Assembly (NCBI RefSeq): GCF_024580145.1
Contig: NZ_JANINI010000011.1
Coordinates: forward strand, 36,350-100,349
DNA: 64,000 nucleotides
From: Methyloversatilis sp. XJ19-49
GTDB taxonomy: Bacteria > Pseudomonadota > Gammaproteobacteria > Burkholderiales > Rhodocyclaceae
Direction of reading: 5' to 3'
The notes under the pieces were generated by a model that searched no databases, had not been told where the DNA came from, and was given only the letters and a program-made list of their open reading frames with translations. The translations under genes were made by a program, and so were the position numbers. Positions 1 to 64,000 of the stretch are shown here, piece by piece. Each line of letters opens with the position of its first letter. Position 1 is the stretch's first letter.

Positions 1-2
1 CG

Positions 3-1031
3 CACCACGTCAAGGCGGTCGGTCTGCTGGTCGGTGGTCGTTTGCGCGCTGCCGCGCGCGTGCTCGAAGACATCGCCATCGAGCATCCGCTCGACACGCT
101 GGCGCTGCAGGCCGGCCACCAGACCGACTTCCTGCTCGGCGATTCGCGCATGCTGCGCGACCGCATCGCACGCGCCCTGCCGGCGTGGCACGCCGACATG
201 CCGGCCTGGCATGCAGTGGCCGGTATGCTGGCGTTCGGGCTGGAAGAGACCGGCGACTACGGGCGCGCCGAACAGTACGGCCGACAGGCGGTCGAGCGCC
301 AGCCGCGCGACGGCTGGGCGCAGCACGCCGTCGCGCACGTCATGGAAATGCAGAACCGGCGACGCGACGGCATCGCGTGGATGCGCGCCGCTCCCCAGGC
401 ATGGGCGTTGGACAGCTTCCTGTCGGTGCACAACCACTGGCATCTGGCGCTGTTCCATCTCGGACTCGACGAGATCGACGCCGTGCTCGCGCTTTACGAC
501 GGGCCAGTGTGCGCCGACGCGCCGGGCCTGGTGTTCGACCTGGTCGATCAGTCCGCGCTGCTGTGGCGCCTGCATCTGCGTGGCATCGATGTCGGGACGC
601 GCTGGCAGGCGCTGGCCGACCGCTGGGCACCGATTGCCACCACCGGCCGCTACGCGTTCAACGACATGCATGCCACGATGGCCTTCGCGGCGGCAGGTCG
701 CACCGACCAGATCCGGGCGATTGCCGATGCGCAGCAGGCGGTCATCGCGGGCAGTGGTGACAGCGATGCGGACAACATCCGCTTCACCGCCGAGGTCGGC
801 CAGGCGGTGACGGCCGCGATGGCGGCGTTCGCCGACGGCGACTACGCGCAGACGGTCGAGATGTTGCGGCCGATCCGCCACATCTCGCACCGCTTCGGCG
901 GCAGTCACGCCCAGCGCGACGTGATAGACCTGACGCTGATCGAGGCGGCGGCACGCGGCGGCCAGCAGTCGCTGGCGAACGCCTTGCTCGCCGAACGCGC
1001 GTTACAGATGGGCCGGCAGCCGACGGGGTGA
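3..1031 (+). CDS. TTC38-like tetratricopeptide-repeat protein (5' end outside window)
   Basis: The frame is open from the first bases of the window, so the true start lies upstream; only the C-terminal ~342 residues are present. The visible part is all helical repeats, with the H-x-x-x-F/L-L-G-D pattern (HQTDFLLGD), a Trp-rich 'HAVAHVMEM' segment and 'FLSVHNHWHLALFHL'. This His-rich helical core is typical of the TTC38 family of TPR proteins. Family members are soluble, have no assigned enzymatic activity in bacteria, and are often annotated simply as tetratricopeptide repeat protein 38. An internal TTG at 42 is not a likely start because homologous sequence continues upstream of it. The next gene converges from the other strand 25 bp downstream. 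Family assignment is confident; function is unknown. Confidence 0.8.
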   Translation, partial: HHVKAVGLLVGGRLRAAARVLEDIAIEHPLDTLALQAGHQTDFLLGDSRMLRDRIARALPAWHADMPAWHAVAGMLAFGLEETGDYGRAEQYGRQAVERQPRDGWAQHAVAHVMEMQNRRRDGIAWMRAAPQAWALDSFLSVHNHWHLALFHLGLDEIDAVLALYDGPVCADAPGLVFDLVDQSALLWRLHLRGIDVGTRWQALADRWAPIATTGRYAFNDMHATMAFAAAGRTDQIRAIADAQQAVIAGSGDSDADNIRFTAEVGQAVTAAMAAFADGDYAQTVEMLRPIRHISHRFGGSHAQRDVIDLTLIEAAARGGQQSLANALLAERALQMGRQPTG

Positions 1032-1056
1032 CGATCGTCCAGCGGCGGCCGCGTGG

Positions 1057-1680
1057 TCAGGTTCCGCCAGACCCCAGATAGCGCCGGTCCGACCAGGTCG
1101 CAAGCCATTCAGGTATGAAGGCCACGAAGATCGACACCAGCATGCCGGTGATGAAGGCATCGCCCCAGGCCATCAGCCAGCGCGCGACCAGCGCCTGTTC
1201 CATTGCGACGCCGTCGATCAGGTGGTGTGCGAACTCGTATGCCACCCCGGCCAGAAACAGACAGAGCGCGGTGCCGATGAAGGCGCGGCCCAGCACATAA
1301 ATGAAAGGATGCGGCGGCAGCGCGCGTCGCAACACCTCGCCCAGCGCCAGTGCCAGCGTTGCCGGTACCAGGCCGATCCATACCAGCTGCGACAGCACCG
1401 CGGCCCACCCCAGCTGACCGAACAGCCACACCGCGAGCGCAATCAGCATCAGTTCGATCACCGCCAGCGGCCAGCCGAACATCAGCACCAGCAGGCAGGC
1501 GCCTGAGAGCTGGATCGAAATGCCGGCCGGCAGGTTCTGCGGCAGCACCCACAGCAGCGACAGCAGCACCCAGGACGCCACCCAGGGCGCGCCGAGCGGG
1601 CCTCGCAGCATGCGCCATGGGCGCAGCGCCACGCTGACGCCCAGCGCCGCAATACACAGCAACACCTCGATGATGATCAT
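1057..1680 (-). CDS. COG3235-like multi-pass membrane protein (CbiM-like energy-coupling factor permease superfamily)
   Basis: A 207-residue protein with about six hydrophobic segments covering almost its whole length. The C-terminal part contains 'PPHPFIYVLGRAFIGTA' and 'GDAFITGMLVSIFVAFIPEW', which I recognise from the COG3235 group of predicted membrane proteins, distantly related to CbiM-type S-component/permease proteins of energy-coupling factor transporters. A metal or vitamin substrate is therefore possible but not shown; no ATPase (EcfA/CbiO) or EcfT partner is nearby. It starts with ATG at 1680 and is transcribed divergently from the Pho-box-bearing phytase-like gene, so the 170-bp region between them probably serves both. 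Length agrees with the family. Confidence 0.65.
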   Translation of the reverse strand: MIIIEVLLCIAALGVSVALRPWRMLRGPLGAPWVASWVLLSLLWVLPQNLPAGISIQLSGACLLVLMFGWPLAVIELMLIALAVWLFGQLGWAAVLSQLVWIGLVPATLALALGEVLRRALPPHPFIYVLGRAFIGTALCLFLAGVAYEFAHHLIDGVAMEQALVARWLMAWGDAFITGMLVSIFVAFIPEWLATWSDRRYLGSGGT

Positions 1681-1769
1681 GATGCCCGGACGCCTGCGAC
1701 AGAGATGTCCGACAGTGTGTCACGCCGTTCCGGCGGCTGTCGCGCTGCGCAGTCGATTCCGTCGGCAAG

Positions 1770-1787
1770 GTGTCACCAAGCTGTCAC
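1770..1787 (+). promoter_or_regulatory. Pho box (PhoB-type binding site) upstream of the phytase-like gene
   Basis: GTGTCACCAAGCTGTCAC matches the 7-4-7 PhoB consensus: the second half-site is a perfect CTGTCAC and the first (GTGTCAC) shares the TGTCA core, at the correct 11-bp repeat period. It lies 65 bp upstream of the ATG at 1853, where a Pho box would replace the -35 element. The product downstream is phosphate-related, which supports the call. PhoB binding itself is inferred. Confidence 0.65.
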
Positions 1788-1852
1788 GCAGTCTGCTCAC
1801 ACTCCCCGGCGGTCATTCACAACAACAATGGGCTCAGCCCGCTGGAGGTCAC

Positions 1853-3412
1853 ATGAAAAAAACCCTGATTCACCTGTCCCGCCTGACGTTCGCGGGCGCG
1901 TTGCTGCTCGGCGGCGCGCAGGCTTCGTTTGCGCAGACCGTCGTCAATGGCACTTCGTTCGAGGTACTCGAATTGGCAGGCGTCGGTCGCCTCGCCGCCA
2001 ATCTGCGCGACGAGCACGGTGAAACCTTCGGCTCGATCTCCGGCCTGGTGGCCGATTCCTCGACCTGGACGCGCACCGGCAACAGCTACACCGGCATCTT
2101 CTACGCCTCGCCCGACCGCGGCTACAACGTTGCCGGCACGATCGACTACACGGCGCGCATCAACCGCATCGCGGTCGACTTCACGCCCGCCGCAGCAGGC
2201 AGCACCGGTCTGGGCCAGAACCAGATCGGCCTCGCCCTGACGCAATCGACGCTGCTGTATGAAACACTGGCCGGCGGCGGCACGCGGCCATTCAGTGGCA
2301 TCGACCCGATACCGGGTGGCGTTGCCACCGGCGGTGCGCGTCCGGCCACTTCGGTGCTGCCGGAACTGCCGCAAGGCTACAACGGCAAGCTGTCGCTCGA
2401 CGCCGAAGGCATCGTCATCCTGGCCGACGGCTCGCGCCTGATTAGCGACGAGTACGGCCCGTCGATCTACCGCTTCTCGGCTGCCGGCGAATTCATCGGC
2501 GCACTGCCGGTGGCACCGTCGGTGCGCCCGATCCGCAACGGCGTGACCGACTACAGTTCGAACAATGCCGCGGAAGGCCAGACCGGCCCGACGCCGGCCA
2601 ATCCGACCGCCGGTCGCGCGAACAACCAGGGCTTCGAAGGCCTGTCGCTGTCGCCGGATGGCCAGACACTGTTCGTCGCGCTGCAGAGCGCCGCGCGTCA
2701 GGACCTCGCCAACGCTGCAACACGCGACAATACACGTCTATTCACCTACGACGTCAGTGATCTGGACCAGATCACGCTGACCGGTGAATATGCGGTGCAA
2801 CTGCCGAAATTCCAGCAGGGCACCGGCACTCGTGTTGCGGCGCAGAGCGAAATCCTGGCAGTGTCCGACACCCAGATCTTCATCCTTCCGCGCGACAGCA
2901 ACGGCTTTGAGGTCGGCACGCAGGAATCGTTGCTGCGTCGTGTAGACATCATCGACATCAGCGATGCGACCAACATCCTGAACGAAAGCTACGAGGGACA
3001 GATCGCGCCGCTCGGCGTGCTGAACCCGGCGATCACGCCGGCGCTCTACACGCCTTTCCTCGACATCAACGACAACGCCGAACTGGCGCGCTTCGGTCTG
3101 GTGAATGGCGTGCAGCCCGGTCTGGACAACCTGTCCGAGAAATGGGAAGGCCTGGTGCTGCTGCCGACGCTGGAGGAAGGCCGCCCGAACGACTACTTCC
3201 TGTTCGTGGCCAACGACAACGACTTCGCCACCACCGACGGTTTCCAGGTCGGCACTCCGTACAACGACGGCAAGGACATAGACACCATGTTCCTGGCCTA
3301 TCGCGTCACCATCACCCCGGCAGTGCCTGAGCCCGAAAGCTGGGCGCTGATGCTGGCCGGCCTGTTTGCGGTCGGTGGCGTGGCACGACGCAGGCTGCGT
3401 TCGGGCAAGTAA
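1853..3412 (+). CDS. Esterase-like activity of phytase family protein with PEP-CTERM anchor
   Basis: A 519-residue exported protein. ATG 1853 was chosen over an upstream in-frame extension because GGAGG lies at 1844-1848 and the protein then begins with a clean signal peptide (MKKTLIHLSRL, hydrophobic core, cleavage near ASFAQ). The body matches the 'esterase-like activity of phytase' (PF13449) beta-propeller-like family, with conserved 'DAEGIVILADG', 'DEYGPSIYRF', 'NQGFEGLSLSPDG' and 'SEKWEGLVLLPT' blocks. The C-terminus is a PEP-CTERM sorting signal: VPEPESWALMLAG, a transmembrane stretch and the basic tail RRRLRSGK. An exosortase would process it; none is in this window. With the upstream Pho box, the protein is probably a cell-surface or matrix-linked phosphoester hydrolase made under phosphate limitation. 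Substrate is not determined. Confidence 0.85.
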   Translation: MKKTLIHLSRLTFAGALLLGGAQASFAQTVVNGTSFEVLELAGVGRLAANLRDEHGETFGSISGLVADSSTWTRTGNSYTGIFYASPDRGYNVAGTIDYTARINRIAVDFTPAAAGSTGLGQNQIGLALTQSTLLYETLAGGGTRPFSGIDPIPGGVATGGARPATSVLPELPQGYNGKLSLDAEGIVILADGSRLISDEYGPSIYRFSAAGEFIGALPVAPSVRPIRNGVTDYSSNNAAEGQTGPTPANPTAGRANNQGFEGLSLSPDGQTLFVALQSAARQDLANAATRDNTRLFTYDVSDLDQITLTGEYAVQLPKFQQGTGTRVAAQSEILAVSDTQIFILPRDSNGFEVGTQESLLRRVDIIDISDATNILNESYEGQIAPLGVLNPAITPALYTPFLDINDNAELARFGLVNGVQPGLDNLSEKWEGLVLLPTLEEGRPNDYFLFVANDNDFATTDGFQVGTPYNDGKDIDTMFLAYRVTITPAVPEPESWALMLAGLFAVGGVARRRLRSGK

Positions 3413-3438
3413 GCCTTCGGTCTTCGACTTGCCTGTCA

Positions 3439-3476
3439 GGGGCGGCATCCGGGTAAGGATGTCGCCCCTTTACTTT
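3439..3476 (+). terminator. Intrinsic terminator after the phytase-like gene
   Basis: GGGGCGGCATCC (3439-3450) pairs with GGATGTCGCCCC (3457-3468) through a 6-nt loop with one G-U wobble, followed by TTTACTTT. It sits 27 bp after the stop codon at 3412. Confidence 0.75.
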
Positions 3477-3569
3477 CCGGCTCCCGCACCTGCCCCGCCC
3501 GCGCGTCGACGGGCGACCTCCCTCTCCCCGGCAGGGATAGTCCGTTCGGATCATCACCGAACGCCTGCA

Positions 3570-3587
3570 GCGTCTTATCCCTGTCAA
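3570..3587 (+). promoter_or_regulatory. Candidate weaker Pho box upstream of the PhoX gene
   Basis: GCGTCTTATCCCTGTCAA fits the 7-4-7 layout: the second half-site CTGTCAA differs from consensus at one position, the first (GCGTCTT) keeps only GTC and the final T. It lies about 100 bp upstream of ATG 3689. The call rests partly on the nature of the gene downstream. Confidence 0.4.
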
Positions 3588-3688
3588 ACGCGCCGCACAC
3601 ACTCAGCGCGCACGTACACGCCGCGCACCACTCGGTGCGACTGGAAAGAAGCCCCGAACCATCGTCTCGATCCATCCGAGGAGAACAC

Positions 3689-5683
3689 ATGTCTGCTCAT
3701 CTGCACCCCGACAACAACGTCACGATCAATCCGACCGACAATGAGTCGATCCGCGACGTCCTGGCCGCATTCACCGGCCGCCGCAACTTCATGAAAGGCT
3801 CGATCGGCACGGCAGTGCTCGCTTCGATGGGTGGCTTCAGCCTCGAAGCCCTCGCTGCTGGCTATGTGCCCAGCCCGACGCCGACCAACGGCGGCATCGG
3901 CTTCAACGGTGTGCCGGCCAACATCGCGCCGATGACCGACGGCATCACCGTGCCGAACGGCTACACCGCGAAGGTGTTCATCTCCTGGGGCGATGCGATC
4001 GGCAAGGCCGGCCCTGAGGCCAACACGCACTGGGACCCGTCGACCGCCATGACCAAGGCTCGTCAGCTGACGACCTGGGGCTCGCACAATGACGGCATGC
4101 ACCTGTTCCCGTTCCCGGCAGCCGGTGCAGGCGGCCTCAGCAACGTCCGCGGCCTGCTCGTATCCAATTTCGAGTACGTCGACCCGGGTCTGCTGAACAA
4201 CACCATGACCTACGGTACCGATGTCATCACGCAGGACATGGTCGACGCGCAGCTCGCGGCGCACGGTGTCGGCGTGGTCGAGGTGCGCAAGATCGGCGGC
4301 GAGATGAAGGTACAGCGTCCGTCCGCCTTCGCCCGTCGCATCACCGGCGCGACCCCCTGTAAGGTGTCGGGCCCGGCTGCCGGTCACCCGATGCTGCGCA
4401 CCGCAGCCGACCCGGCCGGCATGACCGTGCTCGGCACGCTGAACAATTGCGCGCACGGCTACACGCCCTGGGGCACCTACCTCGCCTGCGAAGAAAACTT
4501 CAACGGCTATTTCGGCACCACCGCCGCCAAGTTGGCCGCGCAGCCGCGCACGCCGCACGAAGCCCGCTACGGCGTCAGCCAGGGTGGCTTCGGCTACCGC
4601 TGGCACGAAGCCGATCCGCGCTTCGACTTCCGCGAAAACCCGAATGAACTGAACCGTCATGGCTGGGTGGTCGAAATCGACCCGTGGAACCCGAATTCGA
4701 TGCCGGTCAAGCGCACCGCGCTGGGTCGCTTCAAGCACGAAGGCGCATGGAGCGTGGTCGGAGCCGACAACAGCGTTGCCCTCTACATGGGCGACGACGA
4801 AATCAACGACTACATCTACAAGTTCGTCTGCGCAAAGAAGCTGAACACGAAGAACCGCGCTGCCAACCGCGACCTGCTCGACACCGGCACGCTGTATGTC
4901 GCCAAGTTCAACGCCGACGGCACGGGTGTCTGGCTGCCGCTGGTGTTCGGTCAGAATGGTCTGACGTCGGCGAACGGCTTCAACAGCCAGGGCGACGTCG
5001 TCATCATGTGCCGCCAGGCGGCTGACCTGCTCGGCGCCACCAAGATGGACCGCCCGGAATGGGTCGCCGTGCATCCGACCACGCGCGAGGTGTACTTCAC
5101 GCTGACGAACAACAGCGGCCGTACCGTCACCGATGCCGCCAACCCGCGCGCCAACAACGTGCATGGCCACATCATCCGCTTCAACGAAAACGGCGGTGAT
5201 GTTGCAGCCACCGGCTTCCAGTGGGACATCTTCGCCGAGTGCGGCGACAAGCTGTCGAGCAACCCGGCGCGCCAGGGCAACATCATCGGCGACGACCTCG
5301 GTTCGCCGGATGGCCTCTGGTTCGATTCCGATGGTCGCCTGTGGATCCAGACCGACCAGGCCGGCGACGCGACCGGCAACTACGCAAACATCGGCGGCAA
5401 TGCGATGTTCTGCGCCGATCCGGCCACGCGTCAGATCACCCGCTTCCTGACCAGCCCGATCCGTTGCGAAGTGACCGGTGTCGTCACCACGCCGGACAAC
5501 AAGACCATGTTCGTCAACATCCAGCACCCGGGCGAAAGCTGGTCGGGCAGCTTCACGTCGCGCAGCACCTGGCCGGACAGCGGCATCAACGGCCCGACGA
5601 CACAGAGCGCCAACGGCGCGATCAAGCCGCGTTCGGCCGTGGTGATGATCACCAAGGACGACGGCGGCGTGATCGGTACCTGA
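3689..5683 (+). CDS. PhoX-family (DUF839) alkaline phosphatase, Tat-exported
   Basis: A 664-residue protein of the PhoX/DUF839 family: secreted phosphatases that release inorganic phosphate from phosphoesters and use Ca and Fe cofactors. ATG 3689 is preceded by GAGGAG at 3678-3683; an earlier in-frame start at 3635 lacks a ribosome site. A twin-arginine motif (GRRNFMKG) around residue 50 precedes a hydrophobic stretch ending at LEALAAG, so the folded protein should be exported by Tat; the long n-region before it is usual for PhoX. Family blocks are present: CEENFNGYF, HGWVVEIDPWNP, RFKHEGAWSVV, YMGDDEIND, and SPDGLWFDSDGRLWIQTD. It lies between two PEP-CTERM genes and has a possible Pho box upstream, consistent with phosphate starvation control. 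Confidence 0.9.
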   Translation: MSAHLHPDNNVTINPTDNESIRDVLAAFTGRRNFMKGSIGTAVLASMGGFSLEALAAGYVPSPTPTNGGIGFNGVPANIAPMTDGITVPNGYTAKVFISWGDAIGKAGPEANTHWDPSTAMTKARQLTTWGSHNDGMHLFPFPAAGAGGLSNVRGLLVSNFEYVDPGLLNNTMTYGTDVITQDMVDAQLAAHGVGVVEVRKIGGEMKVQRPSAFARRITGATPCKVSGPAAGHPMLRTAADPAGMTVLGTLNNCAHGYTPWGTYLACEENFNGYFGTTAAKLAAQPRTPHEARYGVSQGGFGYRWHEADPRFDFRENPNELNRHGWVVEIDPWNPNSMPVKRTALGRFKHEGAWSVVGADNSVALYMGDDEINDYIYKFVCAKKLNTKNRAANRDLLDTGTLYVAKFNADGTGVWLPLVFGQNGLTSANGFNSQGDVVIMCRQAADLLGATKMDRPEWVAVHPTTREVYFTLTNNSGRTVTDAANPRANNVHGHIIRFNENGGDVAATGFQWDIFAECGDKLSSNPARQGNIIGDDLGSPDGLWFDSDGRLWIQTDQAGDATGNYANIGGNAMFCADPATRQITRFLTSPIRCEVTGVVTTPDNKTMFVNIQHPGESWSGSFTSRSTWPDSGINGPTTQSANGAIKPRSAVVMITKDDGGVIGT

Positions 5684-5728
5684 TCGACAGCCGCTTAACG
5701 CTTCGACACATCGTTTTAACAAGGACGT

Positions 5729-5756
5729 CACGGTGGCGAGTCACTTTGCCACCGTG
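5729..5756 (+). terminator. Hairpin between phoX-like gene and PEP-CTERM gene
   Basis: CACGGTGGC (5729-5737) and GCCACCGTG (5748-5756) form a perfect 9-bp stem with a 10-nt loop. No U-run follows, so it is better read as an attenuator or mRNA-stabilising hairpin than as a full terminator. It ends 21 bp before the next ATG. Confidence 0.5.
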
Positions 5757-5777
5757 GCCCCAACCAGAGGATTCATC

Positions 5778-6398
5778 ATGAAAGTGAAATTCATCGCCGC
5801 CGCGCTGGCCACGTTCGCCATGCTGCCGGCACACGCCGCCCTGACCAATGACGTCGCCGACCTCTACGCCCCGATCGTTGCCGATTTCGAGATGTATGAC
5901 GGCTTCCTGACCAGCGGTCCGGAAATGGTTGCGCCGGGCGTCACCTTCACCGGTGACGACGGTTCGCAGCTGGGTGCCTTCATTGCCGAACTCGGCAGCA
6001 ACGGCCTCTGGGGTGCCGGCAGCGTATTCGCCGCCAGCGGCTTCATCGGCGAACTGCGCTTCACCTTCGCTGACCTGACCGCCGGCGCCGGCGCTTTCGT
6101 CAACCACTACGCCGACGACCTGCTGCCGTTCGGTATCGTGGTGTCCGCCTACGGGGACAACAACCAGATCATCGAGTCGCACACGCTGAGCATCGACACC
6201 GACGAATTCGGCTACAACGAAGGTCAGTTCGTCGGCATCACGCGTGACGTGGCCGACATCCGCTCGATTTCGTTCAAGGGCAACGCCGTCGTGCTCGACA
6301 ACCTGGCCGTCGCCACGCCGGTGCCGGAACCGGAAGGCTACGCGCTGCTGCTGGCCGGTCTGGGCCTGATCGGCATGGCGGCCCGCCGCCGCATGTAA
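5778..6398 (+). CDS. Small PEP-CTERM sorting domain protein
   Basis: A 206-residue exported protein. ATG 5778 gives a signal peptide (MKVKFIAAALATFAMLPAHA), preferred to an upstream GTG at 5733 that would bury it. The middle (about residues 22-180) is an acidic, Gly-rich beta-type domain of the kind common in PEP-CTERM proteins (possibly carbohydrate-binding-like) with no catalytic motif that I recognise. The C-terminus is VPEPEGYALLLAG, a hydrophobic stretch, then RRRM: a complete PEP-CTERM signal. It follows the PhoX gene by 94 bp with a hairpin between, and an intrinsic terminator follows it, so the two are probably co-transcribed. Function unknown; surface or exopolysaccharide association is likely from the family. 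Confidence 0.85.
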   Translation: MKVKFIAAALATFAMLPAHAALTNDVADLYAPIVADFEMYDGFLTSGPEMVAPGVTFTGDDGSQLGAFIAELGSNGLWGAGSVFAASGFIGELRFTFADLTAGAGAFVNHYADDLLPFGIVVSAYGDNNQIIESHTLSIDTDEFGYNEGQFVGITRDVADIRSISFKGNAVVLDNLAVATPVPEPEGYALLLAGLGLIGMAARRRM

Positions 6399-6423
6399 AA
6401 CGCTTGCGCCTGACCCTCGTTCT

Positions 6424-8958
6424 TCAAGACCCGGCCTTCGCGCCGGGTCTTTTTTTATTCTGCAACATGCTTTTCACGACTTGCAGAGGCAGGAAGCTCG
6501 CGAGGCCCAGCCCGCAGGCGGCCAGCCAGTGCGCCGGCGCCAGCGGGGTGAAGCCGAACTGCATCGCCAGCCAGGGCACGCTGGTCACGGCAAGCAGCGC
6601 GAGCAGCGTGGCGGCGATGATGGCGCGCGCCACCGGTGCGGTGCCGCGCAGCGCATTCAGCCAGGCGCCCCCGTGGGTGCGGGCGCAGAAGATGAGAGCG
6701 ATGCCGCTGCTGACCAGCGTGATGAACACCCAGGTGCGGACCACGGACGCGTCGAAGCCCTGTGCGCTCGCGAAGGCGTGCACCGCGAGCACGACGGCTG
6801 ACGTCACGGTACCGAGCAGCAGACTCGTCCAGATGCGGGAAGACGGCAGCAGCGGGTCACTGCCCGGACGCGGCGGCTCGTGCATCACGCCCGCGTCCGC
6901 CTCGTCGGATTCGAACACCACTGAACACGAGGGGTCGATCACCAGTTCAAGGAAGGCGATGTGGGCTGGTGCCAGCACCAGCGGCCAGCCGAACAGCACC
7001 GGCGCGGTGGCCAGCGCGATGATGGGCACGTGCACCGCCAGGGTGTAGGTCATTGCATGTCGCAGGTTGCGGAAGATGCGCCGGCCGAGCCGGATCGCGT
7101 GCACCAGTGCGGCAAAGTCGTCTTCGACCAGCACCAGATCCGCCGCTTCGCGCGCCACGTCGGTCCCGCGCCGGCCCATCGCGATGCCGATATGGGCCGC
7201 CTTGAGGGCGGGCGCGTCATTCACGCCGTCACCGGTCATGGCGACGATGTCGCCGCGCGCCTTCAGCGCCTCGACCAGGGCCAGCTTCTGCTGCGGGCTG
7301 ACGCGCGCGAACACGCCGCCCTGCGCCGCCTCTGCGGCAAAGGCAGCGTCGTCCATGTCCGCCAGTTCCGGACCGGTCAGCACGCGCGCGCCTTCGATGC
7401 CCGCCTGAGCGGCGATGGCCTGAGCGGTGCGCGGGTGGTCGCCGGTGATCATGACGACACGCACACCGGCCGCGCGACATTCGGCCACCGCCGCGGGCAC
7501 GCCGTCACGCAGCGGGTCGGCCAGACCGATCAGGCCGATGAAGCGGAATTCGAAATCATGCTGGATCGCCGGCGCCTCGCTGCCCGGATGCAGCGCATGC
7601 GCCACCGCCAGCACGCGCAGGCCGCGGTCGGCCAGCGCTCCAGCCTGCTGCGCCACGTGGGCGCGCGCCTCGGGCGACAGGTGGCACAGGTCGGCGATCG
7701 CCTCGGGGGCGCCCTTCGAGGCGACCTCGCTGCGTGGGCTGCCCGGCACCTGCCACAGATGCGACATCGCCAGCAGATCGGGGGACAGCTCGTACTCGCG
7801 CGCCAGCCGCCAGTCCGGGTGCAGATGTTCGGTATTCGACAGATGCGCATCGGCAAGGCTCAGAAAGGCCTTTTCCATCGGATCATGCGGATCGGTCTCG
7901 CTCGCCAGCACCGCGTATTCGAGCAGCCGGTGAAACGTTTCCGGCAGCTCGGCCAGCGGCTGACCGGCGTTCAGATGCAGTGTGTCGTCACCGGCGACCA
8001 GCGCAGCCACCGCCATGCGGTTGCGCGTCAATGTGCCGGTCTTGTCGACGCACAGCACCGTGGTCTGGCCCAGCGTTTCGATCGCTGCAAGACGCCGCGT
8101 CAGCACGCCGTGCACCGCGATGCGGCGGGCACCGAAGGCGAGGAACACGATCAGGATGACCGGAAACTCCTGCGGCAGCACGCCCATGGCGAGCGTGATG
8201 CCGGCCAGCAGCCCGTCGAGCCAGCCGCCGCGCAGCATGGCGTAGAGCAGTGCGAGCAGCACGCACAGCACACCACCGATCACCGCCAGCCTGCGCGCGA
8301 GCTTCGCCAGCTCAATCTGCAGGGGCGAAGCACCGCTGCTGATCGCGCCGAGCGACTTGCCGATGCGGCCCAGTTCGGTTGCATTGCCGATGGCGCTCAC
8401 TTCAACCGTGGCCTGGCCGCTGACCACCAGCGTGCCGGCGAACACCTGCAGCGCAGGACCTCCATCGACCGGCAGTCTGGCCACCGCCACCGACTCGCCG
8501 GTCAGCATCGATTCGTCGAGCGTGAGGTCGTGCGCCGACAGCACGACACCGTCGGCCGGCACGCGGTCGCCCTCGTTCAGCAGCATGCGGTCGCCGACCA
8601 CCACTTCGCGCCCGGCCACCCGCATCACCTTGCCGTCGCGCAGCACCAGCGCACGCGGGCTCGACAGGTCGCGCAGGGCTGCCAGTGCGGTTTCCGTGCG
8701 CCGCTGCTGCACCACGGTCACCGCGATGATGACCAGCACGAAGCCGAGCAGCACGAGCGCTTCCTGCGGGTCGCCGATCAGCAGGTAGAGCGCAGCGGCA
8801 CCGAGCATCAGCAGGAACATCGGCTCGCGGGCCACTTCGAGCACGATGTCCGCAATGCCGCGCGAACGGTCGGCTGCGAGTTCGTTCCAGCCGTCCCGGG
8901 CGCGGCGAACCGCCACTTCAGCTTCGCTCAGACCGGACGAGGCCGACGCTTCAGTCAT
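6424..8958 (-). CDS. Cation-translocating P-type ATPase (P2-like)
   Basis: An 844-residue ion pump. Domain order: N-terminal cation-ATPase domain (GLSEAEVAVRRARDGWNEL), transmembrane pair, actuator domain with MLTGES near residue 151, transmembrane pair with GVLPQEFPVILIVF, phosphorylation motif DKTGTLTRN (Asp305), nucleotide domain, MITGDHP, GDGVNDAP hinge, and a C-terminal transmembrane domain containing 'ELVIDPSCSVVFE'. It has no N-terminal HMA domain and no CPC motif, so it is not a copper/heavy-metal P1B pump. The PQEFP motif replaces the PEGLP of classical calcium pumps and occurs in a bacterial subgroup whose substrate is not settled. The last codons lie inside the terminator of the convergent gene. 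Substrate is not predictable from sequence alone. Confidence 0.9.
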   Translation of the reverse strand: MTEASASSGLSEAEVAVRRARDGWNELAADRSRGIADIVLEVAREPMFLLMLGAAALYLLIGDPQEALVLLGFVLVIIAVTVVQQRRTETALAALRDLSSPRALVLRDGKVMRVAGREVVVGDRMLLNEGDRVPADGVVLSAHDLTLDESMLTGESVAVARLPVDGGPALQVFAGTLVVSGQATVEVSAIGNATELGRIGKSLGAISSGASPLQIELAKLARRLAVIGGVLCVLLALLYAMLRGGWLDGLLAGITLAMGVLPQEFPVILIVFLAFGARRIAVHGVLTRRLAAIETLGQTTVLCVDKTGTLTRNRMAVAALVAGDDTLHLNAGQPLAELPETFHRLLEYAVLASETDPHDPMEKAFLSLADAHLSNTEHLHPDWRLAREYELSPDLLAMSHLWQVPGSPRSEVASKGAPEAIADLCHLSPEARAHVAQQAGALADRGLRVLAVAHALHPGSEAPAIQHDFEFRFIGLIGLADPLRDGVPAAVAECRAAGVRVVMITGDHPRTAQAIAAQAGIEGARVLTGPELADMDDAAFAAEAAQGGVFARVSPQQKLALVEALKARGDIVAMTGDGVNDAPALKAAHIGIAMGRRGTDVAREAADLVLVEDDFAALVHAIRLGRRIFRNLRHAMTYTLAVHVPIIALATAPVLFGWPLVLAPAHIAFLELVIDPSCSVVFESDEADAGVMHEPPRPGSDPLLPSSRIWTSLLLGTVTSAVVLAVHAFASAQGFDASVVRTWVFITLVSSGIALIFCARTHGGAWLNALRGTAPVARAIIAATLLALLAVTSVPWLAMQFGFTPLAPAHWLAACGLGLASFLPLQVVKSMLQNKKRPGAKAGS
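6426..6456 (+). terminator. Strong intrinsic terminator, overlapping the 3' end of the convergent ATPase gene
   Basis: AAGACCCGGC (6426-6435) pairs with GCCGGGTCTT (6442-6451), with loop CTTCGC, followed by a run of T residues to 6456. It terminates the PhoX/PEP-CTERM transcript. The same bases encode the last residues of the ATPase on the minus strand, whose stop is at 6424-6426. Confidence 0.85.
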
Positions 8959-8977
8959 GGCTGGCAGGTACCGGTAG

Positions 8978-9187
8978 TCAGCTGTCGAGAATCCACTTGA
9001 TGACGAACTTGGCGACGAATCCCATCATGCCCAGGCCAAGGCCGAGCAGGATGACGAAGGTGCCGAAACGCCCTGCCTTCGATTCACGCGCCAGTTGCAG
9101 CAGGATGAACAGCATGTAAAGCATGAAGGCCGTGACGCCGAAGGTCAGGCCGAACTGCGCAAATTGTTCTTCGGTGATGCCGGACAT
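8978..9187 (-). CDS. DUF2788 small membrane protein
   Basis: A 69-residue protein starting MSGITEEQFAQFGLTFG at ATG 9187; a longer in-frame extension to 9346 runs back over the neighbouring gene and is not supported. Two transmembrane helices (about residues 10-32 and 41-63) are joined by the short polar loop ARESKAGRFGTF. This pattern and the opening 'EEQFAxFGLTFGV' are diagnostic for DUF2788, a family of unknown function common in beta- and gammaproteobacteria. It lies 14 bp downstream of the DUF2189 gene and 19 bp upstream of the P-type ATPase start, so all three are probably one transcript. Confidence 0.85.
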   Translation of the reverse strand: MSGITEEQFAQFGLTFGVTAFMLYMLFILLQLARESKAGRFGTFVILLGLGLGMMGFVAKFVIKWILDS

Positions 9188-9201
9188 GATCGGATCGCCC
9201 T

Positions 9202-9987
9202 TCAGCCCGCGGGCGACACCGCACTGCCCACCAGCTCGCGATAGGCATGCCAGCTGGCGTGCCCGAGCAGCGGGATGACCACCGGCATCGCCAGCAGGCC
9301 GGTCGCCATGGCGAACAGCGTGAAGAACGCGATCGCCGCCCCCCACAGCGCCAGCGGCGCCGGATTGGCCATCACCACGCGCCAGCTGGTCAGCACCGCG
9401 CCGAGCACGCCGATCTGCCGGTCGAGCAGCAGCGGGATCGCCACCACGCTGGAGGCAAACAGCGGCGCGGCGAGCAGGCCACCCAGCAGCAACCAGCCCT
9501 CGAACAGCCAGCCGTGCTCTGCCAGCACGACGACATGCAGGAAGTCTTCCGGGGTCACCACAGGCGCGGCCGCGAATGACCAGATCAGCGCAGCCGACGT
9601 CAGCACCCAGCCGGTGCCGGCCAGCGCGAGCAGCAGGCCGAAAGTCACCATGCGGCCGTCACGCGGCTTCCACACCGTCAGCGCCGTGGCCAGATCCGCC
9701 GACTCGCCCCGCTCCAGCGCACGACTGATGGCATACAGCCCGGTCGCAATGACCGGCGCCACCAGCAGGAAGCCGGTGAAGGCGCCACCGAGCAGCCAGA
9801 AGCGATCCGGTATCCACCAGCACAGCGAGGCGCCGAATACGGCCACCAGAACGCCATGCAGCAGGCCGGGCAGCGGGCAGCGCTGGAAATCGCGCCAGCC
9901 GGCAACCAGCCAGTTGACCGGGCTGAACAGCGGAACGGATCGGGTCAGGAAATGGCGTGATTCGAGAAGCGCCTGGCTGTCGGACAT
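9202..9987 (-). CDS. DUF2189 integral membrane protein
   Basis: A 261-residue protein starting MSDSQALLESRHFL at ATG 9987; an extension to 10173 would add a non-homologous basic leader. About six transmembrane helices are visible: the first, LPGLLHGVLVAVFGASLCW, follows 'VNWLVAGWRDFQRCP', a Trp-containing lead-in typical of DUF2189. Another family feature is the 'FLLVAPVIATGLYAISRALERGE' block. Function is unknown; the family is found near respiratory and transport genes. It is the first gene of the apparent minus-strand unit DUF2189 - DUF2788 - cation ATPase, 127 bp after the end of copA. Confidence 0.8.
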   Translation of the reverse strand: MSDSQALLESRHFLTRSVPLFSPVNWLVAGWRDFQRCPLPGLLHGVLVAVFGASLCWWIPDRFWLLGGAFTGFLLVAPVIATGLYAISRALERGESADLATALTVWKPRDGRMVTFGLLLALAGTGWVLTSAALIWSFAAAPVVTPEDFLHVVVLAEHGWLFEGWLLLGGLLAAPLFASSVVAIPLLLDRQIGVLGAVLTSWRVVMANPAPLALWGAAIAFFTLFAMATGLLAMPVVIPLLGHASWHAYRELVGSAVSPAG

Positions 9988-10114
9988 GGTGGTGGGCCGC
10001 TGCGGAAAGTCATTCGGAGGGATTGCTGCACGAAGATTATGCGCTGCGCGCGGCCATGCGGCTTGACGCAGCGCATGACCATGCAGCCAGTCGGCACGCC
10101 GCTGCTTGCAATCC

Positions 10115-12535
<2,421 letters not shown>

Positions 12536-12564
12536 GCTTACACCAGTTCGATACCGGGGGGGGC

Positions 12565-12587
12565 GACCTTGCGATCGTATCAAGGTC
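12565..12587 (-). promoter_or_regulatory. CueR/MerR-type operator of copA
   Basis: GACCTTG (12565-12571) and CAAGGTC (12581-12587) form a perfect 7-bp dyad with a 9-bp centre. From ACCTT to AAGGT it spans 21 bp, the spacing of copper-responsive CueR boxes. It lies 30 bp upstream of the copA start. The -35 and -10 elements expected on either side are poor matches, as in MerR-activated promoters. Confidence 0.7.
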
Positions 12588-12879
12588 GGGGGTTGCGATA
12601 CACGGGAGCCATCCACCCTTGCCACGGTGAAACGGTGCAGATCCCGTCCGTGACGACCGCCACGCATCCGCTGCACGGGGCAACGTCGTCGTGCGCATCG
12701 AATCCGCACCGACGCGGCCATGCAACTTCGCGCACGGATCAACGCGGAGTATGCGTCCCTGCTTGACGACGTGGTTGCCTACTTCGTCGTCGCCCCGGTG
12801 GACGGCTGGATCGCCAACGTGCGCCCGGCGTACCACGCGTACCACGCCGGGCGCATGCCGGCCGGCGGTCGCAGCGATG
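12588..12879. other. Gap between copA operator and the SpeE-fusion gene, with a GC-rich hairpin
   Basis: No convincing gene. The main structure is a perfect 12-bp inverted repeat, TGCGCCCGGCGT (12820-12831) and ACGCCGGGCGCA (12844-12855), with a 12-nt loop. It lies about 25 bp after the stop of the minus-strand gene ending at 12880, so it may act as its transcription stop although no U-run follows. Short frames here are basic and look like shadows. Confidence 0.5.
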
Positions 12880-15516
12880 TCAGGGCAGAGGAGACGCCGA
12901 CAGCGCGCGCAGCGCGTCCACCGCCTCCGGTCGTGCCGGCTGCAGGCGCGCGAGCGTCTGCAGCAGGGATCTCGCCGCATCGGCATCGGTCCGGGCAAGT
13001 GCAAGCGACATGCGCAGCAAAGGGTCGTAGGCCGGACGGAAGTCCGGGCTGATGGCCAGCACGTCGAGCAATGGCTGACCGACCTGCGCCAGCATCTGCC
13101 GCACATCGGCGCTGGGCTGCACCTGCCGGCCGACGTCGATGAAGCGGTTGCGTGCCCGCCAGTATGCGTCCAGGCGTTGTGCCCAGCCAGCATCGACGGG
13201 GGCGTCCCCAGGGGCGGCCAACAATTCGTCCGGAGTGATCCGTGTCGCCTGCAGGAAGTTCGTCAGCCGGTCTCGGGGCAGCGAATCCGGCTGGTACGTG
13301 ATGCGCGGCGCAAGATAGATCACCACCGGATGGTCATCGGTATTCAGCGGCGCAGCGCCGGAAAAATTGGCCAGTGCAGCCGGGCCGGCCACAAAGCTGC
13401 CAAGCAGCGCCAGCGCGTCCGGTACGCCGAAATCTTTGGGGTTGAAGCCGAACGACCCGCCCTGCAGCCGCTGCCTCAGCGCGTCGACATCGAAGCGCCC
13501 GTCGTCGGCGCGCGCCACCAGCCCGATGACCGGCGTGTCCAGACTGTTGGTGGCGAGCATGGCCCAGCTTTGCGGAAAGACGGTCTGGTAGGCGCGCACG
13601 ATGCTGCGCAGGGTGTCCAGATCGAGCTGATGCAAAGGCAGCCATTGACAGAACACGCCATCCGTCGCCATCCGTGCGCGGATGGCCGCGAAGTGCTCGA
13701 CGGTATAGAGCGAACCGGATCCGCTGCGCGCCGGATGAAAGTTGTCGGCGACGATCACGTCGTAGGCTGCGCCGCCCGCGCGGACAAAGCGCCGCGCATC
13801 GGTCGCCACCACGTGCATGCGCTGTGTGGCGTCTTCGCCCCAGGCCGCTTCCGTAAAGCGCGCGGATGCCTCGATGACTTCGGGCAGCAGTTCGGCCACT
13901 TCGACCTGAACGCTGCTTTCCTGCGCCGCGGTCGAGGCAGTGACGCCAGTACCGAGGCCGAGGAACAGCGCGCGTGCGGGCGCCGGGTGCAGCAACATCG
14001 GCAGCAGGGCCTGCCGACCATCGGCCAACAGCGTCGCCGTGCTGCCTTCCTGTTGCCGGTTGTTGATATGCAGCGTGGCCACGCCACTCGCATCCTCGAC
14101 CACACTCACCGTTGCCAGCGCGCCTTCAGCGTGACTGACCAGGCGGCCACCGGCCGGGATGTCGACGATCGTGAGCGACGGCATCCAGACCATCGCCGCA
14201 CACGTTGCCAACAGCACCGCAATCGCACCGGGCCTGAGCCAGCCGCGCTGCGAGCACAGCGCGACATAGGCTGGTACCAGCAGCAGCAGCGCGAACTTCG
14301 AGCCAAGGCTGGGCACCAGCAGCAGGCCGAACAGCGGTGGCGCAAGGGCCGCCCCGAGGGTATTGACGCCCAGCGCACGTCCGAAAGCGACGCCGCGCGC
14401 GCGCGCCTGTGTCGCCAGATGGCTGAACAGCGCACCCATCGCCACCGTCGGCAGAAGAAAGGCGATGCAGGCCAGCGCCGCCTCGGCGACCAGGGCGCCC
14501 GCCAGCGTGGCACCCAGCATGTCGTTCAACCGGCTTTTGAATGTTGCCGCCTCGCTCAGACCAAGGATGCCGACAAGGCAGGCCCATGCCAGCAACACGA
14601 GCAGGCGATCACGCATCGCATCGGCACGCTCGGCGGGGATGCGACGGCCGGCATAAAGTGCAGCGCCGATTGCCGTGCCGACCAGATAGACCGCCAGCAG
14701 CAGCGCAAAGGTATAGACAGTGTTCTCCGCCACCTGGCTCAGTACGCGCACCACCAGCACTTCATAGGCGATGCCGAGCAGGCCCGTCATTGCGAGCAGC
14801 CACAATGATGCGCGCCCTCCGACTGTCGGCGCTGCGACTGGCTGGCTGGAAGCGACCGGGAACAGTCGCCAGGCAATCACCGCGCACAGCAGATTGAGTG
14901 CCGCACAGACGACTGCGGTGACTGTCAGGCCATGCTCGGGAACCAGCCAGAAGGCGCTGCCCAGCACGCCGAACAATGCACCCAGGGTGTTGCCGGCATA
15001 CAGCGGGGCGATCGACTGGCCGACACGGCCGAGCCCGGCAAGCACGCCTTCCATCGCCGGCAACGTTGCGCCCATGGCCGCGGTGGCCGGAAGCAGCAGC
15101 AGGAAGGTGCCGCCGAACGCCACCGCCCAGTGCCACAGCGGCGTAGGCTGGGAACCGATGAGCTGCAGCAGCCCCTCCGCCACAGGATCGAGCATGAGCG
15201 CCAGCGCCAGGCTCCACAGTCCGATCACCAGTTCGCAGGTGACGTACCACACGCGGGGGCGCGCGCTGCGGTCGATACGTGGTCCGAGCATGAGCGCACC
15301 GATGGCCAGGCCGCCGAAAAAGGCCGCGACGACTGCCAGCACGGCCGCCGCTTCGTGACCGAGCCAGAGTGCGGCCTGCTGCGTCCAGGCGATCTGGTAG
15401 CCCAGTGCCGCAAATCCCGATGCCACCATGAGCAGCAAGGCCACACCACGGATCGCCAGTTGCCTGGTGGGCGGTGGGGAATGAGCGCTCTTGGCTGCGG
15501 AATCGACGGCCGCCAC
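12880..15516 (-). CDS. Membrane protein fused to a spermidine-synthase-like domain
   Basis: An 878-residue fusion. Residues 1 to about 490 form some twelve or more transmembrane helices in an MFS-like arrangement (ALLLMVASGFAALGYQIAWTQ, FFGGLAIGALMLG). The next ~250 residues are a SpeE-like Rossmann methyltransferase/aminopropyltransferase fold (LFLGLGTGVTAS, VEVAELLPEVIEASA, YDVIVADNFHPARSGSGSLYT, GVFCQWLPLHQL). A soluble tail with helical repeats follows. Such 'fused MFS/spermidine synthase' proteins are common in proteobacteria; polyamine synthesis is unproven. GTG 15516 was chosen because it directly follows the stop of the upstream oxygenase gene at 15518; an ATG at 15606 would overlap that gene by 89 bp. 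Coupled translation with the oxygenase is likely. Confidence 0.8.
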   Translation of the reverse strand: MAAVDSAAKSAHSPPPTRQLAIRGVALLLMVASGFAALGYQIAWTQQAALWLGHEAAAVLAVVAAFFGGLAIGALMLGPRIDRSARPRVWYVTCELVIGLWSLALALMLDPVAEGLLQLIGSQPTPLWHWAVAFGGTFLLLLPATAAMGATLPAMEGVLAGLGRVGQSIAPLYAGNTLGALFGVLGSAFWLVPEHGLTVTAVVCAALNLLCAVIAWRLFPVASSQPVAAPTVGGRASLWLLAMTGLLGIAYEVLVVRVLSQVAENTVYTFALLLAVYLVGTAIGAALYAGRRIPAERADAMRDRLLVLLAWACLVGILGLSEAATFKSRLNDMLGATLAGALVAEAALACIAFLLPTVAMGALFSHLATQARARGVAFGRALGVNTLGAALAPPLFGLLLVPSLGSKFALLLLVPAYVALCSQRGWLRPGAIAVLLATCAAMVWMPSLTIVDIPAGGRLVSHAEGALATVSVVEDASGVATLHINNRQQEGSTATLLADGRQALLPMLLHPAPARALFLGLGTGVTASTAAQESSVQVEVAELLPEVIEASARFTEAAWGEDATQRMHVVATDARRFVRAGGAAYDVIVADNFHPARSGSGSLYTVEHFAAIRARMATDGVFCQWLPLHQLDLDTLRSIVRAYQTVFPQSWAMLATNSLDTPVIGLVARADDGRFDVDALRQRLQGGSFGFNPKDFGVPDALALLGSFVAGPAALANFSGAAPLNTDDHPVVIYLAPRITYQPDSLPRDRLTNFLQATRITPDELLAAPGDAPVDAGWAQRLDAYWRARNRFIDVGRQVQPSADVRQMLAQVGQPLLDVLAISPDFRPAYDPLLRMSLALARTDADAARSLLQTLARLQPARPEAVDALRALSASPLP

Positions 15517-15517
15517 G

Positions 15518-16144
15518 TCAGCCGCTGAAGGCAATCCTGTAGCCCCAGGAATCGAGGCTGGCCGGAATGGCGTTGAACGGCATGGTGATGCGTCGCCCGC
15601 CCACATTGTGGGGAACCGAGTGCATCAGATAGCTCGGGAACATGACCAGATCACCCGGCTCGGGCTGGGGGCTGACCCAGCGTTCGGCGTTGTACGGCCC
15701 GACTGCGATGCCCTTGTGATCGTTCTTGAAGGAAAACTCCGACCCGCCGGGCGACTTCATCAGCACGGTGCGCGAATCAGGATGTATGGGCGTGAGGTAG
15801 ACGATGCCGGATATGAAGCTGTTCGCGTGGTTGTGCATGGCCTGGTAGCCGCCCTGATCCATCACGTTCACCCACATTTCCTTCAGCGACCAGGGCATTT
15901 GCTCGCCGAACAGCAGGGCGCCGAACTCGCTCAATCGCGGCGTCAGCACGCGCGCCGCTTCCACCAGCAGCGGACTGTCGCCCGGCTTGAGCATGGCGGT
16001 ATGGGTCAGGTTGGACGATGTGTTGTTCGCCTGAATGGCTTGAGCGGTGAAATGCTGCACCAGTCCGCTGACCAGTTCCGGGTCGAGGGCAGCGTGCACG
16101 CGCATCACGGGAATGGGAAAGAGGCCGAAAACTTCGCTTTGCAT
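15518..16144 (-). CDS. 2OG-Fe(II) oxygenase family protein (TIGR02466-like)
   Basis: A 208-residue non-haem iron dioxygenase-like protein if started at MQSEVFGLFPIPVM (ATG 16144); an in-frame ATG at 16246 would add 34 residues without homology. The opening LFPIPVMRV and 'MWVNVMDQGGYQAMHNHANSFISGIVYL' match the TIGR02466 group. Possible iron ligands are the His residues of MHNHANS and the distal His of LMHSVPHNVGG, and the Arg of GGRRITMPFN would bind 2-oxoglutarate. The usual HxD is not clear; HNHAN sits in its place. The gene ends 1 bp before the GTG of the SpeE fusion. Substrate unknown; members are often near peptide- or phage-related genes, which is not the case here. Confidence 0.75.
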   Translation of the reverse strand: MQSEVFGLFPIPVMRVHAALDPELVSGLVQHFTAQAIQANNTSSNLTHTAMLKPGDSPLLVEAARVLTPRLSEFGALLFGEQMPWSLKEMWVNVMDQGGYQAMHNHANSFISGIVYLTPIHPDSRTVLMKSPGGSEFSFKNDHKGIAVGPYNAERWVSPQPEPGDLVMFPSYLMHSVPHNVGGRRITMPFNAIPASLDSWGYRIAFSG

Positions 16145-16706
16145 GAGCGTCTGTATGGAGAAATAGTCAGGCTTTCGCCCGGTCAGCGTGCTGAGGGCCC
16201 CTGCAGCGTTGCAGGCCATGCAGCGTTTTTCGACTTGCGCAACCATGTGGCAAGCGAAAACAGGTACGGATTGCCGGAAACCCGCAAATGAAACGGTGAC
16301 GAAACGTACGCTCTGCGCGTGACAAATTCGTGATGAACGCCTTTTCAGTCTGAAAACCAGGGCGACAGGCGTGTCATCAAAGCGTCACGGATTATGAATA
16401 ACGTTCGTATGAAAATTATTGGAGACGTGTGAATAGCTGTCGTGTCAGTGCGCTCTCGCCAGATCAAGCAAGCGCCGGCCTGAAGTCAGTACGGTTTGCG
16501 TCGCGGTGTTTTCGCCGACTGTTGCTGCGGCGTCGCCGTCTGAAAAGAGCCGGATCGGTGGATAGCTCGGACTATTCCTGCCGGCATTTGGACTATGGAC
16601 GCGTGACATATTGAGGTCATCTTGTGTCGAGACAATCCCGAGGGTTGGTTCTGATCCGGACCAAACTCACGATCGCCCTTCGTACTTCCTGAGAGGACCT
16701 CTATAC
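16145..16706 (+). other. Divergent regulatory region with long leader before the PHP phosphoesterase
   Basis: No convincing gene; a 61-codon GTG frame at 16429 has no recognisable features. The first part contains repeated CGTGA/GTGAC words and, at 16371-16388, a Pho-box-like site. Downstream of that the sequence is locally AT-rich (ATTATGAATAACG, GTATGAAAATTATTGG at about 16391-16422), a suitable place for the -10 element. That would leave a leader of nearly 300 nt before ATG 16707. I see no riboswitch that I can name in this leader. Confidence 0.5.
16371..16388 (+). promoter_or_regulatory. Pho box-like site upstream of the PHP phosphoesterase gene
   Basis: GTGTCATCAAAGCGTCAC has the 7-4-7 PhoB layout: GTGTCAT matches six of seven consensus bases, the spacer is A-rich, and GCGTCAC matches five of seven. 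AT-rich sequence follows directly. The distance to the start codon (about 320 bp) is long. Confidence 0.55.
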
Positions 16707-18929
16707 ATGATGTTCAAAACGAAAATGACGCCGGTCGCTTCCGCTGTCGCCATGGCGCTCAGCGCCGTGGCCATCGGCATGGCACCTGGCGTGGCCAGCG
16801 CCGGCAAGACAGCCGGCACCTACATGACCGGCGACTTCCACAATCACTCCACCTGCTCCGATGGTTCGACCTCGATGCAGACGAAGATCAAGAAGTCGAC
16901 CGACAAGGTTGAAACCCCCTGGGGTCTGGACTGGTTCGTTCAGGCAGGTCACGGTGGCAATGGCAACCGCAACTGCACGCTGGTGGAAGACGAAACGGTC
17001 GCCACGCCGGCCTACCCGTTCATCGAGGGCGTGGGTCCGAACACCACCTGGGCCGCCACCATCGGTGCAGGCGCTGTCAAGGGTAATGCTGCCGACGGCA
17101 CCCCGCTGAACGCGCAGACCAATCCGCGCATGTGGCGCTGGCAGTCCATGCAGGAGTTCCAGTATCCGGTCACCGAATACCTGACGGCACTCAAGGGCGT
17201 ACCGGTTTTCATGGGGATGGAGTCGGTGGTGTCCGGTCACGAGCACACCTCAATGACCGTCATTACTGGACAACTTCCGAAGGCACTCGACAACGTGTCG
17301 CTGCCATCTGGACCGGGCTACACCCCGCTGGGCAATGCGACAGCGCTGTCGCAGTGGTCCTACTGTTTCGACAGAAACGACCGCGACAACAGTCGCGGCG
17401 GCGGTCAGGGATGGCAGTGTTCGGTTCCCGGCAGCGCGAACGAAGCCAATCCGGACTGGGATGCCACGGCCGCCAAACTGACCAACAACGGTGGTCTGAA
17501 TGGTCACCTGAAGACGGTCGAAGGCATCAAGTGGATGGCTGCATATCACCCGAACGGCAGCTATTACGTGCCCGCCCACCTCGAGCGTGCAGGCCCGTTC
17601 AACCCGAATGGCAGCAATGGCTTCAACATCGAGCACCTGCGCAACTTCAACAACGCAGGCCCGATGATTGCCTTCGGTTTCGAAAGCCAGCCGGGTCACG
17701 GCGCATCGAGCGACCGCGGCGAGTACCGCCCGAACCGCAACAACTTCGGCAGCGCCCTCGGACGTCGCGACTCGGTCGGCGGCACCACCTGGGGTGGCAC
17801 CGGTGTCTATGCCGCACAGATCGGTGGCGTGTGGGATGCGCTGCTGGGCGAAGGTCGCAACTGGTGGTTCTTCGCCAGCTCCGACTGGCACAACCGTGGC
17901 GATTTCGGCACCAACGACGTGCGCACGACTCAGGACTACTTTCCGGGGGAATACCAGCGCGACTTCGTCATGGTACGTACCGGTGCCGACAAGATGCGCC
18001 CGCAAACCATTGTTGACGGCCTGCGCAGCGGCAACAGCTTTGCAGCGTCGGGACAACTGGTCGACCGCGTGGCTTTCGTCGCCTGCGCCTCTTACAAGGG
18101 TTTCGGCTTCCGCAGCGACGCCGCCGTCGAAGCACTGGCCACCGCCGCCGCGATGTCGAATACCGACACCGACGTCGCCGGTTGCGCCACCATGGGCGAA
18201 AAGCTGAAGGTGCGCCCGGGTGCCGAAGTCGTCGTCGCGATTGTGGTACGCGATCCGTCGGGCATCAATTTCTCGCCCTACTCGTTCGCCAACCCGTCGC
18301 TGGCACAGGTCGGCATCAACCAGCCGCTGAACGCCCCGGTGCTGGATCACGTGGATGTAATCCGCGGCATGGTCACCGGCTACAAGCAGCCGGGCAACCC
18401 GGACTATGCGGGTGAATGGCCGGACAAGTGGATCCAGAACCCGGACATGGCTCGTGTGCCGGCTGCGGCGAAGAACACCACGGCTGCCCTGTACAAGACC
18501 TTCAACGAGTCGACCTGGGCCACCGCGCCGGGCAATCCGGAATACAAGACCATGGTGTTCCGTATTCCGGCCGTGTCGGCTTCGCAGTACATCCGTCTGC
18601 GCGGCACCAACCTGCCGGCGGGTGTGCCGTACGAAACCGACGCCAACGGCAACCCGCTGTCGGATGTCTATACCAATGACAGTGCAGACAACCGTGCCGT
18701 CGCCCCGATGACCATCCCCTGCACGGTGACCGGCAGCAATGTGCCGGCAAATGGTGTGACCCACACGGTGAACGACGGGAAAATCGACGGTTGCCCGAAT
18801 CATCTGGCCGTCGTCGATGGACAGAAGATGTTGTCCTACGACGTGGCAGGCTGGGCCGACCTGTGGTTCTACAGCAACCCGATCTTCATCGAAGTTGCAC
18901 GTTCGACCAAGGTTGCAGGCGTGAAGTAA
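16707..18929 (+). CDS. Secreted PHP-domain metal-dependent phosphoesterase-like protein
   Basis: A 740-residue exported protein; ATG 16707 (MMFKTKMTPV) is preceded by GAGAGGA at 16691-16697. A signal peptide ends near VASA (residue 32). The PHP-type metal motif follows at once: GDFHNHSTCSDGS, residues 42-54. Further His/Asp clusters fit a polynuclear metal site: GMESVVSGHEHTS near residue 170, 'WMAAYHPNG', and 'FFASSDWHNRGDFG' near 390. PHP domains hydrolyse phosphoester bonds with metal clusters. The C-terminal third is beta-rich with several Cys residues and no anchor. The protein is larger than most PHP hydrolases and secreted, so an extracellular phosphodiesterase or nuclease-like role under phosphate limitation is an inference from the Pho-like box and the parallel with the PhoX island. 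Confidence 0.75.
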   Translation: MMFKTKMTPVASAVAMALSAVAIGMAPGVASAGKTAGTYMTGDFHNHSTCSDGSTSMQTKIKKSTDKVETPWGLDWFVQAGHGGNGNRNCTLVEDETVATPAYPFIEGVGPNTTWAATIGAGAVKGNAADGTPLNAQTNPRMWRWQSMQEFQYPVTEYLTALKGVPVFMGMESVVSGHEHTSMTVITGQLPKALDNVSLPSGPGYTPLGNATALSQWSYCFDRNDRDNSRGGGQGWQCSVPGSANEANPDWDATAAKLTNNGGLNGHLKTVEGIKWMAAYHPNGSYYVPAHLERAGPFNPNGSNGFNIEHLRNFNNAGPMIAFGFESQPGHGASSDRGEYRPNRNNFGSALGRRDSVGGTTWGGTGVYAAQIGGVWDALLGEGRNWWFFASSDWHNRGDFGTNDVRTTQDYFPGEYQRDFVMVRTGADKMRPQTIVDGLRSGNSFAASGQLVDRVAFVACASYKGFGFRSDAAVEALATAAAMSNTDTDVAGCATMGEKLKVRPGAEVVVAIVVRDPSGINFSPYSFANPSLAQVGINQPLNAPVLDHVDVIRGMVTGYKQPGNPDYAGEWPDKWIQNPDMARVPAAAKNTTAALYKTFNESTWATAPGNPEYKTMVFRIPAVSASQYIRLRGTNLPAGVPYETDANGNPLSDVYTNDSADNRAVAPMTIPCTVTGSNVPANGVTHTVNDGKIDGCPNHLAVVDGQKMLSYDVAGWADLWFYSNPIFIEVARSTKVAGVK

Positions 18930-18937
18930 TGAAGAAA

Positions 18938-18967
18938 GACAGCGCCGCCCGGTCGGGTGGCGCTGTC
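18938..18967 (+). terminator. Hairpin between phosphoesterase and PEP-CTERM genes
   Basis: GACAGCGCCGCCC (18938-18950) pairs with GGGTGGCGCTGTC (18955-18967), 13 bp with one G-U pair and a 4-nt loop, starting 8 bp after the stop. No U-run follows, so partial termination or mRNA protection is more likely than a full stop. Confidence 0.6.
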
Positions 18968-18996
18968 ACTGTTGAACCTAAATCTGGAGTATTGCA

Positions 18997-19596
18997 ATGA
19001 ACTTCAAACTGGCTTCCCTGCTGGCCGCCGGCCTCTTCGCCAGCGCCCCGACCTTCGCTGCTGACGTGCTCGTCGATTTCGACGGCCCGGCCAGCTTCGA
19101 TTCGATCGGCGATTACTACAACGGCGCCGTCGAAGCACTCGGCGTGTCCTTCGGCCTCGACGCTCTGGCCCTCCAGAACGACGAACTGGGCCCCTACTTC
19201 TCCAACGCGCCGTCGCCCGCCGGCGTCATGGCAGTGGTCGGCGCGGATGCGACAATGAACTTCGCCATGGGCTTCACCGGCGCGTCGTTCTTCTACTCGA
19301 CCGCCGAAGCACCGGTGATCGTCGGTGTCTATTCCGGCCTCGACGGCACGGGCACCCTGCTGTCCGGCTTCGCTGTGGTCACCAACGCGATGAACGGCTG
19401 CAGCGATTCGCCTTACTGCAACTGGAACTTCACTTCGACCTCGTTCAGTGGCGTCGCGAAGTCGATCACCTTCGGCAGCGCCGCAGGCGCCGGCATCGAC
19501 AACCTGACCATCAGCGCCGTGCCGGAGCCGACACAGGCACTGATGCTGGCTCTCGGTCTGGCTGCGGTGCTGATTGGCGCACGTCGCAAGGGCTGA
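18997..19596 (+). CDS. Small PEP-CTERM sorting domain protein
   Basis: A 199-residue exported protein; ATG 18997 has GGAG at 18986-18989. Signal peptide MNFKLASLLAAGLFASAPTFA. The domain that follows begins VLVDFDGPASFDSIGDYYNG and is an acidic, aromatic-rich beta-type fold resembling other PEP-CTERM 'fold' domains; two Cys (NGCSDSPYC) may form a disulphide. The C-terminus is the PEP-CTERM signal AVPEPTQALMLALG, hydrophobic stretch, ARRKG. It follows the PHP phosphoesterase by 67 bp with a hairpin between and is followed by a long terminator-like hairpin, so the pair is probably one operon. Function unknown. Confidence 0.85.
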   Translation: MNFKLASLLAAGLFASAPTFAADVLVDFDGPASFDSIGDYYNGAVEALGVSFGLDALALQNDELGPYFSNAPSPAGVMAVVGADATMNFAMGFTGASFFYSTAEAPVIVGVYSGLDGTGTLLSGFAVVTNAMNGCSDSPYCNWNFTSTSFSGVAKSITFGSAAGAGIDNLTISAVPEPTQALMLALGLAAVLIGARRKG

Positions 19597-19610
19597 TCAA
19601 GGCTGCTGCA

Positions 19611-19658
19611 CAAGGCCATCGGATCAACAGAAAAACAGCTGTTGATCCGATGGCCTTG
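19611..19658 (+). terminator. Long perfect hairpin after the PEP-CTERM gene
   Basis: CAAGGCCATCGGATCAACAG (19611-19630) and its exact complement at 19639-19658 form a perfect 20-bp stem with loop AAAAACAG. It sits 14 bp after the stop. No U-run follows, but a stem of this length should block or process the transcript. It may serve both directions. Confidence 0.65.
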
Positions 19659-19776
19659 ATGCCCCCGGGGCGCTGCGCGTGATGTGCGGCGCCTTCTTTC
19701 ATTATTGTCGGCCATGGCCGCCTGCATTTGCGGCGCGTTCCACGCGGCCGACCTTACCCGCTTACGAGAACACTCC

Positions 19777-20643
19777 TTGTCTACGCCCTATCCCGACGCC
19801 GGTGCCCGCACAGCGGCCCCCGTCACCCCGAGTCGAGCACGCAACGGCTGGCTGCGTGACCCGCTGCTGCACTTTCTCATCCTGGGCGCACTGATTTTCG
19901 GCATCGACTACGCGATCTCGGCAAAGGATTACGACCCGAAAGTGATCGTCGTCGACGCCGCGGTCGATCAACATGCCATCGAACTTTTTCAGGCTTCGCG
20001 CGGGCGTGTGCCGACCGAAGCCGAACTGCAGTCGCTGCGCCAGAACTGGATCGATAATGAGGTGCTGTACCGCGAAGGACTGGCCCTCCAGGTCGATCGC
20101 GGCGACGAGAACATCCGCGAGCGCGTCGTGTTCAAGGCGCTGAGCATCATCGAAGCCAGCCTTAAGCGGCCACCGGTTGACGATGAACTGCTGCGTGCCT
20201 GGTTCGAAAAACGCCGTAACAAGTACGACGAACCCGCCCGCTTCGATTTCCAGGAAGCGGTGCTGGCGGGCGACACCGGCGAGGCTTCGGTACGCGCCTT
20301 TGTGGCAGTCCTGAATACCGGCAACCCACCCGACGACCTACAGGCGGGCTTGCGGGTGTTCAAGACCCGGCCTGAACCGACCATTGTTCAGACCTACGGC
20401 GAATCATTCACCGAGGCGTTGAAGAAGGCCAGCCCGGATGAATGGGTTGCGCTCCAGGCCAAGGATGGCTGGCACGCGATCCGCGTGACGGCCATGACAC
20501 CCGGCAAGACCGCCGACTACGAAGTGGTGCGCAATGTCGTGCTGCAGGACTGGACCGACCAGGTGATGGCCGAACTGCGCACGGAGGCCGTGCGCAGCCA
20601 GGCGCGCAAGTACACCATCCGGCAGGAACCCGGCCCGAAATGA
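19777..20643 (+). CDS. Membrane-anchored parvulin-like peptidyl-prolyl isomerase (PpiC/SurA-type)
   Basis: About 288 residues if translation starts at TTG 19777; a GTG at 19684 would add 31 residues without a clear ribosome site, so the start is uncertain. A transmembrane segment (DPLLHFLILGALIFGIDYAI) anchors a periplasmic domain with SurA/PpiC-like helices (PTEAELQSLRQNWIDNEVLYREGLAL, 'IRERVVFKALSIIEASLKRPPVDDELLRAWFEKRRNKYDEPARFDFQEAVL'). A complete parvulin catalytic core is not obvious, so it may be a chaperone only. Its stop overlaps the next ATG (ATGA), and it begins the HupE/UreJ operon. This pairing, seen in many proteobacteria, suggests a role in folding or assembling those membrane proteins. 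Confidence 0.75.
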   Translation: MSTPYPDAGARTAAPVTPSRARNGWLRDPLLHFLILGALIFGIDYAISAKDYDPKVIVVDAAVDQHAIELFQASRGRVPTEAELQSLRQNWIDNEVLYREGLALQVDRGDENIRERVVFKALSIIEASLKRPPVDDELLRAWFEKRRNKYDEPARFDFQEAVLAGDTGEASVRAFVAVLNTGNPPDDLQAGLRVFKTRPEPTIVQTYGESFTEALKKASPDEWVALQAKDGWHAIRVTAMTPGKTADYEVVRNVVLQDWTDQVMAELRTEAVRSQARKYTIRQEPGPK

Positions 20644-21620
20644 AGCGCACCCATCCTTTGAACGTGTTGCGTGCGCTGTTCGCGTTGCTGATCGCGCTGC
20701 TGTTCGGCCCTGCGCAGGCTCATGAGCTGAGTATTGCCGAACTGGAATTGCGACAGCTCACCACCAGCGATTTTCTGTGGCAATGGTCGGCCAGCGGCAA
20801 AGTACCGGCGAGCGAGCAACTGACGCCGAAATGGCCGGAAGGATGCACCGCGGAAGGGCAACTGCTGCGCTGTGGCAAGGAAGGCCTGCGCGGCAAGCTC
20901 ACTATAGAAGGCATAGGCAAAACGTACTCGGCCGTGCTGGTCAAGCTGTACTGGCTCGAAGCGCCGTTCAAGGTGTACACCATCAGCTCGGCGCAGAAGA
21001 CGGCGCGCATCGGCGGTATCGGCCAGACTGACGCCGACGGCATCGCCTCCTACATCTATCTGGGCGTCGAGCACATCCTGCTCGGCATCGACCACCTGCT
21101 GTTCGTGCTCGGGCTTCTGCTGCTGGTCGGCAATCGCTGGACGCTGGTCAAAACGATCACCGCGTTCACCGTGGCGCACAGCATCACACTGGCGGCTGCG
21201 ACCTTCGGTATCGTGCGCGTGGCCGAAGCACCGCTGAATGCCAGCATCGCCCTGTCCATCCTGTTCCTCGGACTGGAAGTCGCACGCACCTGGCGCGGCC
21301 AGTCGAGCTTCACCATCCGCAATCCATGGGTGGTGGCCTTTGCCTTCGGTCTGCTGCACGGTTTCGGTTTCGCCAGCGGTCTGGCGCAGATCGGTCTGCC
21401 GGAAGCAGAGATCCCGCTGGCGCTGCTGATGTTCAACGTCGGCGTCGAGGTCGGACAACTGGGCTTCGTCATCGGCATGCTGCTGCTCGCACGATCGATC
21501 CGTTTGCTGCAGCTCGAGCGCAATGAAATGCTGCAGCGACTGCCCGGCTACGTAGTCGGGTCAATGGGCGCGTTCTGGACCCTGCAGCGCGTCGCCATCC
21601 TGTTGAAGGTCATCACATGA
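20640..21620 (+). CDS. HupE/UreJ-family membrane protein (extended, with periplasmic N-domain)
   Basis: A 326-residue protein. Signal peptide (to PAQAHE), then a periplasmic domain of about 120 residues with a Cys pair (EGCTAEGQLLRCGKEG), then about six transmembrane helices of the HupE/UreJ type 2 family. Family marks are 'IYLGVEHILLGIDHLLFVLGLLLLV', 'FTVAHSITLAAATFGI' and 'AFGLLHGFGFASGLAQIGLP'. The repeated His residues in these helices are typical of nickel/cobalt transport proteins of this superfamily; the metal here is inferred. Its ATG overlaps the stop of the upstream isomerase gene, and its own stop overlaps the next start, both as ATGA. Confidence 0.8.
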   Translation: MKRTHPLNVLRALFALLIALLFGPAQAHELSIAELELRQLTTSDFLWQWSASGKVPASEQLTPKWPEGCTAEGQLLRCGKEGLRGKLTIEGIGKTYSAVLVKLYWLEAPFKVYTISSAQKTARIGGIGQTDADGIASYIYLGVEHILLGIDHLLFVLGLLLLVGNRWTLVKTITAFTVAHSITLAAATFGIVRVAEAPLNASIALSILFLGLEVARTWRGQSSFTIRNPWVVAFAFGLLHGFGFASGLAQIGLPEAEIPLALLMFNVGVEVGQLGFVIGMLLLARSIRLLQLERNEMLQRLPGYVVGSMGAFWTLQRVAILLKVIT

Positions 21621-22219
21621 AAACCACTCCGTTCAGTCTTTTTCTGCGTGCCGCCGCTTTGCTGGCCGCACTCACCCCGGCGCTGGCACTGGCGCACCAG
21701 GAAGCCGGACAGGCGACCGGCCTGATCGCCGGCCTGACGCATCCGGTATCGGGCATGGACCACCTGCTGGCGATGGTCGCCGTCGGGCTGTGGGGCGCGG
21801 TGCTTGGCCAGCCGGCCATCTGGGTACTGCCGGTCGCCTTTCCGCTGATGATGGCGCTGGGCGGTCTGATGGGCCTGCTCGGCTTTCCGCTGCCCGGTGT
21901 CGAGATCGGCATCGCCGCCTCGGCCATCGTGCTCGGCACTGTGGTGCTCACGGAACAGCGGCCGCCGCTGATGCTGGCCACGCTGATCACCGCGCTGTTC
22001 GCGAGCTTTCACGGACACGCCCATGGCGCTGAGTTGCCGGAAGGCGCCAGCGCGCTGATGTACAGCCTCGGTTTCGTCATCTCCACCGGCTTGCTGCACG
22101 CCGTCGGCATCCTGATTGGCACGGTGCATGGGCGTCAGTTCGGCCGCAAGGTGGTGCGGGCCGCCGGCGGCGGTGTGGCGATCGCCGGGCTGTTCTTCAT
22201 GTGGAAAGCGCTTGCATGA
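21617..22219 (+). CDS. HupE/UreJ-family nickel/cobalt permease-like protein
   Basis: A 200-residue protein with a signal peptide (ending ALALAHQ) and six transmembrane helices. It has the classical HupE/UreJ motifs 'HPVSGMDHLLAMVAVGLWGA' near residue 40 and 'FASFHGHAHGAELP' near residue 135, whose His residues are proposed nickel ligands. HupE and UreJ secondary permeases import Ni(II) for hydrogenase or urease; neither enzyme is encoded in this window. ATG 21617 overlaps the previous stop, and the stop overlaps the next start, indicating strict translational coupling. Length is normal. Confidence 0.85.
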   Translation: MKTTPFSLFLRAAALLAALTPALALAHQEAGQATGLIAGLTHPVSGMDHLLAMVAVGLWGAVLGQPAIWVLPVAFPLMMALGGLMGLLGFPLPGVEIGIAASAIVLGTVVLTEQRPPLMLATLITALFASFHGHAHGAELPEGASALMYSLGFVISTGLLHAVGILIGTVHGRQFGRKVVRAAGGGVAIAGLFFMWKALA

Positions 22220-22815
22220 AAAAAGCCTGGACCGGTGCTTTGGCAACCGGGCTCGCCGTGTTTGCCGCGCCGGCACGCGCCCATCTCGCCAGCACCGGCT
22301 TCGGTGATTTCTACGATGGCATCGCCCATGTACTGATCACACCGGAAGATCTGCTGGTCGTGATCGCGGCCGCCCTGCTTGCCGGCCAGCGCGGTACCGC
22401 GGCGGCCCGCCTCGCTGCGCTCGCGCTGCCGCTGGCCTGGCTGGTGGGTGGCCTGGTCGGCACGCGCTGGCAACTGATGGCAACCCAGCCGCTGCTCACC
22501 ACCTCGACCTTTGCGCTCGCCGGCATGATGGTGGCGCTGGACCGCAGGCTTCATGTCGCCGTAGTGGTGGCGGTCGCCGTCGTTGCCGGCCTGCTCCATG
22601 GCCTGGCCAACGGACCGACGATGACGCCGGCCGGGATCGGCGTACAAGGCCTGGTCGGCGCCATCAGCGCCGTCTGTGTGCTTACGCTTCTGCTGTCCTC
22701 ACAGATCGCCGCGCTGACGCGCGACTGGCATCGCATCGCCGTGCGCGTCGCCGGAAGCTGGATCGCGGCGAGCGGCCTGCTCATGTTCGGCTGGCTTTAC
22801 CAGAGCGCAGCCTGA
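22216..22815 (+). CDS. Third HupE/UreJ-like membrane protein
   Basis: A 199-residue protein starting at ATG 22216, which overlaps the previous stop. After a signal peptide (ending APARAH) come 'LASTGFGDFYDGIAHVLITPEDLLVVIAAALLAGQRG' and further helices, including 'VAGLLHGLANGPTMTP'. The His/Asp pattern (DGIAH, LLHG) follows HupE/UreJ proteins but is reduced. It resembles the group often found as the last gene of such operons. Substrate unknown; probably works with the two preceding permeases, or is a diverged copy of them. Confidence 0.7.
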   Translation: MKKAWTGALATGLAVFAAPARAHLASTGFGDFYDGIAHVLITPEDLLVVIAAALLAGQRGTAAARLAALALPLAWLVGGLVGTRWQLMATQPLLTTSTFALAGMMVALDRRLHVAVVVAVAVVAGLLHGLANGPTMTPAGIGVQGLVGAISAVCVLTLLLSSQIAALTRDWHRIAVRVAGSWIAASGLLMFGWLYQSAA

Positions 22816-22923
22816 TGCCGGTGTCACGGCAGGTTCCTCCGATGAGATCCGTGGTCTGGCGCAGCAGGACAGTCAGAATGCCGCGCCACACTGTCCTGTC
22901 ACGTTGACGCTACACATTCCGCC

Positions 22924-23319
22924 ATGAACCGCATCCTCAGCCTTTTGACCTGTGCAATGCTGTTCGCCGCCAGCGCCCATGCCGGCGGCGAACCCGAATG
23001 TAGAATCGAGGCGCAGACCCGCGACTCGAAAACCGTGGTGTGCATGATTCCGTACGCGGACGTGACGCAGCCGTTCGAATTCGTGGTGAAGTTTTCCGGC
23101 AGCCACGACGACACCGAACTGTCGCTGCAACCGGCGCTCGACGACCAGGCGCTCGCGTGCGACGCGGGCAGCAAGCTGGTGTCGGAATTCGAGGACGGCG
23201 ACATCACGCTGAAGTGCCGGTTTGCAGTCTCCGGAAAAGGCGGCGGGAATGCGCAGTTCAGGGCGCGGGTCAAGTGGCATCACGCCGATTACGAAGCGCA
23301 TCAGTTGCTCAGGCACTGA
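22924..23319 (+). CDS. Secreted hypothetical protein
   Basis: A 131-residue protein with a signal peptide (MNRILSLLTCAMLFAASAHAGG) and a mature domain of about 110 residues with four Cys (CRIEA, VVCMIP, ALACDAG, LKCRF), likely two disulphides, and alternating beta-type sequence. I do not recognise a family. It is monocistronic, about 110 bp after the HupE-like operon and 230 bp before the copper chaperone. Codon use matches its neighbours and the length argues for a real gene. Confidence 0.6.
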   Translation: MNRILSLLTCAMLFAASAHAGGEPECRIEAQTRDSKTVVCMIPYADVTQPFEFVVKFSGSHDDTELSLQPALDDQALACDAGSKLVSEFEDGDITLKCRFAVSGKGGGNAQFRARVKWHHADYEAHQLLRH

Positions 23320-23550
23320 GCATCGGGCAAGCGCAGCGCCCGTGCCGCTGCGTCGCGGACCCCGCACCCCGCACCCCGAGCAGGGCAATGCCTTCGGCTC
23401 GCGGGCGGTTCGGGACGCCCGGCAACCCTGCCACGGTGCGCCATGGACAGGCAGGTCACGCGCTGCGTCAGCGATCTGCGCGATGACTTCACCCGCGCAC
23501 GGCTTAAAGGTCCATGATCAGGGGTTTCCATTTTGCTCGCGAGGCCAGAA

Positions 23551-23742
23551 ATGATCGAATTCACCGTACCGGACATGACCTGCGGTCATTGCGCCGGTCG
23601 CATCCGTAGCGCGATTTCCGATGTCGACGCCAATGCGACCGTCGACATCGACATCGCCGGCAAGCGGGTACGCATCGAGTCGGGCAAGGACGAAGCGCTG
23701 TTCCGCGAAGCACTGGACGACGCCGATTACCCGCCGGACTGA
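23551..23742 (+). CDS. Small HMA-domain copper chaperone (CopZ-like)
   Basis: A 63-residue protein consisting of one heavy-metal-associated domain. MIEFTVPDMTCGHCAGRI gives the Cu(I)-binding MTCGHC motif with Cys11 and Cys14; the beta-alpha-beta pattern continues with VDIDIAGKRVRIES and ends DDADYPPD. ATG 23551 follows GAGG at 23541-23544. It is a cytoplasmic carrier that would pass copper to CopA or buffer it. It converges with the multicopper oxidase gene and ends 13 bp before that gene's stop. Confidence 0.9.
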   Translation: MIEFTVPDMTCGHCAGRIRSAISDVDANATVDIDIAGKRVRIESGKDEALFREALDDADYPPD

Positions 23743-23755
23743 ATTACTGCCCGCA

Positions 23756-25183
23756 TCAATGGTGATCGTGCGCGCCGCCTGCCGGTTTGCGCACCTGAAC
23801 TTCGATATCTTTCTCCGGCTGCTGCTGCCGGGGCATCGATGAAGCACCGTGGGTGTCGTCTTCGGCAGGCTTTGACGAGGGGACTGCCGCGCCGTCGACC
23901 TCATGCGCCACGCTGCCGACAGGATGCGCATACCAGCCCGGATCGCTGTAATCGCCCGGCTTCAGGTCACGCCGCACCTTGAACACCGAAAACATGCCGC
24001 CCATTTCGACCGATCCGAACGGGCCGTCGCCGGTCATCATCGGCGCGGTGTTCTCCGGCAGCGGCATCTTCATGTCCGCCATGTCGGCCATGCCACGCTC
24101 GCCCATCGCCATGTAACCCGGCACCAGATTCGAAATGCGGTTCGCCAGCCCTTCGTGATCGACGCCGATCAGGTTCGGGATGTCGTGGCCCATGGCATTC
24201 ATCGTGTGATGGCTCTTGTGGCAGTGGAAGGCCCAGTCGCCCTCCTCGTCGGCGATGAATTCGATCTGCCGCATCTGGCCGACCGCCACATCGGTGGTCA
24301 CTTCCGGCCAGCGCGCCGACTTCGGCACCGGGCCGCCGTCGGTGCCGGTCACCTCGAATTCGTGGCCGTGGATGTGGATCGGGTGATTGGTCATCGTCAG
24401 GTTGCCGATGCGGATGCGCACGCGGTCATTCTTCCGCGCCACCAGCGGCGCGATGCCCGGGAAGATGCGGCTGTTCCACGACCACAGGTTGAAATCCAGC
24501 ATGGTCATGGTTTTCGGCGTGTAGCTTCCGGGGTCGACGTCGTAGGCGTTGAGCAGGAACACGTAGTCGCGATCGACCTGCGCGATGTGCGGGTGGCGCG
24601 CTTTCGGGTGGGTGACCCAGAAACCCATCATGCCCATCGCCATCTGCGTCATTTCGTCGGCGTGCGGGTGGTACATGAAGGTACCGGGGCGGCGCGCGGT
24701 GAATTCATACACAAAGGTCTTGCCGGGCGGGATCGCCGGCTGGGTCAGGCCGCTGACGCCGTCCATGCCGTTGGGCAGGCGCTGGCCGTGCCAGTGCACG
24801 CTGGTGCGCTCGGGCAGGCGGTTGGTCACGAATATGCGCACCCGGTCGCCTTCGACCACTTCTATCGTCGGGCCGGGCGACTGGCCGTTGTAACCCCACA
24901 GATGGGCCTTGAAGCCGGGCGCCATTTCGCGCACCACCGGTTCGGCCACCAGATGGAACTCCTTGACGCCGGCATTCATGCGCCAGGGCAGCGTCCAGCC
25001 GTTGAGCGTGACGACCGGGTTGTACGGGCGCCCCGTGGAAGGCATCAACGGGCCGCGCGTATCGGCCGACGTTTCGATCACCGGTTCGGGCACGGCGGCC
25101 AGCGCCACGCGATTGACCGAGGCAGCCGCCACCGCGGCGCCTGCGATGCCTGCGTTGAGCAAAAAATCTCTGCGGGAAGTCAT
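23756..25183 (-). CDS. Tat-exported multicopper oxidase (copper resistance oxidase)
   Basis: A 475-residue periplasmic multicopper oxidase that probably oxidises Cu(I). ATG 25183 gives a Tat signal (MTSRRDFLLNAGIAGAA); AAGGA lies just upstream. The copper ligand blocks are complete: HWHG at 130-133, HPHAD at 172-176, HPIHIHGHEF at 267-276 and HCHKSHHTMNAM at 320-331, the last containing the type 1 Cys, His and Met. The C-terminal tail has extra Met/His (MADMADMKMP, terminal GAHDHH), as in copper-tolerance oxidases. It is the downstream gene of a minus-strand group with the TolC-like lipoprotein and two small secreted proteins; a repeat-rich gap of 247 bp separates it from them. Confidence 0.92.
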   Translation of the reverse strand: MTSRRDFLLNAGIAGAAVAAASVNRVALAAVPEPVIETSADTRGPLMPSTGRPYNPVVTLNGWTLPWRMNAGVKEFHLVAEPVVREMAPGFKAHLWGYNGQSPGPTIEVVEGDRVRIFVTNRLPERTSVHWHGQRLPNGMDGVSGLTQPAIPPGKTFVYEFTARRPGTFMYHPHADEMTQMAMGMMGFWVTHPKARHPHIAQVDRDYVFLLNAYDVDPGSYTPKTMTMLDFNLWSWNSRIFPGIAPLVARKNDRVRIRIGNLTMTNHPIHIHGHEFEVTGTDGGPVPKSARWPEVTTDVAVGQMRQIEFIADEEGDWAFHCHKSHHTMNAMGHDIPNLIGVDHEGLANRISNLVPGYMAMGERGMADMADMKMPLPENTAPMMTGDGPFGSVEMGGMFSVFKVRRDLKPGDYSDPGWYAHPVGSVAHEVDGAAVPSSKPAEDDTHGASSMPRQQQPEKDIEVQVRKPAGGAHDHH

Positions 25184-25213
25184 GTCATGTCCTTCGAATT
25201 CGATGCAACGGAT

Positions 25214-25366
25214 TGTGGGAGCGGCGGCCTCGCCGCGATGGATGCCGCGATGATCGTTGATCAACGCGCCGATCGCGGCGAGGGCGGCGCGGGGGTTTCG
25301 GCGAGCACTGCTCGCCGCCCGCAGAGCCGGCTGGCCATGCAGGGCCAGCAGTGGATCGCCGCTCCC
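25214..25366. repeat. REPIN-like inverted pair of REP sequences
   Basis: TGTGGGAGCGGCG starts at 25214, followed by GCCTCGCCGCGAT, itself a small hairpin typical of REP sequences. The complementary GATCGCCGCTCCCACA occurs near 25354-25369 in inverse orientation. The sequence between contains further short palindromes (for example GGCGAGCA-CTGCTCGCC). Two inverted REPs of this kind form a REPIN, a non-autonomous element mobilised by RAYT proteins. No RAYT gene is in the window. Confidence 0.65.
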
Positions 25367-25400
25367 ACAGAACCCTCTCCGCTCGCACAGAACCCTCTCC
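25361..25400. repeat. 20-bp tandem duplication
   Basis: Two adjacent copies of GCTC-x-CACAGAACCCTCTCC at 25361-25380 and 25381-25400 differ at one base; a degraded third begins at 25401 (GCTCCCGCAG). It overlaps the end of the REPIN-like element and looks like slippage within it. Confidence 0.7.
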
Positions 25401-25430
25401 GCTCCCGCAGCGACGCCGCTGCCCCGGGGT

Positions 25431-26861
25431 TCAATGTCCGGCTCCAGCGGTCGCAGCTGCCATAGGCGAGAGCGGCGCCGCAAGATCGGGCTTGCCGATC
25501 AGCGCCATGTCGAGATCGGCCTGGGCGATCCAGAAGTCGCGCAGGGCCTCGATGTAGCCATTGACGCTGGCGACCTGCGACCGGGCATCGGCCAGCAGTT
25601 CGAACACACCGATCAGCATGCCGTTGTAGCGCAGCAGGTTTTCGTCGGAAATGCGCTTCCTGAGCGGCACCACTTCGTCGCGATAGTGGCGAGCGATGTC
25701 GAAGGCGGAGCGATAGCCGCCATAGGCTTCACGCACTTCGGAGCGCGCGTTGATGGCTGCGTCGGCGACCCGCTCGACCGATTGCATGTAGATGTGCTCG
25801 GCACGCGCCACGCGCGAGCTGCCCCAGTCGAACAGCGGCAACTCGAAGCTGATCTCGTAGCCCTTCTTGTAGGACTCGCCGCGCCGGCCTTCGAGCACCC
25901 GCGCCGGGCCGATCTCCAGCACGTCGATGAAGCGCGTGGTTTTCGTGAGCCCGAGATTGCGCGCGGTCGCTTCGGCATCGAGCTTCGCGATCTGCAGATC
26001 GATGCGCGACGCCATCGCCTGACGCTCGATATCGGGGGCATCAAGGGCCGCTGTCGGCAGATCGGGCAGACGTTCGGGCAGCTTGAACGCGGTCTGTTCG
26101 CCCCACAGCCCGAGCAGCCGGGTCAGCCGCTCGCGCGCCGCCTGATGCGCCTGCTGCGCACGGGCAAGGTTCAGCGCGGCATCGGCGTAGAAGCCCTGCT
26201 CGCGCGCCCGCGCCAGTGAGCTGAAATTGCCTGCGGCCTGCATGCGGCGCGCCAGTTCGGCACCGGCATCGGCCGCATCCATCACCTGTTCCATGTAGCG
26301 CTGCGTTTCGCCGGCTGCGACCGCCTGGGTCCACGCACGCCGCACATCGGCCGCCAGCCGCAGCACCTGCAGCGATACCGCGCGCTGGGTCTGTTCGAAC
26401 TGCCGCCTGTTGACCTCGATCGCCTGCGGCAGGGTAAGCAATGAAAACACGTTGAAGGTGATCGCCTGTTCGATCTTGTAGTCGCGCACGCCGTTTTCCT
26501 TCTTGCTGGCGTGGAACATGGAGAAGTGCGGGTTCGGCAGGTTGCCGGCGCGCACCAGCTCGGCTTCGCTGATGCCCAGATCGTGGAAACCCGCCTGCAG
26601 GCCGCGATTGTTCAGCAACGCAAGCTGCACCGCATCGTCGGCCGTCAGTGGCTGGCCGAGCAGGCTGGCCACGCGTTCGGCGACCGCCGCACGGTCTTCG
26701 TCGCTGCGTGCCCACTTCACCTCCTTGCCGAGCCGCTCGCGCGTGGTCTGCTCGACCGCGCCGAAGCCGCCGTCGGGGCTGAAGCTGGCGCAACCGGCCA
26801 GCAGCGTCAGCGCAGTCGCGAGCGGCAGCAGACGCCAGCGCGATGGATCAGTGGTGCGCAT
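25431..26861 (-). CDS. TolC-family outer membrane efflux lipoprotein
   Basis: A 476-residue outer-membrane channel protein. A lipoprotein signal peptide ends at LLAGCAS. The long alpha-helical hairpins of the TolC/OEP fold follow, with recognisable 'ADDAVQLALLNNRGLQAGFHDLGISEAELVRAGNLPNPHFS' near residue 75 and 'YEISFELPLFDWGSSRVARAEHIYMQS' near 330. Such proteins form the exit duct for RND or similar pumps; no pump is adjacent, and the context is copper. Its start overlaps the end of the His-rich gene by 14 bp, so the two are co-translated. Length is normal for the family. Confidence 0.88.
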   Translation of the reverse strand: MRTTDPSRWRLLPLATALTLLAGCASFSPDGGFGAVEQTTRERLGKEVKWARSDEDRAAVAERVASLLGQPLTADDAVQLALLNNRGLQAGFHDLGISEAELVRAGNLPNPHFSMFHASKKENGVRDYKIEQAITFNVFSLLTLPQAIEVNRRQFEQTQRAVSLQVLRLAADVRRAWTQAVAAGETQRYMEQVMDAADAGAELARRMQAAGNFSSLARAREQGFYADAALNLARAQQAHQAARERLTRLLGLWGEQTAFKLPERLPDLPTAALDAPDIERQAMASRIDLQIAKLDAEATARNLGLTKTTRFIDVLEIGPARVLEGRRGESYKKGYEISFELPLFDWGSSRVARAEHIYMQSVERVADAAINARSEVREAYGGYRSAFDIARHYRDEVVPLRKRISDENLLRYNGMLIGVFELLADARSQVASVNGYIEALRDFWIAQADLDMALIGKPDLAAPLSPMAAATAGAGH

Positions 26862-27348
26862 GACCGCCCTCCTTCTTCATCGGACAGGCGTCGTGCTTGT
26901 GCTTCATGCCGCCGCCCGCAGCGTTGTCGTGGTGCATGCAATGATGCGGAGCGTTCCCGGCATCGGTTGCAGGCTTTCCGTGATGCATGTGGTGATCTTG
27001 GGCGGCCGGGTTGCCGACGCCATGGTCATGCGTCGACGAGCCCTCTGCGGGCGCGCCGGCTGGCGCCGAATGTCCCGCGTGCGGGTCGTCGAGCTTCGGG
27101 TCTGCCTGCTGATCCGGATGATCGACCGGCGCTCCGTGCGCATGAGCGCCGGCCTGCCGTGCGACCCGGTCATTGGCGTCACGCCATGACCCGACGGTTT
27201 CTCCGGCATGTCCGCGATAGCCGTCGAGCGCCGAGCGATGAACGGCCGACGGCACGAGAGAAGCCGGATCGACGGGGTCGGCCGACCACACGGCAGATGA
27301 AGCGAGCGCTGCCCAGACGAGCAGCGTTTTCGGATGAAGGTGAACCAT
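26848..27348 (-). CDS. Secreted His-rich protein, probable periplasmic metal binder
   Basis: A 166-residue protein starting at ATG 27348 (MVHLHPKTLLVW), with GAGG eight bases upstream. A signal peptide ends near VWSA. The first mature part has 'SAVHRSALDGYRGHAGETVGSWRDANDRV', a short block often seen in copper-cluster proteins. The C-terminal half is low-complexity and carries about 20 His residues plus Met and Cys (DHHMHH, HHCMHH, HKHDACPM, GHAHH). This composition suits Cu or Zn/Ni binding. It lies between the Cys-rich secreted protein and the TolC-like gene and overlaps the latter. I know no characterised homologue; a copper sponge or donor role is inferred. Confidence 0.75.
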   Translation of the reverse strand: MVHLHPKTLLVWAALASSAVWSADPVDPASLVPSAVHRSALDGYRGHAGETVGSWRDANDRVARQAGAHAHGAPVDHPDQQADPKLDDPHAGHSAPAGAPAEGSSTHDHGVGNPAAQDHHMHHGKPATDAGNAPHHCMHHDNAAGGGMKHKHDACPMKKEGGHAHH

Positions 27349-27407
27349 GATGGCCTCGCGCAAGACGTGAATCGATGCCCGCACCGGGTGCGGGCTTCAG
27401 GGTTTCG

Positions 27408-27785
27408 TCAGACGGAGGCGTATCTGGGTGGGTGCTCCGCGCTTTCGGCGATGAAGGACAACGGGCCGCTGAGGGCAGCCAATGGCCGTTCGTGGAACGC
27501 GGTGTCTGCGCACAGCGGGAGCGCAGCCGGTGTCAGCGCGCCTGCGATGCAGCAGGCGGCACAATTGGAACAAGGCTGCGAGGACAGCGAGGCGCCCTCA
27601 TCGAGGGCAGCCGTTTCGACACAGTGCGCCGGCAGCGCGTGTGCGTCCGGCGCAGCATCGTGCGCTGTCGCCACCGCGTGCGCCTGAACCGGCACGCAAC
27701 ACATCATTGCCGCGGCCACGCCACCTTGCAACGGCAGCGCGACCACGAGCAGGACGGTCAGCAGGAATCTGTTGAAACGGCACAT
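27408..27785 (-). CDS. Small secreted Cys/His-rich protein (DUF2946-like)
   Basis: A 125-residue protein starting MCRFNRFLLTVLLVVALP at ATG 27785, an N-terminal signal or anchor. The mature part has MMCCVP, several His, 'AHCVETA' and 'CSNCAACCIAGAL', giving nine or so Cys. This arrangement resembles small DUF2946-like proteins found beside copper resistance genes; the family call is tentative. It is the first gene of the minus-strand copper group (this protein, the His-rich protein, TolC-like, multicopper oxidase), 59 bp before the next. Thiol-based metal binding is inferred. Confidence 0.6.
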   Translation of the reverse strand: MCRFNRFLLTVLLVVALPLQGGVAAAMMCCVPVQAHAVATAHDAAPDAHALPAHCVETAALDEGASLSSQPCSNCAACCIAGALTPAALPLCADTAFHERPLAALSGPLSFIAESAEHPPRYASV

Positions 27786-27930
27786 CACCTGCACACGATA
27801 GCAGCCCGAGCGAGTGTTGTGGCATCGGTGCCGGCGTTGATTGATCGAACGCAAGCCCCGGCACATGTCTGTGCAGGCCGATCGGGAGCGACGCGAGGAC
27901 GAAACGGGCTACGAACGGGCTACCAACTCG

Positions 27931-29727
27931 TCACCGCCGCAGGCGCACGATCGGATCGGCGTACTTGCCTTCGATGCTGACCGGCGCGCGTACCGTGGTG
28001 GCGCTGCCTCGCAGGCTGACGTCCAGACGACCGTTGATGAGGCCGTCGGCCAGCCGGATGTCTCCCTGGGCACCGACCAGTCCGGACGACATCGTCGCAC
28101 CGGTCAGGCTGAGGCCGGAGGCATCCGCCACGACATCGCCTTCGAGATCATCGAATCGCGTGCTGCCGCCGCGCACACCATCCGCACGCGGAATGCGCAC
28201 CGCCTGCACGAGATCGACGCGTTCGATCTGACCGCGCTGGACGCCCAATCTGCCCGACGCACGCAGCGTGCCGCGCAGGCCTTCCAGCGTTTCCCCCTCG
28301 CCGCGGATGGCGATCGCGGCAGACAGGTCTCCGGTCAGCAGCAGCGTGGGCGCAAACACCTTGAGCAAGTCCGCGATGGCCAGACGTGATGTGGTCATTT
28401 CAGCTTCGACGGCAGCCGGGCTGACAAGCCCGACGGACAGGCTGCCCACCGCGTAACCGCCATAAAGCTTGACGTCCACCTTGTCGAACTGCAGACGCTG
28501 GCTGTTCAGCGTGCCGGTCGCTTCGAGAACGTCGAGCAGCAGCGACGGCTGGCCGGGCGTACGCCAGCCCAGGGCCGTGAGCGCGACATTCCACGCACCG
28601 GATTCGATGCTGCCCTGCATCTTGAGTCGGCCATCCGCGCTGGCCAGGGACAGCCGGGTCAATGCGCCGTCCTCGTTGATGTCCAGCGTGCCATTCAGGT
28701 CGCCGATGGATCCGTCGAGCAGCAGCAGGCTGGAATCGATGACACTGATGTGCTCGACCTTGAGCCAGCGCGATGCCCAGTTGATGTCCTGCCGCTTCGA
28801 CAATTCGGGCAGGAAGGCAATATTCAATCCCGCGCGCTCGATGCGCACTTCGCGCATCACCGTACGTTCCGACAGCAGCGTCAGGACACGGGGAATGAGT
28901 TTGACGGTGGCGACTTCCAGTTGTCCGCCTGCTCCGACACGCAGGCCCTCGAGTGCAATGGATGGCTCGGGAAAGATGCTGGGCGATACCGATGCGATGC
29001 GCACCGGCTGACCGAGCAATTCGCTCGCCAGCTTTTCCATGTGCGGCAAATGCCTGCTGTAGGGATAGAAGAAGAACAAACCGACCAGCAGCACGACCAG
29101 CAACAGGCTGCCGACCGCAAACCGCTTGGCGAGCGAGCTCGGCGGCCCCTTGCGTTCGGCACCGCTGACGCGTCCCGCAAACAGGTCGAACAGCCGCCGC
29201 AGCGGCCCGGATGTGCGGTCTTCGACGCCGGCGTCCGCGGAACTGGTCATCATCGCGCGTCTTATCGCACCGCGGACGTCATCGCTGTCAGCCGGCGGCG
29301 ACGGCGCGACCGCGACCGCCGCCGCCGCAGGAGCAGTAAGTTCGGGGATGGCCATCGCGAATTCGTCCAGCACAGGCGATTCCTTCGCGGACGAACGGTC
29401 ATGTGCGCGCCGGATGTCATCGGCAACCGGCGTGATCGGCTGGCTGACCAGATCTTCGATATCGACCATGATGGAAGACAGTTCCGAGCGGTCGGCGTCT
29501 TCTTCGACGCCGGCGCTATCCACCCGGCGCACCAGTCCGCGGTGTTCAAGCTCGCCGACCAGGCCTTCGACGATCAGCGGATCACCGAATTGCTGAGCCA
29601 GATTGCCGACAGGCGTGCGCCCGTCGATCATGATGAGCACCGAACGCAGGTTGCGTTGAACGATGGTGCGTTTCGACACCGCATCCTCGCCCGCCTCAGT
29701 CTTGATGAATACCGCGTTTTCGTTCAT
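27931..29727 (-). CDS. AsmA-like protein with cytoplasmic helical N-domain
   Basis: A 598-residue protein in three parts. Residues 1-70 look like a winged-helix-type or regulatory domain (KRTIVQRNLRSVLIMIDGRTPVGNLAQQFGD, 'VEGLVGELEHRGLVRR'). Residues 70-200 are a polar, Ala/Pro-rich linker. A single transmembrane helix follows at about 203-222 (FAVGSLLLVVLLVGLFFFYPY). The periplasmic remainder resembles AsmA/TamB-like beta-rich lipid-transfer proteins: 'LLGQPVRIASVSPSIFPEPSIALEGLRVG', then repeats ending in an AsmA C-terminal pattern ('LTGDLSAAIAIRGEGETLEGLRGTLRASGRLGVQRGQIERVDL'). AsmA proteins act in outer-membrane lipid homeostasis. The fused N-domain is unusual. Monocistronic, divergent from tRNA-Asn. 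Confidence 0.7.
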   Translation of the reverse strand: MNENAVFIKTEAGEDAVSKRTIVQRNLRSVLIMIDGRTPVGNLAQQFGDPLIVEGLVGELEHRGLVRRVDSAGVEEDADRSELSSIMVDIEDLVSQPITPVADDIRRAHDRSSAKESPVLDEFAMAIPELTAPAAAAVAVAPSPPADSDDVRGAIRRAMMTSSADAGVEDRTSGPLRRLFDLFAGRVSGAERKGPPSSLAKRFAVGSLLLVVLLVGLFFFYPYSRHLPHMEKLASELLGQPVRIASVSPSIFPEPSIALEGLRVGAGGQLEVATVKLIPRVLTLLSERTVMREVRIERAGLNIAFLPELSKRQDINWASRWLKVEHISVIDSSLLLLDGSIGDLNGTLDINEDGALTRLSLASADGRLKMQGSIESGAWNVALTALGWRTPGQPSLLLDVLEATGTLNSQRLQFDKVDVKLYGGYAVGSLSVGLVSPAAVEAEMTTSRLAIADLLKVFAPTLLLTGDLSAAIAIRGEGETLEGLRGTLRASGRLGVQRGQIERVDLVQAVRIPRADGVRGGSTRFDDLEGDVVADASGLSLTGATMSSGLVGAQGDIRLADGLINGRLDVSLRGSATTVRAPVSIEGKYADPIVRLRR

Positions 29728-29881
29728 TGATCTGCGCTGGCAGGCTGGCCTCGTGCCGTGGGGCGAGCGGTAAGTCGGACTTTCGGCGAAGGTTGTTGTG
29801 ACCTTCAGGTGACGCGATCATAAATCGATCGCGCTCCGAAGTGGCGGCCAGTCAGCGCGAAGAAAGTCACGTATCAATTGC

Positions 29882-29910
29882 TTGACGTGCGCAGGATCAC
29901 AACCTATCAT
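29882..29910 (+). promoter_or_regulatory. Sigma-70 promoter of tRNA-Asn
   Basis: TTGACG (29882-29887), a 17-bp spacer and TATCAT (29905-29910). The mature tRNA starts 14 bp downstream, and the discriminator CGCGCCC is GC-rich, as in stringently controlled stable-RNA promoters. Confidence 0.8.
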
Positions 29911-29924
29911 CGCGCCCTCTTTGT

Positions 29925-30000
29925 TCCCCGATAGCTCAGTCGGTAGAGCGCCGGACTGTTAATCCGTAGGTCCCTGGTTCGAGCCCAGGTCGGGGAGCCA
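29925..30000 (+). tRNA. tRNA-Asn (anticodon GTT)
   Basis: A 76-nt cloverleaf: acceptor stem TCCCCGA (29925-29931) pairs with TCGGGGA before discriminator G and an encoded CCA. The D-arm reads AGCTCAGTCGGTAGAGC, the anticodon loop CTGTTAA has GTT at 29958-29960, and the T-arm contains GGTTCGAGCCC. It stands alone, with its own promoter and a terminator. Confidence 0.97.
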
Positions 30001-30019
30001 GAACAAACAGCTGAAAATG

Positions 30020-30041
30020 GAGGCCTTCGCAAGAAGGCCTC
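30020..30041 (+). terminator. Terminator hairpin of tRNA-Asn
   Basis: GAGGCCTTC (30020-30028) and GAAGGCCTC (30033-30041) form a perfect 9-bp stem closed by the tetraloop GCAA. The following TGTCGTTT is only weakly U-rich. Confidence 0.7.
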
Positions 30042-30222
30042 TGTCGTTTACGCGTCCGAAGTGGTTTTCGGTGGCGATCCTGCAAGCGATTGACGTCAAT
30101 CGCGCGGCGCCCGTTGCATCCTGAAAAGCCCCGCGGCGAGCAGCACAACTCACGGTAAATCGCGGGCTGTCCTCGCCATCCGTGCCGGTCGCGAACGACA
30201 AGGGGATCGGGCCGCTCAACCG

Positions 30223-30516
30223 TCAGTTGCGGGGCTGAGGGGTGGTCTGGCCCTCCGGGCGGCGTTCGCGTTCATCCGCAAGCTCGGACGCCTTCTGCTT
30301 GGTGTCCCGGTCGCGCACCACGTCGTTGGCATGTTCGCTCGGGTATTCCTTCGATTGACGAGCCCGGTCCTGTTCCGGCTGGTACTTCTTCTGACTTTCG
30401 GATTGCTGCGCCTCCGGCATAACCTCTTTCTGGTGCTTGCTCGGATACGACTGAGCGCTGACCGACACGGAAAATGCGGCTATCGCAAGTGCAAGGGCTG
30501 TTCGGGCTAAAGTCAT
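30223..30516 (-). CDS. Small secreted hydrophilic protein
   Basis: A 97-residue protein; ATG 30516 (MTLARTALALAIAAFS) has GGAGG upstream, while an earlier frame start at 30558 would disrupt the signal peptide. After cleavage near SVSAQ the mature chain is highly polar and repetitive in composition (SYPSKHQKEVMP, QPEQDRARQSKEYPSEHAND), with two YPS-x-H motifs and a Pro-rich end. No known domain; likely disordered in the periplasm. Monocistronic between tRNA-Asn and a lipoprotein gene. Confidence 0.65.
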   Translation of the reverse strand: MTLARTALALAIAAFSVSVSAQSYPSKHQKEVMPEAQQSESQKKYQPEQDRARQSKEYPSEHANDVVRDRDTKQKASELADERERRPEGQTTPQPRN

Positions 30517-30756
30517 TTTGGACCTCCATAGAGTGGCAGGCATCGAATGGATGCCCATGACTGCAGCCTAGTTCTTGCGGATGAGTTCGATGTAGTCGGG
30601 CTCCCACAAGCTGTAGGACCCGCGATGGAGAACGCCCGGGCTGATCCGCCAGGGTGCCCGCATAGGCAGGTCCGGTGCGCACCAAGGCGAGTCCTGTCCA
30701 TGCCGTCAGGGCAGGATGCTGTAAGACCGCAGCGACATTCCGCGCCGCGTGACCCC

Positions 30757-31194
30757 TCAGCGTGAGACAGCAAGCCTCGTGTTGCGCACCGCACGCGCGC
30801 CATCGTCCGGATGCACCTTGCGCAGACGCGTATGAACCTGCAGGTAACCCAGCCACAGGTCCTGCCGCACGTACACGATCTGGCCCGGCTTGGCGTCGAA
30901 CTCGAGCTTCGACGTGAACTGAAGCTGTGAGCCCAGTGTGTGCCGTCCCGGTTCGATTTCCCTGAACAGATGCGTTTGCGACACGGTCGAGCCGATCGGC
31001 TCGCCGTCGAGCAGCACATCGATCGGCAGCGCGGGACTGCTGTAGCCGGTGCGGAAAACATACACACCTGCCTTGCCTGGACTGACTTCGGCCACGCCGG
31101 GCAGCGTGGTGGCGCGGGTGTCGTGCGGGGGCACTGCGGCGCAACCGGCGAGCGCAGTCGTCGCAACGATGAGGGCGAGCATCCGGTAGTTCAT
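30757..31194 (-). CDS. DUF2846 lipoprotein
   Basis: A 145-residue lipoprotein with lipobox LAGC (signal MNYRMLALIVATTALAGCAA). The mature part follows the DUF2846 pattern: 'GKAGVYVFRTGYSSPALPIDVLLDGEPIGST', then 'REIEPGRHTL' and 'DAKPGQIVYVRQDLW', a small beta-sandwich. Function of the family is unknown; it is periplasm-facing and membrane-anchored. It lies between the small hydrophilic protein (240 bp away) and rmuC (about 300 bp away) and appears monocistronic. Confidence 0.75.
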   Translation of the reverse strand: MNYRMLALIVATTALAGCAAVPPHDTRATTLPGVAEVSPGKAGVYVFRTGYSSPALPIDVLLDGEPIGSTVSQTHLFREIEPGRHTLGSQLQFTSKLEFDAKPGQIVYVRQDLWLGYLQVHTRLRKVHPDDGARAVRNTRLAVSR

Positions 31195-31495
31195 TCGGAA
31201 TCTCCTGGTCTGTCGCGCATGGCGAACGCGTCAATGGGGCGACGTCATGCGGTCTGCCCGCCATGCTGCAGACCTCGGCCATGCCGGTCGGCCGGCGCTG
31301 TCCGAGCGAACCGGTCAAGGCATGCCACTGCTGCTTTGTGGGGTGAAGGGCGCGTCAGGTTTCCTGAGCGCGCAAAAAACCCTGAAAACCGCCGCTGACC
31401 ACTTTTAATGTTGATGACGGCCAGCGCCCTTGCGACGGCCCTCGCGCGCCCGGCCTTCACCCTCCGGCTGAGGCCGCTCCGACGCTGCGTGCGCC
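31195..31495. other. 301-bp gap between rmuC and the DUF2846 gene
   Basis: No convincing gene. It should hold the promoter of the DUF2846 gene and the end of the rmuC transcript. A loose hairpin (CTGAGGC near 31468 and GCCTCAG near 31493) overlaps the rmuC stop; GCGCGTCAGG-TTT-CCTGAGCGCGC near 31357-31377 is another, imperfect, dyad followed by an A-run. Confidence 0.4.
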
Positions 31496-33013
31496 TCAGT
31501 CGGGAAGCTCGGTATCCGGCGACCCCTCGATCGCCAACTCGTCGGGCAACAGGCCGGCGCGAAGTTGCCGCGCCGGCTTCACACCCAGCTGGCGCAGGTT
31601 CTCGACCTGTCGAACAAGATTGCCGCGACCCGATGAAAGCTTGCCGTGTGCATCCTGATAGGCCTTCTGCGTCTGATCGATGCGCTTGCCGATCTCTTCG
31701 AGGCTTTCGACGAAGCCAACGAACTTGTCGTACAGCCGCGCCCCCTGTTCGGCAATCAGCTGGGCGTTGCGGCCCTGGCTTTCCTGTCGCCAGACGTTGG
31801 CCACCATGCGCAGTACCGCCAGCAGCGTGCTCGGACTGACCAGCAGCACGTTGCGCGCAAAAGCGTCCTCGAACAGCGTGGTGTCGCTGGTGGCGGCGAG
31901 CATGAACGCCGGCTCGACCGGGACGAACATCAGCACGAAATCGGGCGCTTTCAGCCCGTTGAGCATCGGATAGTTCTTGTCCGAGAGCCCCTTGATGTGG
32001 GCGCGGATCGACTGCACGTGATCGCGCTGCGCCGCGGCGCGTGCGGCGTCGTTGTCGGCGCTGCAGTAGCGCTCGTAGCCGAGCAGCGACATCTTGGCGT
32101 CGATGATCATGTGCCGGCCTTCGGGCAGCTGGATGACCACGTCCGGCCGGCGCCGGTTGCCGTCGTCAGCGGCATAGCTCTCCTCGGCGACGTACTCGTG
32201 CCCGCGCCGCAGACCGGACGATTCGAGCACCTTTTCCAGCACCATTTCGCCCCAGATCCCCTGCGACTTGTTGCTGCCCTTGAGCGCCTGGGTGAGATTG
32301 ACCGCATCTTCGCTGATCCGCGCATTGAGCAGCGCGAGCCGCTCGATCTCGTTCTTCAGCGTCAGCCGCTCCTTCGATTCGCGGTCGTAGGTCTGCGCCA
32401 CCTGGTCCTGGAAGGCCTTGATCTTCTCGTTCAGTGGATTGAGCAGCAGACCGAGGTTGTCATGGTTCTGCTGCGTGAAGCGCTGGCTCTTCTCTTCCAG
32501 GATGCGGTTCGCCACCTCCTGGAACTGCAGCCCCATCTGGTCGCGCGCAGCGTCGAGCAGGGCGAGCTTTTCGGTCGTCTGGCTGCGTTCGGCGTCGAGC
32601 TGGGTGCGCAATCCGGCCACGGCCTCCGCCAGCGACTGGCGTTGCGCGGCGCCTTCCGCCAGCGCCCGGTCGTGGGCGAGCCGGGCGTCAGCCAGCGCCT
32701 GTTCGAGCGCCGGCAGACGCTGGGCCTGCGTTTCGGCACGCACGCGCGCCGACTTCTCCTGCTGCAGCTGAAGGTCGAGCGTGGCCCGGTCGGCACCGCT
32801 CACCTTCAATTCCGCGCGCAGGCGATCGATGTCGAGGGATGCGGCGCGCAGCCGTTCCTGCGCGGTCAACAGCTGGGCCGTGCGCTCGGCCTGCGCGCGT
32901 TCGATCTCCAGCGCCATGCGGCTGCGCAGCCAGATGGCGCTCAGCACGCCGCCGAGCAGTGCAACGGCAAGAAGCGCAATCAGGATGGCGGGGTCGGTCA
33001 GGCTGACGGTCAT
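31496..33013 (-). CDS. rmuC: DNA recombination protein RmuC
   Basis: A 505-residue protein. An N-terminal transmembrane helix (ILIALLAVALLGGVLSAIWL) is followed by a long coiled coil (residues about 35-240, heptads rich in Glu, Arg, Gln, Leu) and the RmuC nuclease-like domain. Family marks are 'KGSNKSQGIWGEMVLEKVLESSGLRRGHEY', 'RRPDVVIQLPEGRHMIIDAKMSL', 'FVLMFVPVEPAFMLA' and 'NVLLVSPSTLLAVLRMVANVWRQE'. RmuC limits recombination at inverted repeats in E. coli; the DxK-type core (IIDAK) fits a PD-(D/E)XK nuclease fold. Monocistronic; length normal. Confidence 0.93.
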   Translation of the reverse strand: MTVSLTDPAILIALLAVALLGGVLSAIWLRSRMALEIERAQAERTAQLLTAQERLRAASLDIDRLRAELKVSGADRATLDLQLQQEKSARVRAETQAQRLPALEQALADARLAHDRALAEGAAQRQSLAEAVAGLRTQLDAERSQTTEKLALLDAARDQMGLQFQEVANRILEEKSQRFTQQNHDNLGLLLNPLNEKIKAFQDQVAQTYDRESKERLTLKNEIERLALLNARISEDAVNLTQALKGSNKSQGIWGEMVLEKVLESSGLRRGHEYVAEESYAADDGNRRRPDVVIQLPEGRHMIIDAKMSLLGYERYCSADNDAARAAAQRDHVQSIRAHIKGLSDKNYPMLNGLKAPDFVLMFVPVEPAFMLAATSDTTLFEDAFARNVLLVSPSTLLAVLRMVANVWRQESQGRNAQLIAEQGARLYDKFVGFVESLEEIGKRIDQTQKAYQDAHGKLSSGRGNLVRQVENLRQLGVKPARQLRAGLLPDELAIEGSPDTELPD

Positions 33014-33089
33014 GCGGTGCGTGATGCGGTCCGGGAAGCCGGACTATAGCCGGACCCGGTCGAGCGCCGCGCGATCCGCGAGGCCTCGC

Positions 33090-33542
33090 TCAGTGCTTGT
33101 GATCCATCGCACCGCTTGCGCCCAGGGCGCGCGCGGTCGCCTTAATGACCACCGTTTCACGCTTCTTGTCGGCGCCCTCGATGACCAGCGTCACCGGCAC
33201 GTCCTGCCCTTCGGTGATCGGTGCCTTCAGGTCCATCAGCATGACGTGATAACCGCCCGGCTTCAGCTCCACCGCCTTGCCAGCCGGCAGGTCGATGCCC
33301 GGGATGGCGCGCATGCGCATGATGTCCTTGTCCATCGTCATTTCATGGATTTCGGTCACGCCGGCCACCGGTGAGCTGGCTTCGACCAGTCGGGCGGCTT
33401 TCGGCGCGGTGATCTGCATGAAGGCGCCGGTGGCCTTCTGCTGCGGCACGGTGGCGCGGACCCAGGGGTCCTTGACGGTGATGTCAGCGATGGCCGGTGC
33501 GGCGATCAGGGTGAGCAGTGCGGCAGTCAGCAAGCGACGCAT
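33090..33542 (-). CDS. Periplasmic copper chaperone PCu(A)C
   Basis: A 150-residue protein; ATG 33542 (MRRLLTAALLTLIAAPAIA) gives a signal peptide, while an upstream frame to 33689 overlaps greB. The mature domain is a DUF461/PCu(A)C cupredoxin-like fold with the copper motif H-x-M...M...H-x-M: 'EIHEMTMDKDIMRMR' and 'GGYHVMLMDL'. These proteins bind Cu(I) and help deliver it to the CuA centre of cytochrome oxidase. A His-containing tail (MDHKH) may add a second site. It lies 70 bp after the greB stop. No oxidase assembly genes are adjacent. Confidence 0.9.
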   Translation of the reverse strand: MRRLLTAALLTLIAAPAIADITVKDPWVRATVPQQKATGAFMQITAPKAARLVEASSPVAGVTEIHEMTMDKDIMRMRAIPGIDLPAGKAVELKPGGYHVMLMDLKAPITEGQDVPVTLVIEGADKKRETVVIKATARALGASGAMDHKH

Positions 33543-33612
33543 GGTGGTGTCCTGTGGTTGAAAAACGGGGTTCGAGTGCAGTGAAGGACGCGAAGACATC
33601 CGTGGAGTACGC

Positions 33613-34158
33613 CTAGCGGTAGGAAATTCCCGTGACTTCGATCTCGCGCAACCCGGCCGGACTCTGCACACGGACCAGGTCTCCTTCACGCGCCTTCAAC
33701 AAGGCGCGGGCCAGCGGCGATATCCAGGAGATCCGACCTTCCGAGGCATTGGCTTCATCGACACCGACGATCTGCACCGTCTGTTCGCTGCCATCTTCAT
33801 CCTCGTAGCGCACGGTGGCGCCGAAGAACACCTGGTCGGCGTTCTGCTGGTCCTGCGGATCGACAACGGTGGCGGATTCGAGGCGCTTGATCAGGAAACG
33901 GATGCGACGGTCGATTTCGCGCAGCCGCTTCTTGCCATAGATATAGTCGCCGTTCTCCGAGCGATCGCCGTTCGAGGCGGCCCAGGCGACTGTTTCAACG
34001 ATGCGCGGGCGCTCATCGCGCACCAGCTGGTCAAGCTCGGCCCGCAGTCGGCCGTAGCCGGCGAGCGTCATGTAGTTCTTGCTGCCGGGCGGCAGCGCTG
34101 TGACGACTTCGGGATCTTCTTCCTCGGTGTCGGTTTCCTTCGTGAATGCCTTGTTCAT
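33613..34158 (-). CDS. greB: Transcription elongation factor GreB
   Basis: A 181-residue protein of GreA/GreB type. The N-terminal coiled-coil finger contains 'YMTLAGYGRLRAELDQLVRDERP' and 'AASNGDRSENGDYIYGKKRLREIDRRI', with the acidic tip residues that let it stimulate RNA cleavage in stalled RNA polymerase. The C-terminal FKBP-like domain ends 'GRISWISPLARALLKAREGDLVRVQSPAGLREIEV'. GDYIYGKKRLREID is the GreB rather than GreA version. It is 47 bp downstream of the DUF3567 gene. Confidence 0.95.
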   Translation of the reverse strand: MNKAFTKETDTEEEDPEVVTALPPGSKNYMTLAGYGRLRAELDQLVRDERPRIVETVAWAASNGDRSENGDYIYGKKRLREIDRRIRFLIKRLESATVVDPQDQQNADQVFFGATVRYEDEDGSEQTVQIVGVDEANASEGRISWISPLARALLKAREGDLVRVQSPAGLREIEVTGISYR

Positions 34159-34208
34159 CCGGATGTCGGTGATCGCGTGCTCGTTGGACGAGCACGCATC
34201 TTACCGAA

Positions 34209-34454
34209 TCAGTGATAGATCGCCGGTTGGGTCAACAACGCTTCCCACGGCACCATGAAAGCGTCGAACGCTTCCGGACCGACTTCATGATCGACCTCGT
34301 GGTCGACCAGGGCCTTCAGTTCCTCGCGGAAGCGCTTCGCTGCATCATCACGGATCAGGGCGCCACGCCCGACGCGCTTGTCGATGACTTCGACCGCTTC
34401 CAGACCCGAATACTCGACCACGTAAACCAGCGGATTGTTGAACATGATGTGCAT
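34209..34454 (-). CDS. DUF3567 protein
   Basis: An 81-residue cytoplasmic protein; ATG 34454 (MHIMFNNPLVYVVEYSG) has AAGGAGAG upstream. The sequence 'YVVEYSGLEAVEVIDKRVGRGALIRDDAAKRFREEL' is characteristic of DUF3567 (BTH_I0359-like), a small family restricted largely to betaproteobacteria and of unknown function. It precedes greB by 50 bp and may be co-transcribed with it. Confidence 0.85.
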   Translation of the reverse strand: MHIMFNNPLVYVVEYSGLEAVEVIDKRVGRGALIRDDAAKRFREELKALVDHEVDHEVGPEAFDAFMVPWEALLTQPAIYH

Positions 34455-34694
34455 GATGTCTCTCCTTGGCTTGTGCGGCTCACCAGCTTGCAGCCTGACG
34501 GTTGTCCGGCCGTTCGATGCGGCATTGCAGTACTCCTGCAATGCAGGTGGGGCAATCCTGCCGCCTTTCAAGTGATTTAACGGCCGCGGGGCCCGGCGCT
34601 GAAGGGATCTTGCGTCGGTTGCGGCACGCTCCTAACATCCACCATCCCTTAACGGCGCAGGCCGCGCGCCCGTTGTCATGATTCGGCCCCGTCC

Positions 34695-34892
34695 ATGGAA
34701 GAAGACGAATTGCGCGCATCGCTCGAGCTGCTGCGCATCGAGCACCGCGACCTCGATCAGGCAATCGCCGATCTTCATGCCGCCCAGGCCAGCGACGAGT
34801 TGCTTCTGCGCCGCCTGAAGAAACGCAAACTCTTGTTGCGCGACCGAATCGACCAGATCGAACGCATGCTGGAACCGGACGATCGGGCCTGA
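34695..34892 (+). CDS. YdcH-family (DUF465) small helical protein
   Basis: A 65-residue protein, predicted as a helical hairpin: MEEDELRASLELLRIEHRDLDQAIADLH, then 'QASDELLLRRLKKRKLLLRDRIDQIERML'. The 'EHRDLDxxI' start and 'LKKxKLxLKDxI' second helix define the YdcH/DUF465 family, whose role is not known. It is divergent from the DUF3567-greB unit and ends 15 bp before the convergent EEP-domain gene. Confidence 0.85.
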   Translation: MEEDELRASLELLRIEHRDLDQAIADLHAAQASDELLLRRLKKRKLLLRDRIDQIERMLEPDDRA

Positions 34893-34907
34893 GGCCGGAA
34901 CAGTGAA

Positions 34908-35759
34908 TCAGTCGGCGAGCTTGACCCAGACCGGCTGGTGGTCCGACGCAGCGGTGGATTGATCGACTTCCACCGCTTGCACCCGCGGCAGCAGCGGTGC
35001 GGTGGCCAACGCAAAATCACAGCAGAAGCGACGCCCCGGCCAGTCGCAGCCATGCAGCCCGACCGTGTCGGCATGCGCCACCGTGCCGTGACAGTGCTGC
35101 CACAAGTCGTGCCAGCGCGCCTCGGGGGACGCACCCGGCGCAACCAGACGCATGTATTCGTCGCTTCCCGGCTCGCAGTTGAAGTCGCCGCACAAAAGGG
35201 CGGCTGCCGGCCTGGGCACCGCAGCGAAGGCGCCGTCCGATGCCTTCGCCGCCGGCGGCGCCTTCGCATGGGCCTGCGCCTCGGCGTTGAGGGCACGCAG
35301 CGCCTCGATCTGCGCCAGGCGCTGCAGCCGTGAGTAGTACTCGAGGTGGGTGTTGAGCACGCGCAAAGTACCGGCCGGGCCGTCGAGCACGACCTCGACG
35401 CACGCGCGCTGCATGCTCGGGACGGCACCGTCTGCCGGCCACGGCAGCAGATGTCGCCAGGCAGCAAGCACCGGCAGGCGACTGAGCGTGAGGTTGCCGA
35501 ACTGCCTGCGCGTCCCATCCGGGCGCAGACTGTCGGCACCGGGGGCGAAGATCGGCGAGTGACCGGGAAACAGCGCGGCGAATTGCGCCACCTGATCGTC
35601 GCCGGTCAGACCGGGCAAATCGTCGTGGCCGCGTGCGACCTCCTGCAGGCAGATCACGTCGGCATCGGCGAAATCGTTCAGCGCGCGAGCGATGCGTCCG
35701 GTGCTGACGCGACCGTCGCAACCGCGCGCCCACTGGATGTTCCAGCTCACCAGCTTCAT
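34908..35759 (-). CDS. Endonuclease/exonuclease/phosphatase (EEP) family hydrolase
   Basis: A 283-residue cytoplasmic metal-dependent hydrolase. ATG 35759 (MKLVSWNIQWARG) follows AAGGAC. Catalytic motifs of the DNase I/exonuclease III fold are present: SWNIQWARG, 'VICLQEV' (metal Glu), 'RVLNTHLEYYS', 'LLCGDFNCEPGSDEY' (Asp/Asn) and terminal 'ASDHQPVWVKL' (catalytic His). Substrate could be nucleic acid or a small phosphoester. It is divergent from the PQQ-dehydrogenase-like gene, 107 bp between starts. Confidence 0.88.
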   Translation of the reverse strand: MKLVSWNIQWARGCDGRVSTGRIARALNDFADADVICLQEVARGHDDLPGLTGDDQVAQFAALFPGHSPIFAPGADSLRPDGTRRQFGNLTLSRLPVLAAWRHLLPWPADGAVPSMQRACVEVVLDGPAGTLRVLNTHLEYYSRLQRLAQIEALRALNAEAQAHAKAPPAAKASDGAFAAVPRPAAALLCGDFNCEPGSDEYMRLVAPGASPEARWHDLWQHCHGTVAHADTVGLHGCDWPGRRFCCDFALATAPLLPRVQAVEVDQSTAASDHQPVWVKLAD

Positions 35760-35866
35760 TGCTTGTCCTTCTTCTTCCGTTTTCGACGGAATCATTGTGC
35801 GGAACGCCGGGCGACCGCATCGGTCGATCCGGAACCACCGTGCCGATTGTGCTCCAGGAGAACCCG

Positions 35867-36994
35867 ATGATCCGAACCCTGCTGACCGCCTGCGCCTTCG
35901 CGCTGAGCCCTGTCGTCGCCCACGCGCAGCAAGCCCCGCAGCATCTCAGCGTGCCACCCGGCTTCGGCATCGAACTGTGGGCCAAGGTCGACAATCCTCG
36001 CGCGATGGCGCTGGGCGAGGCGGGCCGGCTTTATGTCGGGTCGCGCAAGGGCCACGTCAGCGCGGTGCCGTACGACAGCCGCACCATGGCCGCCGGGGCC
36101 CCGGTAAAGGTCGCGAGCGGTCTGAACATGCCGGTCGGCGTGGCCTGGCGCAAGGGCGACCTCTACGTATCGGCCGTCGACCGCATCGTCAAACTGCCCG
36201 GTATCGACAAGCGGCTCGACGCACCGCCGGCGCCGGTGCTGGTCAGCGACCGCTTCCCGTCGGACAAGGCGCATGGCTGGAAATTCATCGCCTTCGGGCC
36301 GGACGACAAGCTGTATGTGCCGGTCGGCGCACCCTGCAACATCTGTGACCGCGACAAGGACGGCTACGCGAACATCATGCGCTTGAATCCGGATGGCAGC
36401 GGGCTCGAAGTGTTCGCGCGCGGCGTGCGCAACACGGTCGGCTTCGACTGGCACCCGAAAAGCGGCGAACTGTGGTTCACCGACAACGGCCGCGACTGGA
36501 TGGGCGACGACACGCCGCCGTGCGAACTGAACCGCGTCGCGAAGGCGGGTCAGCACTTCGGCTATCCGTACTGCCACGGCGGCAGCGTTGCCGATCCGGA
36601 GTTCGGACAGGGGAAATCCTGCAGCGACTACACGGCACCCGCGCTGAATCTGGGTGCCCATGTGGCGCCGCTCGGCATGCGTTTCTATGGCGGCCCGCAG
36701 TTTCCGGACGAGTACCGCAACGCTCTGTTCATCGCCGAGCATGGTTCGTGGAACCGCAGCAAGCCGGATGGCTACCGGGTGATGATGGCGCGGCTCGAGG
36801 GCAACAAGGTGGTCAGCTATACGCCGTTCATCGAAGGCTTCCTCGGCCGCAACGATGCCGTGCTCGGCCGCCCGGCGGATGTGCTGGAGCTGCCGGACGG
36901 CAGCCTGCTGGTATCCGACGACCATGCGAACGCGATCTACCGCGTGCGCTGGAACGGCACCCGCACGGCGGCCGGCGACGCGGCACTGCCCTGA
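35867..36994 (+). CDS. Secreted PQQ-dependent sugar/sorbosone dehydrogenase-like protein
   Basis: A 375-residue exported protein; ATG 35867 has CAGGAG at 35855-35860. Signal peptide ends VAHAQ. The mature part is a six-bladed beta-propeller of the soluble glucose/sorbosone dehydrogenase type: 'PPGFGIELWAKVDNPRAMAL', 'AHGWKFIAFGPDDKLYVPVGAPCNICD', 'RNTVGFDWHPKSGELWFTDNGRDWMGDD', 'FIAEHGSWNRSKPDGYRVM'. The GRDWMGDD and EHGSWNR blocks carry residues that bind PQQ and calcium in relatives. Substrate unknown. Monocistronic, followed by aroG-type gene after 72 bp. Confidence 0.85.
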   Translation: MIRTLLTACAFALSPVVAHAQQAPQHLSVPPGFGIELWAKVDNPRAMALGEAGRLYVGSRKGHVSAVPYDSRTMAAGAPVKVASGLNMPVGVAWRKGDLYVSAVDRIVKLPGIDKRLDAPPAPVLVSDRFPSDKAHGWKFIAFGPDDKLYVPVGAPCNICDRDKDGYANIMRLNPDGSGLEVFARGVRNTVGFDWHPKSGELWFTDNGRDWMGDDTPPCELNRVAKAGQHFGYPYCHGGSVADPEFGQGKSCSDYTAPALNLGAHVAPLGMRFYGGPQFPDEYRNALFIAEHGSWNRSKPDGYRVMMARLEGNKVVSYTPFIEGFLGRNDAVLGRPADVLELPDGSLLVSDDHANAIYRVRWNGTRTAAGDAALP

Positions 36995-37066
36995 TGCGGC
37001 GGCATGGCCGATTGACTTGATGCCCGCGCGGGCGTTCACTGTCCGGTGCTACCGGGGAGGACGGAC

Positions 37067-38149
37067 ATGGACAGCGACAGCTCACTTGAGGACGGGCGCA
37101 TCGAAAGTTTCGGTGTGATGGCCGCACCGGTCGACATCAAGAACGATCTGCCGCTGAGCGCTGCCGCCGCGCACAGCGTCAATGACGGGCGCGCCGCCGT
37201 GCGCAGCGTGCTCGAACGCAGCGATTCGCGGCTGCTGGTGGTGGTCGGTCCGTGTTCGATGCACGATCCGGTCGCCTGCATGGAGTACGCGCGGCGGTTG
37301 CGTGTCCTGGCCTCGGAACTGGCGGGCAGCCTGCTGATCGTGATGCGCGTCTATTTCGAGAAGCCGCGCACGACGACCGGCTGGAAAGGCTACATCAACG
37401 ACCCCTTCATGGACGACAGTTTCCGCATCGAGGAAGGCATGCGCCGGGCACGCCGCTTCCTGCTCGATATCGCCGAACTGGGCCTGCCGGCCGCCACCGA
37501 GGCGCTCGATCCGATTTCGCCGCAGTACCTGGGCGATCTGGTGTCCTGGACGGCGATCGGAGCGCGCACGTCCGAGTCGCAGACGCACCGGGAAATGGCC
37601 AGCGGGCTGTCCACACCGGTCGGCTTCAAGAACGCGACCGACGGCGATCTGGACGCCGCGATCAACGCCATCATTTCGGCGTCACGGCCGCACAGCTTCC
37701 TCGGCATCAGTCGCTATGGCCGCTCCAGCATCATCCGCACGCGCGGCAATCCGCATGGCCACCTCGTGCTGCGCGGCGGTGCCGGGCGCCCGAATTACGA
37801 TTCGGTCAGCGTGAAGCTGGCCGAACAGTCGCTGCTCCGGGCCGAGCTGCCACCCAATATCGTCGTCGATTGTTCGCACGCGAACTCGTTCAAGAAGCCC
37901 GAAATGCAGCCGCTCGTGCTGGCCGACGTGGCCGCACAGATTCGCGATGGCAATTGCTCCATCGTCGGCGTCATGATCGAAAGCCACCTCGAAGCCGGTA
38001 ACCAGCCGATTCCGACCGATCTTTCGCAGTTGCGCTATGGCTGCTCGGTCACCGACGCCTGCGTGGACTGGACGACCACCGAACGCATGCTGCGCGAACT
38101 GGCCGCGACGACTGCCGACGCGCTGCAGCGACGCTGCATCACCGCCTGA
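37067..38149 (+). CDS. 3-deoxy-7-phosphoheptulonate synthase (DAHP synthase, type I)
   Basis: A 360-residue enzyme for the first step of the shikimate pathway: condensation of phosphoenolpyruvate and erythrose 4-phosphate. ATG 37067 follows GGGAGG at 37055-37060. Active-site blocks: 'VVVGPCSMHDPVACMEYA', 'MRVYFEKPRTTTGWKGYINDP', 'PQYLGDLVSWTAIGARTSESQTHREMASG', 'GFKNATDG', and 'VDCSHANSFK' with metal ligands. This is the AroF/G/H type; which feedback-inhibited isoform cannot be told. Length is normal. Confidence 0.93.
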   Translation: MDSDSSLEDGRIESFGVMAAPVDIKNDLPLSAAAAHSVNDGRAAVRSVLERSDSRLLVVVGPCSMHDPVACMEYARRLRVLASELAGSLLIVMRVYFEKPRTTTGWKGYINDPFMDDSFRIEEGMRRARRFLLDIAELGLPAATEALDPISPQYLGDLVSWTAIGARTSESQTHREMASGLSTPVGFKNATDGDLDAAINAIISASRPHSFLGISRYGRSSIIRTRGNPHGHLVLRGGAGRPNYDSVSVKLAEQSLLRAELPPNIVVDCSHANSFKKPEMQPLVLADVAAQIRDGNCSIVGVMIESHLEAGNQPIPTDLSQLRYGCSVTDACVDWTTTERMLRELAATTADALQRRCITA

Positions 38150-38244
38150 CGGGAATAGTTCGTCACCTTGCTGCAGATGCAGCCGATAATCCGCGGCAGC
38201 GCCATCCGGCGCTCCGATCCGAACTTCAAAAAAGGGAACAACTG

Positions 38245-38742
38245 ATGAGCGCCTTTCGCACCTTCGTCGCCGGCACCAGCCTGATGCTGATCGCCACAAT
38301 AAGCGTCGCTGCCGGCAAGTTGTCGGTGGAACGCGAAGCCACGGTCGATGGTTCGCCCGACACCGTCTGGAAACTGGTCGGCGATTTCAACGGGCTCGAC
38401 GTGTGGCACCCGGCGGTGGCGTCCAGCACCATGAAGGGAGCGGGCATCAAGGCCGGTGCAACGCGCACGCTGACACTCGGCAATGGCGCCAAGATCGAGG
38501 AAAAGCTGACCGCCTACAGCGGCGTCAAGCACACCTATACCTACACCATCCTGAGCAGCCCGCTGCCGGTGAAGAATTACGTGGCGACGCTGGCGCTGAG
38601 CGCTGCCGGCGAAGGCAAGACGCTGGTGAAGTGGTCATCGACCTTCGATGCCAGCGGCGCCAGTGATGAAGAAGCGAAGAAGGTGATCATCGGCATCTAC
38701 GAAGGCGGTCTCCAACGCGCGGGCAGCACGCTGAAGAAGTAA
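38245..38742 (+). CDS. Secreted SRPBCC-family (START-like) protein
   Basis: A 165-residue protein with a signal peptide (MSAFRTFVAGTSLMLIATISVAAG). The mature part has the START/polyketide-cyclase-like layout: 'EREATVDGSPDTVWKLVGDFNGLDVWHPAVASS', 'ATRTLTLGNGAKIEEKLTAY', 'YTYTILSSPLPVKNYVATL' and a long C-terminal helix 'EEAKKVIIGIYEGGLQRA'. Such folds bind hydrophobic ligands. Related exported SRPBCC proteins occur in many proteobacteria without known role. It is followed by a very stable hairpin. Confidence 0.82.
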   Translation: MSAFRTFVAGTSLMLIATISVAAGKLSVEREATVDGSPDTVWKLVGDFNGLDVWHPAVASSTMKGAGIKAGATRTLTLGNGAKIEEKLTAYSGVKHTYTYTILSSPLPVKNYVATLALSAAGEGKTLVKWSSTFDASGASDEEAKKVIIGIYEGGLQRAGSTLKK

Positions 38743-38750
38743 TTTCATGC

Positions 38751-38780
38751 CACGCGGCGCGCCGGAGGGCGCGCCGCGTG
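38751..38780. terminator. Bidirectional hairpin between convergent genes
   Basis: CACGCGGCGCGCC (38751-38763) and GGCGCGCCGCGTG (38768-38780) form a perfect 13-bp, almost pure G/C stem with loop GGAG. It lies between the convergent stops at 38742 and 38782. No U-run on either side. Confidence 0.7.
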
Positions 38781-38781
38781 C

Positions 38782-40269
38782 TCAGGCGCTCCGCGCCACC
38801 GGGTAGGGATACAGCATATTCAGCGCCGTGCTCTGGCCGTTCGGCTGCACGATGCGCGTGTGCTCGCGACGGAATTCCCGCGCATGGCGCAGCCCGCACG
38901 AGTGGGCAATCATGTCGATCTCCTGATTCATGTTGAGGCAGTAGTTGGCTACCCGGGCCGCCTTGTCCGTGACGTCGAGCCCGCGGTGCAGCTTGGGGTT
39001 GTGCGTCGTGATGCCGGTCGGGCAACTGTTCGAATGGCAGCGCAGAGCCTGGATGCAGCCAAGCGAAAACATGAAGCCGCGCGCTGTATTGACGAAATCC
39101 GCCCCGGCCGACAAGGCCCACGCGGCGCGTGCCGACGTGACCAGCTTGCCGGCGGCGATCACCTTCACCCGCTCGCGCAGCCCCGCTTCGATCAGTGCGT
39201 CGACCGCACGCGGCAGCGCTTCGTCGATCGACAGCGCCACATGATCGGCGAGCGCCTGCGGCGCCGCCCCCGAACCGCCCTCGCCGCCGTCGATCGCAAT
39301 GAAATCCGGTGCCGCCGCGATTCCGCGGCGCAGGATGGCTTCGCACAGATCGTTCATGAAGTGCCAGCCGCCGAGCGCCGTCTTGATGCCGACCGGCTTG
39401 CCGGTGACATCGCGGATGAGCGCAATGCGATCGAGCAGCTGTTCGACGTTAGACACTTCCGGATGCCGGTTCGGGCTGATCGAATCGACACCCTGCGGAA
39501 TGCCCCTGATGCGCGCGATCTCCGCGGTCACCTTGGCTGCCGGCAACACGCCGCCCTTGCCCGGTTTGGCGCCCTGCGACAGCTTGATCTCGAAGGCGCG
39601 CACCGATTCGATCGCCGCCAGCTCGCGCAGCCTCGCCTCCGACAGCAGGCCCTGTGAATCGCGCACGCCGTACTTGGCGGTGCCGATCTGCAGGATGACG
39701 TCGCAATTCCCTTCCAGATGATACGGCGACAGTCCGCCCTCGCCGGTGCTCATCCAGCACCCTGCCTGGGCTGCGCCACGCGACAGTGCCTGCACGGCAG
39801 GTGCCGAAATGGCACCGAAACTCATGCCGCTGACGTTCACGATGGAGCGCGCGGTGAAGGGCTTGTCGCAGAAACCGTTGCCCAGTATCAGCGGCGGCGT
39901 GGTTTCGCGGTCCTCGTCGAGCACCGGAAACGGCGCATTGACGAAGATCAGCGCGCCGGGCTCGTGCAGCGAATAGGTCGAGCCGAAGCCGATGATGCCG
40001 CCCTCGTTCTTCGCCAGCCGGTACACCCAGCCGCGGGTGGCACGATTGAACGGCATCTCTTCGCGGTCGCCGAGGAAGAAGTACTGCCGGAAGTATTCGC
40101 CCAGCTGTTCGAAGAAGTAGCGCAGGTGACCCACCACCGGGTAGTTGCGCAGGATGGTGTGCTTTGTCTGCGTGCTGTCCTGGATGTAGCGGTACAGCAG
40201 CAACAGCACCAGCCCGACGACCAGCGCAACACCCAGGCTGACCTGGAACACCGACATCAAGGTTTCCAT
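38782..40269 (-). CDS. FMN-binding glutamate synthase family protein
   Basis: A 495-residue membrane-anchored member of the glutamate synthase FMN/Fe-S domain family. An N-terminal transmembrane helix (VSLGVALVVGLVLLLLYRYI) precedes a TIM barrel: 'VNVSGMSFGAISAPAVQALSRGA', 'GEGGLSPYHLEGNCDVILQIG', 'LSQGAKPGKGGVLPAAKVTAEIA', 'AIDGGEGGSGAAP', and 'GADFVNTARGFMFSLGCIQALRCHSNSCPTGI', whose Cys residues match the Fe-S site of GltB. It lacks the amidotransferase domain of GltB, so it is a stand-alone paralogue of uncertain reaction. It is 25 bp upstream of the twin-receiver gene's stop on the same strand, and both may be linked. Confidence 0.9.
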   Translation of the reverse strand: METLMSVFQVSLGVALVVGLVLLLLYRYIQDSTQTKHTILRNYPVVGHLRYFFEQLGEYFRQYFFLGDREEMPFNRATRGWVYRLAKNEGGIIGFGSTYSLHEPGALIFVNAPFPVLDEDRETTPPLILGNGFCDKPFTARSIVNVSGMSFGAISAPAVQALSRGAAQAGCWMSTGEGGLSPYHLEGNCDVILQIGTAKYGVRDSQGLLSEARLRELAAIESVRAFEIKLSQGAKPGKGGVLPAAKVTAEIARIRGIPQGVDSISPNRHPEVSNVEQLLDRIALIRDVTGKPVGIKTALGGWHFMNDLCEAILRRGIAAAPDFIAIDGGEGGSGAAPQALADHVALSIDEALPRAVDALIEAGLRERVKVIAAGKLVTSARAAWALSAGADFVNTARGFMFSLGCIQALRCHSNSCPTGITTHNPKLHRGLDVTDKAARVANYCLNMNQEIDMIAHSCGLRHAREFRREHTRIVQPNGQSTALNMLYPYPVARSA

Positions 40270-40294
40270 TGCACTCTCCGGTAAGACGATGCCA

Positions 40295-41095
40295 TCAACC
40301 TGGCTGCAACAGCGCGCGTCGCAGCAGCGAGCGAATCGACGTCGCTTCGAAAGGCTTGTCGCAGATGCCAGACACGCCCGCCTGTTCGACGGCCGCCAGC
40401 CGGCTCATGTCCGATTCGCTGGTGACCATCAGGATGGGTACGGACGCCTGCCAGCTCTGCTGGCGCACGTACTCGACCAGCGCGCGGCCGTCCATTTCCG
40501 GCATGTTGTAGTCGGTGACGATCAGGTCGAACATCGTCTTGTCCAGATGGGCGACCGCCTCAAGGCCGTTCTCCGCCTCGACGAAGTCGCGCAGGCCGAT
40601 ATTCTCGAGCACCCGGCGCATGAAGCGGCGCGCGTTCCCGCTGTCGTCGACCAGCAGCACACGCAACGACTCGAAATCGATGTCGGCATCGTCCGTTTCA
40701 CCCTCGGCCAGGAAATCCGCCGTCGCCTCGAGTACACGCCGCAACTGCGCGTCGGAGAAGGGCTTGGGCAGGATGCCGCAGACGCCCGACTGGCGGACCG
40801 GATCGAGCGCCTGCGGCCGTGTTTCGCTCGACACCAGAACGAAGGCGACATGCTGCAGCGCCTCGGTCGAGCGCATTGTCTGCACCAGATCCGTACCGTC
40901 AGCATCGGGCAGGTAGAGTGCGCTGATCACCACGTCGGGCAGCTTGTGCTGCATGGCAGCGAGCGCCGACTGCATCCCGTCGGCTTCGCGTATCTGCGCG
41001 ATGCCCAGGCCGCTGACCCGTTCACGGATGATTTTCATCTGCGTGGGTGAAGGTTCCACCAGCAGCACGTCGAGGTGCAGGATTTCCGGAGACAT
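40295..41095 (-). CDS. Twin-receiver response regulator with a degenerate first domain
   Basis: A 266-residue protein of two CheY-like receiver domains and no output domain. ATG 41095 (MSPEILHLDVLLVEPS) was chosen over an upstream frame to 41131. In REC1 the acidic pair is reduced (VEPSP, Glu14-Pro15) and the phosphoacceptor position is Ala59 (VISALYLPDADG), though Lys111 (LPKPF) is kept. REC2 is intact: VDDSG at 149-153, acceptor Asp195 (VTDYNMPEMDG), switch Thr/Ser (MVTSES) and Lys247 (CDKPF). Phosphotransfer should therefore occur only on REC2, with REC1 a pseudo-receiver. No kinase is adjacent. It precedes the FMN glutamate-synthase gene by 25 bp. Confidence 0.88.
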   Translation of the reverse strand: MSPEILHLDVLLVEPSPTQMKIIRERVSGLGIAQIREADGMQSALAAMQHKLPDVVISALYLPDADGTDLVQTMRSTEALQHVAFVLVSSETRPQALDPVRQSGVCGILPKPFSDAQLRRVLEATADFLAEGETDDADIDFESLRVLLVDDSGNARRFMRRVLENIGLRDFVEAENGLEAVAHLDKTMFDLIVTDYNMPEMDGRALVEYVRQQSWQASVPILMVTSESDMSRLAAVEQAGVSGICDKPFEATSIRSLLRRALLQPG

Positions 41096-41218
41096 GGCGA
41101 GCCCGGCCGCGGCCGTAACGAATGCGATCACGTGTTAGCGGCTCCGTCGCAGCGCAACATGAGTGACGCCCCGCCCATGCGTGCGCCGTGCCGTGCATGC
41201 TGGCACGCATGCGGCATG

Positions 41219-41249
41219 AAAAAGGCCCGCCGGATGTCCGGCGGGCCTT
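41219..41249 (-). terminator. Intrinsic terminator of acnB
   Basis: AAGGCCCGCCGG (41222-41233) pairs with CCGGCGGGCCTT (41238-41249) through loop ATGT; read on the minus strand the stem is followed by five U residues. It lies 28 bp after the acnB stop. Confidence 0.85.
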
Positions 41250-41276
41250 CGGTCAGTCACTGCGCCGGGCGCAGGA

Positions 41277-43874
41277 TCAGGCCGTGACTTCCTTCGCTGT
41301 TTCCGCGTATTCCTCGATCTGGTCGAAGTTCATGTAGCGATACACCTTGTCGCCGTCCTTGTTGATGACGCCCATGTCGGCGTGGTACTCGGCGACGGTC
41401 GGGATGCGCCCCAGCTTGGAGCAGATCGCGGCCAGCTCGGCGGAACCCAGATACACATTGGTGTTCTTGCCGAGACGGTTCGGGAAGTTGCGGGTCGAGG
41501 TCGACATGACGGTCGCGCCTTCGCGCACCTGCGCCTGATTGCCCATGCACAGCGAGCAGCCGGGCATTTCGGTACGCGCACCGGCGGCGCCGAACACGCC
41601 GTAATGGCCTTCCTTGGTCAGCTCGGCCGCGTCCATCTTGGTCGGCGGCGCGATCCACAGCTTGACCGGGATGTCGCGCTTGCCTTCTAGCAGCTTCGAC
41701 GCCGCGCGGAAATGGCCGATATTGGTCATGCACGAGCCGATGAACACTTCGTCGATGGTCTGGCCCTGCACTTCGGACAGGAACTTCGCATCGTCCGGAT
41801 CGTTCGGGCAGCAGACGATGGGTTCCTTGATGTCGGCCAGATCGATCTCGATCACCGCCGCATACTCGGCATCGGCGTCGCCTTCCAGCAGCTTCGGATC
41901 GGCCAGCCAGGCTTCCATCGCCTTGATGCGGCGGGCCAGCGTGCGGGCGTCCTGATAGCCGTTGGCGATCATGTTCTTCATCAGCACGATGTTCGAATTC
42001 ATGTATTCGATCATCGGCTCCTTGTTCAGCTTGATCGCGCAGCCGGCGGCCGAACGTTCGGCGGACGCGTCCGACAGCTCGAACGCCTGTTCCACCTTCA
42101 GGTCCGGCAGACCTTCGATCTCCAGGATGCGGCCGGAGAAGATGTTCTTCTTGCCCTTCTTCTCGACCGTCAGCAGACCGGCCTTGATCGCATACAGCGG
42201 AATGGCATGCACCAGGTCGCGCAGCGTGATGCCGGGCTGCATCGTGCCCTTGAAGCGCACCAGCACCGATTCCGGCATGTCCAGCGGCATGACGCCGGTG
42301 GCGGCGGCGAAGGCGACCAGACCGGAACCGGCCGGGAAGGAAATGCCGATCGGGAAACGGGTGTGCGAGTCGCCGCCGGTACCGACGGTATCCGGCAGCA
42401 GCAGGCGGTTCAGCCACGAGTGGATGACGCCGTCGCCCGGGCGCAGCGCAACACCGCCGCGCGTGCTGATGAAGGCCGGCAGTTCGCGGTGCATCTTCAC
42501 GTCAACCGGCTTCGGATAGGCGGCGGTGTGGCAGAAGGACTGCATCACCAGATCGGCCGAGAAGCCGAGGCAGGCCAGATCCTTCAGTTCGTCGCGCGTC
42601 ATCGGGCCGGTGGTGTCCTGGCTGCCGACCGTCGTCATCTTCGGTTCGCAGTAGGTGCCGGGGCGCATGCCCCGCTGTTTGCCATTTTCCTCGGGCAGGC
42701 CACAGGCGCGGCCGACCATCTTCTGCGCCAGCGAATAGCCCTTGCCGGTATCGGCCGGCACCTGCGGCAGGCGGAACAGCGTCGACGGTGCCAGGCCCAG
42801 CGCCTCGCGCGCCTTGGCCGTCAGGCCGCGCCCGATGATCAGCGGAATGCGGCCACCGGCGCGCACTTCGTCAAACAGCACATCGGACTTGACGGTGAAT
42901 TCGGCGATCACCTTGCCGTCCTTCAGCGCCTTGCCTTCGTAAGGACGCAGTTCGATCACGTCGCCCATGTCCATCTGGCTCACGTCGAGCTCGATCGGCA
43001 GCGCGCCGGCATCTTCCATCGTGTTGTAGAAGATCGGGGCGATCTTGCTGCCCAGGCAGACGCCGCCGAAACGCTTGTTCGGCACGAAAGGGATGTCTTC
43101 GCCGGTGAACCACAGCACCGAATTGGTGGCCGACTTGCGGCTCGATCCGGTACCCACCACGTCACCCACGTAGGCCACCAGATTGCCCTTGGCGCGCAGC
43201 GATTCGATGAACTTGACCGGGCCGCGCTTGCCGTCTTCTTCCGGCGTGATGCCCGGACGGGTGTTCTTCAGCATGGCCAGCGCATGCAGCGGAATGTCCG
43301 GGCGGCTCCAGGCGTCCGGTGCCGGCGACAGGTCGTCGGTATTGGTTTCGCCGGTCACCTTCAGGATGGTCAGCGTGATCGACTTCGGCACTTCCGGGCG
43401 GCTGGTGAACCACTCCGCGTCGGCCCAACTCTTCATCACGGCGATCGCATTGGCGTTGCCGGCGTCGGCCTTGTCCTTCACGTCGTGGAACTGGTCGAAC
43501 ATCAGCAGCGTCTTCTTCAGGCCTTCGGCAGCCACGGCGCCGACCTCGGCATCGTCCAGCAATTCGATCATCGGGCTGATGTTGTAGCCGCCGAGCATCG
43601 TGCCCAGCAGTTCGGTCGCCTTGGCACGCGAAATGAGCGCGCACTTTTCAGTGCCGTGCGCCACGGCAGCCAGGTAGCTCGCCTTCACCTTGGCGGCATC
43701 GTCCACGCCGGCCGGCACGCGGTGGGTGATCAGTTCGACAAGCGTGGCTTCCTCGCCTGCGGGCGGCGCCTTGAGCAGTTCGATCAGTTCGGCAGTCTGC
43801 TTCGCAGTCAGCGGCAGCGGCGGGATGCCGAGCGCGGCGCGTTCAGCAACATGGGCACGATAAGCTTCAAGCAC
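41277..43874 (-). CDS. acnB: Bifunctional aconitate hydratase 2 / 2-methylisocitrate dehydratase AcnB
   Basis: An 865-residue [4Fe-4S] TCA-cycle enzyme, the same length as E. coli AcnB. GTG 43874 is the start: GGAGGAA lies upstream and the protein then begins (V/M)[21 protein letters not shown], the usual AcnB opening. An upstream frame to 44072 has no homology. The HEAT-like N-domain, the swivel domain ('[19 protein letters not shown]') and the catalytic domains ('[21 protein letters not shown]') are in the AcnB order. Cluster Cys residues lie in '[15 protein letters not shown]' and '[14 protein letters not shown]'. It converts citrate to isocitrate. Strong terminator downstream; monocistronic. 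Confidence 0.96.
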
Positions 43875-44179
43875 GGTGGTTCCTCCGGTGGACGGGTATT
43901 TCGCATCATAGAACGACACACCGGCTCGATGGTGCGTCGCACGAAGACACGGACAGAAAATCCGCGGCCTGTACCGATGCGAACCGGCCGCCACACAGCG
44001 ATACCGTGAGCTGCCGCCATTCGCAAACCCGCATGGCGCACTGCAATGGCAGCGCGCGACCGGGCGGTTCAAGTCTTATATATGATATCTTTTATTCGAC
44101 TACCCGCCAAGGTCGTCCGTCGAGTCCGGATGACAGGCTTGTTGGCTATACTCGCGCTGCCCTTTCCGACCGGCGCACC
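43875..44179. other. Divergent promoter region between acnB and murB
   Basis: No gene seen. The notable part is an AT-rich island at about 44075-44099 (CTTATATATGATATCTTTTATTC) in otherwise GC-rich sequence, a likely promoter or operator; it sits 200 bp before acnB. For murB a TATACT at about 44149-44154 is a plausible -10, without a good -35. I see no known riboswitch. Confidence 0.45.
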
Positions 44180-45205
44180 ATGATCCCGCCCGCCAAGACC
44201 GACGCCGACCTGCGTCACCTCAACACCCTGCACCTGCCGGCACGCGCTGCGCGACTGCAGCAGGTTGATGACGCTGCCGACCTGCCGGCGCTGACCGAGG
44301 CGGCACGTACCGCTGGCGGCTCGGTGCTGGTGCTCGGCGGCGGCAGCAACATCGTGTTCGGACGGGATGTCGACGGCACGGTGCTGCACATGCGCACGCG
44401 CGGCATCGACGTCCTGGCGCGCACCGGCACCGACGTGCTGGTTTCGGTCTCTGCGGGCGAAAACTGGCACGACTGGGTCGTCTGCGCGCTGGCGCACGGC
44501 TGGCACGGACTTGAAAACCTCGCGCTGATACCGGGCACCGTCGGTGCCGCACCCGTCCAGAACATCGGGGCCTACGGCGTCGAACTGATCGATCGCATCG
44601 ACCACGTAGACGCCTGGGACATGGTGGACCGCCGCTGGCTGCGCCTGAGTGCCGCCGAATGCCGTGCCGGCTACCGCGACAGCGTGTTCAAGCGCGAGCT
44701 GGCGCAGCGCGCCATCATCACCCGCGTGGCCTTCAGCCTGACGACCGAAGCGCATGTGCGCTGCGACTACGCCGACCTGCAACGCGAACTGGCCGCGCGC
44801 GGCGTCACGCAGGTGACGCCGCAGCACGTGTTCGACGCGGTGTGCGCGGTGCGCCGCGCCAAGCTGCCCGACCCGGCTGTACTGGGCAACGCGGGCAGCT
44901 TCTTCCGCAATCCGGTACTGCCCGCTGCCGACGCGGCCCGCCTGCTCGCCGCCCACCCGAATGCAGCGCACTACCCGGCAGCGCGCGGCGCCATGAAATT
45001 CGCGGCTGCCTGGCTGATCGAGCAGTGCGGCTGGAAGGGCGCGCGGCGCGGCGACGCCGGCGTACATGACAGGCAGGCCTTGGTGCTGGTCAACCATGGA
45101 GAGGCCTCCGCCACCGACCTGCTCGGCCTTGCCACCGACATCCAGGCCAGCGTACGCGCGCGCTTTGGCGTGACGCTCGAGCCCGAGCCACTGATCCTGC
45201 TCTGA
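44180..45205 (+). CDS. murB: UDP-N-acetylenolpyruvoylglucosamine reductase MurB
   Basis: A 341-residue FAD enzyme that reduces UDP-GlcNAc-enolpyruvate to UDP-MurNAc in peptidoglycan synthesis. ATG 44180 is used; the frame is open further upstream without homology. FAD-binding 'LVLGGGSNIVFGRDVDG', 'LIPGTVGAAPVQNIGAYG', 'YRDSVFKREL', the catalytic Ser in 'LGNAGSFFRNPVL' and C-terminal 'GDAGVHDRQALVLVNHGEAS' mark a type I (E. coli-like) MurB. Divergent from acnB. The region after it holds a triple dispersed repeat. Confidence 0.95.
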   Translation: MIPPAKTDADLRHLNTLHLPARAARLQQVDDAADLPALTEAARTAGGSVLVLGGGSNIVFGRDVDGTVLHMRTRGIDVLARTGTDVLVSVSAGENWHDWVVCALAHGWHGLENLALIPGTVGAAPVQNIGAYGVELIDRIDHVDAWDMVDRRWLRLSAAECRAGYRDSVFKRELAQRAIITRVAFSLTTEAHVRCDYADLQRELAARGVTQVTPQHVFDAVCAVRRAKLPDPAVLGNAGSFFRNPVLPAADAARLLAAHPNAAHYPAARGAMKFAAAWLIEQCGWKGARRGDAGVHDRQALVLVNHGEASATDLLGLATDIQASVRARFGVTLEPEPLILL

Positions 45206-45233
45206 GTACGCGGTCCGGTGGGCCGCCTGTTGC

Positions 45234-45266
45234 CTGTTGGGCATCGCTGCGCTCACCCCAACCTAC
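45234..45266 (+). repeat. 33-bp dispersed repeat, copy 1
   Basis: The unit reads CTGTTGGGCATCGCTGCGCT and ends CACCCCAACCTAC. An identical direct copy is at 45307-45339 and an inverted one at 45360-45392. It begins 29 bp after the murB stop. Units of this kind are widespread intergenic repeats in beta- and gammaproteobacteria. Confidence 0.85.
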
Positions 45267-45306
45267 TTCGAGCCGCGGGGCGCGGCCGGAAACGATGTCG
45301 CCTTGT

Positions 45307-45392
45307 CTGTTGGGCATCGCTGCGCTCACCCCAACCTACCCCACAAACGCGGACGACCCGTAGGTTGGGGTGAGCGCAGCGATGCCCAACAG
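45307..45392. repeat. Inverted pair of the 33-bp repeat (copies 2 and 3)
   Basis: Copy 2 (45307-45339, forward) and copy 3 (45360-45392, inverted) are perfect complements with a 20-bp loop, so a transcript would form a 33-bp hairpin. This could terminate both convergent murB and the glycan operon, whose last gene ends at 45456. Confidence 0.85.
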
Positions 45393-45455
45393 ATCACCGT
45401 CGCGTCATTGTGGCCCGGGCGACCGGTCCGGCCGCATTACACGTCCGCCGCCCGC

Positions 45456-46139
45456 TCATGAAGCAGCATCCGCATTCAGCACGCAGCGGTACAACGCGTG
45501 TCCGCTCGCCAGGTACTTGCGCTCGAACGGCGTCACAGGTGCGTCGCTCGTGAAGCTCTCGACTTCCGCTTCGCGGCCTGCGATCAGCCGCGCGGCCAGC
45601 GCGAACTCTTCGACGTAGATGCGCCAGTTGCTGCGGCACTCGATGATGCCGCCCAACTCCAGCACAACCGGAAAAACCGGATGCGCCGGCCAGCGTCGCG
45701 CCAGCTGGCCGATCTTCGGCCACGGGTTCGGATAGAGCATGTACTGACGCGCCGGGCGGCAGGCGTGGCGCTGCAGCAGCAGCCAGATGTCGGTCATGTC
45801 GGCACGCAGAAGCATCGCGTTGCCGGGCAGCGCAGGGGCACGCGACAAGCGGTCGGACGACTGGTCAACGCCGAGCACGAAGTGGTCGGCAAAACACTCC
45901 GCCAGGTGCCGCGTGCTTTCGCCGACACCGCAGCAACTGTCGACGATCAGCGCACGGGCCGGATCGCAGGTGCGCGTAAAACTGGCGAACGCCGCAGCAC
46001 TGAAGGCGGCGACCGGCTTGCGGAATTCGCCGCGCGCGCGGCGCGCGATCAGCGCTGCAAGGTGATCGTGCGGGCCGGTCTGGACACTGTCGGGAAGGCG
46101 CGACCTGCCGGTGCAGGGCGCCATGGGGGAACCATCCAC
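45456..46139 (-). CDS. TrmB-like SAM-dependent methyltransferase
   Basis: A 227-residue protein resembling tRNA (guanine-N7)-methyltransferase TrmB but diverged. The SAM site is 'LIVDSCCGVGESTRHLAECF', with 'LGVDQSSDRLSR' after it. The TrmB active-site region is recognisable as 'YMLYPNPWPKIGQLARRWPAHPVF' (usual FPDPWPKKRHHKRR), and the C-terminus 'VTPFERKYLASGHALYRCVL' matches the TrmB TxxExK substrate motif. The basic residues that bind tRNA are reduced. It is probably a paralogue; another substrate is possible. GTG 46139 has GAGG seven bases upstream; ATG 46124 is an alternative. It is the last gene of the glycan operon, 13 bp after the previous stop. Confidence 0.75.
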   Translation of the reverse strand: MDGSPMAPCTGRSRLPDSVQTGPHDHLAALIARRARGEFRKPVAAFSAAAFASFTRTCDPARALIVDSCCGVGESTRHLAECFADHFVLGVDQSSDRLSRAPALPGNAMLLRADMTDIWLLLQRHACRPARQYMLYPNPWPKIGQLARRWPAHPVFPVVLELGGIIECRSNWRIYVEEFALAARLIAGREAEVESFTSDAPVTPFERKYLASGHALYRCVLNADAAS

Positions 46140-46152
46140 TCCGTGGCCTCGA

Positions 46153-46803
46153 CTAGGACAGGTAGCGCCGCTCGAACTGGCTGATCCAGACCGACCAGCC
46201 GAGGATCATCGGATGGATCATTTCCATGCCTTCCTCGAACGCCGTGGCATACAGCCTGACCATCGGGCCGAGCTCGATGCCGTAATCGACCGACAGTGTC
46301 GCCGGCAGGCGGTCGAGTACCTTGCCGATGACCACCAGCGCAGTGCCGGCGAGCAGCCAGCCACCCGAGCGGGAGCGCCAGCCGCCACGAATGAAAAGAA
46401 AGCGCGCGATGGTGAAACCGGCATACAGCAGCAGCCCGATCAGCACGAGTGCGATGGCGCCGCAGATCAGCTTGTCCTCGATCGGTCGCGCGGCATCGCG
46501 ATAAAAACTGTTCTTCAGGAAGCTTTCGCCGGTGAAAGCCTTGTGCCAGTCGGCCTCGCGCGCGGCGAACGCGAGGCACAGCAGCGCGAAGGCCCAGGCA
46601 CGCGGACCGAGCGGGCGGATGCGGAAGATCACGATCAGCGCGGTGACGATCCAGGCGGGTTCGGACAGACGCTCGAAGGGTCCTGACTCCGAAAACACCC
46701 AGACGAAGGATTCCTCGCTCAGCAACAGCGGGAACAACGCCAGCAGCACGGTGAACAGCGCAATGGCCACAACGATGCGACGATCAGCGGAAACCATGTT
46801 CAT
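46153..46803 (-). CDS. Multi-pass membrane protein of the glycan operon
   Basis: A 216-residue protein with five or six transmembrane helices (ALFTVLLALFPLLL, 'PAWIVTALIVIFRI', 'AWAFALLCLAFAAREADWHKAF', 'CGAIALVLIGLLLYAGFTIARFLF', 'WLLAGTALVVIGKVLDRL'). A polar segment has conserved-looking Glu, His and Asp (READWHKAFTGES and 'EEGMEMIHPMILGWS'), suggestive of a membrane enzyme. I do not recognise a named family. ATG 46803 overlaps the stop of the upstream glycosyltransferase gene (ATGA), so it belongs to the operon. Confidence 0.65.
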   Translation of the reverse strand: MNMVSADRRIVVAIALFTVLLALFPLLLSEESFVWVFSESGPFERLSEPAWIVTALIVIFRIRPLGPRAWAFALLCLAFAAREADWHKAFTGESFLKNSFYRDAARPIEDKLICGAIALVLIGLLLYAGFTIARFLFIRGGWRSRSGGWLLAGTALVVIGKVLDRLPATLSVDYGIELGPMVRLYATAFEEGMEMIHPMILGWSVWISQFERRYLS

Positions 46804-47885
46804 TCCTGTTCAAGCAGGCGACGATAGATTGCAAGATTGCCGTCGACCATCGCGTCGACCGAAAAATCGGCCAGTATGCGCGCCCGGCCGGCTGCGCCGA
46901 GGCGGTGGCGCAGCGGCGGGTCGTTCAGCAGGCGGCGCAGTGTAGCCGTGAGCGCCGCCACATCGCCCGGTTCGATCAGCAGGCCACTGACACCGTCGGC
47001 CACTGCTTCGGGCAGACCACCGGCACGGCAGGTCACGATGGGCACCGCGGCGGCCGATGCCTGCAGCAGCGATACACCCAGCCCCTCCATGTCGGCCGGG
47101 TGGGCGAGGATGTCCAGACCACCGAGCCAGCGCGGCAGATCGCTGCGGAAGCCGGCGAAGCGGATGACGTCGGACAGACCGCGCGCCCGCACCTCGGTTT
47201 CGAGCGCTTCGCGCAGCGGCCCCTGGCCGAAAAAGAGCACCCGCACATCCGGACAGGCCGCGCGCAATGCATCGGCCGCATCGATCACATAGCGATGGCC
47301 CTTGCGCGCGATGAGCTGTGCCACGACGCCGATCACGCGCGCGTCAGGCGGCAGATCGAACTCGCGCCGGAAGGCGGCCGCGTCGACCGGTTCGAGATAA
47401 GGCGTCGCGTCGACCGCGCTGCGCACGCAGCTGACCCGGTGAGCGGCCAGCCCTTCCGACAGCAGCACCTGCCGGATACCTTCGGAAATCGTGATGACAT
47501 GGTCGAACAGCCGGTACTTCAGCGCAACCAGCCAGCGCGCTTCCGGGTTGTCGACGCGGCGCGACAGCACGCAAAGCGTGCCGGTGAGCCTCGCTGCGAC
47601 GCCGCCCCACAGGTCGGCACCGCGCCGGCTGTGCAGATGCACGATGTCCGGCTGCGCCTCGCGGATCAGTGCGGCCAGCCGCAGCGCCATGCCGGCGTCG
47701 GCATCGCCGCCCATCTTCATTTCGACCACCCGCGCATGAGCGGCGCACGCACCGGCGATGCCCGCACCGGGCGGGCAGGCGAGCACGTTGGTCACGCCAC
47801 GGCGCGCCAGCCCCTCGACGATGTAGGCCACCTGACGGGCGCCGCCGTAGTAGTGCTTGCCGGCTTCGACGTGAAGCACCTTCAT
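46800..47885 (-). CDS. Glycosyltransferase family 4 protein
   Basis: A 361-residue GT-B fold enzyme. The acceptor-side domain opens MKVLHVEAGKHYYGGARQVAYIVEGLARRG with the Gly-rich loop; 'DIVHLHSRRGADLWGG' and 'VVAQLIARKGHRYVIDAADAL' follow. The donor side has 'HPADMEGLGVSLLQASAAAVPIVTCRAGGLPEAVADG', the E-x7-E motif typical of GT4. It probably adds a sugar to the lipopolysaccharide core or a related surface glycan. ATG 47885 overlaps the stop of the heptosyltransferase-like gene, and its own stop overlaps the next start. Confidence 0.88.
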   Translation of the reverse strand: MKVLHVEAGKHYYGGARQVAYIVEGLARRGVTNVLACPPGAGIAGACAAHARVVEMKMGGDADAGMALRLAALIREAQPDIVHLHSRRGADLWGGVAARLTGTLCVLSRRVDNPEARWLVALKYRLFDHVITISEGIRQVLLSEGLAAHRVSCVRSAVDATPYLEPVDAAAFRREFDLPPDARVIGVVAQLIARKGHRYVIDAADALRAACPDVRVLFFGQGPLREALETEVRARGLSDVIRFAGFRSDLPRWLGGLDILAHPADMEGLGVSLLQASAAAVPIVTCRAGGLPEAVADGVSGLLIEPGDVAALTATLRRLLNDPPLRHRLGAAGRARILADFSVDAMVDGNLAIYRRLLEQE

Positions 47886-48916
47886 GCCGACCGCACCCTG
47901 ACGACTTCCTCCAGCACGCGCTCCGGCGTGATGTCGCGCAGGCAGGTCCAGGCGCCACCGCAGGTCGGCCGGCGCCGGCACGGCGAACAGTGCATGCCGA
48001 GCCAGATGACGCGGGCGTTGGCACGACCCGTCTTCGTGTAAGGGCAGGTGGACCCGAAAATGGCGACGGTCGGCACCGAAAACGCGATGCCCATGTGCGT
48101 GAGGCCGGTATCGACACCGACCAGCAGACCGGCGCTGCGCACCAGTGCCGCCGCTTCCGGCAGCTTCGTCCGCCCGACCAGGTTGATCAGGCCGGGCGCA
48201 CCGGCCGCGATGCTGGCTGCCGCCTGCGCATCGGCCGGGCCACCCAGCAGCACCGGCGTCAAACCGGTCTGCGCCGCCAGTTGCGGCGCCAGCGCCTGCC
48301 AGGCGTCTTCGAACCAGTGCTTCTGCGGCCGCGTCGTGAAGGCGGCGAACACGGCGTAACGACCCGGCACCAGACCGTATTCGGCCAGCAGCGCGCGCGC
48401 GCGCGCGTCGGCCTCGGGTGCCACATGCAGCGCAGGCATGAAGTCGCCGGTGTCGAGTTCGAGCTGTTCGGCCAGATGCAGGTATTCGGACGAAATGCGG
48501 GCGACGTCGCCACCGCGCGGCACCATGCGGGTCATCAGCCACTGGCTGCCCTCGCGAGACCCGAGACCGATGCGGGTCGGTGCGCCCGACAGCCAGGCCA
48601 GCACGCCGCTCTTGAGCAGCCCCTGCAGATCGAGCACGGTATCGAAATGGTGGCTGCGCAGTTCGGCACGCAGGGCGCGCACGCGGCGCCACAACTCGAT
48701 GCACCGGCCGCTGCGCCACAGCCGCGCCCACTCCGCCTTCGGCCACAGGATGCGTGCGTCGATGGCCGGATCGTGCGCGATCATCGCATCGATGCCCGGT
48801 TCGACCAGCCAGGCGACGAAGGCATCGGGATGGGTGCGCTTGATCGCCGCCGCGAGCGGTGAGGCGAACACCACATCGCCGATCGCCGAAGTACGCACGA
48901 TGAGGATGCGCTTCAA
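47882..48916 (-). CDS. Glycosyltransferase family 9 (lipopolysaccharide heptosyltransferase-like)
   Basis: A 344-residue protein of the ADP-heptose:LPS heptosyltransferase family. It starts at TTG 48916 (LKRILIVRTSAIGDVVFASPLAAAIKRTHP), whose TTGA overlaps the upstream stop; the open frame continues further but over the ligase gene. Family features are 'RTSAIGDVVFA', 'VLDLQGLLKSG', 'LLGGPADAQAAASIA', 'VGVDTGLTHMGIAFSVPTVAIFGST' and a Cys-rich end 'HCSPCRRRPTCGGAWTCLRDI'. It most resembles WaaC/RfaQ-type enzymes of LPS inner core assembly. Cytoplasmic face of the inner membrane. Confidence 0.9.
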   Translation of the reverse strand: MKRILIVRTSAIGDVVFASPLAAAIKRTHPDAFVAWLVEPGIDAMIAHDPAIDARILWPKAEWARLWRSGRCIELWRRVRALRAELRSHHFDTVLDLQGLLKSGVLAWLSGAPTRIGLGSREGSQWLMTRMVPRGGDVARISSEYLHLAEQLELDTGDFMPALHVAPEADARARALLAEYGLVPGRYAVFAAFTTRPQKHWFEDAWQALAPQLAAQTGLTPVLLGGPADAQAAASIAAGAPGLINLVGRTKLPEAAALVRSAGLLVGVDTGLTHMGIAFSVPTVAIFGSTCPYTKTGRANARVIWLGMHCSPCRRRPTCGGAWTCLRDITPERVLEEVVRVRSA

Positions 48917-50133
48917 GCCGGACGCTCCTTCACGCCACACCACAGCGCTGCGAGAAACAGCACGTACATCATGCTGAGGTTCGAGCGCATCAGATAAGAC
49001 TCGAACACGCAGATCGGAATGAACAGCACCGGCAGCGCCTTGCGGATCCGTTGTCGCCCATCCTCCGGCCCGCGCCGCACGAGCGGAAACAGCAGTACCG
49101 CAAGCACCAGCACGCCGGCCGGAATGCCCGCATTGGTCAGCGCATACAGATACTGGTTGTGCGGGTTGTACATCGGCTCCCACTGCGGCGTATGGATCGC
49201 ATTCACCTTGGTGTATTCGACCAGATAGTCGCCGATGCCCACGCCCAGCCAAGGTGACTCGGAAAACATTCGCCAGGCGTTGAGGGCATAGACGATGCGC
49301 AGACCGATTGAGGTATTCGGGCGGTCCTGGTAGTTGACCAGTTCATCGATGCCGGCATCGACACGCTCGCGGAAATAGTCGTTGCCGGCATAGCCCCCCG
49401 CCACGATGCCGAGCGACAGCACGCCGGCGAGCACCACCGCGAGCAGCGGCCGACGCGCGAAACGCTGGAACACCAGCAGCGCCAACAAAACCAGAAAGCC
49501 GAGCAGACCGGCACGGCCACCGGCGATCAGCAGATTGAGCGTGGTGGTCAGCAGCAGCAGGGCGTACAGCGCCCGCGCACCGGAGGTTCGCGCTTCGAAC
49601 AGCAGCCGATGCCCCGCGAGATAGCCGGCCAAGGCCAGCGCCGGCGTATACATCATGCGATCTACGAACGGTGCCGTGTCGTCGGCACCCTTCTCCACCC
49701 TGATGCCGTCCGGCAGATCCGGCCACATGTGCAGTTGCGCCCAGTTATAGAAGGCCAGCGCTTCGCAGCAGGCGATCGATAACAGGAAGGCGGTGACGTA
49801 ACGGCCGAAATGCTCGCGTCGCGCGACGCTGAAATACAGTGCAAACAACAGGAAGAAGCCCTGCCGGCCGGTCATGCGCCGCCCCCAGTCAAGGTCTTCG
49901 GTCCACAGCAGCGACAGCGCAAACACCGCGTAATAGGCGGCAAACAGCCACACCAGCGGTTCGGCCGCCAGCGTGCGCAGCTTTTCGGCATAGCGCCCCT
50001 CAGCCAGCCACAGAATGAGAATGAGTGCACTGAACCAGTAGGCTGGCGCCACGGTCAGCGGTATCGAGAAAAACACGCCGGTCAGCAGCCAGGAGTTGAT
50101 GAACGGAATCCGTCCGCGCAGCGTGGCGATCAT
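48913..50133 (-). CDS. O-antigen ligase family (WaaL-like) membrane protein
   Basis: A 406-residue protein with about 11-12 transmembrane helices and a large periplasmic loop. ATG 50133 (MIATLRGRIPFINSWLL) overlaps the upstream stop. The Wzy/WaaL signature region is present: 'YQDRPNTSIGLRIVYALNAWRMFSESPWLGVGIGDYLVEY', with the conserved Arg, and 'PMYNPHNQYLYALTNAGIPAGVL' with the catalytic His. It would attach a polymer or oligosaccharide to lipid A-core in the periplasm. The polymer's own synthesis genes are not in the window. Confidence 0.9.
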   Translation of the reverse strand: MIATLRGRIPFINSWLLTGVFFSIPLTVAPAYWFSALILILWLAEGRYAEKLRTLAAEPLVWLFAAYYAVFALSLLWTEDLDWGRRMTGRQGFFLLFALYFSVARREHFGRYVTAFLLSIACCEALAFYNWAQLHMWPDLPDGIRVEKGADDTAPFVDRMMYTPALALAGYLAGHRLLFEARTSGARALYALLLLTTTLNLLIAGGRAGLLGFLVLLALLVFQRFARRPLLAVVLAGVLSLGIVAGGYAGNDYFRERVDAGIDELVNYQDRPNTSIGLRIVYALNAWRMFSESPWLGVGIGDYLVEYTKVNAIHTPQWEPMYNPHNQYLYALTNAGIPAGVLVLAVLLFPLVRRGPEDGRQRIRKALPVLFIPICVFESYLMRSNLSMMYVLFLAALWCGVKERPA

Positions 50134-51167
50134 GCGAAGCGCACCCCGCATTGTTCGAAGGCGTGCTTCATGTCGATTCTTTCCTGCTCGCTCTTGAAAA
50201 GTGCGTCGCCCCAGCCGAAGGCGACTACCTGAACAGCCGGTGGATAGATCTGGCGCGCGAACAGAAGCGCGCTCGAGCGCACGCCCACGACGGCGTCGTA
50301 GCGGGTACGCGCCATATGCGTTTCCAGCGCGCACTCTGGCTCGATCAGTTGGTAATCAGGGTGACGCAGTTCGTGACCGGGGTCCTTCGGATGGGCTTTG
50401 TAGTCGATCTGCGCAACGCCCTGCCCGGCCAGCCAGTCGCGGATGCGCTGCGTCAGCGGCGCCAGTGCGTGCGCCGGCAGCAGACCGGCACCGACCAGCG
50501 GCTGGCCGATCACCAGCGCGCGACGCGGCCCGGCACCGTCTTCGAAGACCGGCTGCGCGCGGCTGACCAGCGGCGGCAGTACGCACACCTTGTGGACCGG
50601 GTAGGCGTGCGGCAGACCGGGCAGCACGTAGATGCGGTCGCAGAAATCCGCGTCCGAACCGATGCGGTCGCCGTCGAAACAGAGGTAGCGCAGTTCGGGC
50701 GCGATCAGGCGGCGCAGCAGGCGGGCACGCTGCATCAGTCGCTTCGGCAGCGACAGCGGGTAGCGCCGGATGCTGATCAGGCCGTCGGGCAGGATGCGAG
50801 CATGCATTTCACGCGCACCGGCCCTCTGCGGCAGTGCATGCAGGAAGTAATTGATCGCTTCGGTATCGAACACCGCGCTGTGCAGCAGCAAGGTGTCGCA
50901 TTGCCCGACCAGCCCGGCCACCAGATCGATGTTCGCGCGCAGCCGGCGGTGCCGCCCTGACCATCCGGGCAGCGGCTCCCAGCGCGGCCAGGGCATGTAG
51001 GTGCAGGCATCCCACTCGGACGGATCGACAACTGCCTTCATGCCCGGCTTGTACCAGACCAGCACCTGCTTCGCATCACGCTCTATGTCGCTGGCAATGC
51101 GCCGGGCAGCCAGGTACTGCAGGGGGGATGCAACGAAATAGACGGCAACCGTTCGGTGATCTGACAT
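50130..51167 (-). CDS. Putative polysialyltransferase/GT52-like glycosyltransferase
   Basis: A 345-residue protein, first gene of the glycan operon. It opens with 'VAVYFVASPLQYLAARRIAS', like the 'SPLQ' start of alpha-2,8-polysialyltransferase and GT52-type enzymes. Further on, 'VAQIDYKAHPKDPGHEL' has the K-x-HP motif and 'TRYDAVVGVRSSALLFARQIYPP' the SS motif that such transferases use for sugar nucleotide binding. The family call is by motif only, and overall similarity cannot be judged without a search. Stop overlaps the ligase ATG. Confidence 0.6.
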   Translation of the reverse strand: MSDHRTVAVYFVASPLQYLAARRIASDIERDAKQVLVWYKPGMKAVVDPSEWDACTYMPWPRWEPLPGWSGRHRRLRANIDLVAGLVGQCDTLLLHSAVFDTEAINYFLHALPQRAGAREMHARILPDGLISIRRYPLSLPKRLMQRARLLRRLIAPELRYLCFDGDRIGSDADFCDRIYVLPGLPHAYPVHKVCVLPPLVSRAQPVFEDGAGPRRALVIGQPLVGAGLLPAHALAPLTQRIRDWLAGQGVAQIDYKAHPKDPGHELRHPDYQLIEPECALETHMARTRYDAVVGVRSSALLFARQIYPPAVQVVAFGWGDALFKSEQERIDMKHAFEQCGVRFA

Positions 51168-51365
51168 GCCGACGTTGGGCGATGTTTCGGGAAGTCGCGA
51201 TGCTACCTTTTTGTGCCTGCCTGAGGGCGCCCAGCCGAAGCCGACGGCGCGCGAACGCGATTGACGGCATCATTGGCGGATAACCTGCCTTCCGATGCTG
51301 ATCGACATGCAGGTCCCATGCACTGACGCGACGAACGATGTCGCCTTCCACGGAATCCAGAAACG

Positions 51366-51962
51366 ATGACGCGGTTCGATAGCCTGGCGGCACTGCTGCT
51401 GTGTGCAGCCTTCCTGACCGGATGTGTCACTCCGCGCCCGCCACTGAGCGAGGCCGAACTCGAACAGGTGCTCACACGGACGTATTCCGGCCGCAGTGCG
51501 CAGGAGGTCATGGCGGCCGCCACCCGGCTGTGGCGACTGGCCGACGGCGACGACTTCCGGATCAAGCCGGGTGACAACAGCCTGGTGGCCGAACGCGACT
51601 GGGTGTTCTATTCGCAGATGGTGCGCATCGTCGGCGACGACAGCTGGACGCTGACGGTCAGCGAAACCGGTGGCGGCACGAAAGCGCGGCTTTCGCTGCT
51701 CACCTACAAGCGCAGCACGACAGTGTCGTCCTTCGGCATGACACCGACCACCCAGACCACGCCGCGCATTGGCGGTCCGGTCAAGGGCACCGCGCTCTAC
51801 GACCTGTTCTGGGCGCGCATGGACCACCTGCTCGGTGTGCGCCCCGACTGGATGACCTGCGCCGAAGCCGAAGCACGAGTCAGTGCCGGCACCACGTGGG
51901 GCAACAAGGATGCGCTGTGCGCCGGTTACAGCTTCACCGACGCAGCGCCCGGAGCCCCCTGA
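51366..51962 (+). CDS. Lipoprotein of unknown function
   Basis: A 198-residue lipoprotein with signal MTRFDSLAALLLCAAFLTGC (lipobox LTGC). The mature part has one compact domain: 'AEVMAAATRLWRLADGDDFRI'-like region (residues 45-65), alternating strands up to 'KARLSLLTYKRSTTVSS', and a C-terminal section 'ALYDLFWARMDHLLGVRPDWMTCAEAEARV' with a Cys pair. I do not recognise a family. It is divergent from the glycan operon and converges with the AI-2E-family gene, 30 bp between stops. Confidence 0.7.
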   Translation: MTRFDSLAALLLCAAFLTGCVTPRPPLSEAELEQVLTRTYSGRSAQEVMAAATRLWRLADGDDFRIKPGDNSLVAERDWVFYSQMVRIVGDDSWTLTVSETGGGTKARLSLLTYKRSTTVSSFGMTPTTQTTPRIGGPVKGTALYDLFWARMDHLLGVRPDWMTCAEAEARVSAGTTWGNKDALCAGYSFTDAAPGAP

Positions 51963-51992
51963 TACAAGGTCCGCAGGACATCCGGCGTCCGC

Positions 51993-53195
51993 TCACGATC
52001 GGTCGAGGAAGGTGCCGATCGGCTCCCAGTGTTCGACGTGCGAACACACGACCTTGATGATGATGAGCATCGGCACGGCGATCAGCATGCCGGCGATGCC
52101 CCACAGCCAGCCCCAGAACAGGAAGCTGATGAACACGGCCACCGGATTGAGCGACAGCATGCGCCCGGCGAACATCGGCTGGATGAACTGGCCTTCGATG
52201 ACGGTGAGAACGAGGAAGCTGGCCGGAATCACCCACGCTTCGGCCACGCTGTCGAAGTTGATCAGCGCAGCGAGCGACAGCGCGAGCAGGCACAGCGTCG
52301 GCCCGAGATAGGGAATGAAATTGAGCAGGCCGGCCATGACACCCCAGAGCGCAGGATTCGGCATGTCGAGCAGATACATCGCTGCGGCGGTCGCGACACC
52401 CAGACCAGCGTTGATGGTGCTGAGGGTCAGGAAGTAGCGGCCGATGTCCTGCTGTATCTGGCGCGCCACGCCGATGGCGCGGATCTTGTCGCGCAGGGTC
52501 GGCATCATTCGCACCACCTTGCGCAGGAAGCCGTCGCCCGACGCCAGAAGGAAATAAAGCAGCACCACGGTCGAGGCGGCGCCGATCAGGAAGTACTGCG
52601 TGCCGGTAAACAGCACCGACCCCAGACCCGGTTCCTTCAGCACGACCGACCTCACCTTGGGATTGTCGTTGCTGGAAGTCATGGCTTCCAGGCGCTCGGT
52701 CGCTTCGCGCACCTCTTCCACCGGGCGCTGCAGTTTGAGCAGCTTGATCTCGACCTCGCGCAGCGCGCGCGGCGAGCGTTCGAGCCAGTCGAGCGCCGGA
52801 TTGGTCAGAAAGTACAGCCCTGCCCCGACGCCACCGACCATCATCACAACCACCACACCCGCGGCAATCGATTCGTGGATGCGCCACTTCTTCAGCAGGG
52901 TGACCAGCGGCGCCAGCAGCAGGGCGAACAGAACCGCCAGCACGATGGGCATCAGCAGGGCACGGGCGAAATACACCGCGCCCAGCGCGGCCAGCCAGAA
53001 CAGCCCGATCAGCGCCCGCGAACCGTTACGCAGGCGCGGCACTGCAGCGACCGCCTGCACGATCTCCGGCAGTGACTCCGGCTCCGGACGGGCGGGCGGT
53101 GACGAACCGTCTGCCGCCGCGGTGGTGGATTCGAGGCCGGAAAGCAAAACGTCTGCGTCAGGCGGGGCGCCGGGTGGCAGGGATAAGGGATTCAT
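51993..53195 (-). CDS. AI-2E family transporter (PerM-like)
   Basis: A 400-residue permease of the AI-2E/PerM family. A polar N-terminal tail of about 60 residues is followed by eight transmembrane helices: 'ALLMPIVLAVLFALLLAPLVTLLKKW', 'AAGVVVVMMVGGVGAGLYFL', and later 'AAMYLLDMPNPALWGVMAGLLNFIPYLGP' and 'VIEGQFIQPMFAGRMLSLNPVAVFISFLFWGWLWGIAGMLIAVPML', which are family hallmarks. Family members export AI-2 or act as Na+/H+ antiporters; substrate here unknown. Monocistronic. Confidence 0.9.
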   Translation of the reverse strand: MNPLSLPPGAPPDADVLLSGLESTTAAADGSSPPARPEPESLPEIVQAVAAVPRLRNGSRALIGLFWLAALGAVYFARALLMPIVLAVLFALLLAPLVTLLKKWRIHESIAAGVVVVMMVGGVGAGLYFLTNPALDWLERSPRALREVEIKLLKLQRPVEEVREATERLEAMTSSNDNPKVRSVVLKEPGLGSVLFTGTQYFLIGAASTVVLLYFLLASGDGFLRKVVRMMPTLRDKIRAIGVARQIQQDIGRYFLTLSTINAGLGVATAAAMYLLDMPNPALWGVMAGLLNFIPYLGPTLCLLALSLAALINFDSVAEAWVIPASFLVLTVIEGQFIQPMFAGRMLSLNPVAVFISFLFWGWLWGIAGMLIAVPMLIIIKVVCSHVEHWEPIGTFLDRS

Positions 53196-53258
53196 CGACG
53201 GATACTACCCGAGCCACCCTTGAATACCCGGGTCCCACTCGCTCTGCAAGGGCCGTCG

Positions 53259-53825
53259 TCAGCGCGGATCGAACGCCAGCTTCACTTCGACTTCGCGCTC
53301 GACGTAGGCCCATTCGGGCGAGGCACGCAGGGCGGCGGTGAGTTCGTCGAACACGGCTGCATCCTGCGGTGCGAATTCGAACCAGGTCAGGAAGTCGAAC
53401 GGTTCGGTTTCCGACAGGTCGCGGCAGTGGTGCAGCTTGCGCGCCACCGCCGGCAGCGCGCGCATGCCCAGCGCCACATGGTGCGATTGTTCTTCCAGGA
53501 TGTCGCGCCGTTCGTCCTGCGTCAGCGCCCACCACGCGGCCGACTTGCGGATCGGAATCAGCACGGCGCTGCGCGCCCCGGCGCGGGCCAGCGGCGGCTG
53601 CAGCGCAAGCAGCTGCTGCTTCTCCGGCCGGGTGACGTAACGTTCATTGCTGGCGATGCCGCGCAGCCGCCACGTTCCGACGGCTTCAGCCGCCCCGGCG
53701 GCGACGTCGAGCCGCGGTGCCAGCGCCAGGCCTTCGCCGATGACGGCGCGCACATCGGTGATGCGCCAAGGGCCTGCATCACCGGCTGCAAAGGAATACA
53801 GGCGCGGGGTTGCCGTCCCGGTCAT
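53259..53825 (-). CDS. Chlorite dismutase-family (haem protein-like) protein
   Basis: A 188-residue protein resembling the C-terminal half of chlorite dismutase/HemQ-type folds: 'KSAAWWALTQDERRDILEEQSHHVALGMRALPAVARKLHHCRDLSETEPFDFLTWFEFAPQDAAVFDEL' (quoted in part; residues about 90-160) followed by 'LRASPEWAYVEREVEVKL'. The His in KLHHC is in the position of the proximal haem ligand. The N-terminal half (haem-less ferredoxin-like module) is weaker. It would act in the cytoplasm; without the distal Arg verified, chlorite dismutation should not be assumed. It ends 6 bp before the regulator gene on the same strand and may be its last co-transcribed partner. Confidence 0.75.
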   Translation of the reverse strand: MTGTATPRLYSFAAGDAGPWRITDVRAVIGEGLALAPRLDVAAGAAEAVGTWRLRGIASNERYVTRPEKQQLLALQPPLARAGARSAVLIPIRKSAAWWALTQDERRDILEEQSHHVALGMRALPAVARKLHHCRDLSETEPFDFLTWFEFAPQDAAVFDELTAALRASPEWAYVEREVEVKLAFDPR

Positions 53826-53831
53826 GACCGA

Positions 53832-54740
53832 TCAGTCGCTTTCGGCCCGCATCGCGAGCGCCGCTGCAGCGGCACGCGTTTCGACCCCGAGCTTTTCGTA
53901 GACGTGTTCGAGGTGCTTGTTCACGGTGCGCGGGCTCATGCCGAGGATGTCGCCGATGTCGCGGTTGGTCTTGCCCTTGGCCAGCCACGACAGCACCTCC
54001 GCTTCGCGCGGCGTCAGTTGGGCGCCAGCGATGCGGGTGCTCGATTCGCCACGGCGGCGCACATCGAGCAGCAGCATGTGCTCGCCCAGCCCGACCGCGC
54101 CCAGGCTGCGCGCGTAAAGCGAATTTTCGCCGCTTTCGCCGATCAGCTTTGCGTCGGTGCCCGGCTCGTCCGCCATGCGCGCAAGCTGGGCCAGCGACTC
54201 GCCGGGCGGCGTATCGGACGCGTCGATACCGAACTGCGCGAGGCTGTCCGCGGCCCGCGGTGAGCGCCATGCGATGCGACCGAGCGCGTCGATCACCAGC
54301 ACGCCCAGCCCGGCCACATCCACCGCCTGGCGCGCGATGCGAACGGCTCGCGCATTGCGCACGTGAGCCGACAGTCGTGCCAGCACCTCCTCGACGCGCA
54401 GCGGCTTGACCACGTAGTCGGTGCCGCCGGCGGTGAAACCTTCGACCACTTCCGCCGTGCCCGACAGGCCGGTCATGAAGATGACCGGCACATGCGACAG
54501 CCCGGGCTCTTCGCGGATCAGGCGGCAGGTTTCGAAGCCGGACAGGCCCGGCATGACCGCATCCAGAAGGATGGCGTCGGGCACGACCAGTTCGAGCCGG
54601 GCCAGCGCCGACTCGCCGTCATTGGCGATCAGCACCAGATAACCGGCCTGGGAGAGCGCCTCGCACAGGAAGCCGAGCGAATCCGGCGCGTCGTCCACCA
54701 CCAGCACGACCGGCTGATGAAATGGGGAATCATTGGACAT
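53832..54740 (-). CDS. LuxR-type response regulator (partner of the NCS1-fused kinase)
   Basis: A 302-residue regulator. The receiver domain opens VVLVVDDAPDSLGF with acceptor Asp60 (AILLDAVMPG), Thr/Lys switch residues in 'MTGLSG' and 'VVKPL'. A middle segment of about 95 residues looks PAS-like ('GLGVLVIDALGRIAWRSPRAADSL'). The C-terminal LuxR/FixJ helix-turn-helix is 'LTPREAEVLSWLAKGKTNRDIGDILGMSPRTVNKHLEHVYEKLGVETRAAA' (quoted in overlapping pieces: residues about 240-290). ATG 54740 overlaps the kinase stop (54730) by 11 bp, so the two are translated together. It should activate or repress the urt-fmdA operon. Confidence 0.9.
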   Translation of the reverse strand: MSNDSPFHQPVVLVVDDAPDSLGFLCEALSQAGYLVLIANDGESALARLELVVPDAILLDAVMPGLSGFETCRLIREEPGLSHVPVIFMTGLSGTAEVVEGFTAGGTDYVVKPLRVEEVLARLSAHVRNARAVRIARQAVDVAGLGVLVIDALGRIAWRSPRAADSLAQFGIDASDTPPGESLAQLARMADEPGTDAKLIGESGENSLYARSLGAVGLGEHMLLLDVRRRGESSTRIAGAQLTPREAEVLSWLAKGKTNRDIGDILGMSPRTVNKHLEHVYEKLGVETRAAAAALAMRAESD

Positions 54741-57700
54741 GGGCATCACGTTGCAGCAATTCGGTGAAACGGATCAGGTCAAAACCATCGATTAGCTTTC
54801 GCAGCCGGCCGCAATCTTCGCGCGCCTCGTCCGACCGTTCCGCGATGGCATCGAGCAGTGTCGCGATGCCGTTCACGTGACCGAGACGCGACAGCCTGAG
54901 CAGCGCCGAGCGTTCCTCTTCGTCCAGCGCCCGCAAGGGTACATCGCCTGCGTCGTTGCGGGATGCAACATTCAGGGATTCCGGTTCATCGACGTGCCAG
55001 GTCAGGTCGAGCGCGTCGCGCAATTGTTCCAGCAGCTCCGACTCCATGACCGGCTTGGGTACGAAGCCGGCGCAGCCGGCGTTGCGCAGCAGTTCGCTGC
55101 GGTTGTCGAATACATTGGCTGACACCATGATGACCGGAATCGGCGCCCCGGCCATGTGTTGCAGGTGGCGGGCGGTTTCCCAGCCATCCATGCCGTCCAT
55201 GTTGATGTCGAGCAGCACCACGTCGGGGCGCTGCAGCGCGACCCTTTCGAGCCCTTCGCGTCCGCTCGCCGCCTCGTCGATGCCGAAACCGAGCGGCAGC
55301 AACATGGCCGCCAGCATGTGGCGCTGCGTGGCGTCGTCGTCGATCAGCAGCACGCGCCGGCGCTCGCCGTCGTAACCGATGACCTGGCGCGTCGGTCTGA
55401 CCTTGGTCGGCACCGACAGGTATTCCGGCAGGTAGAGGCGCAGCCGGAACGTACTGCCACGACCCGGTTCGCTCTCCAGCGTCAGTTCGCCGCCCATCAG
55501 CGAAGTGAGCATGCGGCTGATGGTCAGGCCGAGACCGGCCCCGGGTTCGGCCTGACCGCGGCCCGAACTGCTGCGCTCGAACGGCACGAAGATGCGCGCA
55601 TGATCTTCCTGTGCGATGCCGGGCCCGGTATCGGCCACTTCGAATCGCGCCACTTCCATGCGGTAGTCGATGCGCAGCACCACTTCGCCGCGCGACGTGA
55701 ATTTCACCGCATTGGCCAGCAGGTTGATCAGCACCTGGCGTAGCCGCTTCACGTCCACCCGCACGTAGTCGGGCATGCGGCCGGTGGTTTCGATGCGAAA
55801 GCGCAGACCCTTGCGCACTGCCTGAGGCTCGAACATCTTTGCCAGATCATCGAGCAGTTCGCGCATCGGCATCGGTGACGGATCGAGCCGCAGCTTGCCG
55901 GCTTCGATGCGGGCGAGGTCGAGCAGGCCGTCGATCAGCCCCAGCAGGTGTTCGCCGCTGCGCAGGATGGTGCCGAGCGCGCGCCGTTGGGTATCGATCT
56001 GGGTCAGCGCACCCGTCGCTGGCGCGCCTTTGGCAGCGCCAGCCTGCGCAAGCGATCCCTGTCCAAGCTCGCGCAGCAGGATCTGCGCATAGCCGAGAAT
56101 GCTGTTCAGCGGCGTGCGCAGTTCGTGACTGATGCCGGTCACATAGCGCGTTTTCGCGAGGTTGGCTGATTCGGCGGAATCCTTCGCCTTCTGCAAGGCG
56201 AGGTCCGTCTTGCGGTGGGCGTCCACCTCTCGCATCAGCAGCTGGTTCTGCCGGTTCGACTCGTCCTGCGCCAGGCGCCGGCTTTCGGAGCCGAGCACGA
56301 TCCACCATGCGCACACCGCGCACAGCAGCACCAGCAGCGCGAAAGTCTTGAGCAAGCTCAGCAGCAGGGATTCGCGCGCCGACGCGTACAGATCCGCAAC
56401 CACCGCCTCCTGGTAATACACGACGCCAAAGATGACCGCCAGCAGCGCAGTCAACGACAGGAACACGACCAGGAAGTGGCCGATCCGGAAATTGACCCGG
56501 TGCGCCAGCCGCATCGGCAGGATGGCGTCGAGCACGGCACGCAGCTGGTCGGCAGCGCTCGCGTCGGTCTTGCAGCGGTCGTGGCAGCGCGATTCCAGCG
56601 TGCAGCACAGTGAGCAGATCGGCTGCCCGTAGGCCGGACAGTAGGCCATGTCTTCCGATTCGAAGCTGTTCTCGCAGACGTGACAGGTCACGGACTGACC
56701 CGGACGCCACTGCATCGTGCTGCGCCGTGCGATGTAGTAGCGGCCGCGCGTCGCCCAGGCGATCAGCGGCGCAATGACGAAGGCGGTGGCGAGCGAAATG
56801 ATCGGCGAGAACGCCTGCGCCGCATCGCCCATCCAGCCGGTGTAGGCCAGCACCGACACGACGGTGGCGATCGCCATCGACCCCAGCCCGACCGGATTGA
56901 TTTCATACAGATGGGCGCGCTTGAATTCGATGTGCGACGGCGACAGGCCGAGCGGCTTGTTCACCACGAGGTCGGCCACCAGTGCGCCGACCCACGCGAT
57001 GGCGAGGTTGGCGTACAGACCCAGCACGTGCTCCAGCGCCTCGAACACGCCTAGCAGCATCAGCAGCAGGGCGATCACCACATTGAATACCAGCCATACG
57101 ACGCGGCCCGGGTGGCTATGCGTCAGCCGGGCGAAGAAATTCGACCAGGCGAGCGATCCGGCGTAGGCGTTGGTCACATTGATTTTGAGTTGCGACACGA
57201 TGACGAAGACGACGGTCACCGCCAGCACGACCGCCGGAGAATCGAACACATAGCCGTAGCCGGCCAGATACATCTGCGTCGGTTCGAGCGCACGGTCGGC
57301 CGGCACCATGGCCTGCAGCGCGAGAAAGGCGAGAAAGGCGCCGCCCAGCATCTTGACCATGCCGGGCACGATCCAGCCCGGGCCTGCAATCAGCACGGCC
57401 GCCCACCAGCGGTAGCGGTTCTCGCGGCTCTTTTCCGGCAGGAAGCGCAGGTAATCCACCTGTTCGCCGATCTGCACCACCAGCGAAATGGCCACGGTGG
57501 AGGCGGCACCGAACATCAGCCAGTCGAAGTCGCTGTTGCCGGACGTACGGCCACTCATGCTTGTGAAATCGCGAAACATTTCCGGCGCCTGCAGCCACAC
57601 GGCGATGTAAGGCAGCACCAGCAGCACGATCCACACCGGCTGCGTCCACAGCTGGATGCGGCTGATCAGCGTCACGCCGTGGATCACCAGCGGAATCACC

Positions 57701-58179
57701 ACCACCGCGCACAGCAGATAGGCCCACGCGAGCGGCATGCCGAAATACAGCTCGAACGCCAGCGCCATGATGGCCGCCTCGATGGCGAAGAAGATGAAGG
57801 TGAAGCTGGCGTAGACGAGCGAGGTGATCGTCGAGCCCAGATAGCCGAAGCCGGCGCCGCGCGTCAGCAGATCCATATCGACGCCGTACTTGGCGGCGCA
57901 GTAGCTGATGGGCAGGCCGGTCAGGAAGGTGATCAGGCCGACGAACAGGATGGCCCACAGTGCATTCGTGAAGCCGTAGTTCAGCGCAATTGCGCCGCCG
58001 ATGGCTTCCAGCGCGAGAAAGGACACTGCACCGAAGGCGGTGTTGGCGACCCGCCATTCCGACCATTTGCGGAAGCTGCGCGGCGTGTAGCGCAGCGCAT
58101 AGTCCTCGAGCGTTTCGGTAGCGACCCAGGTGTTGTAGTCGCGACGGATCTTGAAAATCTGCTGGGTGGCTTCTGACAT
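54730..58179 (-). CDS. NCS1 permease-like / hybrid histidine kinase fusion sensor
   Basis: A 1149-residue fusion. Residues 1-480 are an NCS1 (purine-cytosine permease-like) transporter with about twelve helices ('FLTGLPISYCAAKYGVDMDLLTRGAGFGYLGS', 'INVTNAYAGSLAWSNFFARLTHSH'). Residues 499-536 are a Cys cluster (C499, C502, C514, C522, C525, C526, C532, C536). Two more helices follow (about 568-590 and 608-630). The kinase has the H-box TGISHELRTPLNS with His685, an N-box near 820 and a G-box 'AGLGLTISRM'. A receiver has Asp991 (LLDINMDGMDG). A tail of about 80 residues lacks a clear Hpt. ATG 58179 was chosen because it opens the NCS1-like region; an upstream frame to 58434 has no homology. 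Divergent from urtA. Confidence 0.88.
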   Translation of the reverse strand: MSEATQQIFKIRRDYNTWVATETLEDYALRYTPRSFRKWSEWRVANTAFGAVSFLALEAIGGAIALNYGFTNALWAILFVGLITFLTGLPISYCAAKYGVDMDLLTRGAGFGYLGSTITSLVYASFTFIFFAIEAAIMALAFELYFGMPLAWAYLLCAVVVIPLVIHGVTLISRIQLWTQPVWIVLLVLPYIAVWLQAPEMFRDFTSMSGRTSGNSDFDWLMFGAASTVAISLVVQIGEQVDYLRFLPEKSRENRYRWWAAVLIAGPGWIVPGMVKMLGGAFLAFLALQAMVPADRALEPTQMYLAGYGYVFDSPAVVLAVTVVFVIVSQLKINVTNAYAGSLAWSNFFARLTHSHPGRVVWLVFNVVIALLLMLLGVFEALEHVLGLYANLAIAWVGALVADLVVNKPLGLSPSHIEFKRAHLYEINPVGLGSMAIATVVSVLAYTGWMGDAAQAFSPIISLATAFVIAPLIAWATRGRYYIARRSTMQWRPGQSVTCHVCENSFESEDMAYCPAYGQPICSLCCTLESRCHDRCKTDASAADQLRAVLDAILPMRLAHRVNFRIGHFLVVFLSLTALLAVIFGVVYYQEAVVADLYASARESLLLSLLKTFALLVLLCAVCAWWIVLGSESRRLAQDESNRQNQLLMREVDAHRKTDLALQKAKDSAESANLAKTRYVTGISHELRTPLNSILGYAQILLRELGQGSLAQAGAAKGAPATGALTQIDTQRRALGTILRSGEHLLGLIDGLLDLARIEAGKLRLDPSPMPMRELLDDLAKMFEPQAVRKGLRFRIETTGRMPDYVRVDVKRLRQVLINLLANAVKFTSRGEVVLRIDYRMEVARFEVADTGPGIAQEDHARIFVPFERSSSGRGQAEPGAGLGLTISRMLTSLMGGELTLESEPGRGSTFRLRLYLPEYLSVPTKVRPTRQVIGYDGERRRVLLIDDDATQRHMLAAMLLPLGFGIDEAASGREGLERVALQRPDVVLLDINMDGMDGWETARHLQHMAGAPIPVIMVSANVFDNRSELLRNAGCAGFVPKPVMESELLEQLRDALDLTWHVDEPESLNVASRNDAGDVPLRALDEEERSALLRLSRLGHVNGIATLLDAIAERSDEAREDCGRLRKLIDGFDLIRFTELLQRDAHVQ

Positions 58180-58358
58180 CGGATCGGGCGGCTGGGGGTC
58201 TGCCCGACGCATGCAAGAAACGCTCCGGGCAAGGTGCACGAGCACCTGCCCGGAGAACAAGGTACAGCTTCCCTCCACGCCGCCGAAAGCGCACCAGAAC
58301 AGTGCATGAGCCACTTGGTGGTGCAGTGCGTCAGCGCAGGACTTCACCTTAGCACCGA

Positions 58359-58388
58359 ACGCTGCGCATCCCGAGTGTTGCGCAGCGT
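58359..58388. promoter_or_regulatory. 30-bp dyad in the kinase-urtA region
   Basis: ACGCTGCGCA (58359-58368) and TGCGCAGCGT (58379-58388) are exact complements with a 10-bp centre, one helical turn apart. This suits binding by a dimeric regulator; a hairpin role is also possible. Confidence 0.55.
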
Positions 58389-58394
58389 ACTCAC

Positions 58395-58412
58395 ATACGT
58401 CGATTGACGTAT
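58395..58412. promoter_or_regulatory. 18-bp dyad, candidate LuxR-type operator
   Basis: ATACGTC-GATT-GACGTAT: perfect 7-bp arms with a 4-bp centre, immediately downstream of the 30-bp dyad. Short dyads like this are typical LuxR/FixJ-type regulator sites. Confidence 0.55.
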
Positions 58413-58460
58413 TCCGGCTACGCACCCCCGGCAACTACTTTTCGGACCGCAGCGACCGGT

Positions 58461-58474
58461 TGCGGTGCACCGCA
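58461..58474. promoter_or_regulatory. 14-bp palindrome upstream of urtA
   Basis: TGCGGTGCACCGCA is a perfect palindrome without spacer, 72 bp upstream of the urtA start. It resembles parts of NtrC sites (GGTGCA) but does not match the consensus spacing. Confidence 0.4.
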
Positions 58475-58545
58475 CAAAAGTGAATCAACGGCCAATACCG
58501 GATCGCCTGAAGCTCCCCAACCCGTCCCCGCTCAGGAGAAAAGAT

Positions 58546-59820
58546 ATGGCTGACAAGAAAGACCCGATCCAGACGCCGCTTACCGACGAACAGCGCCGCA
58601 AGGTGCTGATGGGCATGGCCGCGATGCCTGCGATGATGATGCCCGGCATGGCGCTGGCCCAGGCTGCGCAGTTCCCGACGGCCAAGGTGAACACCAGCAA
58701 GCTGGCGGTGACGGATACCGAGGTCGTCGTGGGTCAGCTGCATTCGGCGACCGGCACCATGGCCATTTCCGAAACCGGTTCGATCCAGGCCGAACAGCTG
58801 GCGATCGACCAGATCAATGCGATGGGCGGCGTGCTCGGCCGCAAGATCCGCGTGATCAAGGAAGACGGCGCATCCGACTGGCCGACCTTTGCCGAGAAAT
58901 CGAAGAAGCTGCTGGTGCAGGACAAGGTCGCATGCGTGTTCGGCTGCTGGACGTCGGCTTCGCGCAAGGCGGTGCTGCCGATCTTCGAAAAAGAGAACGG
59001 CATGCTGTACTACCCGACGTTCTACGAAGGACTGGAACAGTCGAAGAACGTGATCTACACGGGTCAGGAAGCCACGCAGCAGATCCTGTACGGCCTCGAC
59101 TGGGCAGCGAAGGAGAAGAAGGCCAAGACCTTCTTCCTGGTCGGTTCGGACTACATCTGGCCGCGCACCTCGATGAAGATCGCGCGCAAGCACATCGAAT
59201 CCGTTGCCAAGCTGGGCAAGGTCGCCGGCGAAGAGTACTACCCGCTCGGCCACACCAATTTCAACTCGCTGATCAACAAGATCAAGCTGGCCAAGCCGGA
59301 CTGCATCTTCGCTGCCGTGGTCGGCGGCTCGAACGTTGCCTTCTACAAGCAGCTGAAGGCCGCCGGCATCACGGCGGACAAGCAGTTCCTGCTGACCATT
59401 TCGGTGACCGAAGACGAAGTGCTGGGCATCGGCGGTGAAAACATCGCCGGCTTCTACTCGTCGATGAAGTACTTCCAGTCGCTCGACAATGCCAACAACA
59501 AGGCTTTCGTCGAGGCATTCAAGAAGGCCTACGGTCCGAAGTCGGTGATCGGCGACGTGACCCAGGCCGGCTATCTCGGCCCGTGGATCTGGAAGGCGAC
59601 GGTCGAGAAGGCGGGCAGTTTCGATGTCGACAAGATCGCCGCCGCCTCCGGTGGCATCGAGTTGAAGACCGCGCCCGAAGGCTACGTGAAGGTGCATGAA
59701 AACCATCACCTGTGGAGCAAGGCGCGCATCGGCCAGGCGCAACTCGACGGCCAGTTCAAGGTGGTCGCCGAGTCGCCCGAACTGATCGAACCGAACCCCT
59801 TCCCCAAGGGTTACCAGTAA
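58546..59820 (+). CDS. urtA: Urea/short-chain amide ABC transporter substrate-binding protein
   Basis: A 424-residue periplasmic binding protein of the UrtA/FmdD type. ATG 58546 follows AGGAG at 58534-58538. A signal-type N-terminus (VLMGMAAMPAMMMPGMALA) follows a polar stretch of about 20 residues. The mature fold shows UrtA hallmarks: 'VGQLHSATGTMAISETGSIQAEQLAIDQINAMGGVLGR', 'VACVFGCWTSASRKAVLPIFE', 'GLLYYPTFYEG'-like (NGMLYYPTFYEGLEQS) and 'GSDYIWPRTSMKIARKHIE'. The family binds urea or small amides. With formamidase in the operon, an amide such as formamide or acetamide is likely, urea also possible. A 14-bp hairpin follows the gene. Confidence 0.93.
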   Translation: MADKKDPIQTPLTDEQRRKVLMGMAAMPAMMMPGMALAQAAQFPTAKVNTSKLAVTDTEVVVGQLHSATGTMAISETGSIQAEQLAIDQINAMGGVLGRKIRVIKEDGASDWPTFAEKSKKLLVQDKVACVFGCWTSASRKAVLPIFEKENGMLYYPTFYEGLEQSKNVIYTGQEATQQILYGLDWAAKEKKAKTFFLVGSDYIWPRTSMKIARKHIESVAKLGKVAGEEYYPLGHTNFNSLINKIKLAKPDCIFAAVVGGSNVAFYKQLKAAGITADKQFLLTISVTEDEVLGIGGENIAGFYSSMKYFQSLDNANNKAFVEAFKKAYGPKSVIGDVTQAGYLGPWIWKATVEKAGSFDVDKIAAASGGIELKTAPEGYVKVHENHHLWSKARIGQAQLDGQFKVVAESPELIEPNPFPKGYQ

Positions 59821-59830
59821 GCCGGACGGT

Positions 59831-59864
59831 CCGGGGTCCGTGCGTCTCCTCGCACGGGCTCCGG
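59831..59864 (+). terminator. Hairpin between urtA and urtB
   Basis: CCGGGGTCCGTGCG (59831-59844) pairs with CGCACGGGCTCCGG (59851-59864), 14 bp with two G-U pairs and a 6-nt loop. Hairpins after the binding-protein gene commonly raise its mRNA level over the permease genes by partial termination or 3' protection. Confidence 0.7.
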
Positions 59865-59941
59865 CCCCGCCCAGGACGTATCCACAAGCGTTCATCGGCC
59901 CACGACCTTCATTTGTGAATACCCCCTAGCCGGAGATCACC

Positions 59942-60856
59942 ATGTCACTGACCGACATCATGAACATCACCCTGATGCAGGGTTTCGCAGGCCTCAGCCT
60001 GTTTTCGGTGCTGCTGCTGATGGGCCTCGGGCTGGCCATCATCTTCGGCCAGATGGGCGTGATCAACATGGCGCATGGCGAATTCATGACCATCGGCGCC
60101 TACACGATCTACATGTTTTCCTCGCTGACCGAGACCTTCCTGCCGGGTTTCGCGTCGATGTACTTCCCGTTTGCCATCGTGGCGGCATTCTGCATCGCCT
60201 TCGTCTTCGGCTGGTTCATCGAGTGGGCGCTGATACGACACCTGTACAAGCGTCCGCTCGACACGCTGCTCGCCACCTGGGGCCTGTCGCTGGCCATGCA
60301 GCAGACCTTCCGTTCGACCTTCGGCGCACGTGAAGTGAGTCCGACGCTGCCCGACTGGCTGCTCGGCTCCTGGGCACCGGCAGAAGGCCTCGACATCCCG
60401 ATCAATGGTCTGTTCGTGCTCGCGCTGACCGCACTGGTGACCGGCGGCGTACTGCTCGCCCTGTACCGCTCGCGCTGGGGCTTGCGTGTGCGTGCCACGG
60501 TTGCCAACCGCCCGATGGCCAACGCCACCGGCATCAACACCAGCCGCACCGACCGTCTGACATTCGCCATCGGTTGCGGCATCGCCGGCGTCGCCGGAGC
60601 GGCCTTCACGACGATCGGCTCGACCGGTCCGACCAGCGGTTCGCTGTACATCGTCGATGCCTTCCTGGTGGTGACCTTCGGCGGCGCAGGCAGCCTGCTC
60701 GGCACCGTGGCTTCGGCTTTCGGAATCGCCCAGACGCAATCGATCGCCGAGTTCTTCATGACCGGCTCGATGGCCAAGGTGCTCACGCTGATGATGATCG
60801 TGACCATCCTGATGCTGCGTCCGCAAGGCCTCTTTGCTTCGAAGATCCGCCGCTGA
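59942..60856 (+). CDS. urtB: Amide/urea ABC transporter permease UrtB
   Basis: A 304-residue inner-membrane permease of the branched-chain (LivH) type: 'GLSLFSVLLLMGLGLAIIFGQMGVINMAHGEFMTIGAY' with the hallmark NMAHGEF, 'DTLLATWGLSLAMQQTFRSTFGAREVSP', 'NRPMANATGINTSRTDRLTFAIGCGIAGVAGA', 'GSLYIVDAFLVVTFGGAGSLLGT'. It lacks the long periplasmic N-domain of some UrtB proteins, as in the Methylophilus FmdE type. It follows urtA by 121 bp with a hairpin between. Confidence 0.92.
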   Translation: MSLTDIMNITLMQGFAGLSLFSVLLLMGLGLAIIFGQMGVINMAHGEFMTIGAYTIYMFSSLTETFLPGFASMYFPFAIVAAFCIAFVFGWFIEWALIRHLYKRPLDTLLATWGLSLAMQQTFRSTFGAREVSPTLPDWLLGSWAPAEGLDIPINGLFVLALTALVTGGVLLALYRSRWGLRVRATVANRPMANATGINTSRTDRLTFAIGCGIAGVAGAAFTTIGSTGPTSGSLYIVDAFLVVTFGGAGSLLGTVASAFGIAQTQSIAEFFMTGSMAKVLTLMMIVTILMLRPQGLFASKIRR

Positions 60857-60905
60857 GTCCGGCTGCGCTCCGACCCCCGAATACCCACGATCCAAGGAGA
60901 ACCCA

Positions 60906-62123
60906 ATGGACTCAATCAAGAGCTGGCTGGCACGTAGCGGAATGGGAAGCGTGCTGATACTGGCGCTGATCATCATCGTCGTGTTCCCGCTGACGATGGA
61001 CCTGTTCCGCCTGAACCTGGTCGGCAAATACCTCACCTACGCCTTCGTCGCCGTCGGCCTGGTCATGCTGTGGGGCTACGGCGGCGTGCTCAGCCTCGGC
61101 CAGGGCGTGTTCTTCGGCCTCGGCGGCTACATGATGGCGATGTTCATGAAGCTGGAGGCATCCGACCCGGAAACCACCAAGATCCAGAGCACGCCGGGCA
61201 TTCCGGACTTCATGGACTGGAACCAGATCACCGAGCTGCCGCTGTGGTGGGAGCCGTTCCGACACCTGCCGCTGGCGTTGCTGGCGGTATTGCTGATCCC
61301 CACGCTGCTGGCCTTCATCATCAGTTTCGCGATGTTCCGGCGCCGGGTCGGCGGCGTGTATTTCGCCATCATCACGCAGGCGGTCTGCCTGATCCTGACC
61401 GTGCTCATCGTCGGCCAGCAGGGCTACACCGGCGGTGTCAATGGCATCACCGACCTGAAGACCATCCTCGGCTGGGACACGCGGACCGACGAAGCCAAGT
61501 ACATCCTGTACTTCGTCAATGCCGGACTGCTGATCGCCTCCATCCTGCTGTGCCGCTGGATCCAGCTTAGCAAGCTCGGCACGCTGCTGCTGGCGATGCG
61601 CGACAAGGAAGACCGCGTGCGCTTCTCCGGCTACGACGTGTCGATGTTCAAGGTGTTCGCCTTCTGCCTCGCCGCGATGCTGTCGGCAATCGGCGGCGCG
61701 ATGTTCGTGCTTCAGGTCGGCTTCATGTCGCCGTCGCTGGTCGGCATCGTGCCGTCGATCGAAATGGTCATCTTCGCGGCGGTCGGCGGCCGCATGTCGC
61801 TGGTCGGTGCGGTGTATGGCGCGCTGCTGGTCAATTTCGGCAAGACCTACTTTTCCGAAAGCTTTCCCGACCTGTGGCTGTTCCTGATGGCTGCGCTGTT
61901 CATCGGCGTCGTGCTCGCCTTCCCGAACGGACTGGCCGGCCTGTACGAAAGCCACGTCAAGCCGCGCCTGGGCAAGCGCAAGGACAAGCCCGCTGCCGGC
62001 ACCGACAGCACACCGTCGTCCGACGCCCCGCCCGCCACCCCGCTGCACAGCGGCGCTCCGCACGGCGGCAAGCCGCTGGCCCGCACCGCACTGCCTGACG
62101 GCGTGCAGGGCACATCCGCCTGA
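60906..62123 (+). CDS. urtC: Amide/urea ABC transporter permease UrtC
   Basis: A 405-residue LivM-type permease; ATG 60906 follows AAGGAGA at 60894-60900. About nine or ten helices, with 'LGQGVFFGLGGYMMAMFMKLEAS' and 'DKEDRVRFSGYDVSMFKVFAFCLAAMLSAIGGAMFVLQVGF' as family marks. The last ~45 residues (after 'YESHVKPRLGKRKD') form a Pro/Ala/Gly/His-rich tail not needed for transport, likely cytoplasmic. It pairs with UrtB to form the channel. Confidence 0.92.
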   Translation: MDSIKSWLARSGMGSVLILALIIIVVFPLTMDLFRLNLVGKYLTYAFVAVGLVMLWGYGGVLSLGQGVFFGLGGYMMAMFMKLEASDPETTKIQSTPGIPDFMDWNQITELPLWWEPFRHLPLALLAVLLIPTLLAFIISFAMFRRRVGGVYFAIITQAVCLILTVLIVGQQGYTGGVNGITDLKTILGWDTRTDEAKYILYFVNAGLLIASILLCRWIQLSKLGTLLLAMRDKEDRVRFSGYDVSMFKVFAFCLAAMLSAIGGAMFVLQVGFMSPSLVGIVPSIEMVIFAAVGGRMSLVGAVYGALLVNFGKTYFSESFPDLWLFLMAALFIGVVLAFPNGLAGLYESHVKPRLGKRKDKPAAGTDSTPSSDAPPATPLHSGAPHGGKPLARTALPDGVQGTSA

Positions 62124-62140
62124 TCCGAACGGAGACCGAC

Positions 62141-62884
62141 ATGAGCAATACCGACTTCGTACTTGCGGTGGAAGACCTCACCGTGTCCTTCGACGGTTTC
62201 AAGGCCATCGACGCACTCACCCTGTACGTGGATCGCGGCGAGCTGCGCGTGATCATCGGCCCGAACGGTGCCGGCAAGACCACTCTGCTCGACCTGATCT
62301 GCGGCAAGACGCGCGCCAGCGGCGGCAGCATCAAGTTCAAGAATATGGAAATGACCAAGATGGCCGAGCACAAGATCGTGCGCTCCGGCATCGGCCGCAA
62401 GTTCCAGACGCCGTCGATCTACGAAAACCTCTCCGTCTTCAAGAACCTCGAGGTGTCGTTCCCGCGCGGCCGCAGCGTGTTCGGCGCACTGGGCTTCCGG
62501 TGCACCGACGAGGTCAAGACACGTGTGCAGTCGGTCGCCGACGAAATCAGTCTCGGCGACTCGCTCGACGTCGAAGCAGGCCTGCTCAGCCATGGCCAGA
62601 AGCAGTGGCTGGAGATCGGCATGTTGCTGATGCAGGAACCCGAACTGCTGATGCTCGACGAGCCGATCGCCGGCATGAGCGTGCGCGAGCGCGAACTGAC
62701 CGGCGAACTGCTGCAGCGCATCTGCAAGGGGCGCTCGGTGATCGTGATCGAGCACGACATGGATTTCGTCAAGCGCATCGCCCACAAGGTCACCGTCATG
62801 CACCAGGGAAAAATCCTCGCCGAAGGATCGATGGACAAGGTGCAGAACGATCCCAAGGTCATCGACGTTTATCTGGGTCACTGA
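62141..62884 (+). CDS. urtD: Amide/urea ABC transporter ATP-binding protein UrtD
   Basis: A 247-residue LivG-type ATPase. Walker A is GPNGAGKTT at residues 40-48; the signature motif is the UrtD variant 'LLSHGQKQWLEIGMLL' (His in place of Gly in LSGGQ), Walker B is 'LLMLDEPIAGM', and the H-loop is 'VIEHDMDFVKRI'. It works with UrtE on the inside of the UrtBC channel. It follows urtC by 17 bp. Confidence 0.94.
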   Translation: MSNTDFVLAVEDLTVSFDGFKAIDALTLYVDRGELRVIIGPNGAGKTTLLDLICGKTRASGGSIKFKNMEMTKMAEHKIVRSGIGRKFQTPSIYENLSVFKNLEVSFPRGRSVFGALGFRCTDEVKTRVQSVADEISLGDSLDVEAGLLSHGQKQWLEIGMLLMQEPELLMLDEPIAGMSVRERELTGELLQRICKGRSVIVIEHDMDFVKRIAHKVTVMHQGKILAEGSMDKVQNDPKVIDVYLGH

Positions 62885-62954
62885 GTCTGGGCCACCGAGT
62901 CCCAACTACCGATCCCGCACACGCCACCCGCATCGAACACGAGAGGACACCACC

Positions 62955-63644
62955 ATGCTCAACGTCAAGGATCTCCACGTTGCCTACGGTCAGAGCGAGG
63001 CCCTGCACGGCATTTCGTTCGAAGCGAACAGGAACGAGACGATCGCCATCATGGGCCGCAACGGCATGGGCAAGACCACGCTGTTCAAGTCACTGATCGG
63101 CATCCTGCCGATCAAGAGCGGCCACATCGAAGTCGCCGGCAAGGAAGTGTCGAAGGACGAGAGCTACAAGCGCGTCGCCAAGGGCATCGCCTACGTGCCG
63201 CAGGGCCGCATGATTTTCCCGACACTGACGGTCGAGGAGAACATCCACACCGGCCTCGAGAATGCCAAGGTCAAGAAGGTGCCGGAAGAGATCTACGCCC
63301 TGTTCCCGGTGCTGTGGGAAATGCGCAGCCGCAAGGGCGGCAACCTGTCCGGCGGCCAGCAGCAGCAGCTGGCCATCGCGCGCGCACTGGTCACCGACCC
63401 CAAGGTGTTGCTGCTCGACGAACCGACCGAAGGCATCCAGCCCTCGATCATCAAGGACATCGCGAAAGCGCTGAACGAGATTCGCAAGCTGCGCGAAATC
63501 ACCATCGTCGTGTCCGAGCAGGTCCTCAGTTTCGCCATGGACGTGGCCGACCGCCTGTTCGTCATCGAAGGCGGACGCCTTGTCCATGAAAGCACGCGCG
63601 CCGACACGGATACCGCGCGCATCAAGCAGTTCCTGTCCGTCTGA
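62955..63644 (+). CDS. urtE: Amide/urea ABC transporter ATP-binding protein UrtE
   Basis: A 229-residue LivF-type ATPase; ATG 62955 follows GAGAGG at 62941-62946. Walker A is GRNGMGKTT near residue 33, the signature is 'GGNLSGGQQQQLAIARAL', Walker B 'KVLLLDEPTEGIQPS', and the switch region 'IVVSEQVLSFAM' has Glu-Gln in place of the usual His. The D-loop 'EGIQPSIIKDI' is typical of UrtE. It follows urtD by 70 bp. Confidence 0.94.
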   Translation: MLNVKDLHVAYGQSEALHGISFEANRNETIAIMGRNGMGKTTLFKSLIGILPIKSGHIEVAGKEVSKDESYKRVAKGIAYVPQGRMIFPTLTVEENIHTGLENAKVKKVPEEIYALFPVLWEMRSRKGGNLSGGQQQQLAIARALVTDPKVLLLDEPTEGIQPSIIKDIAKALNEIRKLREITIVVSEQVLSFAMDVADRLFVIEGGRLVHESTRADTDTARIKQFLSV

Positions 63645-63682
63645 GTGCCCACCATCCGCCCACTTATCCAAAGGAGATCAAC

Positions 63683-64000
63683 ATGGCCGAGACCCTGATC
63701 AAGGTTGACCTGAAGCAGTCGCCGTACGAGAACGACATGGTGCACAACCGCTGGCACCCGGACATTCCCATCGTCTGCTGGGTCAAGCCCGGTGACGATT
63801 TCAAGATCGAAACCTACGACTGGACCGGCGGCTTCATCCAGAACAACGACAGCGCGGACGACGTGCGCGACATCGACCTGACGACGGTGCACTTCCTGTC
63901 CGGCCCGATCGGCGTCGAAGGCTGCGAGCCGGGCGACCTGCTGGTGGTCGACATCCTGGACATCGGTGCCAAGGAAGACAGCCTGTGGGGCTTCAACGGC
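63683..64000 (+). CDS. fmdA: Formamidase FmdA (acetamidase/formamidase family), 3' end outside window
   Basis: The first 106 residues of a formamidase-type enzyme are visible; ATG 63683 has AAGGAG at 63671-63676. 'TLIKVDLKQSPYENDMVHNRWHPDIPIVCWVKPGDDFKIETYDWTGG' (residues 4-50) and 'DVRDIDLTTVHFLSGPIGVEGCEPGDLLVVDILDIGAKEDSLWGFNG' (residues 60-106) closely resemble FmdA of Methylophilus. The enzyme hydrolyses formamide, and more slowly other short amides, to ammonia and the acid. Its place 38 bp after urtE ties the transporter to amide use. The remainder is cut off by the window edge. Confidence 0.94.
   Translation, partial: MAETLIKVDLKQSPYENDMVHNRWHPDIPIVCWVKPGDDFKIETYDWTGGFIQNNDSADDVRDIDLTTVHFLSGPIGVEGCEPGDLLVVDILDIGAKEDSLWGFNG

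Follow-up and report, generated by a model that had tools for sequence, protein, structure and literature searches.

The 64,000-nucleotide stretch of Methyloversatilis sp. XJ19-49 DNA that was analysed, referred to here as the window, contains a gene for one 1149-residue protein in which a permease-like domain is joined to a histidine kinase. The open reading frame begins with an ATG at 58179-58177 of the minus strand. A sequence-only reading of the same DNA had described this chain, the LuxR-type regulator gene overlapping its stop codon and a divergent amide/urea uptake operon, and had proposed that the protein reads a nitrogen compound through a permease fold. The features of the locus are listed below.

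53832..54749, minus strand: response regulator with a receiver (REC) and a GerE/LuxR helix-turn-helix domain (Pfam); overlaps the kinase stop
54730..58179, minus strand: fusion sensor of 1149 aa, comprising an NCS1-fold permease, an eight-Cys finger, a TM hairpin and a hybrid histidine kinase
55021..55353, minus strand: receiver domain (Response_reg), residues 943-1053, with Asp991 (Pfam and alignments)
55429..55755, minus strand: HATPase_c domain, residues 809-917 (Pfam)
55897..56154, minus strand: HisKA domain, residues 676-761, with phospho-acceptor His685 (Pfam; His invariant in alignments)
56284..56490, minus strand: predicted TM hairpin, residues about 564-632, leading into a signalling helix (AlphaFold model)
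56560..56694, minus strand: eight-Cys domain, residues 496-540, a putative treble-clef zinc finger (pattern conservation)
56725..58179, minus strand: NCS1-fold domain of 12 helices, residues 1-485 (AlphaFold, Foldseek, hhalign)
58395..58412, no strand assigned: predicted operator, the palindrome ATACGTC-GATT-GACGTAT, between the kinase gene and urtA
58465..59820, plus strand: urtA, urea/amide ABC binding protein (TIGR03407, 527 bits against a cut-off of 492.75)
59942..60856, plus strand: urtB (TIGR03409, above cut-off)
60834..62123, plus strand: urtC (TIGR03408, above cut-off)
62141..62884, plus strand: urtD (TIGR03411, above cut-off)
62955..63644, plus strand: urtE (TIGR03410, above cut-off)
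63683..64000, plus strand: start of the formamidase gene fmdA, which runs out of the window (NF045496, 772 bits against a cut-off of 500)

The fused chain, the overlapping regulator gene (53832-54749) and the divergent operon, urtABCDE with fmdA from about 63683, were all borne out. The full fmdA gene is found at 16033-17262 of locus L054 and is followed by a zinc-ribbon, FmdB-like gene. Elsewhere in the genome there is an aliphatic amidase gene, amiE, whose product scores well above its NCBIfam cut-off. No ANTAR protein was found in the 16-kb stretch around amiE, and the two ANTAR matches of the genome lie on other contigs.

The C-terminal half of the fusion has the HisKA, HATPase_c and receiver domains of a hybrid histidine kinase, together with the His and Asp residues that such a protein needs. 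The kinase with His685 and the receiver with Asp991 that had been read from the sequence were recovered by Pfam, and both residues are kept across the family: in two alignments that each include the window protein, His685 is invariant (60/60 and 74/74 sequences) and Asp991 is present in every non-gap sequence (58/60 and 71/74). No PAS or periplasmic domain was detected in the window protein by Pfam at E<=0.001. An HPt domain in the C-terminal tail was considered and rejected, as the candidate His1101 is a histidine in only 20/74 and 15/60 sequences.

The permease-like domain and the cysteine cluster

The N-terminal domain had been taken for an NCS1 permease, an assignment that is invisible to Pfam. 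Residues 1-505 of the window protein gave no Pfam match, even at E<=10, the NCS1 profile PF02133 matched none of 31 family members at the same threshold, and searches of Pfam and PDB sequences with the permease domain returned no permease. Fold and profile-profile comparisons were used instead, because these sequence searches found no permease match. Alignment of the family with CodB and six proteins picked by PF02133 using hhalign gave a probability of 98.1 and an E value of 8e-14. An AlphaFold model, based on 64 sequences, had a pLDDT of 87 and a pTM of 0.87, and its five best PDB matches in Foldseek were structures of Mhp1 (2jln, E 2.7e-10) and CodB (7qoa, E 3.9e-10), with SLC5 and other LeuT-fold structures ranked below them. 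Given the hhalign score and these top structure matches, the predicted fold of the N-terminal domain is that of NCS1, in a divergent branch, despite the PF02133 misses. The NCS1 assignment of the sequence-only reading is therefore upheld.

The predicted pocket departs from that of known members. A published account of CodB describes an aromatic sandwich, made of a Trp in TM3 and a Phe or Trp in TM6, as an NCS1 feature, and calls the TM6 aromatic conserved throughout NCS1 (PMC9379551). By alignment this sandwich is absent from the family, with gaps in the TM6 part: CodB Gln105, Trp108 and Phe204 align with Thr127, Phe130 and position 235 of the window protein, in a mapping that is gapped in TM6 and TM8. 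Phe130 is kept in 127/139 members, and position 235 is mostly Thr, Ala or Val. At the TM6 break, again subject to the gapped mapping, Q236, E239 and Q240 are invariant in all 139 members and G238 is found in 137. At the Na2 site, CodB Thr278/Thr279 would correspond to I333/N334, beside an invariant K332, when the gapped TM8 alignment is read without its gaps.

The cysteine cluster that follows, also recognised in the sequence-only reading, proved to be a strongly conserved feature. Its pattern, C-x2-C-x11-C-x7-C-x2-CC-x5-C-x3-C, is shared by 138 of 139 members (a truncated sequence, additional to these, was excluded), the only exception being L153, which has lost the last two cysteines. The domain is predicted to consist of short strands and one short helix. 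Pfam matches were weak, Prok-RING_1 appearing in 9/44 members (best E 0.01) and zf_Tbcl_Rhp7 in one of the 44 (E 0.00043), and Foldseek returned no match with this domain at E<=0.001. The eight-Cys domain is probably a zinc finger. The same finger occurs on standalone permeases, so it is part of the permease unit and more than a linker to the kinase. Beyond it, the model has helices at 564-594 and 599-659, and the second, long helix runs into the kinase.

Gene linkage and the predicted operator

Among 398 sampled genomes of the phylum, the window's own included, 52 gave a total of 57 strong matches, all of them kinase fusions. How often the NCS1, HisKA and REC architecture lies near urtA or fmdA, a count that the sequence-only reading had suggested, was determined in 140 family loci. 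These comprise 60 fusion proteins, the window's and 59 relatives, and 80 loci from named GTDB genomes, the best 80 of at least 584; the two sets may share species. After five loci with too little flank were left out, urtA, fmdA or ureC was present in 126/135. A stricter count is 117/135, without nine loci (L121, L160, L165, L169, L177, L179, L181, L185 and L200) whose sole link is a UrtA of the second type at a distance of over 6 kb, the query for which came from L160 itself. None of the three genes occurred in 20 arbitrarily placed 20-kb control regions of kinase-bearing genomes. The urtA gene is directly divergent from the kinase in 85/140 loci, and 126/140 have a same-strand response regulator no more than 400 bp from the kinase stop.

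Homologues away from amide or nucleobase genes had been named by the sequence-only reading as evidence against its proposal, and this objection holds in part. The nine unlinked loci among the 135 include seven with titles such as Azonexus, Zoogloea, Cognatazoarcus, Denitromonas and Rhodocyclaceae, and two from cyanobacteria. A later set of 18 loci (L237-L249, L270, L271 and L273-L275), kept outside the main counts, contained 16 with enough flank, L245 and L249 being too short; ten of these were linked and six unlinked (L239, L241, L247, L248, L274 and L275), L241 adjoining RuBisCO genes. The objection thus applies to 9/135 and 6/16 loci and not to the other 126 and 10. In a FastTree tree, fmd-linked loci form the bulk, and those linked to ureC make up 20 of the 36 rows of one main clade and also occur in two further small groups. 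The first-branching loci, L108 and L115, have fmdA and no urtA in the locus.

The family is also found on plasmids. The layout was checked in three annotated records, a fourth opened record being without annotation. The Burkholderia vietnamiensis record has the urt-formamidase genes beside the kinase as in the window, the Klebsiella record likewise has urt-formamidase beside the kinase, and the Mitsuaria record has urease there with urtA further off. The regulator was found in 530 plasmid records, of which 342 are from Klebsiella; in the records listed it is annotated as ATP-binding protein, ArcB, response regulator or hybrid sensor.

Some relatives lack the kinase. In three genomes of one genus, a standalone NCS1-Cys permease shares one operon with fmdA, an fmdB-like gene and an aliphatic amidase gene; this operon is divergent from a fusion kinase and regulator, with the operator in between, and the 20-kb stretch showed no urt genes. 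One of the three genomes encodes another standalone protein with the Cys motif, adjoining a PF01425 amidase; a distant relative without the motif adjoins a CN-hydrolase and an AmiR-type regulator. The free-standing kin that were examined closely, the remoter L250-L256 lying outside this group, are therefore found with amide hydrolases. One standalone relative, L123, does match PF02133 (36.4 bits against a cut-off of 23.5). In L241 the NCS1-Cys unit is joined to PAS-GGDEF-EAL, and in L239, L108, L115, L174 and L206 it sits on kinases without a Pfam receiver. Since it is carried by outputs as unlike as hybrid kinases, simple kinases and GGDEF-EAL proteins, the NCS1-Cys unit is best explained as a portable input module.

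The palindrome between the kinase gene and urtA was followed in a strict form, TACGTC-N4-GACGTA, and a looser one, TACG-N8-CGTA. In 74/137 loci the looser form occurs in the 450 bp before the kinase gene: 61/74 fmd-linked, 11/28 urt-only, 1/24 urease-linked and 1/11 others. It had no copies in 400 kb of control DNA. A further 42 copies were found in 2.59 Mb of loci. Of these, 36 precede a target gene by at most 350 bp (16 fmdA, 15 urtA, 3 amidase, 1 urtC and 1 ureC), often one that is not adjacent to the kinase, and six are followed by no target gene. Among urease-linked loci the site was seen chiefly before a separate urtA, and their 24 upstream regions had no prominent palindrome that might serve as an operator of their own. 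A strict sigma-54 consensus was absent from all 137 regions upstream of the kinase.

The strict form separates genomes with the kinase from those without it. It was found in 15/15 kinase-bearing and 0/6 kinase-free genomes (the window's own and 20 relatives), one of the six kinase-free relatives being only 68% complete, and the control pattern, the motif written backwards, occurred four times in three of the 21. Fourteen of the 15 genomes have one site immediately before the kinase gene; in the remaining one, G015, it is near a downstream urtA. Seven genomes, the window's included, have a second strict site, in every case 62-63 bp before amiE. No strict-type site was found upstream of 11 urtA genes in kinase-free genomes, a control that is weak because these UrtA proteins are only 37-42% identical to the window's and one urtA has just 131 bp upstream; for four of the 11 genomes the kinase-free state was judged by a search with L123 at E<=1e-20. 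From these sequence patterns, an amide/urea regulon with the predicted operator is very likely.

Candidate ligand and receptor

The reading that we prefer, with a probability of roughly three in four, is that the kinase and its regulator form a two-component system that senses short-chain aliphatic amides or urea by way of a repurposed NCS1-type amide permease. From the observed architecture, fold, conservation, linkage and operator distribution we infer the following course of events. Formamide, acetamide or urea would bind, or cycle, in the permease pocket and cause a conformational change, which the finger and TM hairpin would pass to HisKA. The phosphate could then go to the neighbouring LuxR-type regulator, although the C-terminal tail has no conserved HPt histidine, and the regulator would bind TACGTC-N4-GACGTA and activate urtABCDE-fmdAB as well as amiE elsewhere in the genome. 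In relatives, the palindrome is found before a separate fmdA, an amidase gene or urtA.

The earlier proposal of a sensor that reads a nitrogen compound through a permease fold thus gains from the architecture, the conservation, the linkage and the operator common to urtA, fmdA and amiE; its remaining step, that the permease fold itself is the receptor, we consider likely. The list of ligands offered with it can be narrowed. Amides and urea are favoured by the neighbouring genes and the operator, while nucleobases and allantoin are unsupported because no genes for them were found among the annotated recurrent neighbour clusters and because the TM6 aromatic is absent by alignment. A bolder version, which we rate at even odds, is that the NCS1-Cys unit represents a so far undescribed permease family for short-chain amides and urea that has been recruited as a portable receptor, with the eight-Cys finger acting as a STAC-like coupler, and that the fusion is the missing fmd/urt sensor.

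In another reading, the two-component system controls the amide/urea regulon, but its sensing site lies outside the NCS1 part, which would work as a transporter or serve as a passive anchor. CbrA that lacks the SLC5 domain is reported still to autophosphorylate and activate its target (PMC7096432), so that a permease part need not be the sensor, and the standalone relatives here resemble amide permeases. The same report describes a histidine-binding PAS domain in CbrA that could be deleted with little change in target expression; in the window protein Pfam detected no PAS domain. That the NCS1-Cys unit is attached to such dissimilar outputs (hybrid kinase, simple kinase, PAS-GGDEF-EAL) is also what would be expected of an input module, and we regard a transporter or anchor role as unlikely. 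It is improbable that the Cys domain is instead the sensor, of zinc, redox or nitrogen status, with the amide/urea genes following that state and not their substrate. The eight cysteines are indeed kept in nearly every member and in standalone proteins, but the finger's presence on standalone permeases points to a role in structure or coupling, and the aligned NCS1 pocket residues are equally invariant, which a pure anchor would not need.

A receptor outside the fusion seems slightly less probable still. The frequency with which urtA is directly divergent from the kinase would suit a scheme in which the real receptor is UrtA, or the flux carried by UrtABCDE, from which the fusion kinase simply takes its signal. 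Against this stand the three genomes of one genus in which the fmdA operon starts with a standalone NCS1-Cys permease gene and the 20-kb stretch showed no urt gene, and the first-branching L108 and L115, which have fmdA and lack urtA in the locus. Finally, a fold nearest to Mhp1 and CodB might suggest a nucleobase, hydantoin or allantoin as ligand, as for typical NCS1 transporters. We consider this very improbable: the genes nearby and those behind the operator are for amides and urea, by alignment CodB Trp108 is replaced by Phe130 and Phe204 by Thr, Ala or Val at 235, beside the invariant Q236, E239 and Q240, and an NCS1 member for an acyclic substrate, the metformin transporter MetT, has been reported (PMC13390362).

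Known systems and biological meaning

The sequence-only reading compared the design with that of CbrA, and the comparison is apt: the window protein would work like CbrA or Ks-Amt5, but it is a member of neither family. The SLC5/STAC kinases (CbrA, CrbS/MxtR and RpuS), as their published descriptions have it, similarly combine a LeuT-fold symporter domain, a small conserved linker and a histidine kinase that may be hybrid, and RpuS and the S. fredii CrbS homologue are reported to pair with LuxR-family regulators, as here (PMC9100948). Those kinases are described as having SLC5, STAC and PAS domains and serving histidine, acetate or pyruvate use, whereas the window family has an NCS1 domain, a Cys finger and a TM hairpin and is linked to amide/urea genes. 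Pfam found no SLC5 (SSF) domain in the window protein or the family members examined, and neither STAC nor PAS in the window protein at E<=0.001, the eight-Cys domain and TM hairpin being there instead. Ks-Amt5 is likewise a transporter fold turned ligand receptor on a histidine kinase, and so a case in which a fused transporter can be the sensor; its report gives it a trimeric Amt fold, ammonium as ligand and no PAS, HAMP or STAC linker (PMC5764959). In the window's domain Pfam found no Amt match, and the fold is that of NCS1. The nearest counterparts known are the SLC5/STAC kinases and Ks-Amt5, and on the features tested the window protein is in neither group. GrtK was considered as a relative and set aside, since the TM domain described for it is different (PMC12918730).

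Among transporters, CodB and Mhp1 share the fold and remote homology with the window family, and MetT, as described, the possibility of an acyclic substrate within NCS1. They have no kinase, the pocket aromatics and perhaps the Na2 ligands of the window family differ, and PF02133 is blind to the latter. Among regulatory systems, AmiC/AmiR-amiE and the fmd genes of Methylophilus are similar in that amidase or formamidase genes are induced by amides. AmiC/AmiR consists of a cytoplasmic binding protein and an antiterminator, and its cytoplasmic location distinguishes it from the membrane two-component system of the window. Induction of fmdCABDEF by formamide and urea has been reported in Methylophilus (PMC10781810), an observation that the proposed sensor would fit. 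No published NCS1-kinase or amide/urea sensor kinase was recognised in searches of open-licence PubMed Central papers. A 2026 genome paper lists, without analysing them, a LuxR regulator and a hybrid kinase adjacent to a urt operon, which are possible members of the window family (PMC13296017), and in Pseudomonas veronii an amiE-fmdAB-urtABCDE cluster without amiC or amiR is described, with no sensor named in the corresponding passages (PMC13209695).

Few transporter-kinase fusions have been studied in detail, and signalling by CbrA reportedly does not need the transporter half (PMC7096432). In the widespread window family, a permease fold is associated with a single, chemically simple class of ligands, and a predicted operator, a regulon and a standalone paralogue are available for comparison, so that the question of whether a transporter fold can act as a receptor becomes directly testable. 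The family also offers a candidate sensor for the induction of amide and urea genes by formamide and urea, and a likely role for a regulator carried in 530 plasmid records.

Accessory reading frames of the window and its genome

Two frames of this genome fall outside the sensor and uptake genes.

L054 (own genome, running beyond the window) 17671-18837: 388-aa ORF downstream of an fmdB-like gene, its start resembling a signal peptide
Window 50130-51167, minus strand: ORF with a borderline polysialyltransferase match (PF07388; 23.1 bits against a cut-off of 23.3)

The 388-aa ORF had no Pfam match and may encode an FmdC-like porin.

Deviating and mobile relatives of the fusion kinase

Among 139 family members, the protein of locus L153 alone lacks the final two of the finger's cysteines, which a short deletion has removed. 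Six loci (L164, L170, L195, L197, L201 and L205) carry the kinase and regulator without urtA, fmdA or ureC, and lie beside urease-linked loci in the tree. Klebsiella accounts for 342 of the 530 plasmid records matching the kinase; gene layout was read in one of these Klebsiella records, the conjugative K. pneumoniae plasmid NZ_CP097412.1 (L314), which carries the kinase with urtABCDE and formamidase. The sensor module is also 51% identical to a stretch annotated as arcB in CAKLQH020000001.1 and CAKLQF020000001.1 (329 and 379 kb), both titled Acinetobacter phage MD-2021a, which are perhaps bacterial DNA.

The NCS1-Cys unit with other outputs or alone

L241 6849-10520, minus strand: NCS1-Cys-hairpin unit fused to PAS-GGDEF-EAL
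L237 11767-13446: standalone NCS1-Cys permease, with counterparts in L270 and L271

The L241 gene adjoins RuBisCO and CbbQ genes, and its predicted product is a c-di-GMP enzyme with a permease fold as input. Another long NCS1 frame (1272 aa open) occurs in the same genome, at L274. In L237, L270 and L271, three genomes of one genus, the standalone permease heads an fmdA-fmdB-amidase operon and takes the place of urtABCDE.
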